64,000 bases of DNA from Pelagomonas calceolata (lineage: Eukaryota > Sar > Pelagophyceae > Pelagomonadales > Pelagomonadaceae), in the NCBI GenBank assembly GCA_918797485.1, contig CAKKNE010000006.1:2914001-2978000 (forward strand), given 5' to 3'. The translations under genes and the position numbers were made by a program. Under the pieces are notes generated by a model that saw only the letters and a list, made by a program, of their open reading frames with translations, made no database searches and was not told the origin of the DNA. Positions 1-64,000 of this stretch are shown piece after piece (positions within the stretch are counted from its first letter, which is position 1; each line of letters starts with the position of its first letter).

Positions 1-99
1 CAGCGAAGAAACGGCAGCCTAGACGGCGCGTGAGCTCAAAATCAGCCAAAGACCAAATTCTAAAAATACAAGCCGCAGCGGTTGCGCCGAGGCGAAACC

Positions 100-903
100 A
101 TGCGCCTCCTCCTCGTCCTGAGCCTAGCGCAAGCGCTCCGCGCGCCCTTAGACCGACGGCGAACATTAACGACGCGCAAGTACGGCCAGCAGCAGGACGC
201 CGACGACAAATTGCCGGAGATGCGAGCCCCGGAGGAGGGCAAACAAGTCCGCATGTTCGGCGCGAAGTTAGATGCGGGCTTTGCCGGTACGAGAGCAAGT
301 AACCCGAAAGTCATCCGGGCGGTGCTCAAGGCCTACGAGGACAAGCGCGACACCGAAGGGAGCTACGCGTCGAACGACGAGCAGGCCGAGATCTTCTACG
401 CTTCCGCTGTTGAAAAAATGAACAAGGGGTTCTACGACGACGCCGTGAAGAGGCTGAACCGAGCTTCTTATTTCGCGGGCGTCGCGAGTCGTCGAGGCGG
501 CCAGATGCAGTTGTGGCTCGGGCAGGCTCTGTACGCTGCGGGGCGGCGGGGCGACGCCCTCAAACTACTGTTGGCATTGAAAGCTCATCCGGATAGAGAT
601 GTGGCCAAGGTCTCGAAAGAGCTAGTGTTCATTTTAAAAGCGCCCGAACTCCAATTGGACGAGTCGTCGCGCGTCGGCTTCGACATGGACAATTTTGATG
701 CTGAAGCCAAATTCGAAAGGGCTCCGGACGGGACGATAAAAATCATGAAAAGGCCAGAGTTCGAAAAGCCTCCAGAGTACGGGTCCGTCGAGTGGGTGCT
801 CCAGCAGCCGCGCGGCGAGCCGCTTCCTACGAATGAGGTGGATCCTGTCGCCGTGGGTGGGGTCCTGGCTTTGTGCGTCGGGGCGCTGGCTCTGTGCCGC
901 TAG
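100..903 (+). CDS. Plastid-targeted TPR-like protein with C-terminal membrane anchor
   Basis: A 267-residue protein read from the ATG at 100; a TTG 18 bases upstream in the same frame is not needed. Residues 1-15 are a hydrophobic signal peptide ending in AQALRAPL, compatible with a bipartite plastid leader. Residues about 90-180 form helical pairs (EIFYASAVEKM, YDDAVKRLNRAS, LWLGQALYAAG) like a degenerate tetratricopeptide unit, followed by ELVFILKAPEL, a stretch I recall from plant and cyanobacterial chloroplast TPR-like proteins. The last 20 residues are hydrophobic and could anchor the protein in a thylakoid or envelope membrane. Targeting and family are inferred from pattern. No catalytic motif is visible. 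It is convergent with the EF-hand gene that ends at 1033. Confidence 0.6.
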   Translation: MRLLLVLSLAQALRAPLDRRRTLTTRKYGQQQDADDKLPEMRAPEEGKQVRMFGAKLDAGFAGTRASNPKVIRAVLKAYEDKRDTEGSYASNDEQAEIFYASAVEKMNKGFYDDAVKRLNRASYFAGVASRRGGQMQLWLGQALYAAGRRGDALKLLLALKAHPDRDVAKVSKELVFILKAPELQLDESSRVGFDMDNFDAEAKFERAPDGTIKIMKRPEFEKPPEYGSVEWVLQQPRGEPLPTNEVDPVAVGGVLALCVGALALCR

Positions 904-1032
904 CCGTGCCTGCTCGACGGCGTGGAGGCGGTACGGCCGCTTCTACGTGTCTGCTCCGCAACGTGTCGGATCGAATTCAGCTGCTGGCCGCGCCGATGGC
1001 GTACCGTGTCTACTAATATAATTTCTGTAAAC

Positions 1033-1959
1033 TTACTCACGGTAGGACGCCTTGCGCCGCGCCTCCCGCTTCTCAAATTCGGCCATCTCCGCGGCCGTGA
1101 TGACGCCGTCGCCATCCAAGTCCATGGCCCCGATGTGCTCCTCGAAGGCGCCGCCCGCCCACCGAGGCTTGTAGGAGCCACCGGCTTGAAAGGGCTGCCT
1201 CGGCTTCGAGCTGAAGGGCCTCTTCTTTCTCTCCTCCATAAAAAAGTGCTCCTGGCGCATCTGCTCCTGCTTGGTCGTCTCGAACATGTGGCCCTTGGCC
1301 TTCATGGGTACGGACGGATCAAAGACGCGCGTCTTGTTGTAGCACATCTTCTCTGCTGCCGCGTCGTTCAGATCATTAGGAAAGTCGCGACTGAAGGGCG
1401 GGGCCTCGCCGCTACTCCGCGCGGACGTATTCACGAGCAGCTTCTCGCCCTTCTTGTACGTGCGCTCCGTCATCTTCGATGGACTTAATTGTTCGCGAGT
1501 GTAGCACTTCAATGCGGCTTGCGCGGCAGAGACCGGTCTACGTCTTTGCATCGGATTGTCATACCCTCTAAAATAAGGAGACCAGTCGGGCACGCCCTGC
1601 TTGTCGTCTTGGGCCTTCTTGTCCGCCGCCGCTCGGCCGGCGCCGCCGTCGAAGGGCTGGGTAAAATCGACTGGATACTGTCTCAATTTTTGCGGGATGA
1701 GTTCGCCGCACACCAGGTTCTTGCGCTTCGACTGGTCGGCGCCCTCGTACGAACTTCGGAAGTAGGGGCTCCAGTCCGGGTGCCGGTCCGCGCCCTTCGC
1801 CTTCATACGTTTCTCACGTTCGGCCTGCTGGTAGCGGCGCTGGCGCCGGCATTCTTCCACATAGTCCTCGACGGGCGCGATCTCGAGATTCTTGGGGTTC
1901 TTGTAGATGTCAAAGGCCTTGAATTTGCGCGACGTGCCGGGGCCGCCCTCTGTAGCCAT
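1033..1959 (-). CDS. EF-hand protein, possibly axonemal (CFAP96/DUF4586-like)
   Basis: A 308-residue intronless ORF with ATG at 1959. The protein is basic and low in hydrophobic residues. A motif PDWSPYFR occurs twice (about residues 60 and 125), and the C-terminus carries one canonical EF-hand loop, DLDGDGVITAAE, about residue 280. The PFSSKPRQPFQAGGSYKPR region just before it recalls proline/glycine stretches of cilia-associated DUF4586 proteins, but this is weak. A single calcium-binding loop is directly seen; an axonemal role is only a suggestion, in keeping with the DZIP1-like gene at 18.5 kb that implies a flagellum. Divergent from the flavoenzyme gene at 2291. Confidence 0.6.
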   Translation of the reverse strand: MATEGGPGTSRKFKAFDIYKNPKNLEIAPVEDYVEECRRQRRYQQAEREKRMKAKGADRHPDWSPYFRSSYEGADQSKRKNLVCGELIPQKLRQYPVDFTQPFDGGAGRAAADKKAQDDKQGVPDWSPYFRGYDNPMQRRRPVSAAQAALKCYTREQLSPSKMTERTYKKGEKLLVNTSARSSGEAPPFSRDFPNDLNDAAAEKMCYNKTRVFDPSVPMKAKGHMFETTKQEQMRQEHFFMEERKKRPFSSKPRQPFQAGGSYKPRWAGGAFEEHIGAMDLDGDGVITAAEMAEFEKREARRKASYRE

Positions 1960-2290
1960 CGGACTGTGGTTGTTGCGACCGCGACGGCGGCGCTAGGTGG
2001 CGGGGCAGCTGCGGCGGGCCGTGGAGGTGCTTGACGTGCTGTTCCGTGCGTTTACGCAAGCGGGAGCGCGAAATTATCATGCGCTGTGATGCAGCGCCAA
2101 CACAACCGGTAAAACGGAGCCCCGTACTTTGCTAGGGCTGGGCGTGTCGAAGCCTCGCCTGACCGGTCCAAGGGCGTCCGGAAGGCTGCCAGACGCGCAA
2201 CAAACGTCGCACCGGGGTGGCAGGAAAAGCTACTAGCCTGCTATAGAGTGGGCGCTGAGCCGAGGCAAAAGGGCTGCCCCAGACGACACG
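1960..2290. other. Divergent intergenic region, 331 bp
   Basis: This lies between two divergently transcribed genes and must hold both promoters. I see no clear copy of the recurrent CTAG-bounded motif found in other promoters of this window; CTACTAGCCTGCTATAG near 2232 is only distantly similar. No ORF of note. Confidence 0.5.
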
Positions 2291-4201
2291 ATGCCCAAGC
2301 AGGCGCGCGTCTTAGTGGTGGGAGGCGGCGTCGCCGCGGCGCACGTCGCCCAAGCACTTTGTGAGAGGGCCGAGGAGCTGCCCGAGACGGACAAAGCACT
2401 GTGTACCATCCTGAGCGCCTACCCAGCAGGTATCAGCCCGTACGACAGATCTAGAATCTCGAAGGACGCGCTGGACTGTACCCGGTTAGATGCGACGAGC
2501 TTCCCTTCCTTAGAACTGCCGGACGGCGTCGCGCTGTGGAGCGGCAAGGTCGTCACGAAGTGCGATCCCGACGCTAAGAAAGTTACGTACCGCGATGCCA
2601 TCACGGGTGATGAAGATGAAATCACGTATGAGAAGCTCATTATCGCGACGGGGGCGCGGGCCAAGGTGTTAGATGATCAACCTTACTTGTGGCAAGACAA
2701 GCACTCGGACGTCGTGGACAATGGTTCAATCGAGGAAGGAGGAGAAGATATTGCGTGTGCCCCGGCCCCCGCGCCCGCCGGCGCCCCCGAAGCGACGGCG
2801 CCGGCCCCCAGAATTAGACCGTGGTGTCTCCAAGCCGACAAGAACTGCGGTTTTGGCTCGGTCCACTACCTGAGGGACATCGGCGACGCGGCCAAGGTCT
2901 CGGAAGCCGTCTCCATGAAAGAAGCGGACGGCCAGGAGACGTGTTCCGATCCCGTGGTCATTGTGGGTGGGGGTATCCTCACGATGGAGTTGGCGGCCAA
3001 GATCGCGCGGTTCCGAGGGCAAAAAGTGCCGGTCACCGTCGTACTCTCGAGAGATCGCATCATGCCCAAAGTGTTTAGGGAGGACATTGCTCCGGAGGCC
3101 GGCTCGTTAGGCGCGAAGGACGTCGCGGAGTTTTATGAGAGGCAACTCGTGAAGTGTGGCGTGAAGTTTATCAGGGAGCACCGCTGCCTACGGTTGTGGG
3201 ACGTTGATGAAAGTGGCGAGTTTCCCACGATGGAGGGGCCGGCCATTTCTCTACAACGAACGAGACCTCGACGCTTTGAACCTTTACAGGGGGAGTACTT
3301 CTCGACTTGTAGGGGCATCGTGGTGGAGAACAACCATAGTGCTGAACGAAGTTGGATCGCGGCGAAATGTGTGATTCTATGTCTCGGCGATGAGCCCAAC
3401 TCCCAGGTGTTCTCATTCTTAGATCTGGCTGATGATTCTTCAATCAAAGTAGATGCTACTTGTAGAACTTCGCATTCCTCAGGCGACGTCTTCGCGGTCG
3501 GCGACGTCGCCTCGTATCCTTTACCTCGCAGTAAAGAGAGATGCATGAGACTGCCCCACTACCAGCAGGCTTTCAGTACTGCAGTGTATGTAGCCCACCA
3601 ATGCATTGACGCGATGAAGCAGCCCTCGCGGCCCGGAACCAGAGATTCCAGAAGAAGTATTGGCGGGGACCCGTTTGACCCCGTGCCTTGTATTACCTCC
3701 CAAGTCCTCGACTTGGACTGGGTCTTCTACGGGAGGAATGTTGGAGAATGCGTCCCGCTCGGGTTTGATGGCAATTCCGACCGATACTTCGGGTGCTTCT
3801 GGGTCGAGGACATGCGAGTTGTCGGGTGTTTTTTGGAGGGTGGCTCGGACGAGGAGAAGACCATATGCGAGAAAATCGCGGAGATGCGACCGCGGCTCAC
3901 GCGCATGCACAAGTTCCGCAGTCTCGAGTGCGAGGACTTTTTAGCGGATCCGCTCGGCATGGAGCCGCCGGAGCTCGGGCCCGGCGAGTTCAACGCCGAG
4001 CTGGACGCGAAATACATCGCGATCGCGTTCGACAAGTACGGGCGCGACGGCCAGGCCAAGACCCAAGCCATGGGCGACCTGATGCGGGACCTGGGCGCGG
4101 ACTGGGACGCCGAGGAGGAGAAGGAAGCTTTAAGGGCGCTGGACCCGCTCGGGTCGAACCAGGTGTCGCTCGAGTGCTTCACGGAGTGGTGGCTGAACTA
4201 A
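2291..4201 (+). CDS. Monodehydroascorbate reductase-like FAD/NAD oxidoreductase with C-terminal EF-hand-like extension
   Basis: A 636-residue flavoprotein. Residues 6-20 hold the FAD-binding VLVVGGGVAAAHVA. The conserved IIATGAR lies near residue 117, a second Rossmann motif VVIVGGGILTMELAA near 222-236 would bind NAD(P)H, and the FAD-closing motif DVFAVGDVASYPL near 400 is intact. HYQQAFSTAVYVAHQ and WVFYGRNVG match monodehydroascorbate reductases, which regenerate ascorbate with NAD(P)H, so this subfamily is preferred over AIF. Two oddities: an Ala/Pro linker (about 155-175) is inserted between the FAD and NAD halves, and about 80 residues are added at the C-terminus, where AIAFDKYGRDGQAK and RALDPLGSNQVSLECF look like paired EF-hand helices with poor loops. 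Family assignment is strong; substrate is inferred. Confidence 0.8.
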   Translation: MPKQARVLVVGGGVAAAHVAQALCERAEELPETDKALCTILSAYPAGISPYDRSRISKDALDCTRLDATSFPSLELPDGVALWSGKVVTKCDPDAKKVTYRDAITGDEDEITYEKLIIATGARAKVLDDQPYLWQDKHSDVVDNGSIEEGGEDIACAPAPAPAGAPEATAPAPRIRPWCLQADKNCGFGSVHYLRDIGDAAKVSEAVSMKEADGQETCSDPVVIVGGGILTMELAAKIARFRGQKVPVTVVLSRDRIMPKVFREDIAPEAGSLGAKDVAEFYERQLVKCGVKFIREHRCLRLWDVDESGEFPTMEGPAISLQRTRPRRFEPLQGEYFSTCRGIVVENNHSAERSWIAAKCVILCLGDEPNSQVFSFLDLADDSSIKVDATCRTSHSSGDVFAVGDVASYPLPRSKERCMRLPHYQQAFSTAVYVAHQCIDAMKQPSRPGTRDSRRSIGGDPFDPVPCITSQVLDLDWVFYGRNVGECVPLGFDGNSDRYFGCFWVEDMRVVGCFLEGGSDEEKTICEKIAEMRPRLTRMHKFRSLECEDFLADPLGMEPPELGPGEFNAELDAKYIAIAFDKYGRDGQAKTQAMGDLMRDLGADWDAEEEKEALRALDPLGSNQVSLECFTEWWLN

Positions 4202-4275
4202 GTACGAGTACCCTATTTTCCTTTTTGTTATGCCACGCTGTGGCTTCCAGGGCTCCCGCGCCGTTGAGGAATCGA

Positions 4276-4296
4276 CTAGCGGCCGTAAGACACTAG
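4276..4296 (-). promoter_or_regulatory. Recurrent CTAG-bounded promoter motif
   Basis: A 21-bp copy of the motif (core GTCTTACGGCCGCTAG on the minus strand) lies about 125 bp upstream of the SET-protein ATG at 4421 and after the stop of the preceding gene. It is one of at least eleven copies, all upstream of genes. Confidence 0.5.
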
Positions 4297-4420
4297 AAAA
4301 GCAACGCTGTGCGTCAGTTCTGATGTGCAATCCGGCGGCATCACTGCCCGCCGGAAGATTTTGGGACGCCTAGTGGCGCACGGTGCTCCGTCTACTCGGT
4401 CGCGGCGGAGGGCAGCGACC

Positions 4421-5548
4421 ATGGCGGCTCACGTGATGCACCCGAGCCTGGCGGTGGTCGACACGCCCCACGGCCGCGGGCTGCGAGCCACGGCGCCCGT
4501 TCGCGCCGGCGAGCGCCTGCTCTATGCGCCCGCGGCGGCGCAGCTCGACGGCGTCGATGCTGATGAATTAGCGACGACGCTGCTCGCGGAGCTGGAGCGC
4601 GGTGCGCACAAATGGCTGGCTTCGCTGCCGCGCGGCGTCGCCTACAGCGCGGCGGGATGTGACGACGCGACGCGGGCCGCGCTCTGCGCCACCGCGGGCG
4701 GCGGGCTCGGGGATTGCGCGTTTGTCCGCAGCGTGGGCCAGGCCCAGGGGCGCGCAGACCAGCGCTGGGCGCGGAGCTTCGTCGTGGCGAACGCTTTGCG
4801 GGTCAAGTCGGGCCATCTCCGGCTAGCACCCCTATTCACGCTGCTGAACCACGGCGAGGACGGGCTGCGACCGACAGAACTGGAGGACGGCGCTCTGAGC
4901 CTGGAGGCCGCCCGCGACCTACAGCCTGGCGACGACGTGCGCATCGACTACGGCCATGGGTCCCACGGCGGCGCGGGCGTGCTCCACCGCTACGGATGGT
5001 TCCCGTCGACGGCTTCGACCGAATTCGTCGTCTTTAACGAGGCGTCGGACGACGCGATTCTAGAAAAACTGCGGAAGCGCCTCGCGCTCGATAACGGCGT
5101 GACGCTGCGTTCCGACGTATCCGGTCCCAACGAGGCGTTGGAGCTTGCGTCTCTACTCCCGGTCCTCAGTTCCAACAGTCTTGTTTCGTTGTCAAGGCGG
5201 CTTGATCGCGGCGAAGACGGAGACGACGCGTCGACGTCACAGGCCTCGCCCACGAAGTCGGCGTCGTCGTCTTGTGGCTTATTCGGGCTGTTCGCCGCGG
5301 AGACGGACCGCGACGTCGCTTATGGGTGGCTCCTGCGCCGGTCGCCGCAACTCCTGGCGCGCGCCCGCGCCCACTGCTGTTCCGTGCTCGACTCTGCCCT
5401 CTCGGCGTCGCGCAAGAACGCCGCGTCGGCGATCGCACGCGGCGGCGCGGCGGTCGCGTCGCTGAGGGAGCACTGCGCGCGCTACCGTTTATCAAGGGAG
5501 GCCATGCTCGAGCGATACGCGGCGCCGCTGCGGTGTAGTAAGAGCTAG
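4421..5548 (+). CDS. SET-domain protein methyltransferase (SETD3/SETD6/Rubisco-LSMT class)
   Basis: About 375 residues from the ATG at 4421, in the context ACC-ATG-GCG; the frame is open to 4325 but only by a GTG. The N-terminus VVDTPHGRGLRATAPVRAGERL is the opening SET strand pair that packs around S-adenosylmethionine. PLFTLLNHG corresponds to the NHS/NHx motif, and GDDVRIDYGHGSH to the GExxxxxYG motif. LHRYGWFP follows as in plant Rubisco large-subunit methyltransferase and SETD3/6 proteins, and the helical C-terminal part resembles their substrate-binding domain. Lysine or histidine methylation of a non-histone protein is the family role; the target cannot be told. Very GC-rich. The downstream ABC1-kinase gene is co-oriented. 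Confidence 0.8.
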   Translation: MAAHVMHPSLAVVDTPHGRGLRATAPVRAGERLLYAPAAAQLDGVDADELATTLLAELERGAHKWLASLPRGVAYSAAGCDDATRAALCATAGGGLGDCAFVRSVGQAQGRADQRWARSFVVANALRVKSGHLRLAPLFTLLNHGEDGLRPTELEDGALSLEAARDLQPGDDVRIDYGHGSHGGAGVLHRYGWFPSTASTEFVVFNEASDDAILEKLRKRLALDNGVTLRSDVSGPNEALELASLLPVLSSNSLVSLSRRLDRGEDGDDASTSQASPTKSASSSCGLFGLFAAETDRDVAYGWLLRRSPQLLARARAHCCSVLDSALSASRKNAASAIARGGAAVASLREHCARYRLSREAMLERYAAPLRCSKS

Positions 5549-5557
5549 AATTCTTCG

Positions 5558-5577
5558 CTAGTGTCTTAGTCCGCTAG
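5558..5577 (+). promoter_or_regulatory. Recurrent CTAG-bounded promoter motif
   Basis: A 20-bp copy, CTAGTGTCTTAGTCCGCTAG, 10 bp after the SET gene stop and about 160 bp before the likely ATG of the ABC1 kinase. It is opposite in orientation to the copy at 4276 relative to its gene, so orientation seems not to matter. Confidence 0.5.
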
Positions 5578-5739
5578 CATGCGTGGCCTCGGTTTTGACG
5601 CCTTAACGCGGCACCACGCCCGTCAACATAGGTGCGCTTGCAGCCTGAGTCGTGAATTGCATCTGTGGTTAAGACTGTGAACGCTGCACAGCTTCGGGCC
5701 ATCGCTACGACTGCCAAACCACTGCTGCTGACCACAGCC

Positions 5740-7383
5740 ATGATGCTAGCAAGGCGGGCCGTCCCGGCAGCGGCCACAGCAGTTGGCGTAGGACTGGGCA
5801 CAGCCTACGCCATCGAGCCAACTGCCCGCGACGACGAGCTGCCGCGACAATGGGACAGGTCGGCCGTGGCTGCGTACTGGCGCGCGCGGCCGCTCGCAGC
5901 TGCATCGCGCGCTATCGAGGTCGCCGCAACGTTGGCACCTGTCGCCGCGAGGATAGCTGCCGACCGCGCCTTCGTCGCGACCGACGAGCCGGCCGTTGAG
6001 CGTGCCGCGCGGCAGCGGCTGCGGGCGACGCAGGCGCGGGACGCGCTCGTCGAGCTCGGCCCGGCCTTCATCAAACTAGGCCAGCAGCTGTCCATCAGAC
6101 CAGATGTGGTACCGCCGCCAGCCCTCGAAGTGTTGCGAGGTTTGTGCGATGCGGTGCCGGCGGTGCCGACGTCCACAGCTCTAGAGACCGTGCGGGAGGA
6201 CCTCGGCGACGTCATCATCGAGGGCCTCGACGCTCATGCCGTACCGGTGGCCGCTGCTTCATTAGGACAAGTATATAGGGCGCGCTACGAGGGCCGGGAC
6301 GTGGCCGTGAAGGTCCAGCGACCAAATATGGCATGCGGCGTCGCGCGCGACTTGTATCTCTTGGGCAACTGGGCGCGGTTCGTGGAGAGTGCCAAGGCGA
6401 TTCTCGTCCCGAGGCAGCGGCCGTACGACATCCAACTCATCGACGCGTTCTGTAGGGGTGCCTACGGCGAGCTCGACTACGAACATGAAGCAGCAAACCA
6501 GCGACGCTTCAAAGACGCCATTTCCAACGGACCGGCGTCTCTACGCGACGTCTACGTGCCCGAGGTGCGGCTGGCGACGCGGCGTGTTTTGATAAGTGAC
6601 TGGGTCGAGGGTGAACGGTTAAGCCAAGCATCGCAGCCCACGATCAAGAGGCTCGTGCCGCTGGGCGTCGAGCTGTTCTGCTGGCAGCTGCTCGATCTCG
6701 GGTTCTATCATTGTGATCCGCATCCGGGCAATCTGTTGGTGGACGGGCGCGGGCGGCTGTGCGTGATTGACTTCGGTTCGACGCGGCGTCCCTGCGCCTT
6801 CGACGTGACGCCATCGCCGCGACGACGCCATCGCTGTGACACGACGCCACGCGCAGGCTTGTGCGCCGAGATCTCCGCCCCGGCTCGCGAAAACATGACC
6901 AAGGCCATGGTCCACCTCATCGAAGGGAAGGTGGCGGCGCTCGTCGACGACGCCGTCGACCTCGACTTCCTCCCGGACGACATCGACAGGTCCGCGCTGG
7001 TGCCCATCCTCGGCAGAGTCTTCGACGGTGCACGACTGGCGGCCAAGTCCATGGACGGCGTGCCCGTGCAGAAGCGGCGGAAGGAGTTCGCCGCGGTCTC
7101 GGCGGATCTGAACAACATCTTCTTCGAGCAGCCGTTTCGGGTCCCCGACTACTTCGCGCTGGTGACGCGCGCGCTCATCGTCCTCGAGGGTATTGCGTTA
7201 TCCGGCGACCCGTCCTTCGACATCTTCAAGGCGGCCTACCCGCACGGCCTGCGGCGCGCGCGGGAGCTGTTCGGCGTCGAGGGGCTGGCGCGGATCGCCG
7301 CGGCGGCCGGCCGCGCGCGCGTCGCACGGCCTGTGGACGGCGCGGAGGCGACGCCGATCGCGCGGCGACTGACGACTGTGTAA
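5740..7383 (+). CDS. ABC1/ADCK (UbiB-type) atypical kinase
   Basis: Up to 547 residues from the first ATG at 5740 (the frame is open upstream but begins only with GTG). The KxGQ-type helix FIKLGQQLSIRPD (about residue 107), the Ala-rich loop AAASLGQVYRA with VAVKVQRP, the helix ELDYEHEAAN, and the catalytic HCDPHPGNLL and IDFGST motifs are all present and intact. These kinases act in mitochondria or plastids on ubiquinone or plastoquinone and prenyl-lipid metabolism. An Ala-rich amphipathic N-terminus fits an organelle leader. Right after IDFGST the frame holds a 23-codon Arg-rich stretch (6788-6856) that aligns with nothing in the family and looks like a short introner-type intron; removing it joins DFGSTRR to LCAEISAP in frame. 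Confidence 0.85.
   Translation: MMLARRAVPAAATAVGVGLGTAYAIEPTARDDELPRQWDRSAVAAYWRARPLAAASRAIEVAATLAPVAARIAADRAFVATDEPAVERAARQRLRATQARDALVELGPAFIKLGQQLSIRPDVVPPPALEVLRGLCDAVPAVPTSTALETVREDLGDVIIEGLDAHAVPVAAASLGQVYRARYEGRDVAVKVQRPNMACGVARDLYLLGNWARFVESAKAILVPRQRPYDIQLIDAFCRGAYGELDYEHEAANQRRFKDAISNGPASLRDVYVPEVRLATRRVLISDWVEGERLSQASQPTIKRLVPLGVELFCWQLLDLGFYHCDPHPGNLLVDGRGRLCVIDFGSTRRPCAFDVTPSPRRRHRCDTTPRAGLCAEISAPARENMTKAMVHLIEGKVAALVDDAVDLDFLPDDIDRSALVPILGRVFDGARLAAKSMDGVPVQKRRKEFAAVSADLNNIFFEQPFRVPDYFALVTRALIVLEGIALSGDPSFDIFKAAYPHGLRRARELFGVEGLARIAAAAGRARVARPVDGAEATPIARRLTTV
6788..6856 (+). mobile_element. Candidate 69-nt mini-intron, degraded introner
   Basis: The segment starts GTCCCTGCGC and ends CACGCGCAG, so it has GT-AG ends and a short terminal inverted repeat (CCTGCGC at one end, GCGCAGG at the other). 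It contains two CGCCATCG cores like those of the clear introners further right. Its length is a multiple of three with no stop, so the ORF stays open whether or not it is spliced. It interrupts the kinase just after the DFG motif where relatives have no insertion. No convincing target duplication remains. Confidence 0.4.
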
Positions 7384-7745
7384 AGTAGATGTATATGTAC
7401 ATACGAGGAGAAAAGCTGGCGCGCGTCTAGTGCGTATCGCGCCTGGCCAAAACGGGTTTCTCATCCAGCCAACTTTGGCTTCCTCGCGCGCGCAGTGCAT
7501 TTATCGCTCGTGGTGTGAATATAACGTATTAGTGAAGGCGCGAACGCGGCTCACCGCTCGCCAGGCGCGCAACGCCGCGAGAGGGCCTGGAAAACCGTCA
7601 GGTCGCTACAACTTCGACCAAGCTGCCGAGAAGTCCTTCTACGCGCCGAAGACGCCGAAGATGCCGAAGAAGAATGGTGCGTAGGCGCGCGGCCCGGGTA
7701 ACACTCAAAGTATATCTTCCTCGCCGGATTGCTTGTACACAATCT
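7384..7745. other. Convergent intergenic region, possible small exon
   Basis: It lies between the stop of the ABC1 kinase and the 3' end of the PHD gene. On the plus strand about 7585-7684 reads GPGKPSGRYNFDQAAEKSF and ends at a stop after a Lys/Pro-rich tail; the composition looks coding, but there is no ATG in frame and I cannot place a first exon. It is noted as a possible terminal exon only. Confidence 0.25.
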
Positions 7746-8669
7746 TTACACGGAGCCACCGCCTTGTGCGGCCGCTGCTAGCCCCGAAAGTAAGTCCCGA
7801 AACTCCGGCCTCCCAAGCTCTTGTTCGCGGCCGACGGCCACTACTCCCATCGCCCGGTAGCGCACAAGCTCCTGCTCCGCCCGCTCCAACCGCTCGCGGA
7901 GGTCGGCGTTCTCCTTCTCGAGCGCGGCGGTCTGGTAGATCTCGCTCCTGACCTCGCGCGGCACGTCAGAGAGCCGCACCTTCTCCAACTCCGCCACGCG
8001 CGCCGTCAAGGCAGCACAAGACGCGCAGCCGGACGGAGCAGGGACAGGAGGCGCGCAGACGACGGCCGGCCGCCGCTCGCACTCCTTGCACATCCAGTCG
8101 CCAAAATACCGCTTCACGAAGAGCTCGCGGTACCGCCGGTCGGCGCGCGTCGACCCGCGGAAGGGGATCGCCCTTAATCTAACGCAGCCGGCGTGGAAGG
8201 CCCGGCCGCACGACGTGCAGGGCACGAGCTGGCTCCTTAATGAATAGGCGTCGTCGCCGCAGGCCGCGCAGCGTTCCCCATTGCTCTCGTCGAGGGGGTT
8301 CGTCGTGGCTGCTAACGCTAATAGATCCGCGGTCGTCGGCGTCGCCTCGTCCGGAGCTGGCGGCGGGCGCGGCGGCGTGGCGGGCGCCGTCGTCTCGGCG
8401 GTCGGGACTGGCGCGGCGTCCCTCGGCGGGCTCGGGGCGGCGGCCTCGACCGCGGGAGGTTCGGACACGACCACGGCGACGCTCGTGTCCGCGTGGGTTG
8501 CCGCCGCCGCTGGGGCCTCCGGCGCCTCCTCCGCCCGCGCCTTGAGCCGCTCTCCCTCGACACGGGCGGCCTCGAGCTTTGCCTGAAGCTGGGCCATGGC
8601 CGCGTCCTGGTCGGCCAGCTGCGCCGCAAACGCGCTTTTGCGCTTCCTGGCGCTGTCGAGCACATCCAT
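7746..8669 (-). CDS. PHD-finger-like zinc protein with flanking coiled coils
   Basis: A 307-residue protein with ATG at 8669. Residues 1-48 form a charged coiled coil (LADQDAAMAQLQAKLEAARVE), followed by a long Ala/Pro/Thr-rich linker. Residues about 133-197 carry a PHD-type cysteine pattern: CAAC, then CTSC, then FHAGC, then WMCKEC, with an insertion of about 25 residues before the last pair. PHD fingers usually read histone H3 tails. A further CASC pair near residue 213 and a C-terminal leucine coiled coil (AALEKENADLRERLERAEQ) suggest oligomerisation. The function is probably nuclear; the target is unknown. Divergent from the gene at 8986. Confidence 0.75.
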   Translation of the reverse strand: MDVLDSARKRKSAFAAQLADQDAAMAQLQAKLEAARVEGERLKARAEEAPEAPAAAATHADTSVAVVVSEPPAVEAAAPSPPRDAAPVPTAETTAPATPPRPPPAPDEATPTTADLLALAATTNPLDESNGERCAACGDDAYSLRSQLVPCTSCGRAFHAGCVRLRAIPFRGSTRADRRYRELFVKRYFGDWMCKECERRPAVVCAPPVPAPSGCASCAALTARVAELEKVRLSDVPREVRSEIYQTAALEKENADLRERLERAEQELVRYRAMGVVAVGREQELGRPEFRDLLSGLAAAAQGGGSV

Positions 8670-8808
8670 CTTAGAGCTCGCTTAGCGCTGGCGGAAGCGC
8701 TTGGAAACGAGCGGGCGCGTCACAGCGCTCGAGCAGCGATGTCTGGCGGCCGGAATTAGAGCGTCTACGCCCTGCGCGCTCACACGGCCAAGGTTAGGCG
8801 CCGCCGAC

Positions 8809-8828
8809 CTAGCGTACATCGACACTAG
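8809..8828 (-). promoter_or_regulatory. Recurrent CTAG-bounded promoter motif (divergent copy)
   Basis: CTAGCGTACATCGACACTAG sits inside the 316-bp divergent region 8670-8985, about 140 bp from the PHD start and 158 bp from the plastid-protein ATG. Both CTAG ends and the CGACACTAG half are kept; the centre has diverged. Nothing else notable is visible in this intergenic stretch. Confidence 0.4.
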
Positions 8829-8985
8829 CAATCAGCTCGCTTTGCAATTTGACGCTCATAGACGCGATAAACCGCATCGCTGTGCACACTAGTGACTGTC
8901 AGGACTCGCAGTCGGCAAGGCCTCGTCGCCGCAATCAAATTTCTTGCAGCGCTATCGTCCGAGGCGTGACGCCTCAGCCGCAACC

Positions 8986-9690
8986 ATGATCCTGCGACAC
9001 GCCATAACGCTTGTAGCCTGCGCCCGCGTGGCGCAGGCCTTCCACAGCTCTACCCTTGCAACAATGCCGCGGCAAACCCCCCTGCTGCGCGCGAGCACCG
9101 CCGACGCCGCGACGGGCCTTGCGGACACGCAACTCGTCCTCAAGTTCGCGTGCTTCGGGTTTAAGGACCGGGACTGCTTGCTCACGCTTGGTAGTGGCGG
9201 CACGGCGACGTTCAGCGCGGGCATGGTCAGCGACGGGCCCGGCGAGTGGCGCGTCGTGGCGGGCGACCCCGAGGACGGGGAGAACCCGAGAGACGCGTAC
9301 CTCGAGTTCAGCCAGCCCGTGACGGAGGTCTACAGCGAGCTGTACAACGTGCCGAGCGGCGTCGTCTTCTGGCGGGGCCGCGTCGCGAACGAGGGCGGGC
9401 GGCTCGCGATCGTCGACGGTGTGGCCATCTCAGAGTCTTCAGATACCTCTCGGAAACTCGTGGCGAAGCTGACGGGCGGCGCGGGCTTCCAGAAGGAGGG
9501 CGACTTCACGGCGCGCGCGGTGGCGCCGGGCGACGACCCGGCGACGCTGCCCCAGCCGGTCTCGATCGAGTTGTACGACGACGGCGGCACGCCGCAGTCG
9601 TCGGGCGTCGACCCCGAGTTCGGGGAGCTCGGCAAGCGCAAGCGCAAGCGCAAGGCGGGCACGGCGCCGGAGAAGGGGTTCGGGGCCTAA
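8986..9690 (+). CDS. Plastid-targeted protein of unknown function
   Basis: A 234-residue protein from the ATG at 8986 (context CAACC-ATG). The N-terminus is a signal peptide followed at the cleavage region by AQAFHSS, a good match to the ASAFAP phenylalanine motif that directs stramenopile proteins through the plastid membranes. The mature part contains several beta-strand-like segments (VLKFACFGFKDRD, GGTATFSAGM, YLEFSQPVTEVYSEL, VVFWRGRVANEGGRLAIVDG), suggesting a small beta barrel, and ends in a Lys/Arg run. I do not recognise the family; location is inferred from the leader. Confidence 0.65.
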   Translation: MILRHAITLVACARVAQAFHSSTLATMPRQTPLLRASTADAATGLADTQLVLKFACFGFKDRDCLLTLGSGGTATFSAGMVSDGPGEWRVVAGDPEDGENPRDAYLEFSQPVTEVYSELYNVPSGVVFWRGRVANEGGRLAIVDGVAISESSDTSRKLVAKLTGGAGFQKEGDFTARAVAPGDDPATLPQPVSIELYDDGGTPQSSGVDPEFGELGKRKRKRKAGTAPEKGFGA

Positions 9691-9810
9691 TAGTAGCGCT
9701 CTGAACCTTGGCCCAGGCCCCAGTGGGGGATCCGCGAATCCCCGCGACGCCGTCGACGCGACAGTACTACGAAAGAATGTACGAAAGAATGCTATATACC
9801 CCCCCACTCC

Positions 9811-10671
9811 TCAATGCGCGTCAGCGATCGCCTTCTTGATCTCGCCGATGGCCTTGCCCGGGTTCAGGTGCTTCGGGCATGTTTTACTGCAGTTCATGAT
9901 CGTGTGGCACCGGTACAATTTAAAGGCGTCGTCCAAAGCTTCTAGTCTTTCTTGGCGCATGTCGTCGCGACTATCTTGGATCCATCTGTAAGCCTGCATC
10001 AAGACAGCGGGCCCAAGGTACGAATCGGCATTCCACCAATAAGAGGGACAGGAAGTCGAACAACAAGCACAAAGGATGCACTCGTACATCCCGTCAAGCT
10101 TCTTCCGATCGACTTGTGTTTGCAGATGTTCCTGCGTCAAGTCATGTTCACTCTTCGTCTGGAGCCAGGGCTTGATCGACCGATACTGGTCGTAGAAGTT
10201 CGTCATGTCCGGTACCAGGTCCTTGATGACGTACATGTGCGGTAGGGGGTTTATCGTCACTGGCTTGTCCGAGACCTTCTCCTCGCCGGGCGGCGTGATA
10301 TAACACAAGCAAGCGAGGGTGTTCGTCCCGTTGATGTTCATGGCGCAGGACCCGCAGATGCCCTCTCTACAGGACCTTCTGAAGGTTAGCCCTGGCTCTT
10401 GCTCCGCCTTAATCTTGATCAAAGCATCTAAGACCATGGGGCCGCACTCGTCGAGATCTACCGGATAGGTCGACGTGTAGGGCTTCTGGCCGGGAACCTC
10501 CGGGTCCCACCGATAAATCTTAAAGTAGCGGACGTTGTCGCCGGTGGACGCTTGCGTGCTGAGGGCGGCGCGCGTGGCGCTGACGGCCCAACCGGCGCCT
10601 GGCGCGCGACGCGCAGGCCCGGCGGCGCCGAGGGTGGCGCGGGCGGCGCGCTGGACTGAAACACGCAGCAT
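9811..10671 (-). CDS. SDHB: Succinate dehydrogenase iron-sulfur subunit (complex II)
   Basis: A 286-residue SDHB, the usual size. It passes electrons from the FAD of SDHA to ubiquinone in the mitochondrial inner membrane, linking the citrate cycle to respiration. Residues 1-40 are an Arg/Ala mitochondrial presequence. The 2Fe-2S ligands are C101, C106, C109 and C121 ([10 protein letters not shown] and LACLC). The 4Fe-4S motif [12 protein letters not shown] is at 198-209, and the 3Fe-4S ligands are C255, C261 and C265 ([12 protein letters not shown]). All are intact. No intron. It shares a 383-bp divergent promoter with the racemase-LYR gene, whose LYR domain belongs to a family that includes complex II and Fe-S assembly factors. 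Confidence 0.97.
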
Positions 10672-11054
10672 GGTGCTAATTTTGTCGGTGCTCTGGAGCG
10701 GTGGGTTTCTTCGGCGTCGGGGCGCGGGGGCCGTGCGCAGACGTCCGAGAGACTGCTAGAAACGCGTGAACGCGCAGCGGTAATCAGCGGTATTCGGCGG
10801 CGGCCGCGCTGTAATATTTTGTTGTGGTGGAAGAATTGCGGAAGCACTCGATAATCCTTTAGCGTCAAGCATACTAGCTTTTCAGCCTCCTTGCTTTGTA
10901 CGTCGATTGCGCAGCCGAGAGAGAGACGCTGAAACACTGTGCAAGCAAGCGTATAACATCTACCATTCGGTGTGAGCGCTGCTACCAATTATTGAGAGCA
11001 GTGCTGGTCCCCGACGCGAGTTTGGCCTCCTTGCCTGCAGCGCTGCACAGCATA
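10672..11054. promoter_or_regulatory. Divergent promoter of SDHB and racemase-LYR gene, with CTAG motif at 10859-10877
   Basis: The 383-bp region between the two start codons contains TTAGCGTCAAGCATACTAG at 10859-10877, a weaker relative of the recurrent CTAG-bounded motif, about 180 bp from each ATG. A frame open from 10896 into the racemase gene has no ATG and is probably untranslated. Confidence 0.35.
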
Positions 11055-12266
11055 ATGAAGCGCCTCCTCGTAATAAACCCGAACACATCCAAGCTCTTCA
11101 CAAAACGCATCGCAGCGGTAGCGCGCCGAAGCACGGAACTCCAAGTCGAGACGGTAAATCCACGGAGCGGCCCTAGATCGATAGAGAGCGCCTACGACGA
11201 GCTCCTGAGCTGCGCGCCGACGCTCGAGACGTATTTGGAAGCGCGACGGCGCGGCCCCGTCGACGGCGTGGTGGTTGCCTGTTTTTCGGATCACGCCGCC
11301 GTCGAAGCGCTACGGGAGATCGCGGACGGTCCCGTCGTGGGTTTGCTGGATGCGGCGTGTGCGACCGCGTCACTGGTCGGCGACAGCTTCGGCATCGCCA
11401 CGACGTCGAAGTCCTGGGAGCCTCTGCTGCGGAAGGGCGTGGAGCGGCTCGGCTACGGCGAGCGATGCGTGGACATCCGCGCCATGGACCGGCCGGTGCT
11501 CGCTTTGGAGCACGAAAACGTGGAGCAAGCGCTCCTCGACACAACAACAGCGATCGCCAGCGACGTGGTTATTTTGGGTTGCGCGGGCTTTGGCTCGGAA
11601 GTAGCGAGACGGACGGCCGCGGCGACGGGCAGCTCGATCATAGAGCCCGTGGAGGCCGCCGTGCGCCTTTGTACCTCTTTGGCGCTCCAGGGCCTCGGGT
11701 CGGCGAAAGCGCGGCCGCTCGCGCAGGAGCTCGACGGCCTCCCGGAGATACTGGCCGAGGCGTACGCGCCCCGCGGCGATACCGTCGCCGTCGCGGCGCC
11801 GGCGGCACCGGCAGCGAACCGCGCCCTGGCCCTCTACCGCCGCGCGCTGCGCGCCGCGCGGCGATGCGTCCCGGGCCAGGCCGCAACCCAAGAGGCCTAC
11901 GCGCGGCAGAGCTTTCGCGCCAACGTAGGAGCTGACGCGCGGAGGGCTCCTGGCTTGCTCGCCGACGCCGAGGACCAAATCGCGTTCGGGGAGTCGCTGC
12001 TCCGGCGCCGAGAGGCAGAGGACTCCGCGCCGGTCGCGGCGATGGCGTCTACCGCGGCCGACCGCGTCTCCCCGGAGCCCGTCGCCTCGACGCCCGTCGC
12101 CCCGACGCCTGTCGCACCGGCGCCTCAGGAAGCACCTCGGGGAGCGCATCGGGAAGCGTCTCGGGAAGCGCCTCAGGAAGCGCCTCGGGAAGCGGACGAC
12201 CTCCTGGCCTACGGCGACTACCTCGACGGCGACGCGCTCGACCGACGACTTCGTGATAATTTGTAA
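11055..12266 (+). CDS. Asp/Glu/hydantoin racemase-like protein fused to a LYR-motif domain
   Basis: 403 residues from the ATG at 11055. Residues 1-240 match the Asp/Glu/hydantoin racemase superfamily: MKRLLVINPNTS start, one catalytic cysteine in VVACFSD (about C76), the second in ILGCAGFG (about C175), and a GIATTS strand between. Racemases of this type use two cysteines to exchange a proton at an alpha carbon. After an Ala/Pro linker, residues about 255-320 read LALYRRALRAARR and AYARQSFRAN, the pattern of a mitochondrial LYR protein (Leu-Tyr-Arg, then a conserved Phe). LYR proteins bind acyl carrier protein and help assemble Fe-S or respiratory complexes. A tail with four or more near-identical EAPREA/EAPQEA units follows. 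The frame is continuous; I see no splice pair that would separate the halves. Confidence 0.75.
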   Translation: MKRLLVINPNTSKLFTKRIAAVARRSTELQVETVNPRSGPRSIESAYDELLSCAPTLETYLEARRRGPVDGVVVACFSDHAAVEALREIADGPVVGLLDAACATASLVGDSFGIATTSKSWEPLLRKGVERLGYGERCVDIRAMDRPVLALEHENVEQALLDTTTAIASDVVILGCAGFGSEVARRTAAATGSSIIEPVEAAVRLCTSLALQGLGSAKARPLAQELDGLPEILAEAYAPRGDTVAVAAPAAPAANRALALYRRALRAARRCVPGQAATQEAYARQSFRANVGADARRAPGLLADAEDQIAFGESLLRRREAEDSAPVAAMASTAADRVSPEPVASTPVAPTPVAPAPQEAPRGAHREASREAPQEAPREADDLLAYGDYLDGDALDRRLRDNL

Positions 12267-12268
12267 TG

Positions 12269-13399
12269 TCAAAACTCCACCTTAAGGTTCGGGTTCCGCC
12301 GTTGCAGATCGCTCTTGAGCCGCTGTTGGCCAACCTGGCGCTCGTACTCCTCAGCCGCGACGCGGCGCTCGTCGGCCTCCGCCTCGGGCGTCAGCACTCG
12401 CTTCGACTTGGGGAACTGGACGGCGAGCCCGACGCCATCTCCAGTTAATGCCACAAACTCGGCCTCGAATTGGGACGCCACCGCCGCCACCGCTCGACAC
12501 GCGTCCTTCTTCAGGAACGCGCGGACCGCCTCGTGCGGCTCAGTCTTCGGAGAAAACGTTGTAGTCAGCTCCAAATCGTCTGCACCACACCCGGACGCGC
12601 AGTCCCGCAGCGTCGCCTTGCCCTTGAAGAGCGCACTGCCTTCCTCATCCTCGGCGACCCATTCGAGCTCGGCACACGAAAAGTCGAAGAGGAACTTGAC
12701 CTTGCGCTGGAACACCACAACTTGCGCGTCGCCCTTGACCCGCCTCAAATCCCAGAAGCGCACGTGCAGATCCGGGCCGACCCTCGTGGTCGCCTCCTTC
12801 AGCAGCTCCGCGAAGCGTTCCACGGCCCAGGCCGTCACGTCGCGCTCCTCCCACGTGTCCTTCTTGTTCCAGTCCGACTGCCTCAGGGGCGCGCCGCCGG
12901 CACTCCGCACGTCGGTCGTCGTCACCGCGACTTTTCTAGGCCTCTCTTCCGACAGGTCCACGACGGCGTTGTCGAGCTTCTGTGGCGGTCGTGCGCTGGA
13001 CTTCGTCGACGCCTTTTTGGGAGGCGGCGGCGGCAGGGCGCTCCGCATACTCTCGAGCCGGGCTCGGTAGCCCGAGAGCCCCTCGAGCGCGACGCAGCGG
13101 TCGCAGGCCGCGAGGCCCCTGGCGCAGGCCTTCGCCGCCTTTGATGCGGCTTTAGATGAAGGCCGCTGCTGGGCCATGGCTTGTAATGCTTCAGCTCGAA
13201 AACAATGAGCCGGGACGCAGTCGCCGTCCAGGTCGATGGCCAAATCGGCGTACTGCACGACGCCGCGCTTCATGTCGAGCGCCGCGAGCGCTGCACAGAG
13301 CTCCAGCGCTACTTCCAACTTCTTGCGGTCCTTGTTGCCGCCGGAGTCGGCCTCGAGGGCTTGGAGCTTGTCCTTGAGCTGTTCGATTGTGTCGGCCAT
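12269..13399 (-). CDS. TPR protein with Aha1 N-terminal-like domain (HSP90 co-chaperone-like)
   Basis: 376 residues from the ATG at 13399 (an ATG at 13462 would add 21). The N-terminal 120 residues are helical and TPR-like (LEVALELCAALAALDMK, ADLAIDLDGDCVPAHCFRAEAL). After a Pro/Lys linker, residues about 195-325 show the Aha1 N-domain pattern: NKKDTWEERDVTAWAVERF, then a VVFQRKVKFLFDFSCAELEW strand and a DDLELTTTFSP segment. Aha1 binds the HSP90 middle domain and stimulates its ATPase; TPRs of this class also bind HSP90, so an HSP90 co-chaperone role is likely. The C-terminal START-like domain of Aha1 is absent. It is convergent with the racemase-LYR gene, with 2 bp between the stop codons. 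Confidence 0.75.
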   Translation of the reverse strand: MADTIEQLKDKLQALEADSGGNKDRKKLEVALELCAALAALDMKRGVVQYADLAIDLDGDCVPAHCFRAEALQAMAQQRPSSKAASKAAKACARGLAACDRCVALEGLSGYRARLESMRSALPPPPPKKASTKSSARPPQKLDNAVVDLSEERPRKVAVTTTDVRSAGGAPLRQSDWNKKDTWEERDVTAWAVERFAELLKEATTRVGPDLHVRFWDLRRVKGDAQVVVFQRKVKFLFDFSCAELEWVAEDEEGSALFKGKATLRDCASGCGADDLELTTTFSPKTEPHEAVRAFLKKDACRAVAAVASQFEAEFVALTGDGVGLAVQFPKSKRVLTPEAEADERRVAAEEYERQVGQQRLKSDLQRRNPNLKVEF

Positions 13400-13525
13400 G
13401 GTTTTGCAGCACGCGTCGAAGGCGTGCGCGTGCGATGGAAATGCGCAGTCCTGCTCGTCCACGAGCTTCGAGGCCCGCTACAGATCGAGCTAGGCAGCTT
13501 GTTTTCGATGCGAGCTCGCGCAGCT

Positions 13526-13546
13526 AACGGCACATACATACTAGCA
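13526..13546 (-). promoter_or_regulatory. Recurrent CTAG-bounded promoter motif
   Basis: CTAACGGCACATACATACTA plus G lies in the short divergent region between the TPR-Aha1 gene and the oxygenase gene, about 76 bp before the ATG at 13622. It resembles most the copy at 18232. Confidence 0.4.
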
Positions 13547-13621
13547 TTTTCACACAAGCACAAAACGAGGCTCTGAGCGCCAGGGGCAGCCGAGGGCAGC
13601 CGCAAGTATGCGCTGACACCC

Positions 13622-14680
13622 ATGACCATGCACCCGGCAGCGGTGCGCAGCATTTCGAGCACAGCGCTGCTCGTCCTGCTGAGTCTGAGTGGCTGGAAGC
13701 GGAGCAAGCAGCCCCCGCCGAGCGCACGGAACGCGACGCTCACTCCGGAGGAACGCTACGTGCCGCTGCGACGAGAACCGAAATTGTTCGAATCGTTGCT
13801 GCGCGACGAATGGCTCACGTCGGAGGCGCGCGCCGTCGCTGCAGCCGCGTGGGAGGGCTACCTCCATGACGCGGTGGTACGAGAGTCTTCTGGGGTCTAT
13901 TCCTTCGAGTTGTTCTCAAAAGCTTTCTGCGAGACGTTTTTACGGGAGGTAGATAACTATGACGCGTCGGGTTTACCAGTGAGACGGCCAAATTCCATGA
14001 ACAACTATGGGTTAATAGTAAATGAGATCGGGATGAGGGATGCCATCACACAGTTACAGCAGGAGATCCTGTGGCCCGTGGCGCGTTTGCTCTTCCCGCT
14101 CCAGTCGACACGCTTCGACGCGCATCACTCTTTTATAGTACGGTACAAGGAAGACGAAGATCCTGGTTTGGATATGCACACCGACGACAGCGACGTCACA
14201 TTTAATGTGTGTCTCAATAGCAACTTCACCGGGGCTGGACTAACGTTCTGCGGCGACGCCGGTACCTCGCGACATAGAAAGCTCGCCTTCCGCTACCGCC
14301 ACGAGATGGGCCGCGTCGTCGTGCACCTCGGTACGAAGCGCCACGGCGCCGACGACATCGAGAGCGGCGAGCGGCGCAACTTGATCATCTGGAACCACAA
14401 CCACCGCTGGCGCGCGTCGCGGACCTATCGACGACTCCGCGAGAGATACGCCACCGAGGCGGGCGAGCCGGATACGGAGTGCGTCTCCTACACGCACGAT
14501 CGCGACTACGGCGCGTTCAAACCGCATACGGATAGAACGCGCGAACACGCGAACAGGCCGTGGTGTCCGCCCGAACAGGCGTGCTACGACACGATGGGCG
14601 AACGCCTCTTGGAGGACGAGTACTCCTATTACGGCGGACGCCCGAGGAGGCGTTCCCAAGGCATGTGCCCGGCCACGTAA
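13622..14680 (+). CDS. 2-oxoglutarate/Fe(II)-dependent dioxygenase (prolyl/lysyl-hydroxylase-like)
   Basis: A 352-residue protein. A hydrophobic stretch (STALLVLLSLSGW, residues 13-25) near the N-terminus is a signal anchor, so it probably works in the endomembrane lumen. The double-stranded beta-helix core shows the iron ligands H186 and D188 in MHTDDSD and the distal H241 in TKRHGADD, with the 2-oxoglutarate-binding Arg in GERRNLIIWN about ten residues later. FNVCLNSNFTGAGLTFCG is the usual strand between. Several Cys in the C-terminal 60 residues (ECVS, WCPPEQACY) fit a secreted fold. This is the procollagen-lysine/prolyl hydroxylase and OGFOD class; the substrate is unknown. Confidence 0.85.
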   Translation: MTMHPAAVRSISSTALLVLLSLSGWKRSKQPPPSARNATLTPEERYVPLRREPKLFESLLRDEWLTSEARAVAAAAWEGYLHDAVVRESSGVYSFELFSKAFCETFLREVDNYDASGLPVRRPNSMNNYGLIVNEIGMRDAITQLQQEILWPVARLLFPLQSTRFDAHHSFIVRYKEDEDPGLDMHTDDSDVTFNVCLNSNFTGAGLTFCGDAGTSRHRKLAFRYRHEMGRVVVHLGTKRHGADDIESGERRNLIIWNHNHRWRASRTYRRLRERYATEAGEPDTECVSYTHDRDYGAFKPHTDRTREHANRPWCPPEQACYDTMGERLLEDEYSYYGGRPRRRSQGMCPAT

Positions 14681-14699
14681 TGTATGTGATAACAATGTA

Positions 14700-16097
14700 C
14701 TAGGACTTAGCCGCCTGCTGCTGCTGGGCCTTCTTCTGCCGCGCTCTGGCTTGCGACCGCTGCGTGTCGTCGCGCGACGCCCTCACGAGGTCGCAGTCCC
14801 AGGGTAAAGAACGGTCACCAGCAGCTAAAGGCGGCGCCCCCTCCCAGAAGAAGTCGTCGTCGAGCGCGTCCTTGGCCGTGACGCGTTTTTTCGGCGAGAG
14901 AGCCAGTAACCGGTCAAGTAGTTTCGCGCCGGCCTCGGACCTCTCCGCAAACGCCTCCAGGACGCGGCGCCGGCGCGGCACCGACGCGGCCACCGGATAC
15001 GGCTCGGTCGTGACCTTGTCCTCCACGCCTCGCACCCCACACGCCTCGCGCCAATGTTTACACACTTTTCGGGCCTCGGGCCAGTCTACTTCCCGAGGCG
15101 TGCCGCACAACGCGTACAACTTCTGCAGGTAATCCCCTTCGTCTCGGCCCGTGATCACGATCTCCCGCTTCAACAACTCCGCAAAGATAGCGCCCACAGA
15201 CCACACGTCGATCGGCGGCCCGTAGTGCCGACAACCTAGCAATAACTCCGGAGGGCGGTAGTTCAGAGTGACCACAGGCAAAGTATAGGCGTGGCCGGGC
15301 TTGTACGACCTTGCTAATCCAAAGTCGCAGATCTTGACGTCGCCCTTCCGCGTGATGAGGCAGTTCGACGGCTTCAAATCTCTATGCATGACCTGGTTCG
15401 CGTGCATGTAGTGCACGCCCTCCAAGATCTGCTGGACGATGGACTTTTGTCTTGGTTCGTCTATCGTTCTCACCACTGGCGACTGGATGACGATCTCCAG
15501 GTCGAGCTCCGCGTACTCGAAGACCATAAAAACAGGGCTTTTATATGAACTTGATGGCGAGTACACTTCATGAAGCCGTATGAGATTCGCATGTCTGAGT
15601 TGGAGCAGGATCTTGTGCTCTCTAAGAGTAGTAATCGGAAAGCCCCAGTCGTCGTCGCGCTGGATGAATTTTTTTAGGGCCACGGTCGTGCCCTGGGTAC
15701 GTCGCCGCGCGTCGTCGGGCCGCGCGCGGTAGACTTCTCCATAAGTACCTTTCCCGACACACACGAGGTCGGTCCAGGGTAATTCCGGCCGGTCGCGCCG
15801 GTCGGCCGAAGGGGGCGTGCGCTGGCGCTTTTTTGAGGATAGGATTTCGGCGGGCGACTTCTGCGCGGTGCCTGGGCTGCGCCCGCGCAGGCCGGCGCCG
15901 GCGAGGGCCGGTGACTTGCCCGGGCGCAGGCCGGCGAGTGCGGGGCTCGTTTTTGTTATAGGTGGCGACCGGCCCGGCGCGGCGCCCGCGGCGGGCGACC
16001 GTCTGGCGGGCGCGACGGCCGTCGCTTGGGCGGCGGCACCCGGCGGCGCGTCGGTGCGCGAGCGCTTGGCTGCGGGCGATGCGGATGGAGATGACAT
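14700..16097 (-). CDS. Cyclin-dependent protein kinase (transcriptional CDK-like)
   Basis: 465 residues from the ATG at 16097; the frame continues to 16139 only by a GTG. A disordered Pro/Ala N-terminus (about 130 residues, several SP sites) precedes a complete kinase domain: glycine loop GKGTYGEVYRA, VALKKF lysine, the cyclin-binding helix as FPITTLREHKIL (compare PITALRE of CDK9-type kinases), catalytic HRDLKPSN, DFGLAR, and the T-loop YTLPVVTLNYRPPELLLG with the activating Thr position. The C-terminus is Gln/Lys-rich. It is most like CDK9/CDK12/CDK10 enzymes that phosphorylate RNA polymerase II or splicing factors; the exact orthologue is not decided. It shares a 183-bp divergent promoter with the small ORF at 16281. 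Confidence 0.9.
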   Translation of the reverse strand: MSSPSASPAAKRSRTDAPPGAAAQATAVAPARRSPAAGAAPGRSPPITKTSPALAGLRPGKSPALAGAGLRGRSPGTAQKSPAEILSSKKRQRTPPSADRRDRPELPWTDLVCVGKGTYGEVYRARPDDARRRTQGTTVALKKFIQRDDDWGFPITTLREHKILLQLRHANLIRLHEVYSPSSSYKSPVFMVFEYAELDLEIVIQSPVVRTIDEPRQKSIVQQILEGVHYMHANQVMHRDLKPSNCLITRKGDVKICDFGLARSYKPGHAYTLPVVTLNYRPPELLLGCRHYGPPIDVWSVGAIFAELLKREIVITGRDEGDYLQKLYALCGTPREVDWPEARKVCKHWREACGVRGVEDKVTTEPYPVAASVPRRRRVLEAFAERSEAGAKLLDRLLALSPKKRVTAKDALDDDFFWEGAPPLAAGDRSLPWDCDLVRASRDDTQRSQARARQKKAQQQQAAKS

Positions 16098-16197
16098 GGC
16101 GCTGCGCGGTTCCAAAAGCACGTCTCTCTCGCGTTCCACCCTTACGTCTCCACCGCTGCGTCGCCCAAAGCCGCCGCAAGCAAAGGAGAGTGCCTCG

Positions 16198-16218
16198 CTA
16201 GTGTCTTACGGCCGCTAG
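16198..16218 (+). promoter_or_regulatory. Recurrent CTAG-bounded promoter motif (best copy)
   Basis: A near-perfect 21-bp copy with core GTCTTACGGCCGCTAG, centred in the divergent promoter between the CDK gene (101 bp away) and the 39-aa ORF (63 bp away). Confidence 0.55.
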
Positions 16219-16280
16219 CACCAGTTTTTGCGTGGTGGCCAAGTACGGTGCTTAACGAAGCCGAGGCATTGCAAGGATCA

Positions 16281-16400
16281 ATGTCAACACCAGCATTCCT
16301 CGCGGCAGCAGTGGTTCTGGGCCTGGCCGGCGCCTTTGCCCTCATCAAGCACCGCAGCAAGAAGACGATCCCAAGGCTGCCGGACGCGAAGCTCGATTAA
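16281..16400 (+). CDS. 39-residue single-TM small ORF overlapping the next gene (TAATG)
   Basis: ATG at 16281 opens a 39-codon frame: residues 4-22 (PAFLAAAVVLGLAGAFALI) form a clear membrane helix followed by a basic KHRSKK stop-transfer segment and a short soluble tail. Its stop TAA overlaps the ATG of the hydrolase at 16400 (TAATG). It could be a translated upstream ORF controlling the hydrolase, or a true membrane microprotein on a dicistronic mRNA. The clean membrane topology argues against a chance ORF. It is too short for family recognition. Confidence 0.45.
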   Translation: MSTPAFLAAAVVLGLAGAFALIKHRSKKTIPRLPDAKLD

Positions 16401-17272
16401 TGCTCCGCTGGCTCGTCGTCGCCATGGCCGCAAATGCCCAGCAGTGCGACGAGCTCCCGTACGAGGTCGCCACCTACGCGTTCACGATCCCCGCCCGCGA
16501 CGGCCACGCCATCGACGCGCGGGTCTACGCGCCGGCGACGAACTGGACAGTCCTGCAGCAAGCCCCGGGGCCGCATGACGCGCACGACGCGTTCGCCGGC
16601 GTCGTCTACGCCCACGGCGGCTGCTTCTCGGAAGGCACTTGTGAGTCCTTCGAGGAGCTGGGCCGCGGCTTCGCACGGCGGGGCCTGATGGTGCTGGACA
16701 CATCGTTTCGGCAAGGCGCCGGGAACCCGCACCCGGGGGCTTTACGTGATCTGGGCGACGTCGCGGCGTGGGCTCACGAGGCGTTTCCAGACCTCGCCTG
16801 GGGCGTCGCGGGCTCGTCCTCCGGTGGTTACATGGCCCTGGCCCTGGCCGCGGACCCGTTTCACTGGGGCTGCGCGATGGATTTTTCATTTACGCTGGCC
16901 CTGTGTCCGGTCGCGGACCCCCTGGCGCGCGCGAATTATCTCCGTGCTGTGATTAATGGTACCTCGGAGATCGAGCCGCGGCACGAACCCGAGCGCGCAC
17001 GACAGATCCTCGCGAGCCAGCTCTCGTATTTCCCGGGCGGCGACGACCAAATGTGGGAGGCTGCGGGTCTCGTCAACGAATTTGCCATGGGTATGGTGTT
17101 CATCGTCGCCGGGGCGCAGGACAAGAACGTCCCCCTGCACGTGCTCTCGAAGGTGATTCCCCGGGCGAACCGCACGCTCGTCCTCGGCCGGGCCGGCCAC
17201 GAGGTCCAGGCCGTGCTCAAAGATCAGGACTACGACGAGATTATCCCGTGGCTCCGCGAGGCTGTAAAATAA
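16400..17272 (+). CDS. Secreted/endomembrane alpha/beta-hydrolase
   Basis: A 290-residue protein beginning MLRWLVVAMAANAQQC, a signal peptide. The alpha/beta-hydrolase signature is complete: oxyanion-hole YAHGG (about residue 73), nucleophile elbow GSSSGG (about 139-144), an acid in AQDKNVPL and a C-terminal His in RAGHEVQ. Proportions match prolyl-oligopeptidase/dienelactone-hydrolase relatives, but no substrate-specific feature was recognised. Its ATG overlaps the stop of the 39-codon ORF. An ordinary intron could bypass that ORF, but none is visible. Confidence 0.75.
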   Translation: MLRWLVVAMAANAQQCDELPYEVATYAFTIPARDGHAIDARVYAPATNWTVLQQAPGPHDAHDAFAGVVYAHGGCFSEGTCESFEELGRGFARRGLMVLDTSFRQGAGNPHPGALRDLGDVAAWAHEAFPDLAWGVAGSSSGGYMALALAADPFHWGCAMDFSFTLALCPVADPLARANYLRAVINGTSEIEPRHEPERARQILASQLSYFPGGDDQMWEAAGLVNEFAMGMVFIVAGAQDKNVPLHVLSKVIPRANRTLVLGRAGHEVQAVLKDQDYDEIIPWLREAVK

Positions 17273-17285
17273 CATATCACAATAC

Positions 17286-18014
17286 TTAGGGCCTCCAGTT
17301 CGTAAACAGCGAGATCCGCCCCTCCATGACGCCCGTCGCGTAGCCGAGGACGTCGCCCGTATCCCTCAAATCAAACGAAGCGAAGGCGTCGACGAGCTCG
17401 GCACCGCGCTGCAGGTTGTAGCCGACGAAGAGCGGTACCTGGCGATCGCCGCAGAGTTCGGCGACCGCTTCTGCGAGCTCCGCGGGCGTGACGTTCGCGA
17501 AGGGCGGGTCGAGAAAGAGCGCGTCGAAATCATATGAAACGCTTTTTGGGGAGCGCAGGTCGAAGGGCTCGTAGTGCCTCAACGTGGCGAAGCGCTCGTC
17601 GCGGTCGAGGAGCAGGTAGTCGTCTCCACTACTGTCGAGCTTCGCCGCGATCGACGGCACGCAGACTAGCAACGGCTTCTCGAAGCGCCTTACCAGTCTC
17701 ATCATCTTGGCGCTCGTCGGCGCGTCGTAGAAAAATTGCTCAAATCTATGATCCTCGGGGATCGGCACGCCGTTCGCCACGACTGCCGCGGGCGCGATGT
17801 CCGTCGCGCGGCCCTTGCGTCTCTTCTTATCTTGGGCTTCGCGCGCCTTCTTCTCCGCCCACGCGGCCTCGCGGTCGACTTTTTTTGCCCTCTTCGCTCG
17901 CATTGTTGTGTGGTGATGCCTTTGGTGCAGCGGCTGCCAGGCGCTGCAGGCATGCCCAGCAAGGAGTGTGATCAGTGCGACCGCGGTACACGGCCTGCAC
18001 TGATGACTAGGCAT
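17286..18014 (-). CDS. EEF1A lysine methyltransferase 1-like (N6AMT2/EFM5 family)
   Basis: The core FEQFFYDAPTSAKMMRLVRR, the strand LLVCVPSIAAKL, the YLLLDRDERFATL segment and the catalytic-site motif DALFLDPPF match the EFM5/EEF1AKMT1 family (the old N6AMT2), which methylates a lysine of elongation factor 1A. I chose the ATG at 18014: it gives a 242-residue protein with a hydrophobic leader (TAVALITLLAGHACSAWQP) that could send it to an organelle. The ATG at 17903 would give a cytosolic form of about 205 residues, nearer the usual family length. The frame stays open to 18374, which I regard as untranslated. Confidence 0.75.
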   Translation of the reverse strand: MPSHQCRPCTAVALITLLAGHACSAWQPLHQRHHHTTMRAKRAKKVDREAAWAEKKAREAQDKKRRKGRATDIAPAAVVANGVPIPEDHRFEQFFYDAPTSAKMMRLVRRFEKPLLVCVPSIAAKLDSSGDDYLLLDRDERFATLRHYEPFDLRSPKSVSYDFDALFLDPPFANVTPAELAEAVAELCGDRQVPLFVGYNLQRGAELVDAFASFDLRDTGDVLGYATGVMEGRISLFTNWRP

Positions 18015-18538
18015 CGTGCAATGGACAGGAAGCTGCAAATGCGTCGCCGCTACGTGCTTGCAGTCCAGTGCGGCTGTCCAATGCAATTGCTGCCCACTTG
18101 TTGTTTTGCACTCGCAAGAGCTGCAGCGCTGGCCGGCGGCCGTGCGCTGGTTGCGACCGTTCACGACAGCTCGCAGAGCGTCTACAAAGTACCGTAGCAG
18201 CCGTCGCGCGAGAGGCAAAAAGCACAAGCAGCTAGCGGCATAAGACATACTAGAGAGCGGGAAGCGGGGTTTTCTTCCAGGCGCCAGAGCTCTTGTACGA
18301 GTAGAGTCAGAACACGAGGCCATGCGGGCGAGAATCGAGCAGGCCGAGAGGTACGGGGCAGCCCAACCGTTCACCTGGGGCTGCTCATAAACAGCACGCG
18401 GTCCGCCGTCTCGTGGAGTCGCGCAAGCCGTGCGACCTACCAGGCTCGTGCAGGACCTGACGGCACCGCCGCAGCAGTAGCGTCGAGTCTCGCGCGCCGT
18501 GAGACCTGCCGTACCGGCAGTACATCACAGGGACAAAG
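18015..18538. promoter_or_regulatory. Divergent 524-bp promoter: CTAG motif at 18232-18253 and a duplicated hairpin at 18413-18511
   Basis: A 22-bp CTAG-bounded motif copy lies at 18232-18253 (CTAGCGGCATAAGACA then TACTAG). Nearer to the DZIP1-like gene, two related hairpins occur about 70 bp apart: GTCGCGCAAGCCGTGCGAC at 18418-18436 and GTCTCGCGCGCCGTGAGAC at 18487-18505, each followed by CCT(A/G)CC. One stem pair has changed from G-C to T-A between the copies while pairing is kept. Confidence 0.4.
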
Positions 18539-20491
18539 ATGCCTCTCGAACCGCTGCGCTCCAAGGTCGTCGGCGCCGGCGCACCTAATAAAGATGCGAC
18601 CTGGCTGCCCGCGCCATCATCAACAGCAGGAGACCTCCTCTCCACGAAGAACTTCTACTTCGCCGATAGGAGCACGCAATTAGATCTGGAGGCGATCCGC
18701 GACATCGATCTGGAGCGCATCGAGAAGGATGTTGATATAGAAGCCCTGCAGAGGCACCTCGAGCCGCTCGTGTTCGGGAGATTGCCGGAAGTGTTAGATG
18801 CCGGCGAGGGGCACGCGGCCTTCCGGAAGCTGTTCCGCCTGTCTCAGTTAACTTTAGAATATCTGCTGAACGTGCAAGACGTATTAGCTGAAGGGCTCGA
18901 TAAAGCTTCCCAAGCATGCTCGGAGTCGTCTAGGAATGCGGAGAGATATCGCAAGCGCGCCAAAAAATTAGACGCTCGGGTGAAGATGCTGGAAAGAGAT
19001 TTGGCCTCAAAAAGGGACGCGGCGCACGCCTACCAGGGCCTCGTCATGTCGGCTTCCTCAAGACCTCCCGCACCGGTCGTCCAGCCCATGTCCGTGGCCA
19101 CGGAACCGTCCGTGAACTTTCCCCTTGGGGATGCTACTGTCTATGTGACGCTGCCCGACGGCACGGCGACGCAGCACGCCATTCAAGAAGGTACTACTGC
19201 GGCGGATTTGAGAAACAGGGCGGGGTATACGGGCCGGACCTACTTTCGCGGTAGAAGGTTGGCTGCGGACGTCACCCTAGGCGACGCGGGCGTGCGCGAC
19301 GGTGATTGTATCATGGTCGTCCAGGACGGCCTGGATCAGGGGCAACAGGAACCGTTAGATGATCGCATCGCGGATCTGGAGCGATCCATCCGCGGGGAGC
19401 TCGCCATGCAGGTGCAGACGCAACTCGCGGCTCTACGCGGGTCATTACCTTCTCAGTCACAACCCGCACAGCCTCAGGGCTGCCTCGCCGGCGACTTGGA
19501 GGACGACGACGAGGCCGTTGACGACGAGACGGGGATGCAAACCGTCCTCACGTCGCCGTTCGACGCGTCGCAGAGTGGCTTCTTCGGCGGCCCGTCGCCG
19601 CACGCCGGCGATTTGAGAGCGATGGAGACGCGGCTGAGCGCCCAGATGGACGCGCTCGAGGCCAAGATGTCGGAGCTCATGGGCGACGCCGTGCACCGCG
19701 TCACCTTACCTAGAGCGACGACGCCGGTAGCACCCGCGGTGAAACAGAGCGCGCGGAAGACGACGCCGCGGCCCGTGCCGGCCACGCCGAAAGCCACGAC
19801 GCCCTACGCGGGCGCCGTCGAGGACGACGTCGAGGACGAGGAACCGCCCCGCGACGCGAGCTTCGAGTTCTCGTGCGTGTTCGGGGAAGGCGCGTGGCCC
19901 GTAAAACCGAAGGGCAAGCTCTCGCTCGTCGTGGCGCCGGAGGAGACGATTGCGACGGTGCGATGCGCCGTGGCCGCGAAGCTGGACCTCGAGGTCGATC
20001 GCATCCGGTTACGGGATAACACAACGGGTGAGGATATTGGAACCGCGGCGGACTTGGAGGAGGCGGACGTCGTCTGCCAGATCGTGCGCGGCGATCTTAT
20101 TAGTGATGGGCAGGTCGAGGATTTGGCACGCCTCAAGTCCATCCTGGGCGATAATGCAATCGACGAGTCGACGGCGGCGCAGCGCGAAGCACTAGATGCG
20201 TCCGTCGAAGCGCGACGGGCCGTCTGGCGGGCCGTGCCGCCGGCGCACGGCGCGGCGGCCGCGACGCGCGAGGACGTCGTCCACCTCGAGGTGCGGCTGA
20301 ACGCGCTCCAGAAGCTCGTGGCTTCCATCGACTCGACGACGACCTGGGACGCGGAGATGGTCGCCAAGGTCGACGAGGCCTTGTCGGCGTTCGGCGGCGG
20401 GCTCGATCCGGCCGTCAACGCGGCCGTCGCTCGTATAAGGGCCCGCGTCGACGAGCGGGCCGCGCTCGTCGCGGAGCGCGTGGCGGAGTAA
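18539..20491 (+). CDS. DZIP1/Iguana-like ciliary basal-body protein with ubiquitin-like segments
   Basis: A 650-residue protein. Residues 38-122 match the DZIP1 N-terminal domain: FYFADRSTQLDLEAIRDID, DIEALQRHLEPLVFG and LFRLSQLTLEYLLNVQDVL. DZIP1 proteins sit at the basal body and transition zone and are needed to build cilia, so the cell probably has a flagellum at some stage. A coiled coil (about 130-165) follows. Residues about 198-262 form a ubiquitin-like fold (VYVTLPDGTATQHAIQEG, RGRRLAADVTLGDAGVRDGD), and a second such fold may lie near 440-510. The C-terminal third is acidic and helical. The typical C2H2 zinc finger of animal DZIP1 was not found. Confidence 0.75.
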   Translation: MPLEPLRSKVVGAGAPNKDATWLPAPSSTAGDLLSTKNFYFADRSTQLDLEAIRDIDLERIEKDVDIEALQRHLEPLVFGRLPEVLDAGEGHAAFRKLFRLSQLTLEYLLNVQDVLAEGLDKASQACSESSRNAERYRKRAKKLDARVKMLERDLASKRDAAHAYQGLVMSASSRPPAPVVQPMSVATEPSVNFPLGDATVYVTLPDGTATQHAIQEGTTAADLRNRAGYTGRTYFRGRRLAADVTLGDAGVRDGDCIMVVQDGLDQGQQEPLDDRIADLERSIRGELAMQVQTQLAALRGSLPSQSQPAQPQGCLAGDLEDDDEAVDDETGMQTVLTSPFDASQSGFFGGPSPHAGDLRAMETRLSAQMDALEAKMSELMGDAVHRVTLPRATTPVAPAVKQSARKTTPRPVPATPKATTPYAGAVEDDVEDEEPPRDASFEFSCVFGEGAWPVKPKGKLSLVVAPEETIATVRCAVAAKLDLEVDRIRLRDNTTGEDIGTAADLEEADVVCQIVRGDLISDGQVEDLARLKSILGDNAIDESTAAQREALDASVEARRAVWRAVPPAHGAAAATREDVVHLEVRLNALQKLVASIDSTTTWDAEMVAKVDEALSAFGGGLDPAVNAAVARIRARVDERAALVAERVAE

Positions 20492-20614
20492 GGGTTCTGC
20501 TCTAAGCAAGACTAGTGCTGCAGCTGCGGCGGCGCTAGTGGCCTCGCGCTAGACGATCCTGGCTGTTTTTGCTCAGTGCTCGCTGCGGGCAGCCCCCACG
20601 CGGACTCTATCACC

Positions 20615-21181
20615 ATGGCCCAGGGAGAAAAAAACTCAGGGGGTGGCATGTGCTGCTCGGCCGGCGACAACGGCTTCTGCCAGAACACGACCCAAGCCAC
20701 CGACTGGGCCCGCAAAGCAACAGTGCATAAAGCAAGGTCGCGGCGCTTCTCGCCCGCGGCTGAATCATGACCGCCACGCCATCGACGCGACGCCAGCTCC
20801 TCACTGGTTGATTTGCGCGCAGGCAAGAATCGGTGCGCGCACGTGGGCATCATCGTCGGCATGTGGGTGTCGGGCTTCCTCATCGCCATGTTCATGCCCG
20901 ATCTATTTTACCACGTGCGCGGCCTCTTAGGCATCATCGGTGCCGTCGCCTGCGCTTGTTTTGGGGGAGGCGGCGCGTGCATGGCGGTCCTCTGCATGAA
21001 CGACAAGATCCGCGAGGCCGAGCAGAACGGCGGAAGTTGGTTCAACGCCGGCGGCGGGCCCCTCGCGCCCGACGGCTGGATCGGCCGCCATTTCGTGGAG
21101 CCCGAGATTGATGACGGCGACCCGCCCGTCGTCGAGGCGCCCGCCGGCGCCGACGACGTCGAGGCGCCGTCGGAGCCGTGA
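20615..21181 (+). CDS. Small membrane protein, two exons split by a degraded introner
   Basis: Exons 20615-20711 and 20823-21181 join in frame to 151 residues. Exon 1 encodes a Cys-containing soluble start (MAQGEKNSGGG, CCSAGDNGFC). Exon 2 begins KNRCAHVG and contains two membrane helices (IIVGMWVSGFLIAMFM and LLGIIGAVACACFGGGGACMA), then an acidic Pro-rich tail. The intron is a GC-AG type, with its 3' site at the end of a decayed introner. No family recognised; the hydrophobic hairpin with flanking cysteines suggests a small integral membrane protein. The exon-1 ATG is in a good context (ACC-ATG-GCC). Confidence 0.6.
20712..20822 (+). mobile_element. Degraded introner acting as intron (element 20721-20822)
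   Basis: The right end CACTGGTTGATTTGCGCGCAG is the introner terminus with a few changes; the left end CAGTGCATAAAGCAA matches the consensus CTGTGTGGAAATCAA at 10 of 15 positions. The internal core CGCCATCGACGCGACGCC is intact. The flanks GCAA at both sides are what remains of the duplicated target. The 5' splice site is GC, taken from the left target copy; the 3' AG is the last two bases of the element. Confidence 0.7.
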
Positions 21182-21294
21182 CGACGTCTCGTGACGACGC
21201 ACGTGTTTTTCTGCGCGCCGCCCTCCAAGTCCCCCTCCTTATTTCCTCTGGCCTCGACGCGACTAGGCCAGCGACTAATTAGATGACCGCTCGA

Positions 21295-22560
21295 CTACTC
21301 GCCGAGGTCGAGCTCGGCCCAGGGCTCCTTCGAGTAGCAGTACAATAACGCCGCGTCCTTGAGCCGGTCGAGCGCGCCGTGCGTCGCCAAGCTATGGACG
21401 CAGTCGCTCTTGTTCGATGTTTCGCGGTCGTAGGCAAGCCGCGCCGCGGCATGGTCCCCATCTTCCAAACCCGACGCGGCCTCCGACGCGGGCACGAAGA
21501 CCGGCGCGCCGTTCTGGTCCCGGTACAAGCCCACCAGGTTCTTGTCCGCGTCGTAGGCCGGGAAGCCGAGGACCGCGCCGTCGCGCACCGGGCGAAACTT
21601 CTTCGCGAGCACCGTCCTCACTTGGGACTCGACCTCGCGGCTCTGGGCCGTCTCCGTGAACGGCGGCAAGGGCACGTCCTCCCCATGGCCGGAGCCGTCG
21701 CCGGCGGGACCGCCCGTGTAGACCGAGGACACGCCCCGCTGTAACACGGGCGGCGCCATGCTTCCAGCGCCGGCCAGCGCGTGGAGCGCGCTCTGGCCCT
21801 CGGCCTCGTCCAAGATTGCCAGCGTCATCCCCGCCGACGTGCGCATGCGGCTCATAGAGGGTGCTTGCATCGGCGGGACGCTCCGCGGCTTCTTCCTCTT
21901 TTGGTTTTCTCCTAATAAAGGTGCGATGTCCTTCTCGTACTTTCTTTGTAGTGTATCGATGATGGCGTTGGGGTTGCGCATCTGGTAGTCTACGCCCGAG
22001 ACCCTCCAGCGCATTTCATCTAACGAAGACACAGCCTCCTGGATCCACTCCGCCACCGACGACGGCAGGCCATCCTCCGAGACTTGCGGTAGAGGTGCCC
22101 TAGTACGAGGAGGAGAGGTAGACGCCCGGCGCCGCTTGTTCCTCTTCGACCTAACATGCACCTTCTGCGTTCTCACACTTTCGATGCCCTCCTCGTCACA
22201 CGACACCTCCACACAAAAACACTGGCCCTGGTGGTTCTTCGACACGTCCTCCACTCGAGCCTTCACGGTCAACAACCCGCCCTTCAGTGACAAGCCCCGT
22301 TTCCTACCATCTTCCGTCCAGACCCGCAGGATCGACTGGTTCTCGACGATTTTGCCCGTGTCGGCGTAGCGCAGCGCGCACTTTACTTTCACATCTTTTT
22401 TCACCTTCTTGCCCGTGCTGTCATTTAGTGAAAGCTTCAGTAATATACATTTGTGCTGGCCCCCTTCGTCCTTGTACCAGACGGCGGCGCCCTGCTTTTT
22501 GGATTCCGCCGCGTCGTGCTCGAGGATGCCGCCCTGCTCGATGGCCAGCTGGAGGGCCAT
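21295..22560 (-). CDS. Unknown probable nuclear protein with immunoglobulin-like N-terminal region
   Basis: 421 residues from the ATG at 22560; the frame runs to 22689 but through repetitive T-rich sequence. Residues about 20-130 are beta-rich (CALRYADTGKIV, QSILRVWTEDG, LLTVKARVEDVSKNHQ, FCVEVSCDEEGIES), resembling an immunoglobulin-like or Rel-like DNA-binding fold, followed by a strong basic cluster RSKRNKRRRAS that is probably a nuclear localisation signal. The middle has a helical WIQEAVSSLDEMRWR segment, and the C-terminal part (VLGFPAYDADKNLVGLYRD) may form another small domain. I do not recognise the family. A transcription-related role is a guess from basic composition. Confidence 0.6.
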   Translation of the reverse strand: MALQLAIEQGGILEHDAAESKKQGAAVWYKDEGGQHKCILLKLSLNDSTGKKVKKDVKVKCALRYADTGKIVENQSILRVWTEDGRKRGLSLKGGLLTVKARVEDVSKNHQGQCFCVEVSCDEEGIESVRTQKVHVRSKRNKRRRASTSPPRTRAPLPQVSEDGLPSSVAEWIQEAVSSLDEMRWRVSGVDYQMRNPNAIIDTLQRKYEKDIAPLLGENQKRKKPRSVPPMQAPSMSRMRTSAGMTLAILDEAEGQSALHALAGAGSMAPPVLQRGVSSVYTGGPAGDGSGHGEDVPLPPFTETAQSREVESQVRTVLAKKFRPVRDGAVLGFPAYDADKNLVGLYRDQNGAPVFVPASEAASGLEDGDHAAARLAYDRETSNKSDCVHSLATHGALDRLKDAALLYCYSKEPWAELDLGE

Positions 22561-22810
22561 GGGGGCAGCCTGTTTTTTTTTGGCTGTCCAGGAAATTTCT
22601 AAGCATGTACTTTGGCGTGGGGTGGTGCTTTCTATAGAGATTTTTAAGGGGTGCTGTGAGACACCCTGGGAGCGGTTGGCCGGGTGCATCTATCGGCATG
22701 GGACGGGTTTTCCCTCAAACCCGTACGCATGGCTGTGTATGTAAAGCGGCCGCTGCGCGACACGCATCGATCGAGGCACAACGACTAACCGGCTTCGCGG
22801 CACTCCTGCG

Positions 22811-23347
22811 ATGGCCGAGCTCGCGGCGGCAGAGGAGGACGCCTGGTCCGACGAGGACTGGCAGGCCTTTCCGCCGCTCTACACGCTGCAGCCGCACGCG
22901 GCGACGCGCGAGGCGCAGCTGAACGTGTGGATCGATTTGCTGTGGCGCTGGTGCAAGGCGCAGAACAGCTGGACCGTGGACGTGGCGAGCTGCGACGTCT
23001 TCGTCAATGAAACCATCAACCGGAGGCTCGACGAGAACGGTCGACGCGAGGTCGCGAAGGCGGCGTGCCGCGCGGGCCGCGGCGAGCTGCTCGAGAACGG
23101 CGCTTTGTTCGTCCTAGAACAGCAGCCGAAGGACCTCGCGCGGCAGCTCTACGAGTGGGCCAAGGCGACGGGCAGGCTCGGCGGCGTCTTCACGCTGGCG
23201 GAGCTCGACGACGACGGCCCGCTCGCGGGCGCCGACGCGCGGCTGCGGACGGCGGCGCTGGACGCGCTCGAGGCCGCGGACCGGTGCGCCGTCTTCACGG
23301 GCGCGACGTCGGCCGAGGCGGGCGTGAAGTTTTTTCGGGAGGAGTAG
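22811..23347 (+). CDS. VPS25: ESCRT-II subunit VPS25
   Basis: A 178-residue protein, the family's normal length. FPPLYTLQPHAATREAQLNV at residues 20-39 is the diagnostic PPxY-containing start by which VPS25 contacts VPS22/VPS36. Two winged-helix domains follow: WCKAQNSWTVDV to INRRLDENGRREV, and LARQLYEWAKATG with VFTLAELDDD, ending in GVKFF as in relatives. VPS25 bridges ESCRT-II to the ESCRT-III subunit VPS20 during sorting of ubiquitinated cargo into multivesicular bodies. Intronless; starts at ATG 22811. Its 3' end faces the TPR gene across about 220 bp. Confidence 0.92.
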   Translation: MAELAAAEEDAWSDEDWQAFPPLYTLQPHAATREAQLNVWIDLLWRWCKAQNSWTVDVASCDVFVNETINRRLDENGRREVAKAACRAGRGELLENGALFVLEQQPKDLARQLYEWAKATGRLGGVFTLAELDDDGPLAGADARLRTAALDALEAADRCAVFTGATSAEAGVKFFREE

Positions 23348-23569
23348 TCTCTAATGTGTTTTGTGTGATAGCGACGATGGCGTACAGGGCACTGCGCTGC
23401 GGTATCCCCATAATACTTATTGATCGCGCGCGGGCCAATCACATGGATTCCAATCATTGCCAGTGAGCTCGGAAAAACAAGCCTGAGTGGAAAAACTCGG
23501 CGGCGCCGTGAGGATGATGGCACATTGCTAGCGGCACATTAGTCTCCTTCATTTACAAGAAATAGGACC

Positions 23570-26500
23570 TTACTGAATTGCGCAAGTGGAACTGCCTGAT
23601 GTCGGCCCAGATGATAAAGATAGTTCGGCGAGGTGCTTTTGGCACTTCTTTGTCATACGATTGCCGGTGCGCGTATATATCGGGAGAGCACGTTCTAGGA
23701 GCTCGCGTTTCTTGGCGTTGTCGCCGAGGTTGCCATGGGCTATGCCGAGATTGAACAGCGTGCTGGCCACTTGCGCGTGGTCGCGGCCGTACTTGCGCTC
23801 CTTGATCGCGAGCGCGCGCTCTAGCACGTCTCGCTTCTTCGCGTGGTCGCCTAAGTCGCCGTACGCGATCCCGAGGTTCGTCAGCGTGCTGGCCACTTGC
23901 GCGTGGTCGCGGCCGTACTTGCGCTCCTTGATCGCGAGCGCGCGCTCCAGCACGTCTCGCTTCTTCGCGTGGTCGCCCAAGTCGCCGTACGCGTTCCCGA
24001 GGTTATTCAGCGTGCTGGCCACTTGCGCGTGGTCGCGGCCGTACTTGCGCTCCTTGATCGCGAGCGCGCGCTCCAGCACGTCTCGCTTCTTCGCGTGGTC
24101 GCCCAAGTCGCCGTACGCGTTCCCGAGGTTATTCAGCGTGCTGGCCACTTGCGCGTGGTCGCGGCCGTACTTGCGCTCCTTGATCGCGAGCGCGCGCTCC
24201 AGCACGTCTCGCTTGTTCGCGTGGTCGCCCAAGTCGCCGTACGCGTTCCCGAGGTTATTCAGCGTGCTGGCCACTTGCGCGTGGTCGCGGCCGTACTTGC
24301 GCTCCTTGATCGAAAGCGCGCGCTCCAGCACCTCTCGCGCCTTTGCGTGGTCGCCTAATTTACTGTATGCGTCCCCGAGGTTCGTCAGCGTGCTGGCCAC
24401 TTCCGGATGGTCGCGGCCGTACGCCCGCTCCTCGATCGCGAGCGCGCGCTCCAGCATGTCTCGCTTCTTCGCGTAGTCGCCCAAGGCGCCGTACGCGTTC
24501 CCGAGGTTCCCCAGCGTGATAGCCACTTCCGGATGGTCGCGGCCGTACGCCCGCTCCTTGATCGCGAGCGCGCGCTCCAGCACGTCGCGCTGCTTCGCGT
24601 AGTCGCCTAACCTGCCGTACGCGTTCCCGAGGTTATCCAGCGTGGCGGCCACTTGCGCGTGGTCGCGGCCGTACGCCCGCTCCTTGATCGCGAGCGCACG
24701 CTCCAGCATGTCTCGTTTCTTCGCCTGGTCGCCTAAGGCGCCGTACGCGTTCCCGAGGTTATTCAGCGTGCCGGCCACTTTCGGGTGGTCGCGGCCGTGC
24801 GCCCGCTCCTTGATCGCGAGCGCGCGCTCCAGCACGTCTCTACTCTTCGCGTGGTCGCCTAAGTCGCCGTACGCGAGCCCGAGGTTGTTCAGCGTGATGG
24901 CCACTTGCGCGTGGTCGCGGCCGTACGCCCGCTCCTTGATCGCGAGCGCGCGCTCCAGCATGTCTCGTTTCTTCGCGTTGTCGCCTAAGGCGCCGTACGC
25001 GTTCCCGAGGTTCCCCAGCGTGCCGGCTACATTCACGTGGTCGCGGCCGTAGGTCCGCTCGTCGATCGCGAGCGCGCGCTCCAGCATGTCGCGCTTCTTC
25101 GCGTGGTCGCCTAAGTCGCCGTACGCGCACCCGAGGTTCGACAGCGTGAGGGCCACGCTCGCGTGGTCGCGGCCGTACGCCCGCTCCTTGATCGCGAGCG
25201 CGCGCTCCAGCATGTCTCGCTTCTTCGCGTGGTCGCCTAAGTCGCCGTACGCGCACCCGAGGTTCGTCAGCGTGGGGGCCACGCTCGGGTGGTCGCGGCC
25301 GTACGCCTGCTCCTCGATCGCGAGCGCGCGCTCATAAATGGCTCGTGCCTTGGCAGGTTCGCCGAGAGAGTTGTACGCGCTCCCGAGGTTCGTCAGCGTG
25401 GTGGCCACCTGCACGTGGTCGCGGCCGTACGCCCGCTCCTTGATCGCGAGCGCGCGCTCCAGCACGTCTCGCTCCTTCGCGTGGTCGCCCAAGTCGCCGT
25501 ACGCGCTCCCGAGGTTCGTCAGCGTGGTGGCCACCTGCACGTGGTCGCGGCCGTACGCCCGCTCCTTGATCGCGAGCGCGCGTTCCTGTATGTCTCGTGC
25601 CTTGGCGTGGTCGCCTAGGTCGGCGTACGCGTTCCCGAGGTTCCCCAGCGCCACGCCCGTCTCCTTGCTCTCCGCACCAAACGCGCGCTCCCTCTCCGCT
25701 AGGATAGCCTCCCGGACCTTCACGACGCCCGCAGATTCCTGTATCGACTCGAGCAGATCGCAGAGCCCCTCGAGCAAACTCGCGTCCGCGTCGGACCCGA
25801 GCACGTGGTCCACCAACTCCTCCACATCGTTCGCCTCGTCAACTGGAAGCTTGCACAGCATCTCGAGCCGCTGCGCGACGGCGTCTGAATTTCCCAAGAA
25901 AAACGACCGGAAATACTCGTAGACCGTGTGGCTCTGGTGCAGCGCTTCCGACTCTTTGATCGGCATGAGGTGAATTTGCAGCTCGCACATGTGCGACACG
26001 TTCTCGACTTTCACGGCGACGTTCATCAAAATATCCTGATAGCCGTTGAAGAGCGGCGGCGCGAACCGGTTCTTCGTCCGCACGATATCCACGCGGTCGT
26101 CGGCCTCCAGCGCCTTGTACAAACTGACGAGGGCGTCCTCCGTTTGACAGAGGGCCGCCCCGCGCGTAATGTCGAAGAGCCACGAGTAGCACGGCGCGGT
26201 CTTGTCCGCGTACTCGTCGCGCGCCTTAGCGCCGGCGCGGTCGCGTCCTTTCAGCGGCGCGAACATCAGCTTTACACCGCTTTCAGGGCACGCGGCCGTC
26301 ATAATTTCCTCGAACTGCACCCTCGCCAGCACGGCGACCTCGTACAGCGCGTCGAGCGACGCGGCCGGCTTGCCGTCGAGGCCGCACTGCCGACACTCGT
26401 CTCCTAAATTCTTGCCCACCCAGGGGATCTTCTTCACATCACCCTTGATGTGCACGCGCGCGATCTCGTCGATTTGTTCACGCGCTGCTTTGAAGGCCTT

Positions 26501-26722
26501 CAGGTTGTGAAACATGCATTTCCGCGGGTCGAGCGCGCGTTCGTCGTGCTCCTTGGCGTGGGCCTCGATGGTAGGCCAGGCAGCCACGCGCGTCCCATCG
26601 GGGCCCTCGGTCGCGGCGGCATCAAAGGCTTTCTTCTTCTCCGCGTCGTACAGCACGCCGATTTCATTCTTGATGGCTACCTCGGACAGTGGTGCGCCCT
26701 CCGTCGACACGCCAGCACCCAT
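23570..26722 (-). CDS. RelA/SpoT-like domain fused to 16 kinesin-light-chain-type TPRs
   Basis: A 1050-residue protein starting MGAGVS, a possible N-myristoylation site. Residues about 150-300 look like a RelA/SpoT nucleotidyltransferase-like domain of the eukaryotic type: WLFDITRGAAL, VRTKNRFAPP, NGYQDILMNVAVK, CELQIHLMPI, HTVYEYFRS. The (p)ppGpp-synthetase family uses such strands to bind nucleotides; activity here is unproven. Residues about 345-1030 hold sixteen 42-residue units with consensus GRDH..VA.TL.NLG.AYGDLGDHAK.RD, the kinesin-light-chain/Nephrocystin TPR type, probably a protein-binding superhelix. The last five units are nearly identical at DNA level. Stramenopiles have expanded families of this design; partner and nucleotide are unknown. 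Confidence 0.75.
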   Translation of the reverse strand: MGAGVSTEGAPLSEVAIKNEIGVLYDAEKKKAFDAAATEGPDGTRVAAWPTIEAHAKEHDERALDPRKCMFHNLKAFKAAREQIDEIARVHIKGDVKKIPWVGKNLGDECRQCGLDGKPAASLDALYEVAVLARVQFEEIMTAACPESGVKLMFAPLKGRDRAGAKARDEYADKTAPCYSWLFDITRGAALCQTEDALVSLYKALEADDRVDIVRTKNRFAPPLFNGYQDILMNVAVKVENVSHMCELQIHLMPIKESEALHQSHTVYEYFRSFFLGNSDAVAQRLEMLCKLPVDEANDVEELVDHVLGSDADASLLEGLCDLLESIQESAGVVKVREAILAERERAFGAESKETGVALGNLGNAYADLGDHAKARDIQERALAIKERAYGRDHVQVATTLTNLGSAYGDLGDHAKERDVLERALAIKERAYGRDHVQVATTLTNLGSAYNSLGEPAKARAIYERALAIEEQAYGRDHPSVAPTLTNLGCAYGDLGDHAKKRDMLERALAIKERAYGRDHASVALTLSNLGCAYGDLGDHAKKRDMLERALAIDERTYGRDHVNVAGTLGNLGNAYGALGDNAKKRDMLERALAIKERAYGRDHAQVAITLNNLGLAYGDLGDHAKSRDVLERALAIKERAHGRDHPKVAGTLNNLGNAYGALGDQAKKRDMLERALAIKERAYGRDHAQVAATLDNLGNAYGRLGDYAKQRDVLERALAIKERAYGRDHPEVAITLGNLGNAYGALGDYAKKRDMLERALAIEERAYGRDHPEVASTLTNLGDAYSKLGDHAKAREVLERALSIKERKYGRDHAQVASTLNNLGNAYGDLGDHANKRDVLERALAIKERKYGRDHAQVASTLNNLGNAYGDLGDHAKKRDVLERALAIKERKYGRDHAQVASTLNNLGNAYGDLGDHAKKRDVLERALAIKERKYGRDHAQVASTLTNLGIAYGDLGDHAKKRDVLERALAIKERKYGRDHAQVASTLFNLGIAHGNLGDNAKKRELLERALPIYTRTGNRMTKKCQKHLAELSLSSGPTSGSSTCAIQ
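23680..25690 (-). repeat. Tandem 126-bp coding repeats (TPR units)
   Basis: Sixteen 126-bp units encode the TPR array of the RelA/SpoT-like gene. Units nearest the 3' end of the gene (about 23,770-24,350) are almost identical, while those nearest the 5' end have diverged. This points to recent unequal exchange or gene conversion at the C-terminal side. Confidence 0.85.
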
Positions 26723-27096
26723 TTTGTGCTACAACACTCTATGTCTACAGTATGGAGTCAAGCTGCTCCGGGCTTTTAGGCTGCCCCAAATGCCAAATCG
26801 GTGCGCGTTTGGGCGCCTCCCTTCTTCAGCTGTAGCTGTTGTGTTAGCGCAGCCCCGACGTTGTGCTTAAGGGCAGCTGCTCGATAAGCATGAGCATCCC
26901 TGAGCATCGCACAGATCGGGCGCGCGCTACAAGCTCGTACGCCGCCGCCGCGCCGCGCCGGGACGAGAGGCGGCGAGACCCCTACCAGCAGTAAGGAGAC
27001 CTCCCGGACCCCCGAACGACATCTCACGGAGAAAAAATAAGGAAACGTTGACGCCGCCGACGCGGCGACTAGCACTAGAGACTAGACTTGATAAGG
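26723..27096. other. Intergenic region, 374 bp
   Basis: It holds the promoter of the TPR gene and the 3' end of the pyrophosphorylase gene, both on the minus strand. A CTAG-rich stretch (GACTAGCACTAGAGACTAG near 27068-27086) is visible but does not match the recurrent promoter motif well. Nothing else recognised. Confidence 0.4.
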
Positions 27097-28908
27097 TTAG
27101 GCCACCACGCATCCCGCGCACCCCTCCTCGGCCGCGCGCCGCGCCACGACGCCGCTGCCCTCGCTCGTCACGACCCAGGACCCGCTCGTAAAGTCGAACG
27201 ACGGCACGTCGCCGCCCCTGACGGTGACGTAGCCGCGGATCGCCGTGGCTTCCGGCGCGTCGCCCGGCGCCGGGCCCCGCACGAAACCCGCGTTCGCCGC
27301 GACGCAGTGCTCTATCGTGCACGACGCGCCCGGCGCGCATTTGACGACGAGGCCGCCGTCCAATTGGAGCGACTTCACGGTGACGTCGCCCTCCAGTATT
27401 AAAGTGGAGCGCTCCGTCACGGTCACGAATTTTGGGGAGGGCACGCGACCCTTCAGCGCCTTGAGAGAGGTGGCGAAGGACGGCAGGAGGACGATGGCCG
27501 GCCTTAGATTGTCGACGGCGACGCCGCCCCACGCCTCCGGCATGGACTGCTTCTCGACGGCACACCCGCACCACCGTAACATTTCCGCGCAGTGGGCGTA
27601 CTGGTCCGCTTCTGCCGATAAAGCACACGCTGGTGGACTTTTCGTGGCGGCGTCGGCCGTGGCATTTTTACAGGGCGAGAACGAGATCCAGGCGTCCACG
27701 GACGTAAAACCGACCTTCTCCTCCTTCGCCAACACCTTGGGGTAGTCCTGCATCATGCATTCCAACCGGGCGGGCTTCTTGAAGGTCGTCTTCGTCGAGT
27801 CCGCGTATTTGGGGTTCACGAACTCGCCCATGACGCCGCGCGTCTTCTCCAAAGTTTGGGCGTAGGGCCCACACGCCAAGACGAACTGGTTGATGTTGCC
27901 CGGGTAGGGCGAGTGGACTCCGTCGGCGCCGGCCACATCTCCTCTGGGATCGACGGTAGCTTTCAGGAGAGGTCCCAATTGATTGTACTCGACGTTCAGC
28001 GTCATCTCGCGGCCATCTTCATGCGTTAATTTGGCCACGCCGCCCACGGCCTGGCCGGGCAATCTAGGAACGGTCAGAAAGTTGCAGTGCAAATTATGTT
28101 GTTTCGACACTCCTAACGTAGCCAACAACGGTCGAAATCCTAGAGCGTTCGTGTCCTGGAAGAAGTAGACCCACTTCCGGCCCTGCGAAGCCCACTTCTT
28201 CACGAGACCGGACTGATGTAACAAAACGTGGACGTCGCCGTGGCCGTGGGGCTTGGCCTGCACCTCATACGTTGATAAGGGTGCTATTCTAGCGTCGTTG
28301 TCCTGGAGCGCGGGCACCTTTTCCTGCTTCATGAGCGTGATCTGGCCCTTGGCGGCTCCAAAGTCGTTATTTTCCTTCAAGAGTTGCCGCGTCATGGCCT
28401 CGGTGTCGCCGGACACCATGATGGCCAAAGGCAGCCGGTCACCTAAGGCTAGTAACGTCTTGACGTAGTACTCGAGGTATTTCGTCGCCGACGCCGTCTC
28501 CGTCGGCAGCTCGACCTTGATGCGGGAATAGCCTAATCTTTCGCCCAAACCGCCCGCGACGAGCACGAAGGCGCATTTGGAGACCTCTTGACTGCCAAGG
28601 TCCTCCGCTTGCAACCAGGCCTCGCTGCCGAACTGCAACGATTCGCCTTGGGGCACGGACGGCGTCCAGCCCTCCAAGGGGTTGGCGCCCTTGGCCGACG
28701 CCGCTAACAGATCGCGCGCCGACGCGAGGTAGGCTTTCAAGCCGCCGGGATACGCGCCGTCGAGGGTCGCGATTTGATCGTAAAACGCCTTGCGCTGCTC
28801 TTTCGTGTCGCTCGCCTTCCAGTCCTTGTAGAGGTGCTCCTGCTTCTCGGCGATGAGTATATCGCGCAGCTTCTGCTGCGCCGGCGTGTCCGCTGGGTAC
28901 TCGCTCAT
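27097..28908 (-). CDS. UDP-sugar pyrophosphorylase (USP-type)
   Basis: 603 residues from the ATG at 28908 (MSEYPADTPAQQKLRD); a TTG-led extension to 29073 is unlikely. LVAGGLGERLGYSRIKVELP at about residues 125-144 is the nucleotide-binding signature of UDP-sugar pyrophosphorylases. KWVYFFQDTNALGF carries the catalytic metal region, and VGGVAKLTHEDGREMTLNVEYNQL, FVNPKYADSTKT and RLECMMQDYPK match plant USP. The enzyme makes UDP-sugars from UTP and various sugar-1-phosphates in the cytosol, feeding polysaccharide synthesis and sugar salvage. The last 130 residues form a left-handed beta-helix-like tail, usual for the family. Divergent from the CLC gene. Confidence 0.93.
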   Translation of the reverse strand: MSEYPADTPAQQKLRDILIAEKQEHLYKDWKASDTKEQRKAFYDQIATLDGAYPGGLKAYLASARDLLAASAKGANPLEGWTPSVPQGESLQFGSEAWLQAEDLGSQEVSKCAFVLVAGGLGERLGYSRIKVELPTETASATKYLEYYVKTLLALGDRLPLAIMVSGDTEAMTRQLLKENNDFGAAKGQITLMKQEKVPALQDNDARIAPLSTYEVQAKPHGHGDVHVLLHQSGLVKKWASQGRKWVYFFQDTNALGFRPLLATLGVSKQHNLHCNFLTVPRLPGQAVGGVAKLTHEDGREMTLNVEYNQLGPLLKATVDPRGDVAGADGVHSPYPGNINQFVLACGPYAQTLEKTRGVMGEFVNPKYADSTKTTFKKPARLECMMQDYPKVLAKEEKVGFTSVDAWISFSPCKNATADAATKSPPACALSAEADQYAHCAEMLRWCGCAVEKQSMPEAWGGVAVDNLRPAIVLLPSFATSLKALKGRVPSPKFVTVTERSTLILEGDVTVKSLQLDGGLVVKCAPGASCTIEHCVAANAGFVRGPAPGDAPEATAIRGYVTVRGGDVPSFDFTSGSWVVTSEGSGVVARRAAEEGCAGCVVA

Positions 28909-29056
28909 GCTGTGGATCGGCGGAGATGTCGCTGTGGCTCGAAGCTTGGCGTGGAGGATGACGGTGCAGCCGAGGTGCACTCGCAGTGGGTTTTGGCTGC
29001 AACAGTGCGGCGTATGGCCAAGATGCGGCGATGACACACCCCAAAAAATAGTCGAG

Positions 29057-29078
29057 CTAGCGTCATGTAACACACTTA
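29057..29078 (-). promoter_or_regulatory. Recurrent CTAG-type promoter motif
   Basis: CTAGCGTCATGTAACACACT then TA lies between the divergent pyrophosphorylase and CLC genes, 149 and 103 bp from their start codons. It matches the reverse complement of the copy at 51185 at 20 of 22 positions, although the outer CTAG has become CTTA. Confidence 0.45.
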
Positions 29079-29180
29079 ATTGAACTCAGAGCTGTGATTT
29101 TGAGTTCTTAGACATACGCCCCACTGAATTTGCTCTCGCAGCGCTGCATTCATACCTACACGCCAGCCGCAACCACCACC

Positions 29181-30461
29181 ATGCTCCTCCGCGCCGCCCT
29201 CCTCGGCCACCTCGCACATGCCCTCGTCGCCCCGCCGCGCCTCATCAGGCCGCGCCTGCACCTCGCTTCAACCACAACCGAAACCAAGGGCGACAGTACA
29301 GTAGAGACGCTCGCCCGCAGCGTGCAGATTGGTGCTGTGGGCGGCACCATCATCGCCGGGTTCCGCAAATGCGTGGACACGTTGCATGGGGACGTCTTCT
29401 TCAAGGGTTTGAGTTTTGACGTCTGCGCCAAGGACCCGAAGTTCATCCTCGGGCCCGTTATTGGCGCGCTGATCGTCGGTAAAGCGCTGCAGGGGGGCAA
29501 GACCGTCGCACAACTCAAAGACGTCACACTGCGGAGAGAACCGCTGAAGAAGCGGGACCAGGCGACGCGCGGCGCCGCGGCTGCCTTGACGCTCGGAAGC
29601 GGCTGCTCTTTGGGTCCGGAGGGGCCCTGCGTCGAGCTGGGTGCCGCGACGGGCCAGTGGGCGGCGTCCCAAGGCGGCAAGCCAAACGCGCTGGCCGCGG
29701 CCGGCGTCGCCGCCGGCGTCGCGGCAGGTTTTGATGCCCCTACCGCTGCGGTAGCGTTTGCCTTGGAGTCTGATACTAAAAATGCTGATACGACGGCCGC
29801 GGTGTCCGCAATTACGGCGGCGGGCGTCGCGTCCTACGTCTCGCGCGCTCTGTTAGGTGTTCCTAGCACCACTAGAAAAGGCAGCAAAGGGCTCGCAGCA
29901 GTCGTGACGAACTGGAAACTGACAGATGTGGGACCCCTCATGAGCGTGGCGCAAGATGTTGTCATAGCCTCCTTCGTCGCAGCGGTCTTCGCCAAGGCCT
30001 TGCGAACGAGCGCCGACTTGTTCAAGAGGGCGCCGTCCGTCAACGACTCGTTGGATGCAGCTAGAGCCGCGGCCATCACCGGTGCGATCACTCTAGCGGT
30101 AGGTTCGCCCATGATTCTGTTCTGGCACTCGGCGCCCTTTAAAGCTGCCTTAGCCGGGTCGTTGTCGCGGAACCGCGTGCTGACGCTGGCTGCGGCGAAG
30201 GTCGCGGCGACTGGTGCTTGTGTCAGTTCGCCCCTGGTCGGAGGCCTCTTCGCACCCACCCTAATCCTGGGCGCGCTCGGCGGCGCGGCCGTGTCGCCGA
30301 CCGTCGCGCGCTACGCCGCCGCGGCCTGTCTCGGGGCCTTTTTCGGCACTCCCGTCACCGGAGCACTATTGGTCGCGGAACTGCTCAAGGCGCCGGCGCT
30401 GGTGCTGCCTTCATTTATTGCCGCGGTGCTCGCGCGGGCGCTGCTGCAGCGGGCGGAGTGA
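29181..30461 (+). CDS. CLC-family chloride channel/transporter, probably plastid
   Basis: 426 residues from the ATG at 29181; the frame upstream begins with TTG. The leader MLLRAALLGHLAHALVAPP is a signal peptide followed by AHALVAPP, compatible with plastid routing. The CLC core shows GSGCSLGPEGPCVELGA (residues about 138-154), equivalent to the GSGIP and GxEGP selectivity motifs, then GVAAGFDAPTAAVAFALE, and near the C-terminus GGLFAPTLILGALGGAA and FFGTPVTGALLVAEL, the GxFxP region. The Glu in GPEGP is the gating or proton glutamate position. There are no CBS domains. It could be a thylakoid or envelope anion channel regulating proton-motive force; this is inferred. Confidence 0.88.
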   Translation: MLLRAALLGHLAHALVAPPRLIRPRLHLASTTTETKGDSTVETLARSVQIGAVGGTIIAGFRKCVDTLHGDVFFKGLSFDVCAKDPKFILGPVIGALIVGKALQGGKTVAQLKDVTLRREPLKKRDQATRGAAAALTLGSGCSLGPEGPCVELGAATGQWAASQGGKPNALAAAGVAAGVAAGFDAPTAAVAFALESDTKNADTTAAVSAITAAGVASYVSRALLGVPSTTRKGSKGLAAVVTNWKLTDVGPLMSVAQDVVIASFVAAVFAKALRTSADLFKRAPSVNDSLDAARAAAITGAITLAVGSPMILFWHSAPFKAALAGSLSRNRVLTLAAAKVAATGACVSSPLVGGLFAPTLILGALGGAAVSPTVARYAAAACLGAFFGTPVTGALLVAELLKAPALVLPSFIAAVLARALLQRAE

Positions 30462-30486
30462 TTTAAGTTTTGGAGATTTACTACGC

Positions 30487-30771
30487 TTAAAACTCCTTGC
30501 CCTCCTGGCCGGACGTCCGGTCGTGGTAGTAGCGCTCGTCGACGAGCGCGTTCTCCTCGTCCGTGATGCCGGGAATGTATCGTCTTGCTTTGCCATCGTC
30601 GTAGTCGCGGGTGCGGTAGCACCGACCTGCGTGCGAGAAGGTCGCGTCGATGGCGTGCGAATTGGACCTTAATTATGCGCACTGGCAGCGACGGCAGCCC
30701 ACGCAGATGAGAATCGCGCCGACGATCGCGGCGGCCGTGATCAGGCCGGCGTAGAGCGGTTTCATCGGCAT
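30487..30771 (-). CDS. 72-residue single-TM protein, two exons split by a 66-nt mini-introner
   Basis: Exon 1 (30771-30693) encodes MPMKPLYAGLITAAAIVGAI and on to ILICVGC, a membrane helix; exon 2 (30626-30487) continues RRCYRTRDYDDGKARRYIPG and ends GQEGKEF at a TAA. Neither exon is long enough to stand out alone. The joined frame is exactly 73 codons including the stop and has sensible codon use. Cys residues at the membrane-cytosol border (CVGCRRC) could be palmitoylated. No family recognised. It is convergent with the CLC gene, whose stop is 25 bp away. Confidence 0.55.
30627..30692 (-). mobile_element. 66-nt mini-introner intron with 7/8 target duplication
   Basis: On the minus strand the element (30684-30627, 58 bp) runs from CAGTGCGCATAATTAA to CTCGCACGCAG and contains the CGCCATCGACGCGAC core of the large introners. 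It is flanked by GTCGCTGC (30692-30685) and GTCGGTGC (30626-30619), a target duplication with one mismatch. The 5' GT is the start of the upstream copy and the 3' AG is the end of the element, so splicing restores the original frame. Confidence 0.7.
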
Positions 30772-31132
30772 CGTCGCGCGCGAGAGCGATCTGACCCAGT
30801 CGAGACGACGACGGTGGATACTTTGTCCGCCCGCCGCGGTCGGTCCGCTGCGAGCAATGCGAATCACTAGAGACAGGCCTCACAGAGTCACAGGAGCAGT
30901 CTAACCTGAGACTCACGATCGGTGGATCGCGACGAGCCCAGCCAACCCGTGGCGTACCCAACCACCAAGAGAATGTGCCTGTCGACGACGCCAACGACGA
31001 GCCTCGGAGAGTGAGCGCCGAGCATGCCCTGCTGCAATTTCAGTGCAAAACGGGTTTCTCGTCGCACGACTCTCGCTCCACGACCAGGAGCAAGTATACA
31101 CGTCTTCATTAGGACAGGGGAGAGGGGAACAA
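30772..31132. other. Intergenic region, 361 bp
   Basis: It lies upstream of the 72-residue gene and downstream of the PARP-UBC stop. I find no good copy of the recurrent motif and no convincing ORF. Confidence 0.4.
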
Positions 31133-33364
31133 TCACCACCCGTTCGCCGCGTGGTGCCGCAGCATGCGGTCGAAGGCCGACCGCGCCTCGTGCACAGTAT
31201 ACTCCTGGAGCGGGTCGCGGCAGTAGCGGCGCTGGAGGTCGACGCGCAGCGGCCCCGAGCGCCCGCCCGGCCCCGTGGCCGTGCGTATCAATTGCGACGT
31301 CGTGTCGAGGAAGTTCGCGAACACCGTGTGCAGGATCGCCTCGACGTTTAAGGACGGGTTCCACGACCCGGGCGATCCGGAAGTTGTCAAAGCTTCGATG
31401 CAGATGGCCCCGCCGGCGGTCACGTGGCCCGTGTACCAGCAGAAGCGCGGCGAGACGCAGCGCAGGAAGAACGGCCGCGTCGGGTAATCCGAGGGAAACG
31501 TGATCTCCATGCGGATCGGAACGCGCAGCTGCGCCAGGTCTCCGTTGAGATCACGGCCAGCCGGGCAGTCACCGTCGAAGTCCGCGACGGAAAAGCGCCA
31601 CGTAGTCGCCGCGTCGCCGACGAGTTCCAGATCATGAACGCGCGGGGCCGACGCCCACTTCCGCAACGACTGGAACTCGCTCATGATGCGAGGAACCCCG
31701 GTCTTGCCCAGCCACTTCGGCGGCGCGCCCGGGGGACCTTGAGTCCGCTGGGCCTTCGCGGGCGGCAGCTCCGGCGGCGGGGGCGGCTCCGTTCGCGGCG
31801 CGGGCGTCACGGGCCGCCGCGCACTTTTCAAGGCGTCGACGCGCGCCCGGACTTCCCGATCAAACGCCGGCGCGAGCGTGTTCTCGCCAGCCGCGTCGCG
31901 CGCCTGCAGGGCCTCCCCCCGATACACGAACAGGAACCGCGTCGCGACCGCGTCCTCGTCGGGGACCACCCAGATGTTGGCACTCTTGGTAATTCCAGGA
32001 ACTTCAGCCACCTCGCACAACGCAATAATCCTCAGGTCCGGCGACCCGAAGAAGGAATCGTTGAACTGCGGCGTCTCGGGTTCCGGAGCCGCGGCGCCGG
32101 CGCGTCCCGGAAGCGCGCCGCGGTGCTGGCGCCGGGCGGACATGGCGTAGCGAATAGAATACGACAGAGACGTCGAGACATACACGCCAGCCCCGTGCGC
32201 GGCGCCGTGGAGCTGCAATTTCGTGCCCGACGCCGACCGCAGGCCGGATCGCAAGATACAATGCCAATTTTCGGCCGGCGAGCCGTGCCACGCGAACTTG
32301 CTGCCGTGCCGCGCCTTCAAAGCCGCGAACCTAGCTTGCCTCGCCGGCGGCTGGCTCAACATAATAAACTGGCGGCACGTTGCTTCCGGCGCGATGCGCT
32401 CGAGCAACCGCATATTCGGCGGCAGCGCAACCAAATGAGCCTTGTTCGACGTCATGATCCAGCGCAGGGCCGCCGGCGCTTGCTTATCGACCTTGAGCAA
32501 AGCGCCCTCCACCGCCGCGAAGCCGGCGGCCGACTGGCCGTCGTTCCGCGCCGTCTCGTGGATGCGCTCGAAGGACGGGAAGCGGTCCAAAATCTTCGCC
32601 GCGGCGGCCGCGCCGACGCTCGTGCCGTCGAGGACGCAGGGCGGCTGCAGGATGTCCGCCGCGCGCCGCGACCGCGCGGCGAGCCGAGTCGTCGCGACGA
32701 GCAGGTCGAGGACGTCGGCGCGGGCCGCGAGGCACGTCGCGCCGACGAGCAGCTTCCCAAAGGTCTCGAGCTGGTGGGCACACAGGGGCCGCCCGCATAC
32801 CGACGGCAGGATCGAGGCTTCTCCGAACGCTAGAGGGGCATCACATATTGCACAGACGTCCGCTAAGGAGCCCATTCTCTGATTTGCGTAGGCGAGCGTT
32901 GCGTAAAGCAAGCCCTCGGTATCTCGTTGTCGTTTGTGCAGGGGCGAGCGCCAAAAAGCCTCCAGCAGCCGTTCGACCTGCCGCCCGACGATGCAGCCTT
33001 CGGGGGCCGTGACTGTGATGCCAGCGTCGCAGTAGCCGGACGCGTACTGCGTCGCGCCACCCGAGAACACGAGCTTTGCGGAGAGCGGCGCGGTCAATCC
33101 CCAAGCTTGCCGTGTCTCCGCCGAGGCTTGCGACCGCGTCGGATCAATTTTGAGGGTCACGATGAGCGTCCGGCTCCCCTTCGTCGTCGACCGCTCCGCG
33201 CTCTCGTCGCCGAAGCGCGCGCAACACCGGGCGACGTCGACGTCGAGCTGGTCGCCGGCGTCGGCTACCGGGTCGGTCGACGCTTCGGATTCGTACGCGT
33301 AGTCATCTTCGGACTCCTCTGCTTCGTCATCGCTGGCGCTGCGGAGGTCCTCGACGTCGGCCAT
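31133..33364 (-). CDS. PARP catalytic domain fused to an E2 ubiquitin-conjugating (UBC) domain
   Basis: A 743-residue protein with ATG at 33364. An acidic N-terminus precedes a helical region. The ADP-ribosyltransferase core at about 300-470 shows KFAWHGSPAENW (NAD-contacting HG), GAGVYVSTSLSYS (Tyr) and a late strand ALCEVAEVP with Glu at the third position of the H-Y-E triad. This is nearest to PARP6/PARP8. After a Pro-rich linker, about 570-735 is a UBC fold of the UBE2Q type: ITFPSDYPTRPFFLRCVSPRF, then GGAICIEALTTSG with the likely active Cys. The HPN motif is missing, as in UBE2Q. The fusion would couple ADP-ribosylation with ubiquitin transfer; similar PARP-UBC fusions are known in other eukaryotes. 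Confidence 0.85.
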   Translation of the reverse strand: MADVEDLRSASDDEAEESEDDYAYESEASTDPVADAGDQLDVDVARCCARFGDESAERSTTKGSRTLIVTLKIDPTRSQASAETRQAWGLTAPLSAKLVFSGGATQYASGYCDAGITVTAPEGCIVGRQVERLLEAFWRSPLHKRQRDTEGLLYATLAYANQRMGSLADVCAICDAPLAFGEASILPSVCGRPLCAHQLETFGKLLVGATCLAARADVLDLLVATTRLAARSRRAADILQPPCVLDGTSVGAAAAAKILDRFPSFERIHETARNDGQSAAGFAAVEGALLKVDKQAPAALRWIMTSNKAHLVALPPNMRLLERIAPEATCRQFIMLSQPPARQARFAALKARHGSKFAWHGSPAENWHCILRSGLRSASGTKLQLHGAAHGAGVYVSTSLSYSIRYAMSARRQHRGALPGRAGAAAPEPETPQFNDSFFGSPDLRIIALCEVAEVPGITKSANIWVVPDEDAVATRFLFVYRGEALQARDAAGENTLAPAFDREVRARVDALKSARRPVTPAPRTEPPPPPELPPAKAQRTQGPPGAPPKWLGKTGVPRIMSEFQSLRKWASAPRVHDLELVGDAATTWRFSVADFDGDCPAGRDLNGDLAQLRVPIRMEITFPSDYPTRPFFLRCVSPRFCWYTGHVTAGGAICIEALTTSGSPGSWNPSLNVEAILHTVFANFLDTTSQLIRTATGPGGRSGPLRVDLQRRYCRDPLQEYTVHEARSAFDRMLRHHAANGW

Positions 33365-33777
33365 GATTGCTGCGGTGCTGGCGGCGCAGTCTTACGGTCG
33401 CTGGCGCGGCAGACGGGCTCGCGTCGGCCGGAGAGTCACCAGAGAGGTCAATCTCTGGAATGGATCAGGTGGCGCACGGGGGCAGACACTGCTCAGACAG
33501 ATCGTCGCAGCGCGTCGAAGCGTTTTTCTGGCTGCGGTTCGGCCCTGCAATGCGCTCCGCGCAAGCGGACCTTCTCCGGCACCGCGTCCAAAACTCGTGC
33601 TTGCTAGTGTCTTACAGCCGCTAGCCTGATCGACTGCCCTGCCAATTTTCAAGAAAACGGGCCGTCTTGTTGCATTTCCTTGACGAAACTTGTTCACTGG
33701 GTCTTCTCTGGTAGCTCCGCACCAGCTGTATAAGCCGCGGGCAGCCAACAGTTACGCTAACACATCCCCAGAGCAGC
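33365..33777. promoter_or_regulatory. Divergent 413-bp promoter with a CTAG motif at 33604-33624 and a half copy at 33389-33404
   Basis: A full 21-bp copy (core GTCTTACAGCCGCTAG) lies 154 bp before the ATG at 33778. A second, partial copy GTCTTACGGTCGCTGG lies 25 bp before the PARP-UBC start. No gene is evident between. Confidence 0.5.
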
Positions 33778-34356
33778 ATGCTCTGGCCAACGATGATCCT
33801 AAGCGCTCACGCCGTCACTTTTGCTCCTAAAGCACTCAAGTTCCCGTCTCGCGCGACGCCGCCAGCGGACGTCGTCGTCGCACAGCTGGACGCGCTTCGA
33901 CGAAACGACGTCGCCCGGACCTACGAGCTCTTCTCGCGCGCTCGTAGGCTCGCCATCGACGAGGCGGCGCGAGGCGACGCCCGCCACTACGAGGTGTCGC
34001 GCGAAGTCGTTCTGCAAAAGCTCGAGATAGCGCTGCGCGATTCGTGCCCGGGACTGATCGGCCACGACAGGTACGAGATCTCCTCGTCGCTCGCGATCCG
34101 CGAATACGATGGCGTGCACCTGCCGCAGTGGCGATGTCGCGTCCGGTGCCGGACCGGTTCCAGGACGCGGGCCTTCATTTTCCACTGCACGCGCCAAAGC
34201 GACCCGCCCCCTCCAACAATAGACTTCGACGATCGGTTCGACGAGTCCCGTCTCATCGACGGCTTCGAGGGCTGCTGGTTCGTCTGGCGGATCGAGCCCG
34301 ACGACCGGGGCTTAGCCGTCGCCGCGCCGGCGCCGGCGCGGCTCGTGCCCGCGTAA
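33778..34356 (+). CDS. Plastid-targeted DUF4864-like protein
   Basis: A 192-residue protein. The leader MILSAHAVTFAPKALKFPS contains TFAP at the predicted signal-peptide end, a good ASAFAP-like plastid motif. The body VVVAQLDALRRNDVARTYELFSRARR and GHDRYEISSSLAIREYDG matches the pattern I know from DUF4864 proteins of plants and algae, in which VxxQLxALxxND, an aromatic FxxASP and a YE.LS strand are conserved; the P of ASP is absent here. It is a small NTF2-like alpha+beta fold, function unknown. Its stop lies 38 bp from that of the receptor-like kinase gene, in convergent orientation. Confidence 0.6.
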   Translation: MLWPTMILSAHAVTFAPKALKFPSRATPPADVVVAQLDALRRNDVARTYELFSRARRLAIDEAARGDARHYEVSREVVLQKLEIALRDSCPGLIGHDRYEISSSLAIREYDGVHLPQWRCRVRCRTGSRTRAFIFHCTRQSDPPPPTIDFDDRFDESRLIDGFEGCWFVWRIEPDDRGLAVAAPAPARLVPA

Positions 34357-34394
34357 TTGAACATAGATGTGGCTAGACCTAGAAGTACAACAAG

Positions 34395-37300
34395 TTACTC
34401 GACGGCTGGCCGGGGCGGCGTCGTGCCGGGTTCCGCGTACCTTTGGCGTCTAGCCGCCTCCATTTGGCGCGCGCGTGACGGGGCCGGCGGCGGCGAAGCC
34501 GCGAGGCTTGCAGCGCGGCGCCGCTCCTCGGCCGCCGCGGTGAGGCGCGACGCCGCGAGCGCCCGATTTTCGTCGTTGCTCGCCTGGTCCGCCCGGACGT
34601 GCCGGACGATATCCGTGAATGTCGGCCGCGTCGCGGCGTCGTTCGCCCACGCCCGGCGCATGACGGTGGCGAGCGGTCCGGGCATCGCCGGCGGCACTGG
34701 CGGGCGCGCGTGCTCGAACACGACCTTGAAGCTAATTTGGAGCGGCTTGTGGCCCGCCCAGGGCACGCCTCCGTCGAAAAGTTCCCACAGCACCATGGCG
34801 TACGAGTAGACGTCGCTCTTCTCCGTGAACACGTTATCCTTGAGGAGCTCGGGAGCCATGAAAGACGGTGTCCCTGAGAGCCCGTCGCCGTTCTTTGTGG
34901 TCAGCGTCGTCGCCGTCTTGAGCGCGTCGCAGCGGCTGAGCCCAAAATCCGACACTTTTGCCCTCGCTTCCTTGGTCAGGAGGCAGTTGTGGCTCTTCAG
35001 GTCTCGATGCTGCACGCCGCACGAGTACAGGAATTGCATGCCCTGCGCGACATCTGCGGCCCAGAGGCACTTCAGATCGGCCCCCACCTCCGCTGTCCCG
35101 TCGAGTGCCTCACGGATGGATCCACCGGGCATGAATTCCATGACGAGGCCGAGGAACGAAGAGTCCGTCGTGACGACGCCCAGCACCGCAACCGTCCGCG
35201 GCGAGCGGAGACGGATCATGATCGAAAGCTCCTGCGCGAACTGGGAGATCATTTGCTGGCGCTTAACCGCGGTCAGCGACGCCAGCGATATCTTCTTGAG
35301 GGCCACGGCCTCGCCCATGTACTCGCCTTGATACACGTCGCCTTGCGCGCCGCACGCCACCGGCTCTGCCGCGACGCGGTCGAGCGTCAGCTCGTGGCTG
35401 ACCAGGTTGGTTCGTTTGAGAGAGCGAGCCGACTCCTTCCGCGTCTTTTTCGCCATCGACGCGCCGAGAGCAGCGACCTCTTCCTTGATGCTGTCGAGCC
35501 TGGCGCCGTCGCGTTGCACTCTCGCCTCGACGGCGTTGATGCGCCGCTCGCCGCTCTGTGCGGCGGCCACGATGAATTTCTCGTTGCGTCGCGCCCCGGC
35601 CTGGACCGCAGCCAAAAGCGTCGCGTCTCGCCGCGTGCTCGACGCGACTGCCCCCGAGACATAGTCGAGCTGCGCAGTGGTGCGTTGCGCCCTCGCTTCT
35701 GCAGCGACTAGCAGCTCCTCGTCACGACGCGCGCTCGCGCGGACGGCCGCGAGTATCGTGGCGAGCTGCTGTTCGTTGCTCCGATCTCGTAGCATTTTCT
35801 TCAGTTGCTTGTCCACTTTGGCGAAGCCCTCCCTGACTTCGAGTCGGAACTCGCCGAGCTCGCTCGTCAATTCGTCGACCGGCACGTGGGCTTCTATGGC
35901 GACGGACGTGATCGCGACGGGATCCTCCGCGAGGCTCCGCGCCGCAGCTTCCGCGGTTTCGCCGGTCTCGCGAACGCGCGCCTTGACGAGCTGGTCGATA
36001 GAACGCTCGATCTGGTACGTGTGTTCCATGAGTCGCGCGTCCGCCGCGAGGCGGTATAAATCGCGAAACGAGTCCATGGCCTGACAGATCTCCTTGTCGA
36101 GGCGGCCCAGCGACCTGACGTGGCCTTGCATCGTGAAGGCGCGCTTGAGCCAGCCCTTCTTCCCAAACGTTCGCATTGCATCGTTGAACTCGACGAGCAG
36201 ATTCACGAGGTGTCGCATCTTCGACTCGACGAGCGCCCTCTCGTCCTCGAGGCGGGCGACATTCTTCGCCATCAAGTGGGCCGCGTCGAGCACGTCGCAG
36301 ACGCGCTTCGCCGCAATCAGGACGTCATCCGCCATGTCGCCGAACTCCACCGCCGAACCGAGGCAGCCTTTGACGGCCCTGCAGAGCTCCCCGACGAGAG
36401 GGAGACCGCTACCCGCGGAGAGCAGGGCGTTCGCGAGCGTGAGGCCGTGCTGCACGACCGTCGACGTGTCCTTGTGACGGGCGAGCATCGCGGAGCGGCC
36501 ATCGCCTGACTCGTCCCCGAGCTCCACGTCGACGCCACTGCGGGTCATCTGTTTCGTATTGGACCCTTTGCTGCGGCGGTAGAAGAAAAATGCAGCCGCG
36601 GCCAGCAGCAGCACGGCGCCCGCGGCGGCACCGCCACCGGCGACCATCACGCTGTTGTCTTTTCTGCCGCCGGAGCTCTCTGCTGTCTCGGTTGTAGCGA
36701 GCGCGCTGGCGAACGTGGGGCGCGGCGTCGGTGCGGAGACGGTCTTGACCGTGGGGTTGCCGGGTGTCGCCGTCGGGGCAGTTGTCGGGTGTAACGATGG
36801 TCGAGGCACCGGCATCGGCGTCGGCGCGCCGTCGACCGCGGTCGCTGCCATGATCGTGTCGTAGTCATTCGCGGCCGCCGGCGCCGTTGGCCCCACGGCG
36901 CCCTCGGCGTCGGCCGCGGTGGCAAGCGCCGTGTACAAGGCGCCGCTCTGGGCCGCGGTCGACAGATCGCTGACGACCGCCTCGGCGTAGCCCGTTGCCA
37001 TCTCCGCGCTGCCCTCGACGCGAACGGAAAACACTACCGTGGTCGTGGTCTGCTGCAGGCGCCGTCGTCGCGACGATACGACGCTAAACGCCACAATTTG
37101 GTCGGTGCTCGTGACGTAGGAGAGCGTCGCGACGAGCGCAGTCTTGACGATGGTCTCGAGCGTCGTGGCATCCACGGTCACTTCCGCAAGGACCAGCTGA
37201 GAATTAATCACGACTGACTCCGCCGTCGGCGACAGCGCCGGTGTGGCCGTTGGTACCGGATTCAAGAACTCACCGGAGGTCGGCGCCGGCGCCGGCTGAG

Positions 37301-38591
37301 ATGTTGGCGCATTTGCATCGAAGACGTAGGCCGCGCCCGAGCCGCTGCTGTAGTATTGTTCGGCCCCGACCACGATGGTGGTGCCGTCAATCGCCACGGA
37401 GAAGCCGAAGCCGAAGCCGTCGTCCGCCGCGGCGTCGGAAGCCGTCAGCTTGGCCACCTGGTCGTACGTGGCGCCGCCGTCGCTCGTGCGGTAGACGTAG
37501 GCCGCGCCCGAGCCGTCGTTGTAATATTGGTGGGCCCCAATCACGATGGTGTCACCGTCAATCGCCACGGAGCGGCCGAAGTAGTCGTACGCCGCAGCGT
37601 CGCTGGCCGTCAGCTTGGCCAGTTCGACGTACGTGGCGCCGCCGTCGGTTGTGCGGAAGACGTAGGCCGAGCCCGAGCTGGTGCCGGCGTCGTCGTCTTG
37701 CCGGGCCCCGACCACGACGGTGCCGCCGTCGATTGCCACGGAGTAGCCGAAGTTGTCGTACGCCGCAGCGTCGGAGGCCGTCAGCTTGATCTTCGTGTGC
37801 GTGATCCAGCCGTCGGTCGTGCGGAAGACGTAGACCGCGCCCGATCGGCCGGTGTGATATTGGTAGGCCCCGACCACGATGGTGTCACCGTTAATGGCCA
37901 CGGAAATGCCGAAGTAGTCGTCCTCCGCGGCATCGCTAGCCGTCAGCTTGGCCAGTTCGACGTACGTGGCGCCGCCGTCGCTCGTGAGGAAGACGTAGGC
38001 CGAACCCGGGCCATTCCATTCATAGGCTCCGACCACAATAGTGCCGCCGTCGATCGCCACGGAGTAGCCGAACTGGTCACTCTCCGCGGCGTCGGAGGCC
38101 GTCAGCTTGGCCACCTGAGCGTACGTGGCGCCGCCGTCGGTCGTGCGGAAGACGTAGGCTGCGCCCGAGCCTGTACCGTCGTCGTCGTCGTAGGGGGCTC
38201 CAATCACGATTGTGTCGCCGGAAATTGCCACGGACCAGCCGAACTGGTCACTCTCCGCGGCGTCGGAGGCCGTCAGCTTGGCCACCAGGCCGTACGTGAC
38301 GCCGCCGTCGCTCGTGCGGAAGACGTAGGCTGCGCCCGGGCCGCTGTTGTAGTACTGGTGGGCCCCAATCACGATGGTGTCACCGTCAATCGCCACGGAG
38401 CGGCCGAAGTGGTCGTCCGCCGCGGCGTCGCTGGCCACGAGCTTCGCGACCTCCCCGAAGTTGGTGGACAGCCGCCGATCAGCCCGCGCGACGAGCGGTG
38501 CTGTGAGGAGTGGCCCATTGCTAGGCTCAAGAACGCGCAGCCCGTGATGAGTGTGCAAGCTTACCAGCAGGCATAACTGGTAGCATCTCAT
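34395..38591 (-). CDS. Receptor-like kinase: seven FG-GAP blades, TM, MLKL-like helical bundle, coiled coil, TKL kinase
   Basis: A single exon of 1398 residues. A signal peptide (CYQLCLLVSLHTHHG) is followed by seven 55-60-residue FG-GAP units (residues about 45-420; consensus FG.SVAIDGDTIVIGA and GAAYVFRT), enough for one closed integrin-alpha-like propeller. A Thr/Pro/Ala-rich stalk and a domain with VDATTLETIVKTALVA follow. One TM lies at about 645-670 (AAGAVLLLAAAAFFFYRR). Inside the cell, about 715-850 (SAGSGLPLVGELCRAVKGCL, LVESKMRHLVNLLVEFNDAM) resembles the four-helix MLKL N-terminal/Cbl-like bundle; a coiled-coil brace (about 930-1050) follows. A complete TKL kinase comes last: VALKKI, HRDLKSHN, DFGLSR, GTPSFMAPELL, with all catalytic residues present. 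Confidence 0.85.
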   Translation of the reverse strand: MRCYQLCLLVSLHTHHGLRVLEPSNGPLLTAPLVARADRRLSTNFGEVAKLVASDAAADDHFGRSVAIDGDTIVIGAHQYYNSGPGAAYVFRTSDGGVTYGLVAKLTASDAAESDQFGWSVAISGDTIVIGAPYDDDDGTGSGAAYVFRTTDGGATYAQVAKLTASDAAESDQFGYSVAIDGGTIVVGAYEWNGPGSAYVFLTSDGGATYVELAKLTASDAAEDDYFGISVAINGDTIVVGAYQYHTGRSGAVYVFRTTDGWITHTKIKLTASDAAAYDNFGYSVAIDGGTVVVGARQDDDAGTSSGSAYVFRTTDGGATYVELAKLTASDAAAYDYFGRSVAIDGDTIVIGAHQYYNDGSGAAYVYRTSDGGATYDQVAKLTASDAAADDGFGFGFSVAIDGTTIVVGAEQYYSSGSGAAYVFDANAPTSQPAPAPTSGEFLNPVPTATPALSPTAESVVINSQLVLAEVTVDATTLETIVKTALVATLSYVTSTDQIVAFSVVSSRRRRLQQTTTTVVFSVRVEGSAEMATGYAEAVVSDLSTAAQSGALYTALATAADAEGAVGPTAPAAANDYDTIMAATAVDGAPTPMPVPRPSLHPTTAPTATPGNPTVKTVSAPTPRPTFASALATTETAESSGGRKDNSVMVAGGGAAAGAVLLLAAAAFFFYRRSKGSNTKQMTRSGVDVELGDESGDGRSAMLARHKDTSTVVQHGLTLANALLSAGSGLPLVGELCRAVKGCLGSAVEFGDMADDVLIAAKRVCDVLDAAHLMAKNVARLEDERALVESKMRHLVNLLVEFNDAMRTFGKKGWLKRAFTMQGHVRSLGRLDKEICQAMDSFRDLYRLAADARLMEHTYQIERSIDQLVKARVRETGETAEAAARSLAEDPVAITSVAIEAHVPVDELTSELGEFRLEVREGFAKVDKQLKKMLRDRSNEQQLATILAAVRASARRDEELLVAAEARAQRTTAQLDYVSGAVASSTRRDATLLAAVQAGARRNEKFIVAAAQSGERRINAVEARVQRDGARLDSIKEEVAALGASMAKKTRKESARSLKRTNLVSHELTLDRVAAEPVACGAQGDVYQGEYMGEAVALKKISLASLTAVKRQQMISQFAQELSIMIRLRSPRTVAVLGVVTTDSSFLGLVMEFMPGGSIREALDGTAEVGADLKCLWAADVAQGMQFLYSCGVQHRDLKSHNCLLTKEARAKVSDFGLSRCDALKTATTLTTKNGDGLSGTPSFMAPELLKDNVFTEKSDVYSYAMVLWELFDGGVPWAGHKPLQISFKVVFEHARPPVPPAMPGPLATVMRRAWANDAATRPTFTDIVRHVRADQASNDENRALAASRLTAAAEERRRAASLAASPPPAPSRARQMEAARRQRYAEPGTTPPRPAVE
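37310..38470 (-). repeat. Tandem FG-GAP coding repeats, seven units
   Basis: Seven units of about 165-180 bp encode the extracellular propeller of the receptor-like kinase. Adjacent units share long near-identical DNA tracts, and the same tracts recur in the separate gene at 52810-54180. Confidence 0.85.
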
Positions 38592-38798
38592 GATATATCA
38601 GGCTGCCCGAGAGTGGGCGCGACGGCCCATCCTGCACCGCACGTGCGTGAGGAGCGCTGCGCAGCTTGGGACGCCGGGTTCGGGTTTTACACGGCGCGCG
38701 ACCCCTAATCGCTCCCGCTGGGCCGACGGCACGGGTCTTCAATCGATGCGAGCGACTCTCTCCCTTAGGATACAACCTTACACACGACAAGAGAGTCA

Positions 38799-41700
38799 TC
38801 ACACCCACAGCGTCAGCCCGCACCAGTGCCGCCCCAGCGACGCCGGGTCCGTCGCGAGGTCGACGAGGACCCTGACCTGGTCCTCGACACTCAACGTCGC
38901 CTGGTGGCGCAAGGCGTGGCGGGCGCTGTTCTCCAAGCCGGCGACGACGGTCCGCGCGCGCTGGGCCATGTCCGCCTCGAGCATCGGGTTCCCCGCGACC
39001 TCGCGGCTCAATAAGTGGCAGGGGTTCGCCCCGAAGAGTTTCCCGCGCGCCGTCGCGACGCGCCGCTCGGGCGCCGCCGCGGCGCCCGCCTCGACGTCGT
39101 CCGCGTCCCTATCTAAAGACGCGTCGTGCTTCGCGCCCCGTAACCAGTCGAGCACGGGCTCCCGCACGAACGCCTCCAACAAGCCGAGGAGAGGCGCCCG
39201 CGCCCGCGGCTGCCGCAGCGTCCTGAATGTAGACTCGAGATGAGACGTGAGGACGCGCCGCGCGCCCACGGGCTCGAGGGGCGCTTCCAACTCCCGCGTC
39301 AACCGGAACGGAATCAACTCCGGCACGGGCAGCAGCGCCCCCGTCCCAAACGAGTAGCCCAGATCGATGTGCACGAGCGCGCCGTCGCCACTTAATAGGA
39401 AGTTGTCCAAATGGCGGTCGCCCAGACCAACAACATAACCGGCAGCACACGTCGCCGCCAGGGAATACGCGTAGGTCCGCCGCTTCGCGAGGAACGCCTC
39501 CGATGAGACAGACAGCTTTTCCAGATGGCGTTTCAAACCACCAGACGTCGCGTCGAGCACCTTGCGCGCGGCGAAGAGAGCTTGAGATGCTTCTTGCGGC
39601 TTGGCCCTTAGTCTCTTCTTCGTGAACGCCTTCGACGCCTTGTCCGGGGCTCCTAATAACATATCATCCCTTGAACGCTGCGCCCGGATCCACAAAGCCT
39701 CGCCCTTCGTGCTGTCGCCCATTCCAAATTCTCTGAGTAATATAGACTTGACGGGCGGCGACGCGGGCACCCATTCCACCAAACCAACCCTAGGAGATAA
39801 CGGCGCGACGGCGTACGTCCGCAGTGCCGCACCAACACCGCGGCAAGACCCTTTCAGAGTGGTAGAGATGGCCTCGAACAAAGCCTCGACGCGGGCGTCG
39901 TTCCGCAGATCTTCCCCACCTTTGACGAGGAAATTTAATCTGCGGGCGTCGGTCGCGTGCACCGACAATTTTTTAGGAACCTGTTTCGATGGTAAAATGT
40001 CCAAAGACGGCTCGAAGCCCGCTACGACACCACCGGGCACCTCTAACAACGACCGGGCGCCGTCGAAGTCGCGCAGCCAGCCCGAGTACCTGTCGAGGGG
40101 ACACGTCGGCCTCACGGACTTCTTTGGTTGTTTTGCTAGATCTTGTCTTAGACCGTCCAAGCCTTTCGCTAGCTTCGTGTGGTCGTCCGTCGAGAACAAA
40201 GCGTCGGCCTTCTTCCTCAAAGATCTCACAAATGCTTCCCGAACAAACGCTTCGTTCCTGGAACCGATGCCCGTACCCACGAGAGGCCACTCGTCACCCA
40301 GCGTCGTCTTCTTGAGTCTAGACCAGGCCGCCCGCGCTCTTACCAAATCACCATTCCGAGCGGCCTTGCGCGCCACATCTAAACCTTCCGCGAGGCGTTT
40401 CTCGGGCTCGTGCAGCCCCTCGCACGCCAGCACGAACGCCTCCGCAATATCATCTCTACAAGCGTCGCGGGCCGCTCTTATGAGCGTCGCGTCCGTCAAT
40501 TTCTCGGAAGCGAAGCGCAGCGCGTCCCTTACTGACGATGGAGAAGAGCGCGCCAAGCGCTCGACGACGGGCCTTACGGCTTCGCAGATCGCTTTGGCTC
40601 TCGCATCGTTCGAATCACCATAAGCTGATAATAACGCGACGAGCTGGTCGCCGTGGTCTTTGAAGGAGGCGGAAGGCGCGTCCTCCGCGGCCGCCCGGAA
40701 CGCCGCGGCGCAAGCTTCGGCGTGAGGACTTCCCAACAAAGCGAGCACTCTCGGAATGGCTCTTGAAGCGTAGGACGCATCTAGCGCCGTCGCTCTGATA
40801 TAAGTCTCGACAGCAGACGCGGCGCACCGTTGCGTCGCCGTCGACGCGCTGCCGCCACCTGCTAGTTTAGCCAGGTCGCACACGACCTCCTTGGCCTGGC
40901 GCCGTCGTTTCGTCGGCTGGTCCTCATCCTCCTCATCCTTGGAAAGGCGGTCTCGGCGCAGCATCTCGTCGCACAAATCCGCAAAGGCGAAAAACGCCTC
41001 CGCGCTCGACACTTGAATCGCCGCAGTTCTCAGGTCGTGGGCCGCATTGTTCGCTAATTCTACGGGTGTCGCATCGCCCTCGGAACACTTCCCCGCATAA
41101 CGGGCGTCGGCCCACTCCAGCGCCAACGCGCCTCGCCTCACTAGATTCCGTTCCACTTTATAAGCCACGGCGAAGACCTTGTCGCATTTCTCGGGCTCGT
41201 TGCTCGCACAGTAATCCCTAGCTAGAGCTAACGTGTAGTCGGCCTTGAGCTGGTCGGCGCCTTGCGGGGCGGTACTGAAGAAGGCATTTTTGCGGAGACA
41301 CTGCGTCGCCACGTCTGTTATTGATGCATTCAGTGCTAAGGACGCGATATCCAGCCTTGTCAAATCTAAAACGGCCTCTAACGCTTGGTCGCTTTGGGCT
41401 AGTACTTTTCGCGTACATAACGACGCGACCCAGGAACTACAGGGCGCGTCCGCGGGCGGCTTGGGTGACGTGCGCCACCTTTCTCCAGCACCGCTGGATG
41501 GGGGCCGCGCGACGGCGTCGACGTCACCCAATATGCTTAAATCGGCGACGCACTTCGCCAATGCAGTACCTTGCGACAGGGACGCCAGCGCCTCCGCTAC
41601 TTGTTCAAAACCAGCGTCGACGGCCTCCGCCGCGCCCGCACGATCACCATCTCGTAGTAAACGTATAGCTACTGAAGCGGGCGCCTTCCTCAGCAATTCG

Positions 41701-44700
41701 GCCCGCGTCTCAGGCTTTTTGAGCTGCACCCTTAGTTTTTCCTCGACGTCGTCGTCGTCAATTAACGCACCGGCGAGAGCCAACGAACCCGGATCACTCG
41801 CCATTCGAGCCACGTCGTCCCACTCGCCTAAAGCTTTCGCCGCGTCGAGCTGCCGCTCCTTGTCATCCTCAAAAGCGGCAAACGCTTCTCTTAAACGCCC
41901 CGCCCGCAACAGTGACGCGCCCTCATTATCGTCCAGTGACGCGTTGATGTCCTCGTCGACCTTCGCGTAGAGTGACGCTAAAGCGCTTTTTGTAGGCGTA
42001 TCTAGCGGCAGGGCTCTCGCTTTGCGCGCCCAGGGCCCTTTCGTCGAGGAACCTGTGAGTGCACACAAGCGGGCCTTTTCGATCGTCAGAACGCCCGGTT
42101 CCAACGCGTTCGACGCTAACGCCGTTGAAGCTATTGATGTAGAGGGCACTAAGACCGCAGGGTCTTCACTTTTCTCTGATGCATCGATGCAGGCAGCATG
42201 GGCTTGATGGAGAGCGCTCCCTAATTCATGAGTGGGACTCTCCTCGCACGACCGCAAAGCGTTCTCCAGACCCACGACGACTCGTCGACGCGTAGCCAGC
42301 GGTCTAGCGTTGTAAAGTGTCCCAACGAGCTGCCCGAACAGCGACGCCGCTATTGATCCATCCCGTAACGACAAGGCCATCAATGGCCGGACCACCTCCG
42401 CCAACGACAGCCCCACGTTGGGCAACTCGCCCTGGGCATACGACCGGTACATGACGACCTTCTGCCGCGCTGGTTTCTTCTTTTTTGATACAGTATCTTC
42501 CGCAAACCGCACCGTACGTGCTGCAAGCCTACGCGACAGCTGGGCCTCGTCTTCTAGCACGTCGCCCGTCGTCTTCGGAGGGACGACATGGTCAGCAGCG
42601 AACAACAACTGCGTCTGCAGGCGCACTTGCCTTCCCTGGGCCCTTGGATCATCTTCGTCGACCTGAGTCGCATCGTATAAAGAATCTTTCTGTGTGGCCT
42701 TCACGGGACCAGAACCGAACATTTGGGTCGATAACGAGCTACACCGTTGGGACTTGGCGTTCTCCACGACGGAAAAGGCGTTTACGAGCGAGGACCCTTT
42801 CCCTTCGAGGTCCAGCTGCAGGTCGCAGCCCTTGTCGCCGCCCAGATCGTCACAGAGCGGCTGGTTCCAACTCGGGGAAGATGATGATGAAGCTAATAAC
42901 AAAAATGCGGCGAATCTATGGGGCCTCGCATCGGGCGCGATGAACATCTCCCCGAGAGCACCATCCAGCCTCGACTGCGCCGTCTCACCTAAACGACTAC
43001 GCCAGTAGTCGTAGACCCTTCTACGAACGCCCTTCCTCTGTTCCACCACTTGTTCTTTCTCCGCGTCCACGTCGATAACTTCCGGTGGTGGCGGCGGGTT
43101 CGGATCTCGCTCGAGCATGACCACGTCCTCGTCCGGCGTCTCTTGGACCGGTGGAGGCGGCTCTTCCTCCTCCACAACAGCTTCGTCCTTGGGCGCGTCG
43201 AGCATGCCCTCGCCGTCTTGATCTCCTAGACCTCTGATTAACGCTGCTCGCACTCGTAATGCCGTGGGATTCTCATTTTTCGAGTGTGAAGTAGGAAAGT
43301 AGACGTCGTGCAATGCTGCTAGGAGATCGTAGCCCAACGATCTTACCTGCACGTCTGGTGATGCCGCAAGTAGAGCTTCGAGCGACGCGGGCCCGCCGTG
43401 GACCACTGAAGCCACTAACTGCTCGTTCCTAGACAAAGCTTCACTTCTACTCACGAGCAATTGCAAAGCTCCGAGCTGCACTAATGGTTTGGCGGTCTTC
43501 GTATCTTCCTGAGAATCATCATCAAGAGGCAGCTCCGGCGTCACGCGTTCACTATTGGCCAAGGCCTTCGGCAAGATGCCTTCGAGCTGCTGCAGCAACT
43601 CGTCGTCGGAAGAAAAGCATTCGGAAGACACACCGCCCACGTCCAGCGCCCGCAGCAGCTCGAACGCTTGTTTTGCCGACTTGCCCTCGTGCACTATTTC
43701 ATTTAAACTCCTACAACTTCGTAAAGCGTGGCGCCGCGACAGGAACGTAGGCACGGCCAACGTACACCTCGACACGAGCGACGCGAAGCGCCCGTGGCGG
43801 TGGTGCGAGCCCGCTTTACTTGTATCTGTGACGTCTTCTACGGTGTCCTTGCACTTGCGTAGCAGCGCATCGAGCGACGTCGCTTTCAGAGCTGCGGCGA
43901 GGACCTCGCCGGCGGCCTTGTATAACGTGGCGTGCCTTACTTTGGCGCACTCTACCACGAGTTCTAAAGTCTTGGGCGCCTCTGGGAGTAGATTCGGTCT
44001 TAAGGTTAGTATGGCGTTGACGAGGGACAATCCAGCTAATCGAGGCACCAGGTTCTTGGCCAACAGAGTTTTAGATCCACCTAGATCTTTGGGCGGCGTC
44101 AGGAGCTTGTTGATCGGTCGGCTCCAGTCGAAAAGTTCCCCATCGAACAATGTTGTGGAGTAGGCTGTGAGTAGAGCGTTGCACAAGGCTAGGTTCCGCT
44201 TTGTTGTGTCCTTATTACTACCAGGGTTCGTCGGGCCTCTATCAGTAAAGTGGGGGTCGTTTTCTTTGGAGTAGGACACATTTGCACAAAGCGTCTCCGC
44301 GATCCTTGCGATGGCTGGCGCTTCCTCTTCTGTAATGGGTGGCGCGTTCCGCTTGTCCGGTGACGTACATACGAGGAAGCGGCACGCGCTTCGTAGCAAA
44401 TGATCAATACCTTGAGTTGGTTCGGCACATAACGCTCGAGCGGTCGCTTGCGCGACAGACTTTCGTAAACACATGGCGTGCGTCCTTAAAGCTCGTCTTA
44501 AGCCACCTTTGCTCTCGACGAAGACGTTCAACACCAAGGCGAGCAAATAGATACAAGTGTCGCCTTCCGACCGATCCAAATGAGACGCTAATACTTCCGC
44601 GGACTTAGGTGTAGAGTGTTCCTTGCGCCGTACCGACGCTGGACTTGCACCTGTGGCCTTGGCGGCGTTCCTAGCGTCCACCAATGCTTTGGCCTCCAGT

Positions 44701-47700
44701 CGGGCCAATTTAGCAAGACCAGCAACTAACGGAGCCATCAGAGCCGTGCGATTGAGGGGATGCGCCACGATCTCGATGGCCTCCTCGTGATCATCGTCAT
44801 CTGAATCGTCCGTGTCCTCCTCGAGCAAGGCCGGATCCCCCGCGTCGACGTCCCACAAGGAAGCTTCTACCGGAGGCACGGCCTCGACGTCCTCCAAATC
44901 TTCTTCTTCCTCTCTAGTAGAGAAGGCGTCCTCCTCCTCGTGATCATCGATTTGCGACGCCTCCAAGCCTAATGAAGAGTGCCGCAGCATGGTCCTCGCG
45001 AATTGAGATAATCCCGCGTCTTCGTCTTCACAATTTTTTTCGACCACGTTCGCTCTCATACAACCGATGCGGTCGCGTCGCATGCTTAATTTACGTTGAT
45101 GACCTCGTGCCGTCGTCATGCTCTCGAAGCCGCAGCCCACGGTCAAGGTGATAGCGTCTGGCTGGAGAGCTAATAGTAACGTCTCTTGCCGCTCCGGAGC
45201 CAGCACGATCTTGTTTAGATGGAGCGGGTTGTCCTGCGACGCCTCGGCTAACACTACCGCTAGCCTATAAGCACTCTTCACGACTCTGGGCGAGACGTCA
45301 GTAGTACTTTTTAGTTTCGAGACCCAAAGGCGCAAAACGCGCTTCCGCAGGGCCTTCGCGTCTTGCCCATAAGCGCTTAGTACTGAAGAAGAAGCGTCGT
45401 CCATGACGCAGTCCTCGAGACCACCTCGTGACAACCCAGGAAGCGCGTCGAAGGCCTGTTCCAAGATGCATGCTGCAGTTTCACCAGTCGCGACCTCTAC
45501 TTGAGAAGCATTCGTCTCTAACGACTTCTCGAGCGCCGTCAAGGCCAAGGACACGACGGGTCTTGATGAAATACCATCGTTACTATCTCTGATACTTTTA
45601 AGGAAGACGCTTAGCGTACGGCCGTCGAAGCGTTTTAGTGACGGCACTAAGCCGTACTCACAGATGAAGCGGCAGACGTCGGGCCACTGCTTCGATTTAC
45701 GATTCAATGAGTTTTGTGGAGCCTTCTTCCCGAGCAGCCCGCAGTGCGCCGCTAAATCGTCTAGAAAAGCTACTGATGACTCTTGGTCGTGATCATATGA
45801 AGACTGTGCAGAACCGACGGCCGCCGCCCGCAACCCTCTCCTGATTGATCTACCGAGCGTGTCCTTGAGAGCCGGGATTCTCCTCGAGAGTAGAGCTAGC
45901 AGTCGCGGCGCGCCGCAGGACCCGTAGGCCGCGCCCAACGCCGAGGCGTCGTTCCGGGCGCGGCTTTTACTAGGTTCATCAAATTCGTTCGAGGCCCAGT
46001 CTTCAAAGCGAGCGGGTAGGGTCCTCGCCAGGCGCGCGTCTAAAGCTTTGAGGACCTCCGCGTCGTCCTCTATACAAATTTCATCGTCTTCCTCAAAGGC
46101 GTCGGTCTCGTCGCCGTCGTTCGTCCGTTTACGTCTACCGGGGGCGTTCCTCGTCAGCCCTCCGACGAAGTGCGGCACTAATCGAATGGCCTTGTCGGCC
46201 GCGGCGTCGTCGTTACTTGCTAGAGCGTCTACGACACAGGTCCGCGCTTGGTTCCGCGCCTCCAGTCGCTTCTGTCTCCCTCGAAAGCCAGCACCCAACA
46301 ATCTTGTAGCCAGGCCTAGTTTCTGCGACGTCGGCCACGCATCCGCATTTACGGTGAGTAGAGGCGCCGCGAGGGCCGCTCGACTAATCCCTCTAGTTCG
46401 CGCCCAGTCGCCACAGGCGACGACGAAGGGCGCCTGTCCCGCGCGACATAGCTTTTCAGCAGTATCAGACCAATCTTCGGATAATGTACCCGTACCATTG
46501 CACACGAGCGCCTCATACACCGCCTCGGGATGCCGGTCGCACGCCTCACCGGTCTTCAAATCTTTGATGACCAGAGGGAGCAAGCCCGGCGCTTCCGGTT
46601 CACCCAACAACGGCAGACCCATGGCTACGGCCAATCTCAGAGCGCCGTCGTCCTCGTCGTCGTCGTCGTCGAGACCCTCGAAGAAGTTCCTCGCGAGGAG
46701 TCGTGCAATATCTTCTGACGGTGCCGCTTGGTCGAGAGCATCTGTTTTGTGGAGAGCGTCGTACAACCTCAACGCGCCGTCCCGCCTCCGTTGCGCCGCT
46801 CGCGACGGTGTCGACAGTCGCGCCTCCTCGGTGTCTTCTCGGGACGACGAATGCGTCGGCTCCGAGCCTTCGGAGTCTACGGACCAGTGCGGCGCCAAGG
46901 CTTGGAGTGACGTGGCGATGGCCTTCCTTGTTAAATGTATCGGACACCTTTTCAGCAGTTTCGCGACTGATAGCGGTAACTGTGTACGTACCTCGACGTC
47001 GTCCTGCGACGACGGCAAGGCGCCTCGCCGATCCGGTGATACAATAGCATCCACGAAGATGCGTAACAGGTCGTAGAGGCCCGACTGTGCTACTATATCT
47101 TCGTCGAGTTGTGAGGCGAGGTCGCAGGAGTGTCTCAGAGCGTCCCTCCTCAAGATGCGCCGTCGTTCTTCACACACCTCGTCGTCGTCGTCGATCATGG
47201 CACTCCCTCGCTGCCTTGAACCGACATGTTGTACTAATTGTATAGAAATAGCAAGGGCGTCCGCCGCCCACGCCCCATCGATCACTTCAGCCTTAAGGAA
47301 GGACCCGACGGCGTGCACGCAAGCGACGGCCTTCGCTAATGATTCCGAGTCGTCGCAGTCGACTGGGGTTTGAGGCCAGAGCACTTTTTTCGCACTCGGA
47401 GCGTCGGGCAGCTTCTGCCGGTAAAAGGAACCGAGGTCGCCACTTACGAGCGGCGCCAACTTAGCGAGCGTGTACCACGTCCTCCTTCTACAAGCGTCGT
47501 CGGGGTGGGCCGCGCTCGCCATGAGCTCGTCGCATAGAACGCCTATCGAGGCCGGAGGCGCCCTATTGCCAACGGTAGCATCCATTAACTTCGCGTCGTC
47601 CCGCTTTCTCGCAACATGATGTCTAATACCTTCCGCGAGGCGATCCGCCGCCGCGGACGCCGCGCGCGTGGCTGCCGCGCCGGGTCCACCCGAAGAAGAC

Positions 47701-50700
47701 GTCTCGACCGCTTGTAGTGAAGCTCTGAGTAAATGCAGGCCGAACCTCGATAAAATAAGGGAATGAGCCCGCACATGTCTCGCCAACTTCCCGAGCGCCA
47801 ACGCGGCGCCTAATCTTCTGGTAGCATCTCTCTGCGTGAGGTCGAACGCGACCCTTCGCAGCACATGGGCCAAAGCATCAAACCCCTTGCCCGTCGCAAC
47901 ACCACTCATTTCTTCCCGCACTTCGGCCGGTCGCATCTGTTTACACGTCCAATTGACGAACTCCGCGAGGGCCTCGGCGGCTTGTGCTCGTTTCGATGCC
48001 TGGTGGCCAGCTAGCGCTTCGAACAACGCGTCTACGAGGTAGCGCGCCGCCCTCGTCTTCTCGTTCTGTTCCCGGCAGTCCCTATTTGAGAATAATCTAC
48101 AACATTGTAATAACAACTCCCGGAATAGAGCTCGTATGATCGAATCTGAGTGTGATGCTAGACTACAGACGTAGGGCCAAACGCGGACATAGATCGAGTC
48201 TTCGAGGTTCGCACCTTTGCCGTGCTGGTTGGGATGGGACGTCGTCCTCCCAATAGCTACTAGGACGAGGGCGTGCAACGCTTCCGATGCTAGTAAGCGC
48301 GTCTGGCGCGGTCCCGAGCCGCACGCTATGACCCCTAAACGATTCAGTAAGGCACCATCCAATCGCAGCGATAGCGTCCCCAGAGATATAGTTAAAGGAG
48401 CGCCGAGCATTCTAGAAGATTCAGTTCTTTGGGAGAACGCTCTCACTGCTTCCCCGCCACAAGAAGATAAAAAGCGGACGGCCCTTCTAGATAAGTAACG
48501 AGCGGCACTATCAGAGACGTGCGGGTCCGCTCTTTGTGCAGCGAGCGCCATTCGTCGAGCGCGAGCGCGCGCTTGCGCACTTTGGGCCTTGTCGATCACT
48601 ACACTAACGTCTCTGGACCGAGCCGCGACGGCGTACCTCCCGATTTCCGGCAGCACCTTCTCCAACACGTCCTCGGTGAAGAACTCATCGCTAGCATCGT
48701 CGCGCCACGTCACCACGGCATCAAACGCTCTGGAAGCTGTGGGTCGGTGCGCACTACCTAGCCGCAACGCGGCACCAAGCGCCGGCGCCAACACAGCTAG
48801 CTGGCCCGTCCGCACCTCTAGAGGCGCTGACAGTACGACTCGACAGGCACACTCGAGCAACTCGTCGCGAAAGTCGCCAACCCTATGAGCCGTGTCCCGC
48901 GCGAATTTCCTCGCTGATCTTAGGAATGCGTCCTCGTCGCCCGGCGTCAAGGAGCATTGCGTGCCCGCTCGGATAGCCAACGCACCCAACCGATACAGTG
49001 AAGAACACCTTTCATGTTTCGACGCGCGATCGACCACGACTCGCAATAGCTGTGAAGCCCAGGGCGCAAACGAATCTCCTGTATCTGCGACGAAGGTCTC
49101 CAGAAAGGAAGCTAAATTAATGAGGAGCTCCTGGTCGAACTCGTTTTTTGGCCTGTGTGGCACGGACGCCGTCGCGAGACGCGTAGACTCTCATGTGATA
49201 CCGCGTCAGGTTCAAGTTCATTTTTCACGCTGAGTCAGCACCGCATCTCGTCCTCCAACATTCGCTCTTCGTATCTCAAATCTAATCGCCGGAGGATCTC
49301 CAATGAGGCGCTTAGTAGAGCATCATACAACACGTCGGACTGGGACGAGGCGATGACGTCGCGCCAGAGCTGCGCGCACCTTCTAAAAACGGGCGGTAGC
49401 GTTGAGTCTTCATCCGGCCGTTTATGCTGTATGGACGCGACCTGTACCGCGTCCCTGCAGACGACTCTGAGTGACGCGCGGCCGCCTTTCAATGCTGAAC
49501 AAGCTTTGACTAGGGATGCTAAACCGTCGACGAGGTACTGCCTCGCTCGCGCGTTCTCCCCATACAACGCACATTGGTCCGCGTGCGCGCCCACGCACCT
49601 TCGAGCTCGTTGGGCGAGAGCTTGTAAAGCTGCTCTCGGTCGCTCTGTCTGATGAGAAGTAACGAGTGAGGAAGACGCATGGAGCGCCGCACTACGAACT
49701 TGTAAAGCGTCCCAGTGCGCGAGCCTCCGTCGGACCTTGTCCATTTCACCTTGCAGAGCTAGGTCCTTGTCTCGCCGCTCGTTGTCCTGCGCATCACAGG
49801 CATCGGCACAAGCGTTGGCCGCCTCCATGAGCCTTGCGTAATCTACGGACGAGGCGGGCGCCGCCGCCGCGATGCTACGTAACGAAGCCGCCCGCACTTT
49901 CGGGTTCACGTCCCGACAGCCCGCGTCGAGCAACGCAAACACGGGGCTCCAGTCACCTCGTTGTTGTAGAGCCAAGGCATGTAACGTTTCGAAGAGAGCC
50001 ATCGACGCGTGTTTCGCGACGAGCTTCGGCGGACCTTCCTTCATGTCGGGATGGACCGTGGCCGCGAAGTGGAGGGGTTCATATGAAGTCATCGGTTCTG
50101 AAGGCAGCGACGGTGCCAGTAGGGACGCCCTTCTACGGAGAAACCGCAGCGCCTTGGCGGGCGCCTCGTACCGCGTGAACACTTTTTGGAACGGCACGGC
50201 GTACCTTTCTAGGAGCGTCAGGATGGCAGGGGCGCCTATCTCTGCCGCTTGTGAAGCCCACGCGTCGTTGCCACACAAGTGCTCCAATGCGGCCAATGTA
50301 GAGCCGGAATCTTTACCGGTGTCCTTCTGGAGGTCCAACTTGCATATCCGTAGGAGGGACGCGCCCTGCTCGTCCCAGGGGGATGAGGACCGGTCGTCGA
50401 TCGCTAATGGAGGCGCCGGCCGCTCTGATGCGATGAGCGTCGCCGCGAGCTTCATGGCCTCGCCTTTAATACCCTTGGCCTTTTCTCCTGATAAAGAATC
50501 GACGCACTTGTGGGACAAAGAGCGCCACTGCTCGCCACTTACAACTCTCTCAGCATCCCTCTTGAAGAGCTCTCTGAGAGCACTCGCCGCGGCCTGCCGC
50601 GCCGTCGCGTGGCCCCGGCCCTCCAATACCAAGCGTAGGGACTCGAACGCCGTCAGGGTGTGGGGCCCGGCGCCTCTTTTCTTGATGTACTTGGCCATCT

Positions 50701-50965
50701 CTTTGAGGACAGTCGTCCGCGGCGTTTCGAGGATCTTGAAGCTCTTCGACACGGCCAGCCAGCGGCACAGGTCCGGCGGGTGCTCATTTTTGAACAGTCG
50801 TGCCCGCGCTAATGTGACTTCGACGTTTTCGACGTTCAGACACTCCTCGACCTCCTTCACTAATCTAGAAGGCGCGACGGCGAAGGCCGGCTCGGCGCCG
50901 TCCGGCGCCTCCTGGAGCGGGCGGTGGAGCTCCCAGAGCGCCGCGTCTAATCGGGCCGCGGCCAT
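38799..50965 (-). CDS. PRKDC: DNA-dependent protein kinase catalytic subunit (DNA-PKcs)
   Basis: Two exons, 50965-49242 and 49152-38799, join in frame to 4025 residues, close to the 4128 of human DNA-PKcs. The ATG at 50965 follows a TTG-led extension. Most of the length is HEAT-like helical solenoid with acidic loops. The C-terminus is a PI3K-related kinase: GLGDRHLDNFLL (catalytic loop), HIDLGYSFG (metal-binding DFG equivalent, here DLG), then LLPVPELIPFRLTR, which is specific for DNA-PKcs among PIKKs. The final LSVEDQVRVLVDLATDPASL then GRHW is a DNA-PKcs-type FATC rather than ATM, ATR or TOR. With Ku it recognises DNA ends in non-homologous end joining. The promoter side holds a CTAG-bounded motif at 51185. 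Confidence 0.93.
49153..49241 (-). other. 89-nt GT-AG intron of the DNA-PKcs gene, possible old introner
   Basis: The frame of exon 1 ends at a stop just inside this segment, and exon 2 lacks its own ATG. Splicing ATGCG|GTGCTGAC to CCACACAG|GCCAAAAAAC joins the frames. The 3' end CCACACAG is identical to the introner terminus, but the other end and the target duplication are not recognisable. Confidence 0.7.
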
Positions 50966-51394
50966 CCGTGCGCGGCGGTGATCCAACGTATATCAGTCTA
51001 TGGCGCGCGCGGCTGTCTGGCGCGCCGGCTAGCTTGGTCAGCTGTTACCCCGGCGCGTGGTGCAGAGATCTCGTGCGCTGCACGTTGTCGCAGCAATGCT
51101 AAAGCGATGCGCTGCGCAGCGCGCGGTCACGATGAGCAGTCAGCGCGCACGCAGAGCGTCCAGATCGATTTGCTGGGATGATCCCTAGTGTGTTACATGC
51201 CGCTAGCGCGTTTTTCTACGCCCGGGGCTCGCCCACTAGTCCTAGCACCGTAACAATAAGCATTTTTCTACGCAAGGAGCGATCGATACGCCGCCAGTCC
51301 GGTTTGCTGACAGACTCCGCGGATCCGTACTCGGAGCCCGGGCCGTGACAACAATGCATCTCTTTGTACTTGTACTTACGCCATCAACGCGGCG
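50966..51394. promoter_or_regulatory. 429-bp region with a CTAG-bounded motif at 51185-51206
   Basis: It holds the DNA-PKcs promoter and the 3' flank of the cyclophilin gene. A 22-bp motif copy (GTGTTACATGCCGCTAG core) lies 220 bp upstream of the DNA-PKcs ATG. No gene is evident. Confidence 0.45.
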
Positions 51395-52475
51395 CTAACA
51401 CGACGTCGTCCAGGAAAACAGCGCCGACCGCGTCGAGTTGTCGTAGTAGTTCGTCTTGTTCCTGTAATTTTTGGCCATCTCCTTCATGTCGGCGACCTCC
51501 TTGGGTATCACTAACTCCGACTGATACTTTTCGACGATCGCCGCAGACGTCTCCATCTTGTCGCAGATGCCGCATTTAGCGATGCGAGCGAGTTCTTTCG
51601 GAACGCCCGTCACGGTCCCCAGCTTCTCCAACTCTCTCAAAATAGCGTAGCCGTCGACCAACCTACCAAAGACGACGCGCCGCCCATCGAGCTCCGGCCG
51701 CTCATCCAGTAAAATCTCAAACTGCGACTGGTTCGCGTTCGGCCTTTTCGTCAACGTCGTCAGCACGCCGGCGTTCGTGTGCTTGAGGCGGTGGTTCTCG
51801 TCCTCGTAGTCGCGGCCGTAGACCGAACGACCTCCAGTCCCGTCGTTCTTGTCGATGTCGCCGCCGCAGACGCCTCTGCCTGGCTCGACCCGGAAGAAGG
51901 CGCTTCCCTCGTAGCGCAACCCATCGCCCTTCTCCCCCGTAATTAATTGACAGAAGTTCTTGCACGTCCGCGGTACCACATCTTCGAAGAGCTCGAAGAT
52001 CAATCGACCCTTCCCGGCGTCATGGGTAGAACCTGTGTGGAATCAAATTTCAGGCTTCTGCGCGATGGCGTGGCGATTCCACGCCATCGACGCGACGTTG
52101 TCCCCGTGGCCGCGTCGGCTCGATGGCGTGGAGGCTCACGAAGGTAACCTAACTCACTGGTTGATTTCCACACAGGGTAGAACGTTTCGGGATCGTGACA
52201 TCCAACCACACATGGACTCCTGGTTTTCGGTCCGTGTCCTCGCCGCGCGTTCTCGCAATTATAGAAGCCTCTTTATCAAGTTGCTTCTTGCGTTGCGCTT
52301 TAATACGCTCTCTCGTCGCGAGATCCCGCTTCAGGGCCTCGAAGGCGTCTCCTTCATCATCACTCGCGTCCTCGCCCGCCTCGCGGTTGCCCGTGTCTTG
52401 CTTCTTGGTTTGGGGCTCGTCCTGGGCGTCGCGCCAGCTCGGGCGCTTCTTCGCGCCTTTCGTGGAGAAGTTCAT
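51395..52475 (-). CDS. Cyclophilin-fold protein with altered active site, split by an introner
   Basis: Exons 52475-52184 and 52032-51395 join in frame to 309 residues. A charged N-terminal region (MNFSTKGAKKRPSW, then LATRERIKAQRKKQLDKEA, a coiled coil) precedes a cyclophilin domain beginning VWLDVTIPKRST and RLIFELFEDVVPRTCKNF. The active-site pattern is poor. The Arg of FxRVxPG is kept, but the following Phe and Gln are Arg and Cys (FFRVEPGRGVCGGD). NQSQFEILLDE lacks the Phe of SQFFI, and the usual Trp and His near LDGRRVVFG are gone. It is therefore probably a binding scaffold rather than an efficient prolyl isomerase. I start at the ATG 52475 because the upstream frame has only GTG. Confidence 0.75.
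52033..52183 (-). mobile_element. Introner (143 bp, 52033-52175) with perfect 8-bp target duplication
   Basis: Terminal repeats CTGTGTGGAATCAA and TTGATTTCCACACAG bound the element; GGTAGAAC flanks it on both sides (52025-52032 and 52176-52183). In the minus-strand gene the intron is one target copy plus the element: 5' splice site GTTCTACC (target copy), 3' AG the last two bases of the element. Removal restores KRST-HDAGKGRL in the cyclophilin frame. The interior is a large imperfect hairpin with two CGATGGCGTGG/CCACGCCATCG arms. Confidence 0.9.
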
Positions 52476-52656
52476 CTGTCTGGCTTGCGGTCCGTTCGCG
52501 CCGCCGCGTCGAGCTGCCCTGCTCTTGGCGCCGCTGGCAGCGACCTCTGAGCGCGCTGCGCTGGCGTTGGGTAATGGATGCTGTAGCACACCGACCGGCG
52601 TTTGCACGCGTTGGTCGCCGCAAAACGCGGGCTTGCCTATGTCGAACGCAGGCGAG

Positions 52657-52677
52657 CTAGCGGCTGTAAGACACTAG
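52657..52677 (-). promoter_or_regulatory. Recurrent CTAG-bounded promoter motif
   Basis: A 21-bp copy with core GTCTTACAGCCGCTAG on the minus strand lies 182 bp upstream of the cyclophilin ATG at 52475, within the 334-bp space to the FG-GAP gene. The rest of that space holds an AT-rich patch (AATTATTAATTA near 52748-52760) and no gene. Confidence 0.5.
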
Positions 52678-52809
52678 CAAGCGACGCGGGACCCGCGACG
52701 TAACTAGCCTGAGCCTGAGCGTCGAAAAGTTGTGTGATAAGTATCTGTTAATTATTAATTACGCCGTTGGCACTGGTTGCAGGCGGGGCGGCTTCCGACG
52801 CGGGGCCGG

Positions 52810-54180
52810 CTAAGCGAGGATGGCGGCAAGCACGGCCGCGGCGGCGGTGAGGATCGTGGCGGAGGGGAGCCTCCTCGTCGCAGCAGCATCGGAAGAAAAA
52901 TAGTCCCACCAACTCGACTCGTCCTCGAAGACGTAGACCGAGCCCGAGTTCGAGTAGGTGCCGGCGTCGTCGTCGCCGTAGGCCCCGACCACGATGGTGC
53001 CGCCGGCGATCGCCACGGAGCCGCCGAACTGGTCGCTCGCCGCGGCGTCAGCAGCCGTCAGCTTGGCCACCTGGTCGTACGAGGCGCCGCTGTCGCTCGT
53101 GCGGAAGACGTAAGCCGAGCCCGATTTGGAGCCGGCGTCGTCATCGCCGTCGGCCCCGACCACGATGGTGTTGCCGTCGATCGCCACGGAGCGGCCGAAG
53201 TAGTCGTTCGACGCGGCGTCGCTTGCCGTCAGCTTGGCCACCTCGACGTACGTGGTGCCGTCGTCGGTCGTGAGGAAGACGTAGGCTGAGCCCGAGCCGC
53301 TGCTGTAGTATTGGTCGGCCCCGACCACGATGGTGTTGCCGTCGATCGCCACGGAGCCGCCGAACTGGTCGATCGACGCGGCGTCGTCGGCCGTCAGCTT
53401 GGCCACCTCGACGTACGTGGCGCCGTCGGTCGTGCGGAAGACGTAGGCCGAGCCCGAGGCGGAGCCGCCGTCGTCATCGCCGTCGACCCCGACCACGATG
53501 GTGTCGCCAGCGATGGCCACGGAGATGCCGAACTGGTCGATCGCCGCGGCGTCGTCGGCCGTCAGCTTGGCCACCTCGACGTACGTGGCGCCGCCGTCGG
53601 TCGTGCGGAAGACGTAGACTGCGCCACCGGTGCCAGCACTGGATGCCCCAATCACGATTGTGGCGCCGTCAATCGCCACGGAGCTGCCAAATAAGTCGTT
53701 CGCCGCGGCGTCGCTGGCCGTCAGCTTGGCCACCTGGTCGTACGTGCCCCAGGTGCTCTTTTCGAAGACGTAGACCGAGCCCGAGTTGGAGCCGGCGTCG
53801 TCGTCGTTGGTGGCCCCGACAACGATAGTGCTGCCGTCGATCGCCACGGAGCTGCCAAATAAGTCGCCCGCCGCGGCGTCGCTGGCCGTCAGCTTGGCCA
53901 GCTCGGCGCCGTCGCTCGCTCGTAGGACGTAGACTGAGCCCGACCAGGAGCCAGCGTACGGGGCTCCGATCACGACGGTGTCGCCGTCGATGGCCACGGA
54001 GTATCCGAACTTGTCGCCCGCCGCGGCGTCGCTGGCTGCCATCTTCACACGCTCCGAAAAATCGTCGCTCAGCCGCCGATTCTTGCCCGCCTCCCTGCCC
54101 CGCCGCCTCGCGCGGGCGTCCAGCAGGCCCCACGCATGGGGGGCCGCAGCTGCGAGGCAAATAAAGGCGAATGCGTGCAT
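52810..54180 (-). CDS. Secreted seven-blade FG-GAP protein, possibly GPI-anchored
   Basis: 456 residues from the ATG at 54180, which opens a clean signal peptide (MHAFAFICLAAAAPHAWG); the longer open frame to 54951 is antisense-like Arg-rich sequence. Seven FG-GAP units follow (consensus ASDAA..D.FG.SVAIDG.TIVVGA and GSAYVFRTTDG), matching a single seven-bladed propeller. The C-terminus has a small polar segment and ends in a hydrophobic tail ATILTAAAAVLAAILA with no cytoplasmic residues, as in GPI-anchor signals. It is thus a kinase-less version of the ectodomain of the receptor-like kinase at 34395-38591. It could be a cell-surface adhesin, co-receptor or decoy; function is inferred. Confidence 0.8.
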   Translation of the reverse strand: MHAFAFICLAAAAPHAWGLLDARARRRGREAGKNRRLSDDFSERVKMAASDAAAGDKFGYSVAIDGDTVVIGAPYAGSWSGSVYVLRASDGAELAKLTASDAAAGDLFGSSVAIDGSTIVVGATNDDDAGSNSGSVYVFEKSTWGTYDQVAKLTASDAAANDLFGSSVAIDGATIVIGASSAGTGGAVYVFRTTDGGATYVEVAKLTADDAAAIDQFGISVAIAGDTIVVGVDGDDDGGSASGSAYVFRTTDGATYVEVAKLTADDAASIDQFGGSVAIDGNTIVVGADQYYSSGSGSAYVFLTTDDGTTYVEVAKLTASDAASNDYFGRSVAIDGNTIVVGADGDDDAGSKSGSAYVFRTSDSGASYDQVAKLTAADAAASDQFGGSVAIAGGTIVVGAYGDDDAGTYSNSGSVYVFEDESSWWDYFSSDAAATRRLPSATILTAAAAVLAAILA

Positions 54181-54284
54181 TGTTGGGCTGCCCGACGCGA
54201 GCAGCACCCGCGTCCGCTTCTTCTGCTCGGGTCCGGGTCGGGGCGAGGTGGCCGGCGAATCGCGACGCGCGGAAACACACACAC

Positions 54285-55550
54285 TCACGTTACGACGGCA
54301 TACGCGTCCGAGCCGACGCTTGGTACACGGTGGCGGCGACGCGACGCCCGCACCTGCGCCGCCGCGAGCCGCGTCTCGCCGAAGCCGACGACGCCCCGCC
54401 GCGGGCCCGGCGCGTAGTCGTGCACGCCGCACGGTCGCGTCGACGCGTTCCGCCGCAGGTCGTTCACCATGACCGCGAGGCTCGACGTCCGCGCGGGCGA
54501 CTGGACGAACGCGTCGGCCAGGACGCACGTCGCGACGTCCAAGACGACGCGCTCCGACGCCTCGTCCCTTTGCTTGCCTGGTTGCCGCGCGAACCGCGCC
54601 CGGCGGCGCCACTCTTCTATATTCACGCCGAAGCGGGCGTCGTCGTGACCCCCGACGAAGGCGCAGCGCTCGCCGCCGCCGTCGCACAGTTCGAAAAGTT
54701 CGTCGACGGCTTTGGATCGGGACCGCAGCTTCCGGATGTCTCCGAGAGGCATGTCCGAGGCCAGGTAGACCGCCGGCGCGTCGCGACGCGTCCGCAGGTG
54801 CCGTACCAATGCAGCGACGGCGTGGTCCAGGAACAGGACGTAGGTCGCCGTCTCTCCTTTTCCAGTCCTCACATGAGCACACACAATGGGCCGCTTCACG
54901 TGCCGTCTCATATGAACCGTCGCGTCGCGCAGCGCGGGGTGCAGCGCCCACGCGGCGCGCGCCGCCTCGCGGCCGCAGCCCCTCAAATCACAAGCCGGCC
55001 GCACGGCCTCGAGATCCAAGCCGCGGCTCCCGCCCAGGGCCCGCCCTAAATTCAGGATGATTGGATTCGAGGGGAGTTTAGCGGTGATGTTCGCCGCGGT
55101 CCAGCCCCGCGTCATGCTCCCGCAGAAGGGGACCGGGGCCACGCTCAGCGACGCCGCCTCGTCCACAAATTTTAAACCGGTCGCCTCGAACCTGGCGAGG
55201 TCGAGGACGCGGCGCCACGACGCGTGGCCGCTCCGCCGGAACTGCGCGTAGGCCCGGTCGGCCTTGGCCTGCACGTCGTTAACGAGCTTACTAGCACTCA
55301 AACGAGTGCACTTCTGGTCGGCGTACGAGGCCGACAGGCGCCCGTGCGGGAGGATGGGCGGGAGGATCAGCGCCCGGTCCGCCGCGCGGCTGACCCAGAC
55401 CGCCGTCTTGAGGTTGTAGTACTGGTTGCCGAGGCCGCCCGTCGCGGCGAAGGCGAGGTAGCGCTTCCGCCGGACGGCGGGGCAGGGCTTCGCTGCCGTG
55501 CTTACGATGCTACACAGGCACCATGCCTTGTATGATCGATGGCGCCGCAT
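54285..55550 (-). CDS. O-fucosyltransferase-like glycosyltransferase (GT65/GT68-like fold)
   Basis: 421 residues from the ATG at 55550. A short hydrophobic stretch (YKAWCLCSIVSTA) near the N-terminus can act as a Golgi/ER signal anchor. AATGGLGNQYYNLKTAVWVS and RALILPPILPH match the first GDP-fucose-binding region of protein O-fucosyltransferases (GGLxNQxxxxxxA). IVCAHVRTGK corresponds to the catalytic HxRR-type strand with the conserved Arg, and CVLADAFVQSPARTSSLAVM to the C-terminal FxGxxxSSFS region. Extra Cys pairs suggest a lumenal location. The donor is probably GDP-fucose; the acceptor is unknown. It lies tail-to-head with the FG-GAP surface protein, which could be a glycosylation client, though nothing shows that. 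Confidence 0.7.
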   Translation of the reverse strand: MRRHRSYKAWCLCSIVSTAAKPCPAVRRKRYLAFAATGGLGNQYYNLKTAVWVSRAADRALILPPILPHGRLSASYADQKCTRLSASKLVNDVQAKADRAYAQFRRSGHASWRRVLDLARFEATGLKFVDEAASLSVAPVPFCGSMTRGWTAANITAKLPSNPIILNLGRALGGSRGLDLEAVRPACDLRGCGREAARAAWALHPALRDATVHMRRHVKRPIVCAHVRTGKGETATYVLFLDHAVAALVRHLRTRRDAPAVYLASDMPLGDIRKLRSRSKAVDELFELCDGGGERCAFVGGHDDARFGVNIEEWRRRARFARQPGKQRDEASERVVLDVATCVLADAFVQSPARTSSLAVMVNDLRRNASTRPCGVHDYAPGPRRGVVGFGETRLAAAQVRASRRRHRVPSVGSDAYAVVT

Positions 55551-55879
55551 CAATGCATCACTGAGCCAACTGCGAGCGCTATGGCAGCCATTGCGTCCGC
55601 GGGGCAGCCCCTGCACCGCGGTGCACCATCCAGCTCCCGCACGATTTTTGAGCAGCAAAAGGCGCCGCCCGGCCGCGCGAGCCGCGTGTTACGGACGCAG
55701 CGATCGTACTGGGCCGCGGACTGGACCAGACGACCACGTGGACCAAGCGAAAGCCGAGCAACACCGCGGCTCGGGACCAAGACAGTTGTGGGGGGCTGCC
55801 CCAAGGACATTTGTCGAGCGGACCCGCCGGGACACACGCGACACAACGTGAACGCGGCAGCACGCCATCGACGCGGATC
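55551..55879. other. Divergent intergenic region with an introner-core fragment
   Basis: 329 bp between the fucosyltransferase-like and acyltransferase genes. CACGCCATCGACGCGGATC just before the ATG at 55880 is identical in its core to the introner interior, but no terminal repeats are present, so it may be a remnant or chance. No CTAG-bounded motif was found. Confidence 0.35.
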
Positions 55880-56739
55880 ATGGCTGCGGCCGAGGCGAAG
55901 ACCAATGATGCGGAGGCGCCCGCGCCACCTTCAATCATTTACGCGACGAACCCGGAGCCGACCATCGCCCACGGCGCCGCCAAGGACGTGACGGACTGTG
56001 ATTATGGGCGGCTTTTACTGAGGAGGTGGGGCGTGCCCAAGTCGCGCTTCGTCGGCAACATGCTCATCCTCTACAAATCGAAACGCGGCAAGCCCCGAAT
56101 TATGTTAGGGCCCTATTGGACCATGCTGCTGGGCGTGACCGTGCCCCTCTCTATAATAATGCCGGCGCTGATCTGTGGACTACTACTCAGTACCAAAGTA
56201 CATGTAGGCGTGCAGATCGCCTACGGTATTATTGTCCTGTGGACCGCGTGTGCACTCATGTCGGTGTCGCTGCGGAACCCGGGCCTGGTGGAGAGGCGAG
56301 ACTCGATCCCGATGCGCGAGAACGGCAAGCCCGAGCTGGCGTGGGTCTGGAACGATCAAGCTCGAACCTGTGTGGAAATCAACCGGTGTCGGGTGCACCC
56401 GGCAATTCTCCACGAAGTCCTTTCTCGGCGATCGGTGAGGGACCCCACCGCCACGCCATCGAGCTGGCGTCGCGTCGATGGCGTGGAGGTCATGATTCGA
56501 CGCGCCGCGACGATTGGATTTCTACGCAGGCCCGGACGTACAAGCCGCCCGGCGCGCGTTATTGTGATTGGTGCAACGCCGTGTTTTATGAATTTGACCA
56601 CACCTGCCCCTGGACGGGCACGGCGATCGCCCGGAACAACATGCGAAGTTTTCGGTCCTTCGTGGCGCTCGTGCAGCTGGAGCTGTGGTGCACGATCGCG
56701 GTCGTCATTTTGTGGTTCTCGGAGCTGGTGCCCCGGTAA
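55880..56739 (+). CDS. DHHC-type protein S-acyltransferase (DHTC variant), split by an introner
   Basis: Exon 1 55880-56359 and exon 2 56530-56739 join in frame (WVWNDQ|ARTYKPPGARYC). Two TM helices (LLGVTVPLSIIMPALICGLL, VGVQIAYGIIVLWTACALM) precede the Cys-rich domain KPPGARYCDWC, EFDHTCPWTGTAIARNN. The catalytic tetrad reads DHTC, keeping the acylated Cys. A third TM follows (LELWCTIAVVILWFSEL). Such enzymes attach palmitate to cysteines at Golgi or plasma membranes. The frame stops at 56739 right after TM3, whereas the family has a fourth TM. A possible GTAACG...TTGCAG intron (56736-56805) would add a 46-residue tail ending at 56944 but still no TM4. The 3' end is therefore uncertain. Confidence 0.75.
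56360..56529 (+). mobile_element. Introner (162 bp, 56368-56529) used as GC-AG intron
   Basis: Left end CTGTGTGGAAATCAAC, right end TTGGATTTCTACGCAG, with flanks GCTCGAAC and GCCCGGAC (6 of 8 identical). Because the left target copy starts with GC, the intron uses a GC 5' splice site; exon 2 then reads ARTYKPP without added residues. The interior has the CGCCATCGAG/CGTCGATGGCGTGG hairpin arms seen in the other copies. The right terminal repeat has begun to decay. Confidence 0.85.
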
Positions 56740-56946
56740 CGACATACTAGTATTCACATTTACACGAAGGAGGGGGAGGGTTTCAAGGCGTACTACTCAT
56801 TGCAGGGGCCCGAGCCGGTACTCCGCGAGCAGGCAGGCTTCCTTCGAAGCCGATACGACGCAGTTGCGGCGCTTGCCCTTCTCGAGGGAGGAGAGCGTCC
56901 GGACCATCGCCGCGTGCCACCCGCACGAAAAAACACACACATAGTA

Positions 56947-59900
56947 TTACTCCTCCGGCGCACTCCCAGCCTCAGACGGCACGTCGTCGTCATACGACAT
57001 CGCGTCATTCAATTGAAACGAGTCGCGGTAGTACAGGTACTTGTCCACCGTCCGGCAGTGCCTCGCCCACGCGTCGTACGAGCCACTTGTAGGCTTGACC
57101 TTCGTATCGTCCTCGCGATTCGGGTCATGGACCACGGCCGTCCGTCTCCGTAGCAGCTCAAACACAGCATCCTGCTCCTGCGGTAAGGCTTGTTCGACGA
57201 CGAGCCGCGCGGCGACCGCACCTACGCGACCTGCTAACGTGCCCGGGTCGTACGTACACGCATCCGGCAGGCTTCCGGGAACGACGGGCCGCTCCGCGCA
57301 CTTCAGGCAGGTCGCCACGTCCCGCACGAGCTGTTTCCGCTGGTCCTCGTCATCATCTAAAATTCGCGGGACGCGAGTAGCCTTCTCTTGAACAACGGAA
57401 GTGGCCTTGTAGAAGTCCGCGCCTTGCGCGAGGGCGCCCTTGTCGACCTTCCTTAAATGGGCTGCCATCTCGTCTTGCGCGCTCTCGTCGGCCGCGACCT
57501 GTGTGGAAATCACAATTTTACGGCGCGTCGTCCTCCACGCCATCGACGCGATGCCTGCTCGATAGCGTTGCCATGCCGGTTCCTCACCGCTCGACCGAGC
57601 CAGGACGGCCGCGTCATCGCCGAGAATGCACCCGACGCACTGGTTGATTTCCACACAGGCCGCGACGAGCTGCCTCGCCCTCTGAGCCATGTCCTTGATG
57701 TTCTTCGACGTGTCGTCCTCCAGCAACCCGCCACTCTTCTCCAACGACGCCTTTTTATCGGCCACGGGGTCGCGCCAGGCCTGCCCATTTCTCTCGACGA
57801 CCGCTCGTCGCTCGAGTAGCGTCCCCACAAAATCTCGCAGCTCGTCATGGGAAGGAGAAAACGTAGCACACCGATCCAACGCCAGCTCCACCTCCCGACA
57901 GCACATGTCCCGATGCGCCTCGGCCAGGTCCGCGACGCGCCCAAGGGCCCGCCACGCGTGCTTCTCGCAGCAGTACCGTCGCGGCCGGTCTCGACCGCCC
58001 TCATCTAATAGCAATTCCGAATTGGGCAAGTCGTCGTCGTCCAGCATGACTCGCGAATGGGATTGGATGTCGGTGATGAGTCTCTTGGTTCGGTTCGACC
58101 GCGGTCCTCGGGGAGGCCTATCTCTCAAGATAGATTCGCGGATGCGCTGCAAGGGATCCTTGGGCAGTTCCGCTTCGTACTCCGCGACCTCCTCCTGCAG
58201 TTTAGCTAATTTATTCTGCTCCAAACTTCCCGAGGGAGGTTTGCGCCTCCCAGCTATATTCTGATACAACGTAACACAAAATCTGCGTATAGACTTCTCG
58301 CGGTCCTCGTCCTTGTCCAACTTAATACTAGGACCGCCGAGCTTCTCGACGTCAGACGTGAACCGTTTCGGCGCGATCGGCCGCGTCCCGATGCACTCAT
58401 ATCCTCGTAACTTGCCGTCGTTCGCCAGAAAGAACTCCCGGAGGATGTGATCCCTCTTCTTGTGCTTCGCGAAGACATCTAGAAATAATTCTACGAGAGC
58501 GTCGACGCAGTCGCGGTGGTCGCCTCTACACCCCGCAGCTACTGGCTGCAAGAGAATATCAATCCGATCCTGCAGCGTCGGCTCGCCGTCCTCGTCAAAA
58601 CAAGGGACGAACTTGCCGATGCTACCCACATGCCTGAAGCGCGGATCCGTCCAGACCTTCTTTTTCTGGTATTTCGCGGGTGCGCTCAATTGCGACCAGA
58701 CGGAGCGATCATCTTCCGTTAATGTAGGGTGGTCCTTGGTGATGATCGTCGACTGCTGCAAGTCGAACCCTCCAAGCGAGTCGACCTCATTTAATAAAGG
58801 TCCCGGCTCGATCGACGCCGACGGCCGCATGACCTCGGCATGCTCGACGCCGTTCGGCTGCGGTATACTGACGCCGCCCTCCTGCAGCGACGACACGTCG
58901 TGCAGGTCCTGCTTCTGGTACGCCTTCTTCGCCCAGTGCCGGTTCATCTCGCTCTTCTTCCCGAAGAACTCCTCGTCGCCCGTCTGGAACGCTTTCGCAT
59001 CTTGCCGCTCTTCGATGCTTCTCTTGGCGAGGTAGTTCGTCGGCGCCGCTTCATCCCGCAGATCCTGCTGCCGGTAGACCTCGGCCAGGGCGACTATCTT
59101 TCTTCTAGTCTTTCTGTCCACATACAACGGTGCTGAGAGTAGGACATCTTCAGTCAACGCCGCGAAGGAACCCCTGTCATCATACCCGTAGCTACACAAC
59201 CTCTCAATGATGTGCGGCGGACACCGTAGTAGTTTGAGCTCCCGCCTCAAGTCAAATGAAGCAGAGTGAGGATGCATCTTCGACGCGACGCTCTTATTTT
59301 TCGTGGCCTTGCCCCGTCGACGAGCACTCATCTCCTGGGACCGCCGCTGCGACTCCATGCTCCGTCGTAGGGCCTCCTCCTCGTCTTGGTCCTTCTCGGG
59401 CTCCTCTTCTTCATATTCTAACGGTTTGATGGACACGGAACCGGTCCCGATGCTCCACTCCGACGGCAGACTATCCACATCTATCTCCGATTCCTCGAAG
59501 GGCGGCCTATATTTAGAACGAGCCACGTAGACCTTGTTCGGCCACTCATCCTGTGAAACTTCACCGTAGACGCCCTTCGGCACTATGTCATCATCTTGTA
59601 ACATCTGGCCCTGAAATAGTAATACATAGCGATGCCTCAAGTGCTCGTGTTTCTCGACCTCCGGCATGATGTCGTCCCGCTTCGCGATGAACTGCCGTAC
59701 TTTTTGTCGTAAAACAGCCACTTTGCAGGGCTTCAGGACATCAATGCAAATCTCGACCGAGTCCCACGCCTGGACAACAACAACGGTGTCGTTTTCCTTG
59801 AGGACGGCGAAGTTCTCCTGCATGCGGCTCATAAAACCTTGCTTTTTGGGGGGAGAACCTGTGTGGAAATCAAATTGTCGCGGCGCGTCTCCGCCACTGC

Positions 59901-61011
59901 TGAATCATGACCTTACGCCATCGACGCGACGCCACCTCGATGGCGTGGCGGTGTGGGTCTTACACGACTCGATTCAGTCATCAGGGCCGCGTCGTCGCCG
60001 AGAAATGACTTAGTGAAGAATTATCGGGTGCACCCGACACACTGGTTGGTTTCCACACAGCGGTGAACCAAACGCTTCCTTCTTCTTGGGCTTCTTCTTC
60101 TGTTTATTACCGAACCAGGACGACGCCTTCTTCTTGGCCGGCTTGTCCGGCGACATGTCGCCCCTCGCGAGCGACGTCGAGTTCTTCGTCCTCGTCAGTT
60201 GGGGCGGCTTCCAGCCCGGCGACGCGGACCGACTGCGGCTCCGGAACATGAAGTACCGCCGCGCCGCCTTCTGCGTCTTCGTCCGGCCGCGCTCCGCCGC
60301 GCGTTCCGCCTGGATCACCTTGTCCTCGCGTTCCTTCTTGCCCCGTTCCTTCGCCTCGACGGCGTCGTCGACCCGCGTCAATGCTCTTTCCGCCGCGGCC
60401 GCCGCGAGGTCGTCTGCATCCTGGTCATGCGTCGGTGACGAGCCTCCTTTGATCAGGCCGCTCCGCACCACATTTCTCACTTTATCTCTCGAGGAGGGTC
60501 GCTTATCCTCGTCTTGCGGGATGGACTCTTGGGTCCAGGAGTCGTGCAACGTGTCGTCGTCCTTTTTCTCCGGCGTCTCGGTCAGTACCGTGTCCGGCGA
60601 CTTGGCGCGCTCTTCTGGTGTATTTGTGAAGACCGTGTCCGGTGATGTGGCTCGCTCCGGCGTGTAGACCGTGTCGGACGGACTCGTGGCGTCCGCACTG
60701 AAGACCGTATCGGAGGGAGATAAAGCCCCTTGGCCGCTCTCCGCGTAGGACGTCGTCACGAGGCGACTGGGAGACGCGAAGCTCACACTTGTGGCAGCCA
60801 CGGACGGCTGGATCTCGAGCGTGTCCGACGGCTGCGTCGACGGCTCCGCCAATTGAGCGGCGGACGCCCGCAGCGTCGAACCGGGGCTGTCCACGGACGC
60901 CTCGGCGTTTACTGAGGAAGCATCAATATTGGCCGCCTCATCAATATCGGCGGGCATGTCCGGGTCCCGCAGCGGCGTGAGGGCGCCGGGCTCGCCGCGG
61001 TCGTCGGCCAT
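56947..61011 (-). CDS. Large charged unknown protein with beta-grasp-like segment, split by two introners
   Basis: Exons 61011-60069, 59858-57667 and 57498-56947 join in frame to 1228 residues. Exon 1 is disordered, with repeated (S/P)DTV(F/Y)T units near residues 110-155, and ends in a Lys-rich KKKPKKKEAFG. Exon 2 begins SPPKKQGFMSRMQENFAVL. Then comes a segment (TVVVVQAWDSVEICIDVLKP, KVAVLRQKVRQFIAKRDD, YVLLFQGQMLQDDDIVP) that looks ubiquitin-like, with an FQGQ.L.DD motif. A small helical unit (RELKLLRCPPHIIERLCSYG) may be a SAM-like fold. The rest is helical with Cys/His pairs. I do not recognise the family. I start at the ATG 61011; the longer frame begins with GTG. Confidence 0.65.
57499..57666 (-). 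mobile_element. Introner (160 bp, 57499-57658) with perfect 8-bp target duplication
   Basis: Ends CTGTGTGGAAATCAC and TTGATTTCCACACAG; GCCGCGAC on both sides (57491-57498, 57659-57666). In the minus-strand gene the intron (168 nt) starts at GTCGCGGC and ends CCACACAG. It is a multiple of three with no stop in frame, so retention would insert 56 residues rather than truncate the protein. Confidence 0.9.
59859..60068 (-). mobile_element. Introner (202 bp, 59859-60060), largest copy
   Basis: Ends CTGTGTGGAAATCAAATTG and TTGGTTTCCACACAG; flanks GGGAGAAC and CGGTGAAC (6 of 8 identical). On the minus strand the 5' splice site is GTTCACCG from the flank and the 3' AG comes from the element; splicing joins EAFG to SPPKKQG. 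It contains CCATCGACGCGACGCC and GGCGTGGCGG hairpin arms and shares its TTATCGGGTGCACCCGACACACTGG-like right part (60021-60045) with the 57499 copy. Confidence 0.88.
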
Positions 61012-61342
61012 CGTCGGCAACGCTGCCCAGAGCCGCTGGTAAGGGAGGGCTGGCTCTGAGGCCCACGCTCGCGTATAGGCCGCTTCCTCGGGACGCGGGG
61101 GCTGCCTCCTCACCAGCGCTTGACCTTGTTGGGCCCCGTACGGAGCGGCGGGCAGCCTTTGCTCGAGCGGCGCTGAGCTTTAGGTAGCGGGTAACCCACT
61201 AGATTTTTGCAGACTTTTTGGCCGGCGCCGTCTGTGGCGCTAGGAGCGCCACGCGTCACGAAACTCACGCAACTGGTCGGCACCGACGCGCTGTCGACGC
61301 GTGCGGCCGCGCGGGCAGCCCCATAATGATCACCAAAGTGCC

Positions 61343-62650
61343 ATGAGGGCAGCACTGCTGCTGCTCCTCGCCCCGCTGCACGCGCAGCAGCGCCGCACGA
61401 TCAACGACGTCGTGAGTACGCGGCCGAAGTACTCGATCAACGACGTCGTCAGCCGTAAACAATCAAGAGGCCGGCCGCGCGTCGGTATCGCATACACGCG
61501 CAACGAGGTGACCGCAGGACCGAACGGCCACACGGAGGAACACCACGTCTTTGAACTAAGGAATGCCGTGTTATCCGCTTTATCTGTCAAGCGCGCGGCA
61601 CCCGCACTGCCCGTGGCGTTGTTTACGGATCTGAGCGCGGCCGAGGTCAAAGCTGCCGCGAGGCGTCTCTTGAACGACACGTCTCACCGACGCGTCTTTG
61701 ACTACGTGCTGCCCAATGCGCAGTTCAAGCCGAGAAATGAGCAAGAGGCTCGCCTGTTGAAGGGTGGTGGCGACGCCGTGGTGCTGCGGCGGAGGCAGAA
61801 GCTCCGCTCGCGACTGGGGCGGTTGCTGAATCTCGCGGGGAAGCCCTTCGACCTCACTTTATTTGTCGACGACGACACCTACTTCTGCCCGTCGCCGGAG
61901 CAGAAATGCGAGCGCTACGGCTGCTCGTCGCCCGATAGGCCTCTCGTGCGTGTCTTGAGGCATCTGTACGCCACTAGAAAAGTCTACGACGTGCGGGCCA
62001 CGGTCTTCGCGCGAGATGCGAAGGAAGGCGTGCTGCAGAACGAGGCAAAACGCTGCGTCTGGTCTCGAGCCGCAGACAGGGGCTTCTCCGCTACCTTAGA
62101 GGCCCAATGTCTGGAACGAGCGGCCACGCGCCGGTCGGCCTGCGGCGGCGCGCAGGGCGGCGCCATGGCCGTGTCCGCCGGCGACCGCAGTCGACAATTT
62201 GTGCGGGACTGGGTCGACGCTTACTTAAGGCATTGGACGAAGCAGGCCACGCGGTTAGGTGCGGGCAAGTATGATGAGAGGGAAGCTCGGACGTTTGCGT
62301 CAGATCAGGGGCCTTTGTTGGATGTGGCGCAGACGCGGTGCAAGGAAGAAGAAAGTACGAAGCCTAAATGGAAGCTCGGCGCCCTGCCACGAACCATGAA
62401 CGTGAGGGACGCGGACGCGGCCCCGGACTGTAGGAACTCGGTGTTCGGTCCTGTATTGTTCTTGCATCAGAAGAAATATGTCAGAGGCGGGTCGATCCCC
62501 GAAGCGGTTCAGAGGCTCGACGGCGTGTGTCGGAGGGTGAACCGGCCTTTACATGATGGCGGGCTCTCGTGGAAAAACAAGACCAAACCGCCTTTTGAAT
62601 GTGGTTGGATGTCTCCCAGAGGCGCGCCGGCGGGGACGCCTTTGCTTTAG
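61343..62650 (+). CDS. Nucleotide-sugar transferase-like protein with DxD motif
   Basis: 435 residues from the ATG at 61343, which opens a signal peptide (MRAALLLLLAPLHAQQ). TINDVVSTRPKYSINDVVS is a short direct duplication at the start of the mature protein. RVGIAYTRNE, LPVALFTDLSAAEV, then LLNLAGKPFDLTLFVDDDTYF follow the GT-A glycosyltransferase order, with VDDDTYF as the metal- and nucleotide-sugar-binding DxD. QGGAMAVSAGDRSRQFVRDW and ASDQGPLLDVAQ resemble the acceptor and C-terminal segments of nucleotide-diphospho-sugar transferases. It probably works in the Golgi lumen on glycans. Family level is fairly clear; donor and acceptor are unknown. Confidence 0.75.
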   Translation: MRAALLLLLAPLHAQQRRTINDVVSTRPKYSINDVVSRKQSRGRPRVGIAYTRNEVTAGPNGHTEEHHVFELRNAVLSALSVKRAAPALPVALFTDLSAAEVKAAARRLLNDTSHRRVFDYVLPNAQFKPRNEQEARLLKGGGDAVVLRRRQKLRSRLGRLLNLAGKPFDLTLFVDDDTYFCPSPEQKCERYGCSSPDRPLVRVLRHLYATRKVYDVRATVFARDAKEGVLQNEAKRCVWSRAADRGFSATLEAQCLERAATRRSACGGAQGGAMAVSAGDRSRQFVRDWVDAYLRHWTKQATRLGAGKYDEREARTFASDQGPLLDVAQTRCKEEESTKPKWKLGALPRTMNVRDADAAPDCRNSVFGPVLFLHQKKYVRGGSIPEAVQRLDGVCRRVNRPLHDGGLSWKNKTKPPFECGWMSPRGAPAGTPLL

Positions 62651-62735
62651 CGTCTGCGCGATGGCGTCGAGATTCCACGCCATCGACGCGGCGTTGTCGC
62701 CTCGACTTAGTTTGTTAACATTATTTACATTAACA
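62651..62735. other. Convergent gap holding a terminal-less introner core
   Basis: GCGATGGCGTCGAGATTCCA (from 62660) and the following CGCCATCGACGCGGCGTTG reproduce about 45 bp of the interior of the introner at 52033 (the GCGATGGCG...CGCCATCGACGCGACG hairpin), but neither terminal repeat nor target duplication is present. This is the clearest introner-related sequence outside an intron in the window. Confidence 0.5.
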
Positions 62736-64000
62736 CTAGAGTTCACCGCGATCGCCCGGCCCGCGCACCGTCCGCGCGTTGCCCGAGTCGTCAGCAACGC
62801 GCAGCTCGAAGGGGTAGTCGCCGCCCGGCAGCTCTCCATGCAAAGCGTGCCATGCTTCGTGACCCCAGACCAAGGACCACTTCACCTCCGACGCGAGTCT
62901 ATCGAGCTCGGCGAGGTGCCACCGGCCGTGCGACCAAGAAACCTCGACGGACGCCACCACCCCACCGACGTCCGACGCGGCTCCCGACAAGCGAAGGACG
63001 CCGTCCTCCAAATTAGCGTAGAGCAGCGACGCCGTCGGCGCCTCATTATCAGTGATATCATCGACGAGCACGAGCGACTCATGTAAAGAACCAGGCAGCA
63101 CGCCCTGCATCCGGAAGACATTCACCGTCAATTGTTGCAAGTCACGCACGACACCCGCCGTATCCATCTCGACCCTGATGCTATACTTGTTCTGGCGCTG
63201 CGGGTCGTTCGCGTCGTGAACGTCGTCGAGCGCCCAGGCCCACTGCACGGTCCCGCTCCCGAAGGTCCAAGCTTTTGATTCTTCATGACGAGACAGTACC
63301 AGGTTGTGCGTCGCGCTGCAGGAGTCGAAGACGGCGCCCACGTCTCGTAGGCATTGGACGTTGTCCACCGTCGTAGATGATAAACGGTGAAGGTTCGGTG
63401 GCGACCAGCCGTTGTCGACGACCTCGTCCCACTCGTGGCCCAGCACGCCCTTCGGCGTATGGTATGAATGACCTTGGGCGACGGACGTGTTGCGCCAGGC
63501 GCGATGCCGCCCGAAGCGCTCGCCATCGACAAACAACGAATCGACGCGCTGGGCGTTGGCCACGAACATGTGTCCAGATAAAGCGTTCTCCGGCCTCGAA
63601 CCGCGGGGATTGATCGGTCGCGAGTCTCTAAAAGTACCGGTCCAGACGTCGTGCCTATCCATCTTTCTTATGTTTTGCGTCTCCTTGTAGCAGATCATGG
63701 TCCGGCCCTCGAAGCGCACGGCCCAGTAGGCCTCGTTCGCGCTCCAGAAGTTGAGGTGGACGCCTCTACGTCTCGCGCGCTCGATCGCGTCGCGCTGGCC
63801 GTAAGTCCAGTACTCCTGTGTGGGAATCAATTTCGGGCGCCCCACGCCATCGCCGCGATGCTGTCTCCGTAGCAGCGTCTGCTCGATGGCGTTCTCAGAA
63901 CTCACTGGTTGATTTCCACACAGGACGCGACGTCATGCCCCACGGATAAGTAGGCCCGCGACCGCTTCAGGATATTGTCCGCGTGCTTCCCCGATAGATC
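62736..64000 (-). CDS. DMFA2_C-domain protein (N,N-dimethylformamidase large-subunit-like), 5' part cut by the window edge
   Basis: The exons seen are 64000-63932 and 63815-62736, joined in frame across an introner. The join gives LSVGHD|EYWTYGQRDAIE followed by GVHLNFWSANEAYW, VRFEGRTMICYKE, characteristic of the C-terminal domain of N,N-dimethylformamidase large subunits and related secreted GHDEYW proteins. Later YHTPKGVLGHEWDEV is also typical. The C-terminal 100 residues are a beta-sandwich-like domain (ASLLYANLEDGVLRLSGAAS, VEVSWSHGRWHLAEL). The N-terminal part, start codon and any signal peptide lie beyond the window. An enzyme of amide hydrolysis is possible, but many relatives are uncharacterised. 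Confidence 0.75.
63816..63931 (-). mobile_element. Introner (108 bp, 63816-63923), short copy
   Basis: Ends CTGTGTGGGAATCAATTT and TTGATTTCCACACAG, with the CGCCATCGCCGCGATG core. The flanks (CAGTACTC and GACGCGAC) do not match, so the target duplication is lost or the left flank was altered. The intron still uses GT of the right flank (GTCGCGTC on the minus strand) and AG of the element, and splicing restores GHDEYW. Confidence 0.85.

Follow-up and report, generated by a model that had tools for sequence, protein, structure and literature searches.

We propose that a gene on the minus strand of the window (the whole 64,000-nucleotide stretch of Pelagomonas calceolata DNA that was analyzed) encodes a single-pass receptor kinase, belonging to a family so far seen in pelagophyte algae, in which a helical bundle of the HeLo/MLKL_N type serves as an oligomerizing, membrane-proximal signal module; for this explanation taken as a whole, we put the probability at slightly better than one half (about 0.52). 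What appears to be new is the placement of an MLKL-type bundle within algal membrane receptors that have differing ectodomains, the combination of MLKL_N and a kinase being already known from wheat Pm13, as far as the available text of its description goes. Our literature search, in which subscription journals were only thinly covered, returned no earlier description of such receptors. A 2020 survey of 67 protists based on Diamond homology to human sequences reports, in the portion available, no mammalian necroptosis regulators, MLKL included, and deems the pathway likely exclusive to vertebrates (PMC7539657); a picoalga with at least 16 genes carrying MLKL_N-type bundles contrasts with that part of the survey.

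The gene (34395..38591, minus strand, as are all features below) is a single ORF running from 38591 down to 34395, i.e., 1398 codons without a stop, and its 1398-residue product has the layout of a receptor-like kinase: a probable signal peptide recognized by eye from the sequence (residues 1–20, 38532..38591), an ectodomain, a single transmembrane helix, and a cytoplasmic kinase with catalytic motifs. The architecture described in the earlier note (propeller, transmembrane segment, inner bundle, kinase) was thus confirmed by the open codons, Pfam, AlphaFold2, and hydropathy. Residues 46–428 (37308..38456) hold seven FG-GAP repeats. Pfam FG-GAP_2 matched the whole protein in seven stretches (E = 2.3e-123), and the AlphaFold2 model of residues 28–645 contains 28 strands (7 × 4) in model residues 19–398, with pLDDT mostly 70–94 in the strand region and low values beyond. 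Integrin entries were the 26 best Foldseek PDB rows for this model (best E = 5.9e-13), followed by sialidase, kelch, and WD40 propellers from about 4e-9. Because of the 28 strands and the integrin entries filling the 26 best rows, the propeller is supported as seven-bladed and integrin-like in fold, which does not imply binding of integrin ligands; no thigh, calf, or other integrin domain matched the whole window protein in Pfam at E <= 1. Residues 452–575 (36867..37238) form an alpha/beta juxtamembrane segment in a low-confidence model, with RRRRLQ at 508, and the segment is common to relatives. By eye it seems SEA-like, a reading retained as no more than a lead, since Pfam SEA matched none of five rows and a PDB search with the segment gave one irrelevant match. 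A single hydrophobic segment near residues 646–673 (36573..36656), identified by hydropathy, is the transmembrane helix.

The kinase occupies residues 1076–1331 (34599..35366; PK_Tyr_Ser-Thr, PF07714, E = 3.7e-52), and in PDB its best relative is an EGFR entry, with CTR1 and TNNI3K next. NCBIfam models matching the whole protein were mostly remote kinase models, none at its cut-off. MLKL, whose N-terminal bundle kills animal cells in necroptosis, is a pseudokinase in animals, a status that does not extend to the window kinase, since ALKK and HRDLK (within HRDLKSHN) and DFG are present, together with a glycine loop and APE. The kinase had been described as an active TKL kinase: its intact motifs suggest that it is active, and the TKL label follows from the best sequence relatives.

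Between the membrane and the kinase, residues 690–1064 were modeled as all-helical (pLDDT = 74.5, pTM = 0.43) from a 21-row alignment that took 21 of 31 proteins, P0012–P0015, P0017–P0019, and P0021–P0023 being omitted because they closely resemble P0011 and P0016. Helices were predicted at 698–725, 733–749, 755–776, 778–811, and 814–876, followed by short helices and a 124-residue coil (residues 940–1063, 35403..35774) that links the bundle (residues 698–876, 35964..36500) to the kinase. The earlier note had expected a four-helix, MLKL-like segment and then a coiled-coil brace, and had named a predicted structure without a bundle as evidence against it. A helical bundle was predicted, but its MLKL-aligning part covers about 729–851 and is preceded by an extra helix; a helical connector is likewise present, but is composed of short helices and one very long coil. 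Foldseek with the bundle model returned nothing at E <= 0.001. Designed bundles and gamma-tubulin complex proteins outscore MLKL as structural matches to this model, and the CC-R of NRG1.1, Rx-CC, and NRC4 stand beside MLKL in the list.

The window sequence by itself does not match MLKL_N. No Pfam family was above its cut-off in residues 690–1060, the bundle scanned alone matched no family (and thus not MLKL_N) at E <= 1, and MLKL_N was above its curated cut-off neither in the whole protein nor in the bundle. Its relatives do match. Searching the genome (32.4 Mb, 8 contigs; for the published assembly, the available text lists six nuclear contigs plus one each for plastid and mitochondrion, PMC9481584) with the window bundle returned 12 rows at 10 loci, which we call subfamily A, and one of these paralogs (L039) matched Pfam MLKL_N at E = 0.003 (17.5 bits, cut-off 27). 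The MLKL_N model run over the whole genome reported eight places, three of them above cut-off (27.5–27.8 bits), and four fetched loci rescanned as whole ORFs scored 20.1–24.2 bits. Each of the eight places is followed by a kinase domain, encoded on the same strand and no more than about 0.8 kb away. Two belong to subfamily A and six to a second group, subfamily B; they are not eight independent events, because the four aligned subfamily-B bundles are 89–99% identical to the first, and the six are close paralogs. The same model gave one match in 14 control genomes, never above cut-off.

We then scanned each bundle separately (E <= 1). MLKL_N matched 9/9 subfamily-B rows (best E = 8e-7) and 7/12 subfamily-A rows, the latter below its cut-off (best E = 9.1e-4). 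There was also a contrary signal: CCDC28 matched 3/12 subfamily-A rows with a better best value (E = 2.3e-5), and L040 and L041 scored 21 bits against it (cut-off 25.6). A profile search placing the segment in an unrelated family had been named in the earlier note as grounds for giving up the MLKL resemblance; that outcome did not clearly arise, as most rows matched MLKL_N and a minority matched CCDC28. The subfamily-A alignment was built from 9 of the 10 own-genome bundles (without L039, which is split over two ORFs) and slices of P0002, P0005, and P0024. The subfamily-B profile used 9 of 16 nonredundant slices, P0052 being seemingly frameshifted, P0055, P0057, and P0058 being partial, and P0035, P0045, and P0048 being omitted for list length only. 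Subfamilies A and B align with one another over 78 columns (81%, E = 1.2e-5), and the hhalign score of 42.2 exceeds the best of 200 column shuffles (24.0), the best of 200 block shuffles (30.7), and the reversed alignment (15.5); on fewer rows the comparison was weak (37.6%, E = 3.4e-4). Against PDB, the subfamily-B profile found six sequences at E <= 10, all of them MLKL (best E = 0.044), individually weak but pure, a result that a profile of only four rows did not give (two irrelevant matches). The subfamily-A profile found five weak PDB matches, vinculin first (E = 0.12) and no MLKL. Taken together, these comparisons indicate that the bundle and the MLKL N-terminal domain are probably homologous, a relationship that is visible through the relatives of the bundle rather than in the window sequence alone, and the proposed resemblance to MLKL stands in that form.

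The genome contains at least 16 genes that encode an MLKL_N-type bundle, and a kinase was found in 15 of them (none for L041 within the 10 kb fetched). Contig C3 carries four of the genes in a span of about 0.3 Mb. A transmembrane-like segment precedes the bundle in 11 of 14 examined loci: 8/10 in subfamily A (L035 and L039 have none) and, in subfamily B, three of the four loci fetched from the six (L044 has none). The ectodomains recognized by Pfam vary among FG-GAP (window gene and L034), DUF285 (L034, L037, L038, L040, and L041), YHYH (L036), and none (L033). The bundles of L033 and L036 are 92% identical and those of L034 and L037 91%, although Pfam assigns different outer parts within each pair; the two FG-GAP genes fall on different branches. 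Near-identical bundles behind different outer parts, and FG-GAP genes on separate branches, are best explained by ectodomain exchange between paralogs that retained the inner bundle. The ORF of L035 opens with the bundle and has a stop nine codons before its first Met; we therefore read it as a soluble protein with the MLKL layout, an upstream exon being still possible. L035 and L044 carry another type of kinase, with DLG in place of DFG and, in L035, also HRDLHPGN. The metagenomic proteins P0006, P0024, and P0028–P0030 resemble L035, and Aureococcus anophagefferens has subfamily-B relatives (P0049, P0050, P0054, P0056, P0057, and P0061), three with a DUF285 ectodomain; each protein search scored only the ~8,000 candidates sharing most words, so the family may be more widely distributed. 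Six stretches of viral contigs matched a pattern, none encoding a relative of P0003.

In the mechanism that we favor, ligand binding would cluster the receptors, the coil and bundle would oligomerize just beneath the membrane, and the kinases would phosphorylate in trans, so that the bundle would act as a regulated, oligomerizing, membrane-contacting signal module. The receptor bundle may also seed soluble paralogs that bear the same bundle N-terminally. A plausible, although in our judgment less probable, alternative gives the bundle a passive role as adaptor or spacer, comparable to that of the four-helix portion of the Cbl binding domain, and makes the protein an ordinary receptor kinase for adhesion or nutrients that plays no role in death. 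Against this, paralogs have kept the bundle (the ten copies in this genome are 43–92% identical) and soluble kinases reuse it, which suggests that it is more than a spacer.

We consider it unlikely that the bundle is itself an executioner, activated by its own kinase to insert into the inner leaflet and cause a cation leak and then death or a calcium alarm, as do MLKL, CC-R, and HeLo domains. Its homology to MLKL_N, the presence of CC-R of NRG1.1, Rx-CC, and NRC4 next to MLKL among the structural matches, and the report that the wheat Pm13 kinase-MLKL_N fusion gives resistance accompanied by cell death (PMC10951266, in the text available) are in line with such a role. In contrast, HeLo and CC-R domains need an extreme N-terminal helix, according to the accessible part of a fungal review (PMC12881547), whereas the window bundle lies inside the protein, behind a transmembrane helix; it is also charge-neutral (25 K/R, 25 D/E) and not strongly hydrophobic (maximum 19-residue hydropathy 1.24). 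Membrane attack or death by the bundle is possible, and the link to programmed death or self-recognition suggested in the earlier note is conjectural. We hypothesize that the soluble members are the better executor candidates, with the receptors as seeds, because the extreme N-terminal helix is available in L035 and unavailable in the receptor. More speculative still is an all-in-one, necroptosis-like surveillance system of pelagophytes, in which receptors with exchangeable ectodomains would respond to ligand through a bundle that nucleates membrane-active assemblies, built from itself or from soluble bundle-kinases such as L035, leading to calcium influx or death, e.g., against viruses. If the bundle is membrane-active, stramenopile algae would possess a receptor-coupled HeLo module, and with it a route, open to testing, by which sensing at the cell surface could lead to the death of phytoplankton. 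Least probable is that the bundle is unrelated to MLKL and resembles it as any amphipathic helical bundle would, for although MLKL is outscored structurally by designed bundles and gamma-tubulin complex proteins, MLKL_N does not match the window sequence, and CCDC28 matches 3/12 rows with the better best E, all eight MLKL_N places in the genome lie upstream of kinases, none of the 400 shuffled profiles reached the observed score between the subfamilies, and the sequence and structure registers appear to agree.

Our preferred reading, a receptor kinase with a HeLo/MLKL_N-type signal module, shares features with several known systems. Integrin alpha subunits likewise combine a seven-bladed FG-GAP propeller on the outside with one transmembrane helix, but the window protein carries its own kinase inside. 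Phytophthora infestans has numerous TKL kinases with transmembrane segments and varied outer parts, a comparable large stramenopile set, although the available text mentions no MLKL-type bundle or FG-GAP ectodomain among them (PMC3019232). MLKL of animals and plants, including wheat Pm13, has an MLKL_N/HeLo-type bundle, a helical connector, and then a kinase. The intracellular order that the earlier note had equated with that of MLKL is similar but not exactly the same: the window bundle starts at residue 698, behind a transmembrane helix and a large ectodomain, instead of opening a soluble protein at its extreme N-terminus, and the connector includes the 124-residue coil; the soluble paralog L035, with the bundle at the N-terminus of its ORF, is nearer the MLKL layout. 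The intact kinase motifs differ from those of animal MLKL, and Pm13 is described, in the part available, as combining an MLKL_N domain with a kinase retaining key catalytic residues (PMC10951266). Fungal HeLo/HELL and plant CC-R (RPW8) NLRs share the bundle superfamily and the "all-in-one" fusion of receptor and effector, and HELL domains are also mentioned in combination with kinase or pseudokinase domains (PMC12881547, from its accessible sections); those fungal and plant receptors are NLRs, whereas the window protein is a membrane receptor kinase.

Bundles of the same kinds as those of the receptor family also occur in kinases grouped together here, namely the own-genome loci L035 (3246-5330, minus strand of the locus) and L044, and the database relative P0039. 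No TM-like segment precedes the bundle in L035 and L044, and WD-like repeats lie behind in part of this three-member set. The kinase motifs of L035 read HRDLHPGN for the usual HRDLK and DLG for the usual DFG. At the own-genome locus L041 (4123-7389, minus strand), a subfamily-A bundle is preceded by a DUF285 ectodomain and a TM, and no kinase was found within the 10 kb fetched; in P0062, a database relative of 433 aa, the bundle matched MLKL_N at 28.2 bits (above the cut-off), and a kinase domain is absent by precomputed Pfam.

A second FG-GAP gene (window 52810-54951, minus strand) lies 14 kb from the receptor gene, and encodes seven similar repeats; the gene probably starts at an internal Met, and its ORF contains no kinase. 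Its product is possibly a co-receptor or decoy of the receptor. By eye, its C-terminal tail is hydrophobic, and a GPI signal is possible. The receptor gene adjoins, on the same strand, a single ORF of 3454 aa (38799-49163, minus strand) that by eye from the translation resembles a DNA-PK/PIKK-type kinase; a 743-aa ORF (31133-33364, minus strand) is, also by eye, a fusion of PARP-like catalytic and ubiquitin-conjugating-enzyme-like stretches.

The juxtamembrane segment of the receptor (window 36867-37238, minus strand) contains RRR(R/H)L, which is shared with the own-genome loci L037, L045, and L046, the database relative P0007, and others. Pfam SEA matches to this segment were found in 0 of 5 rows. 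GSVVV follows shortly downstream of RRR(R/H)L in many relatives, but is absent from the window protein; together, the two motifs resemble a furin site and the self-cleaving SEA motif.
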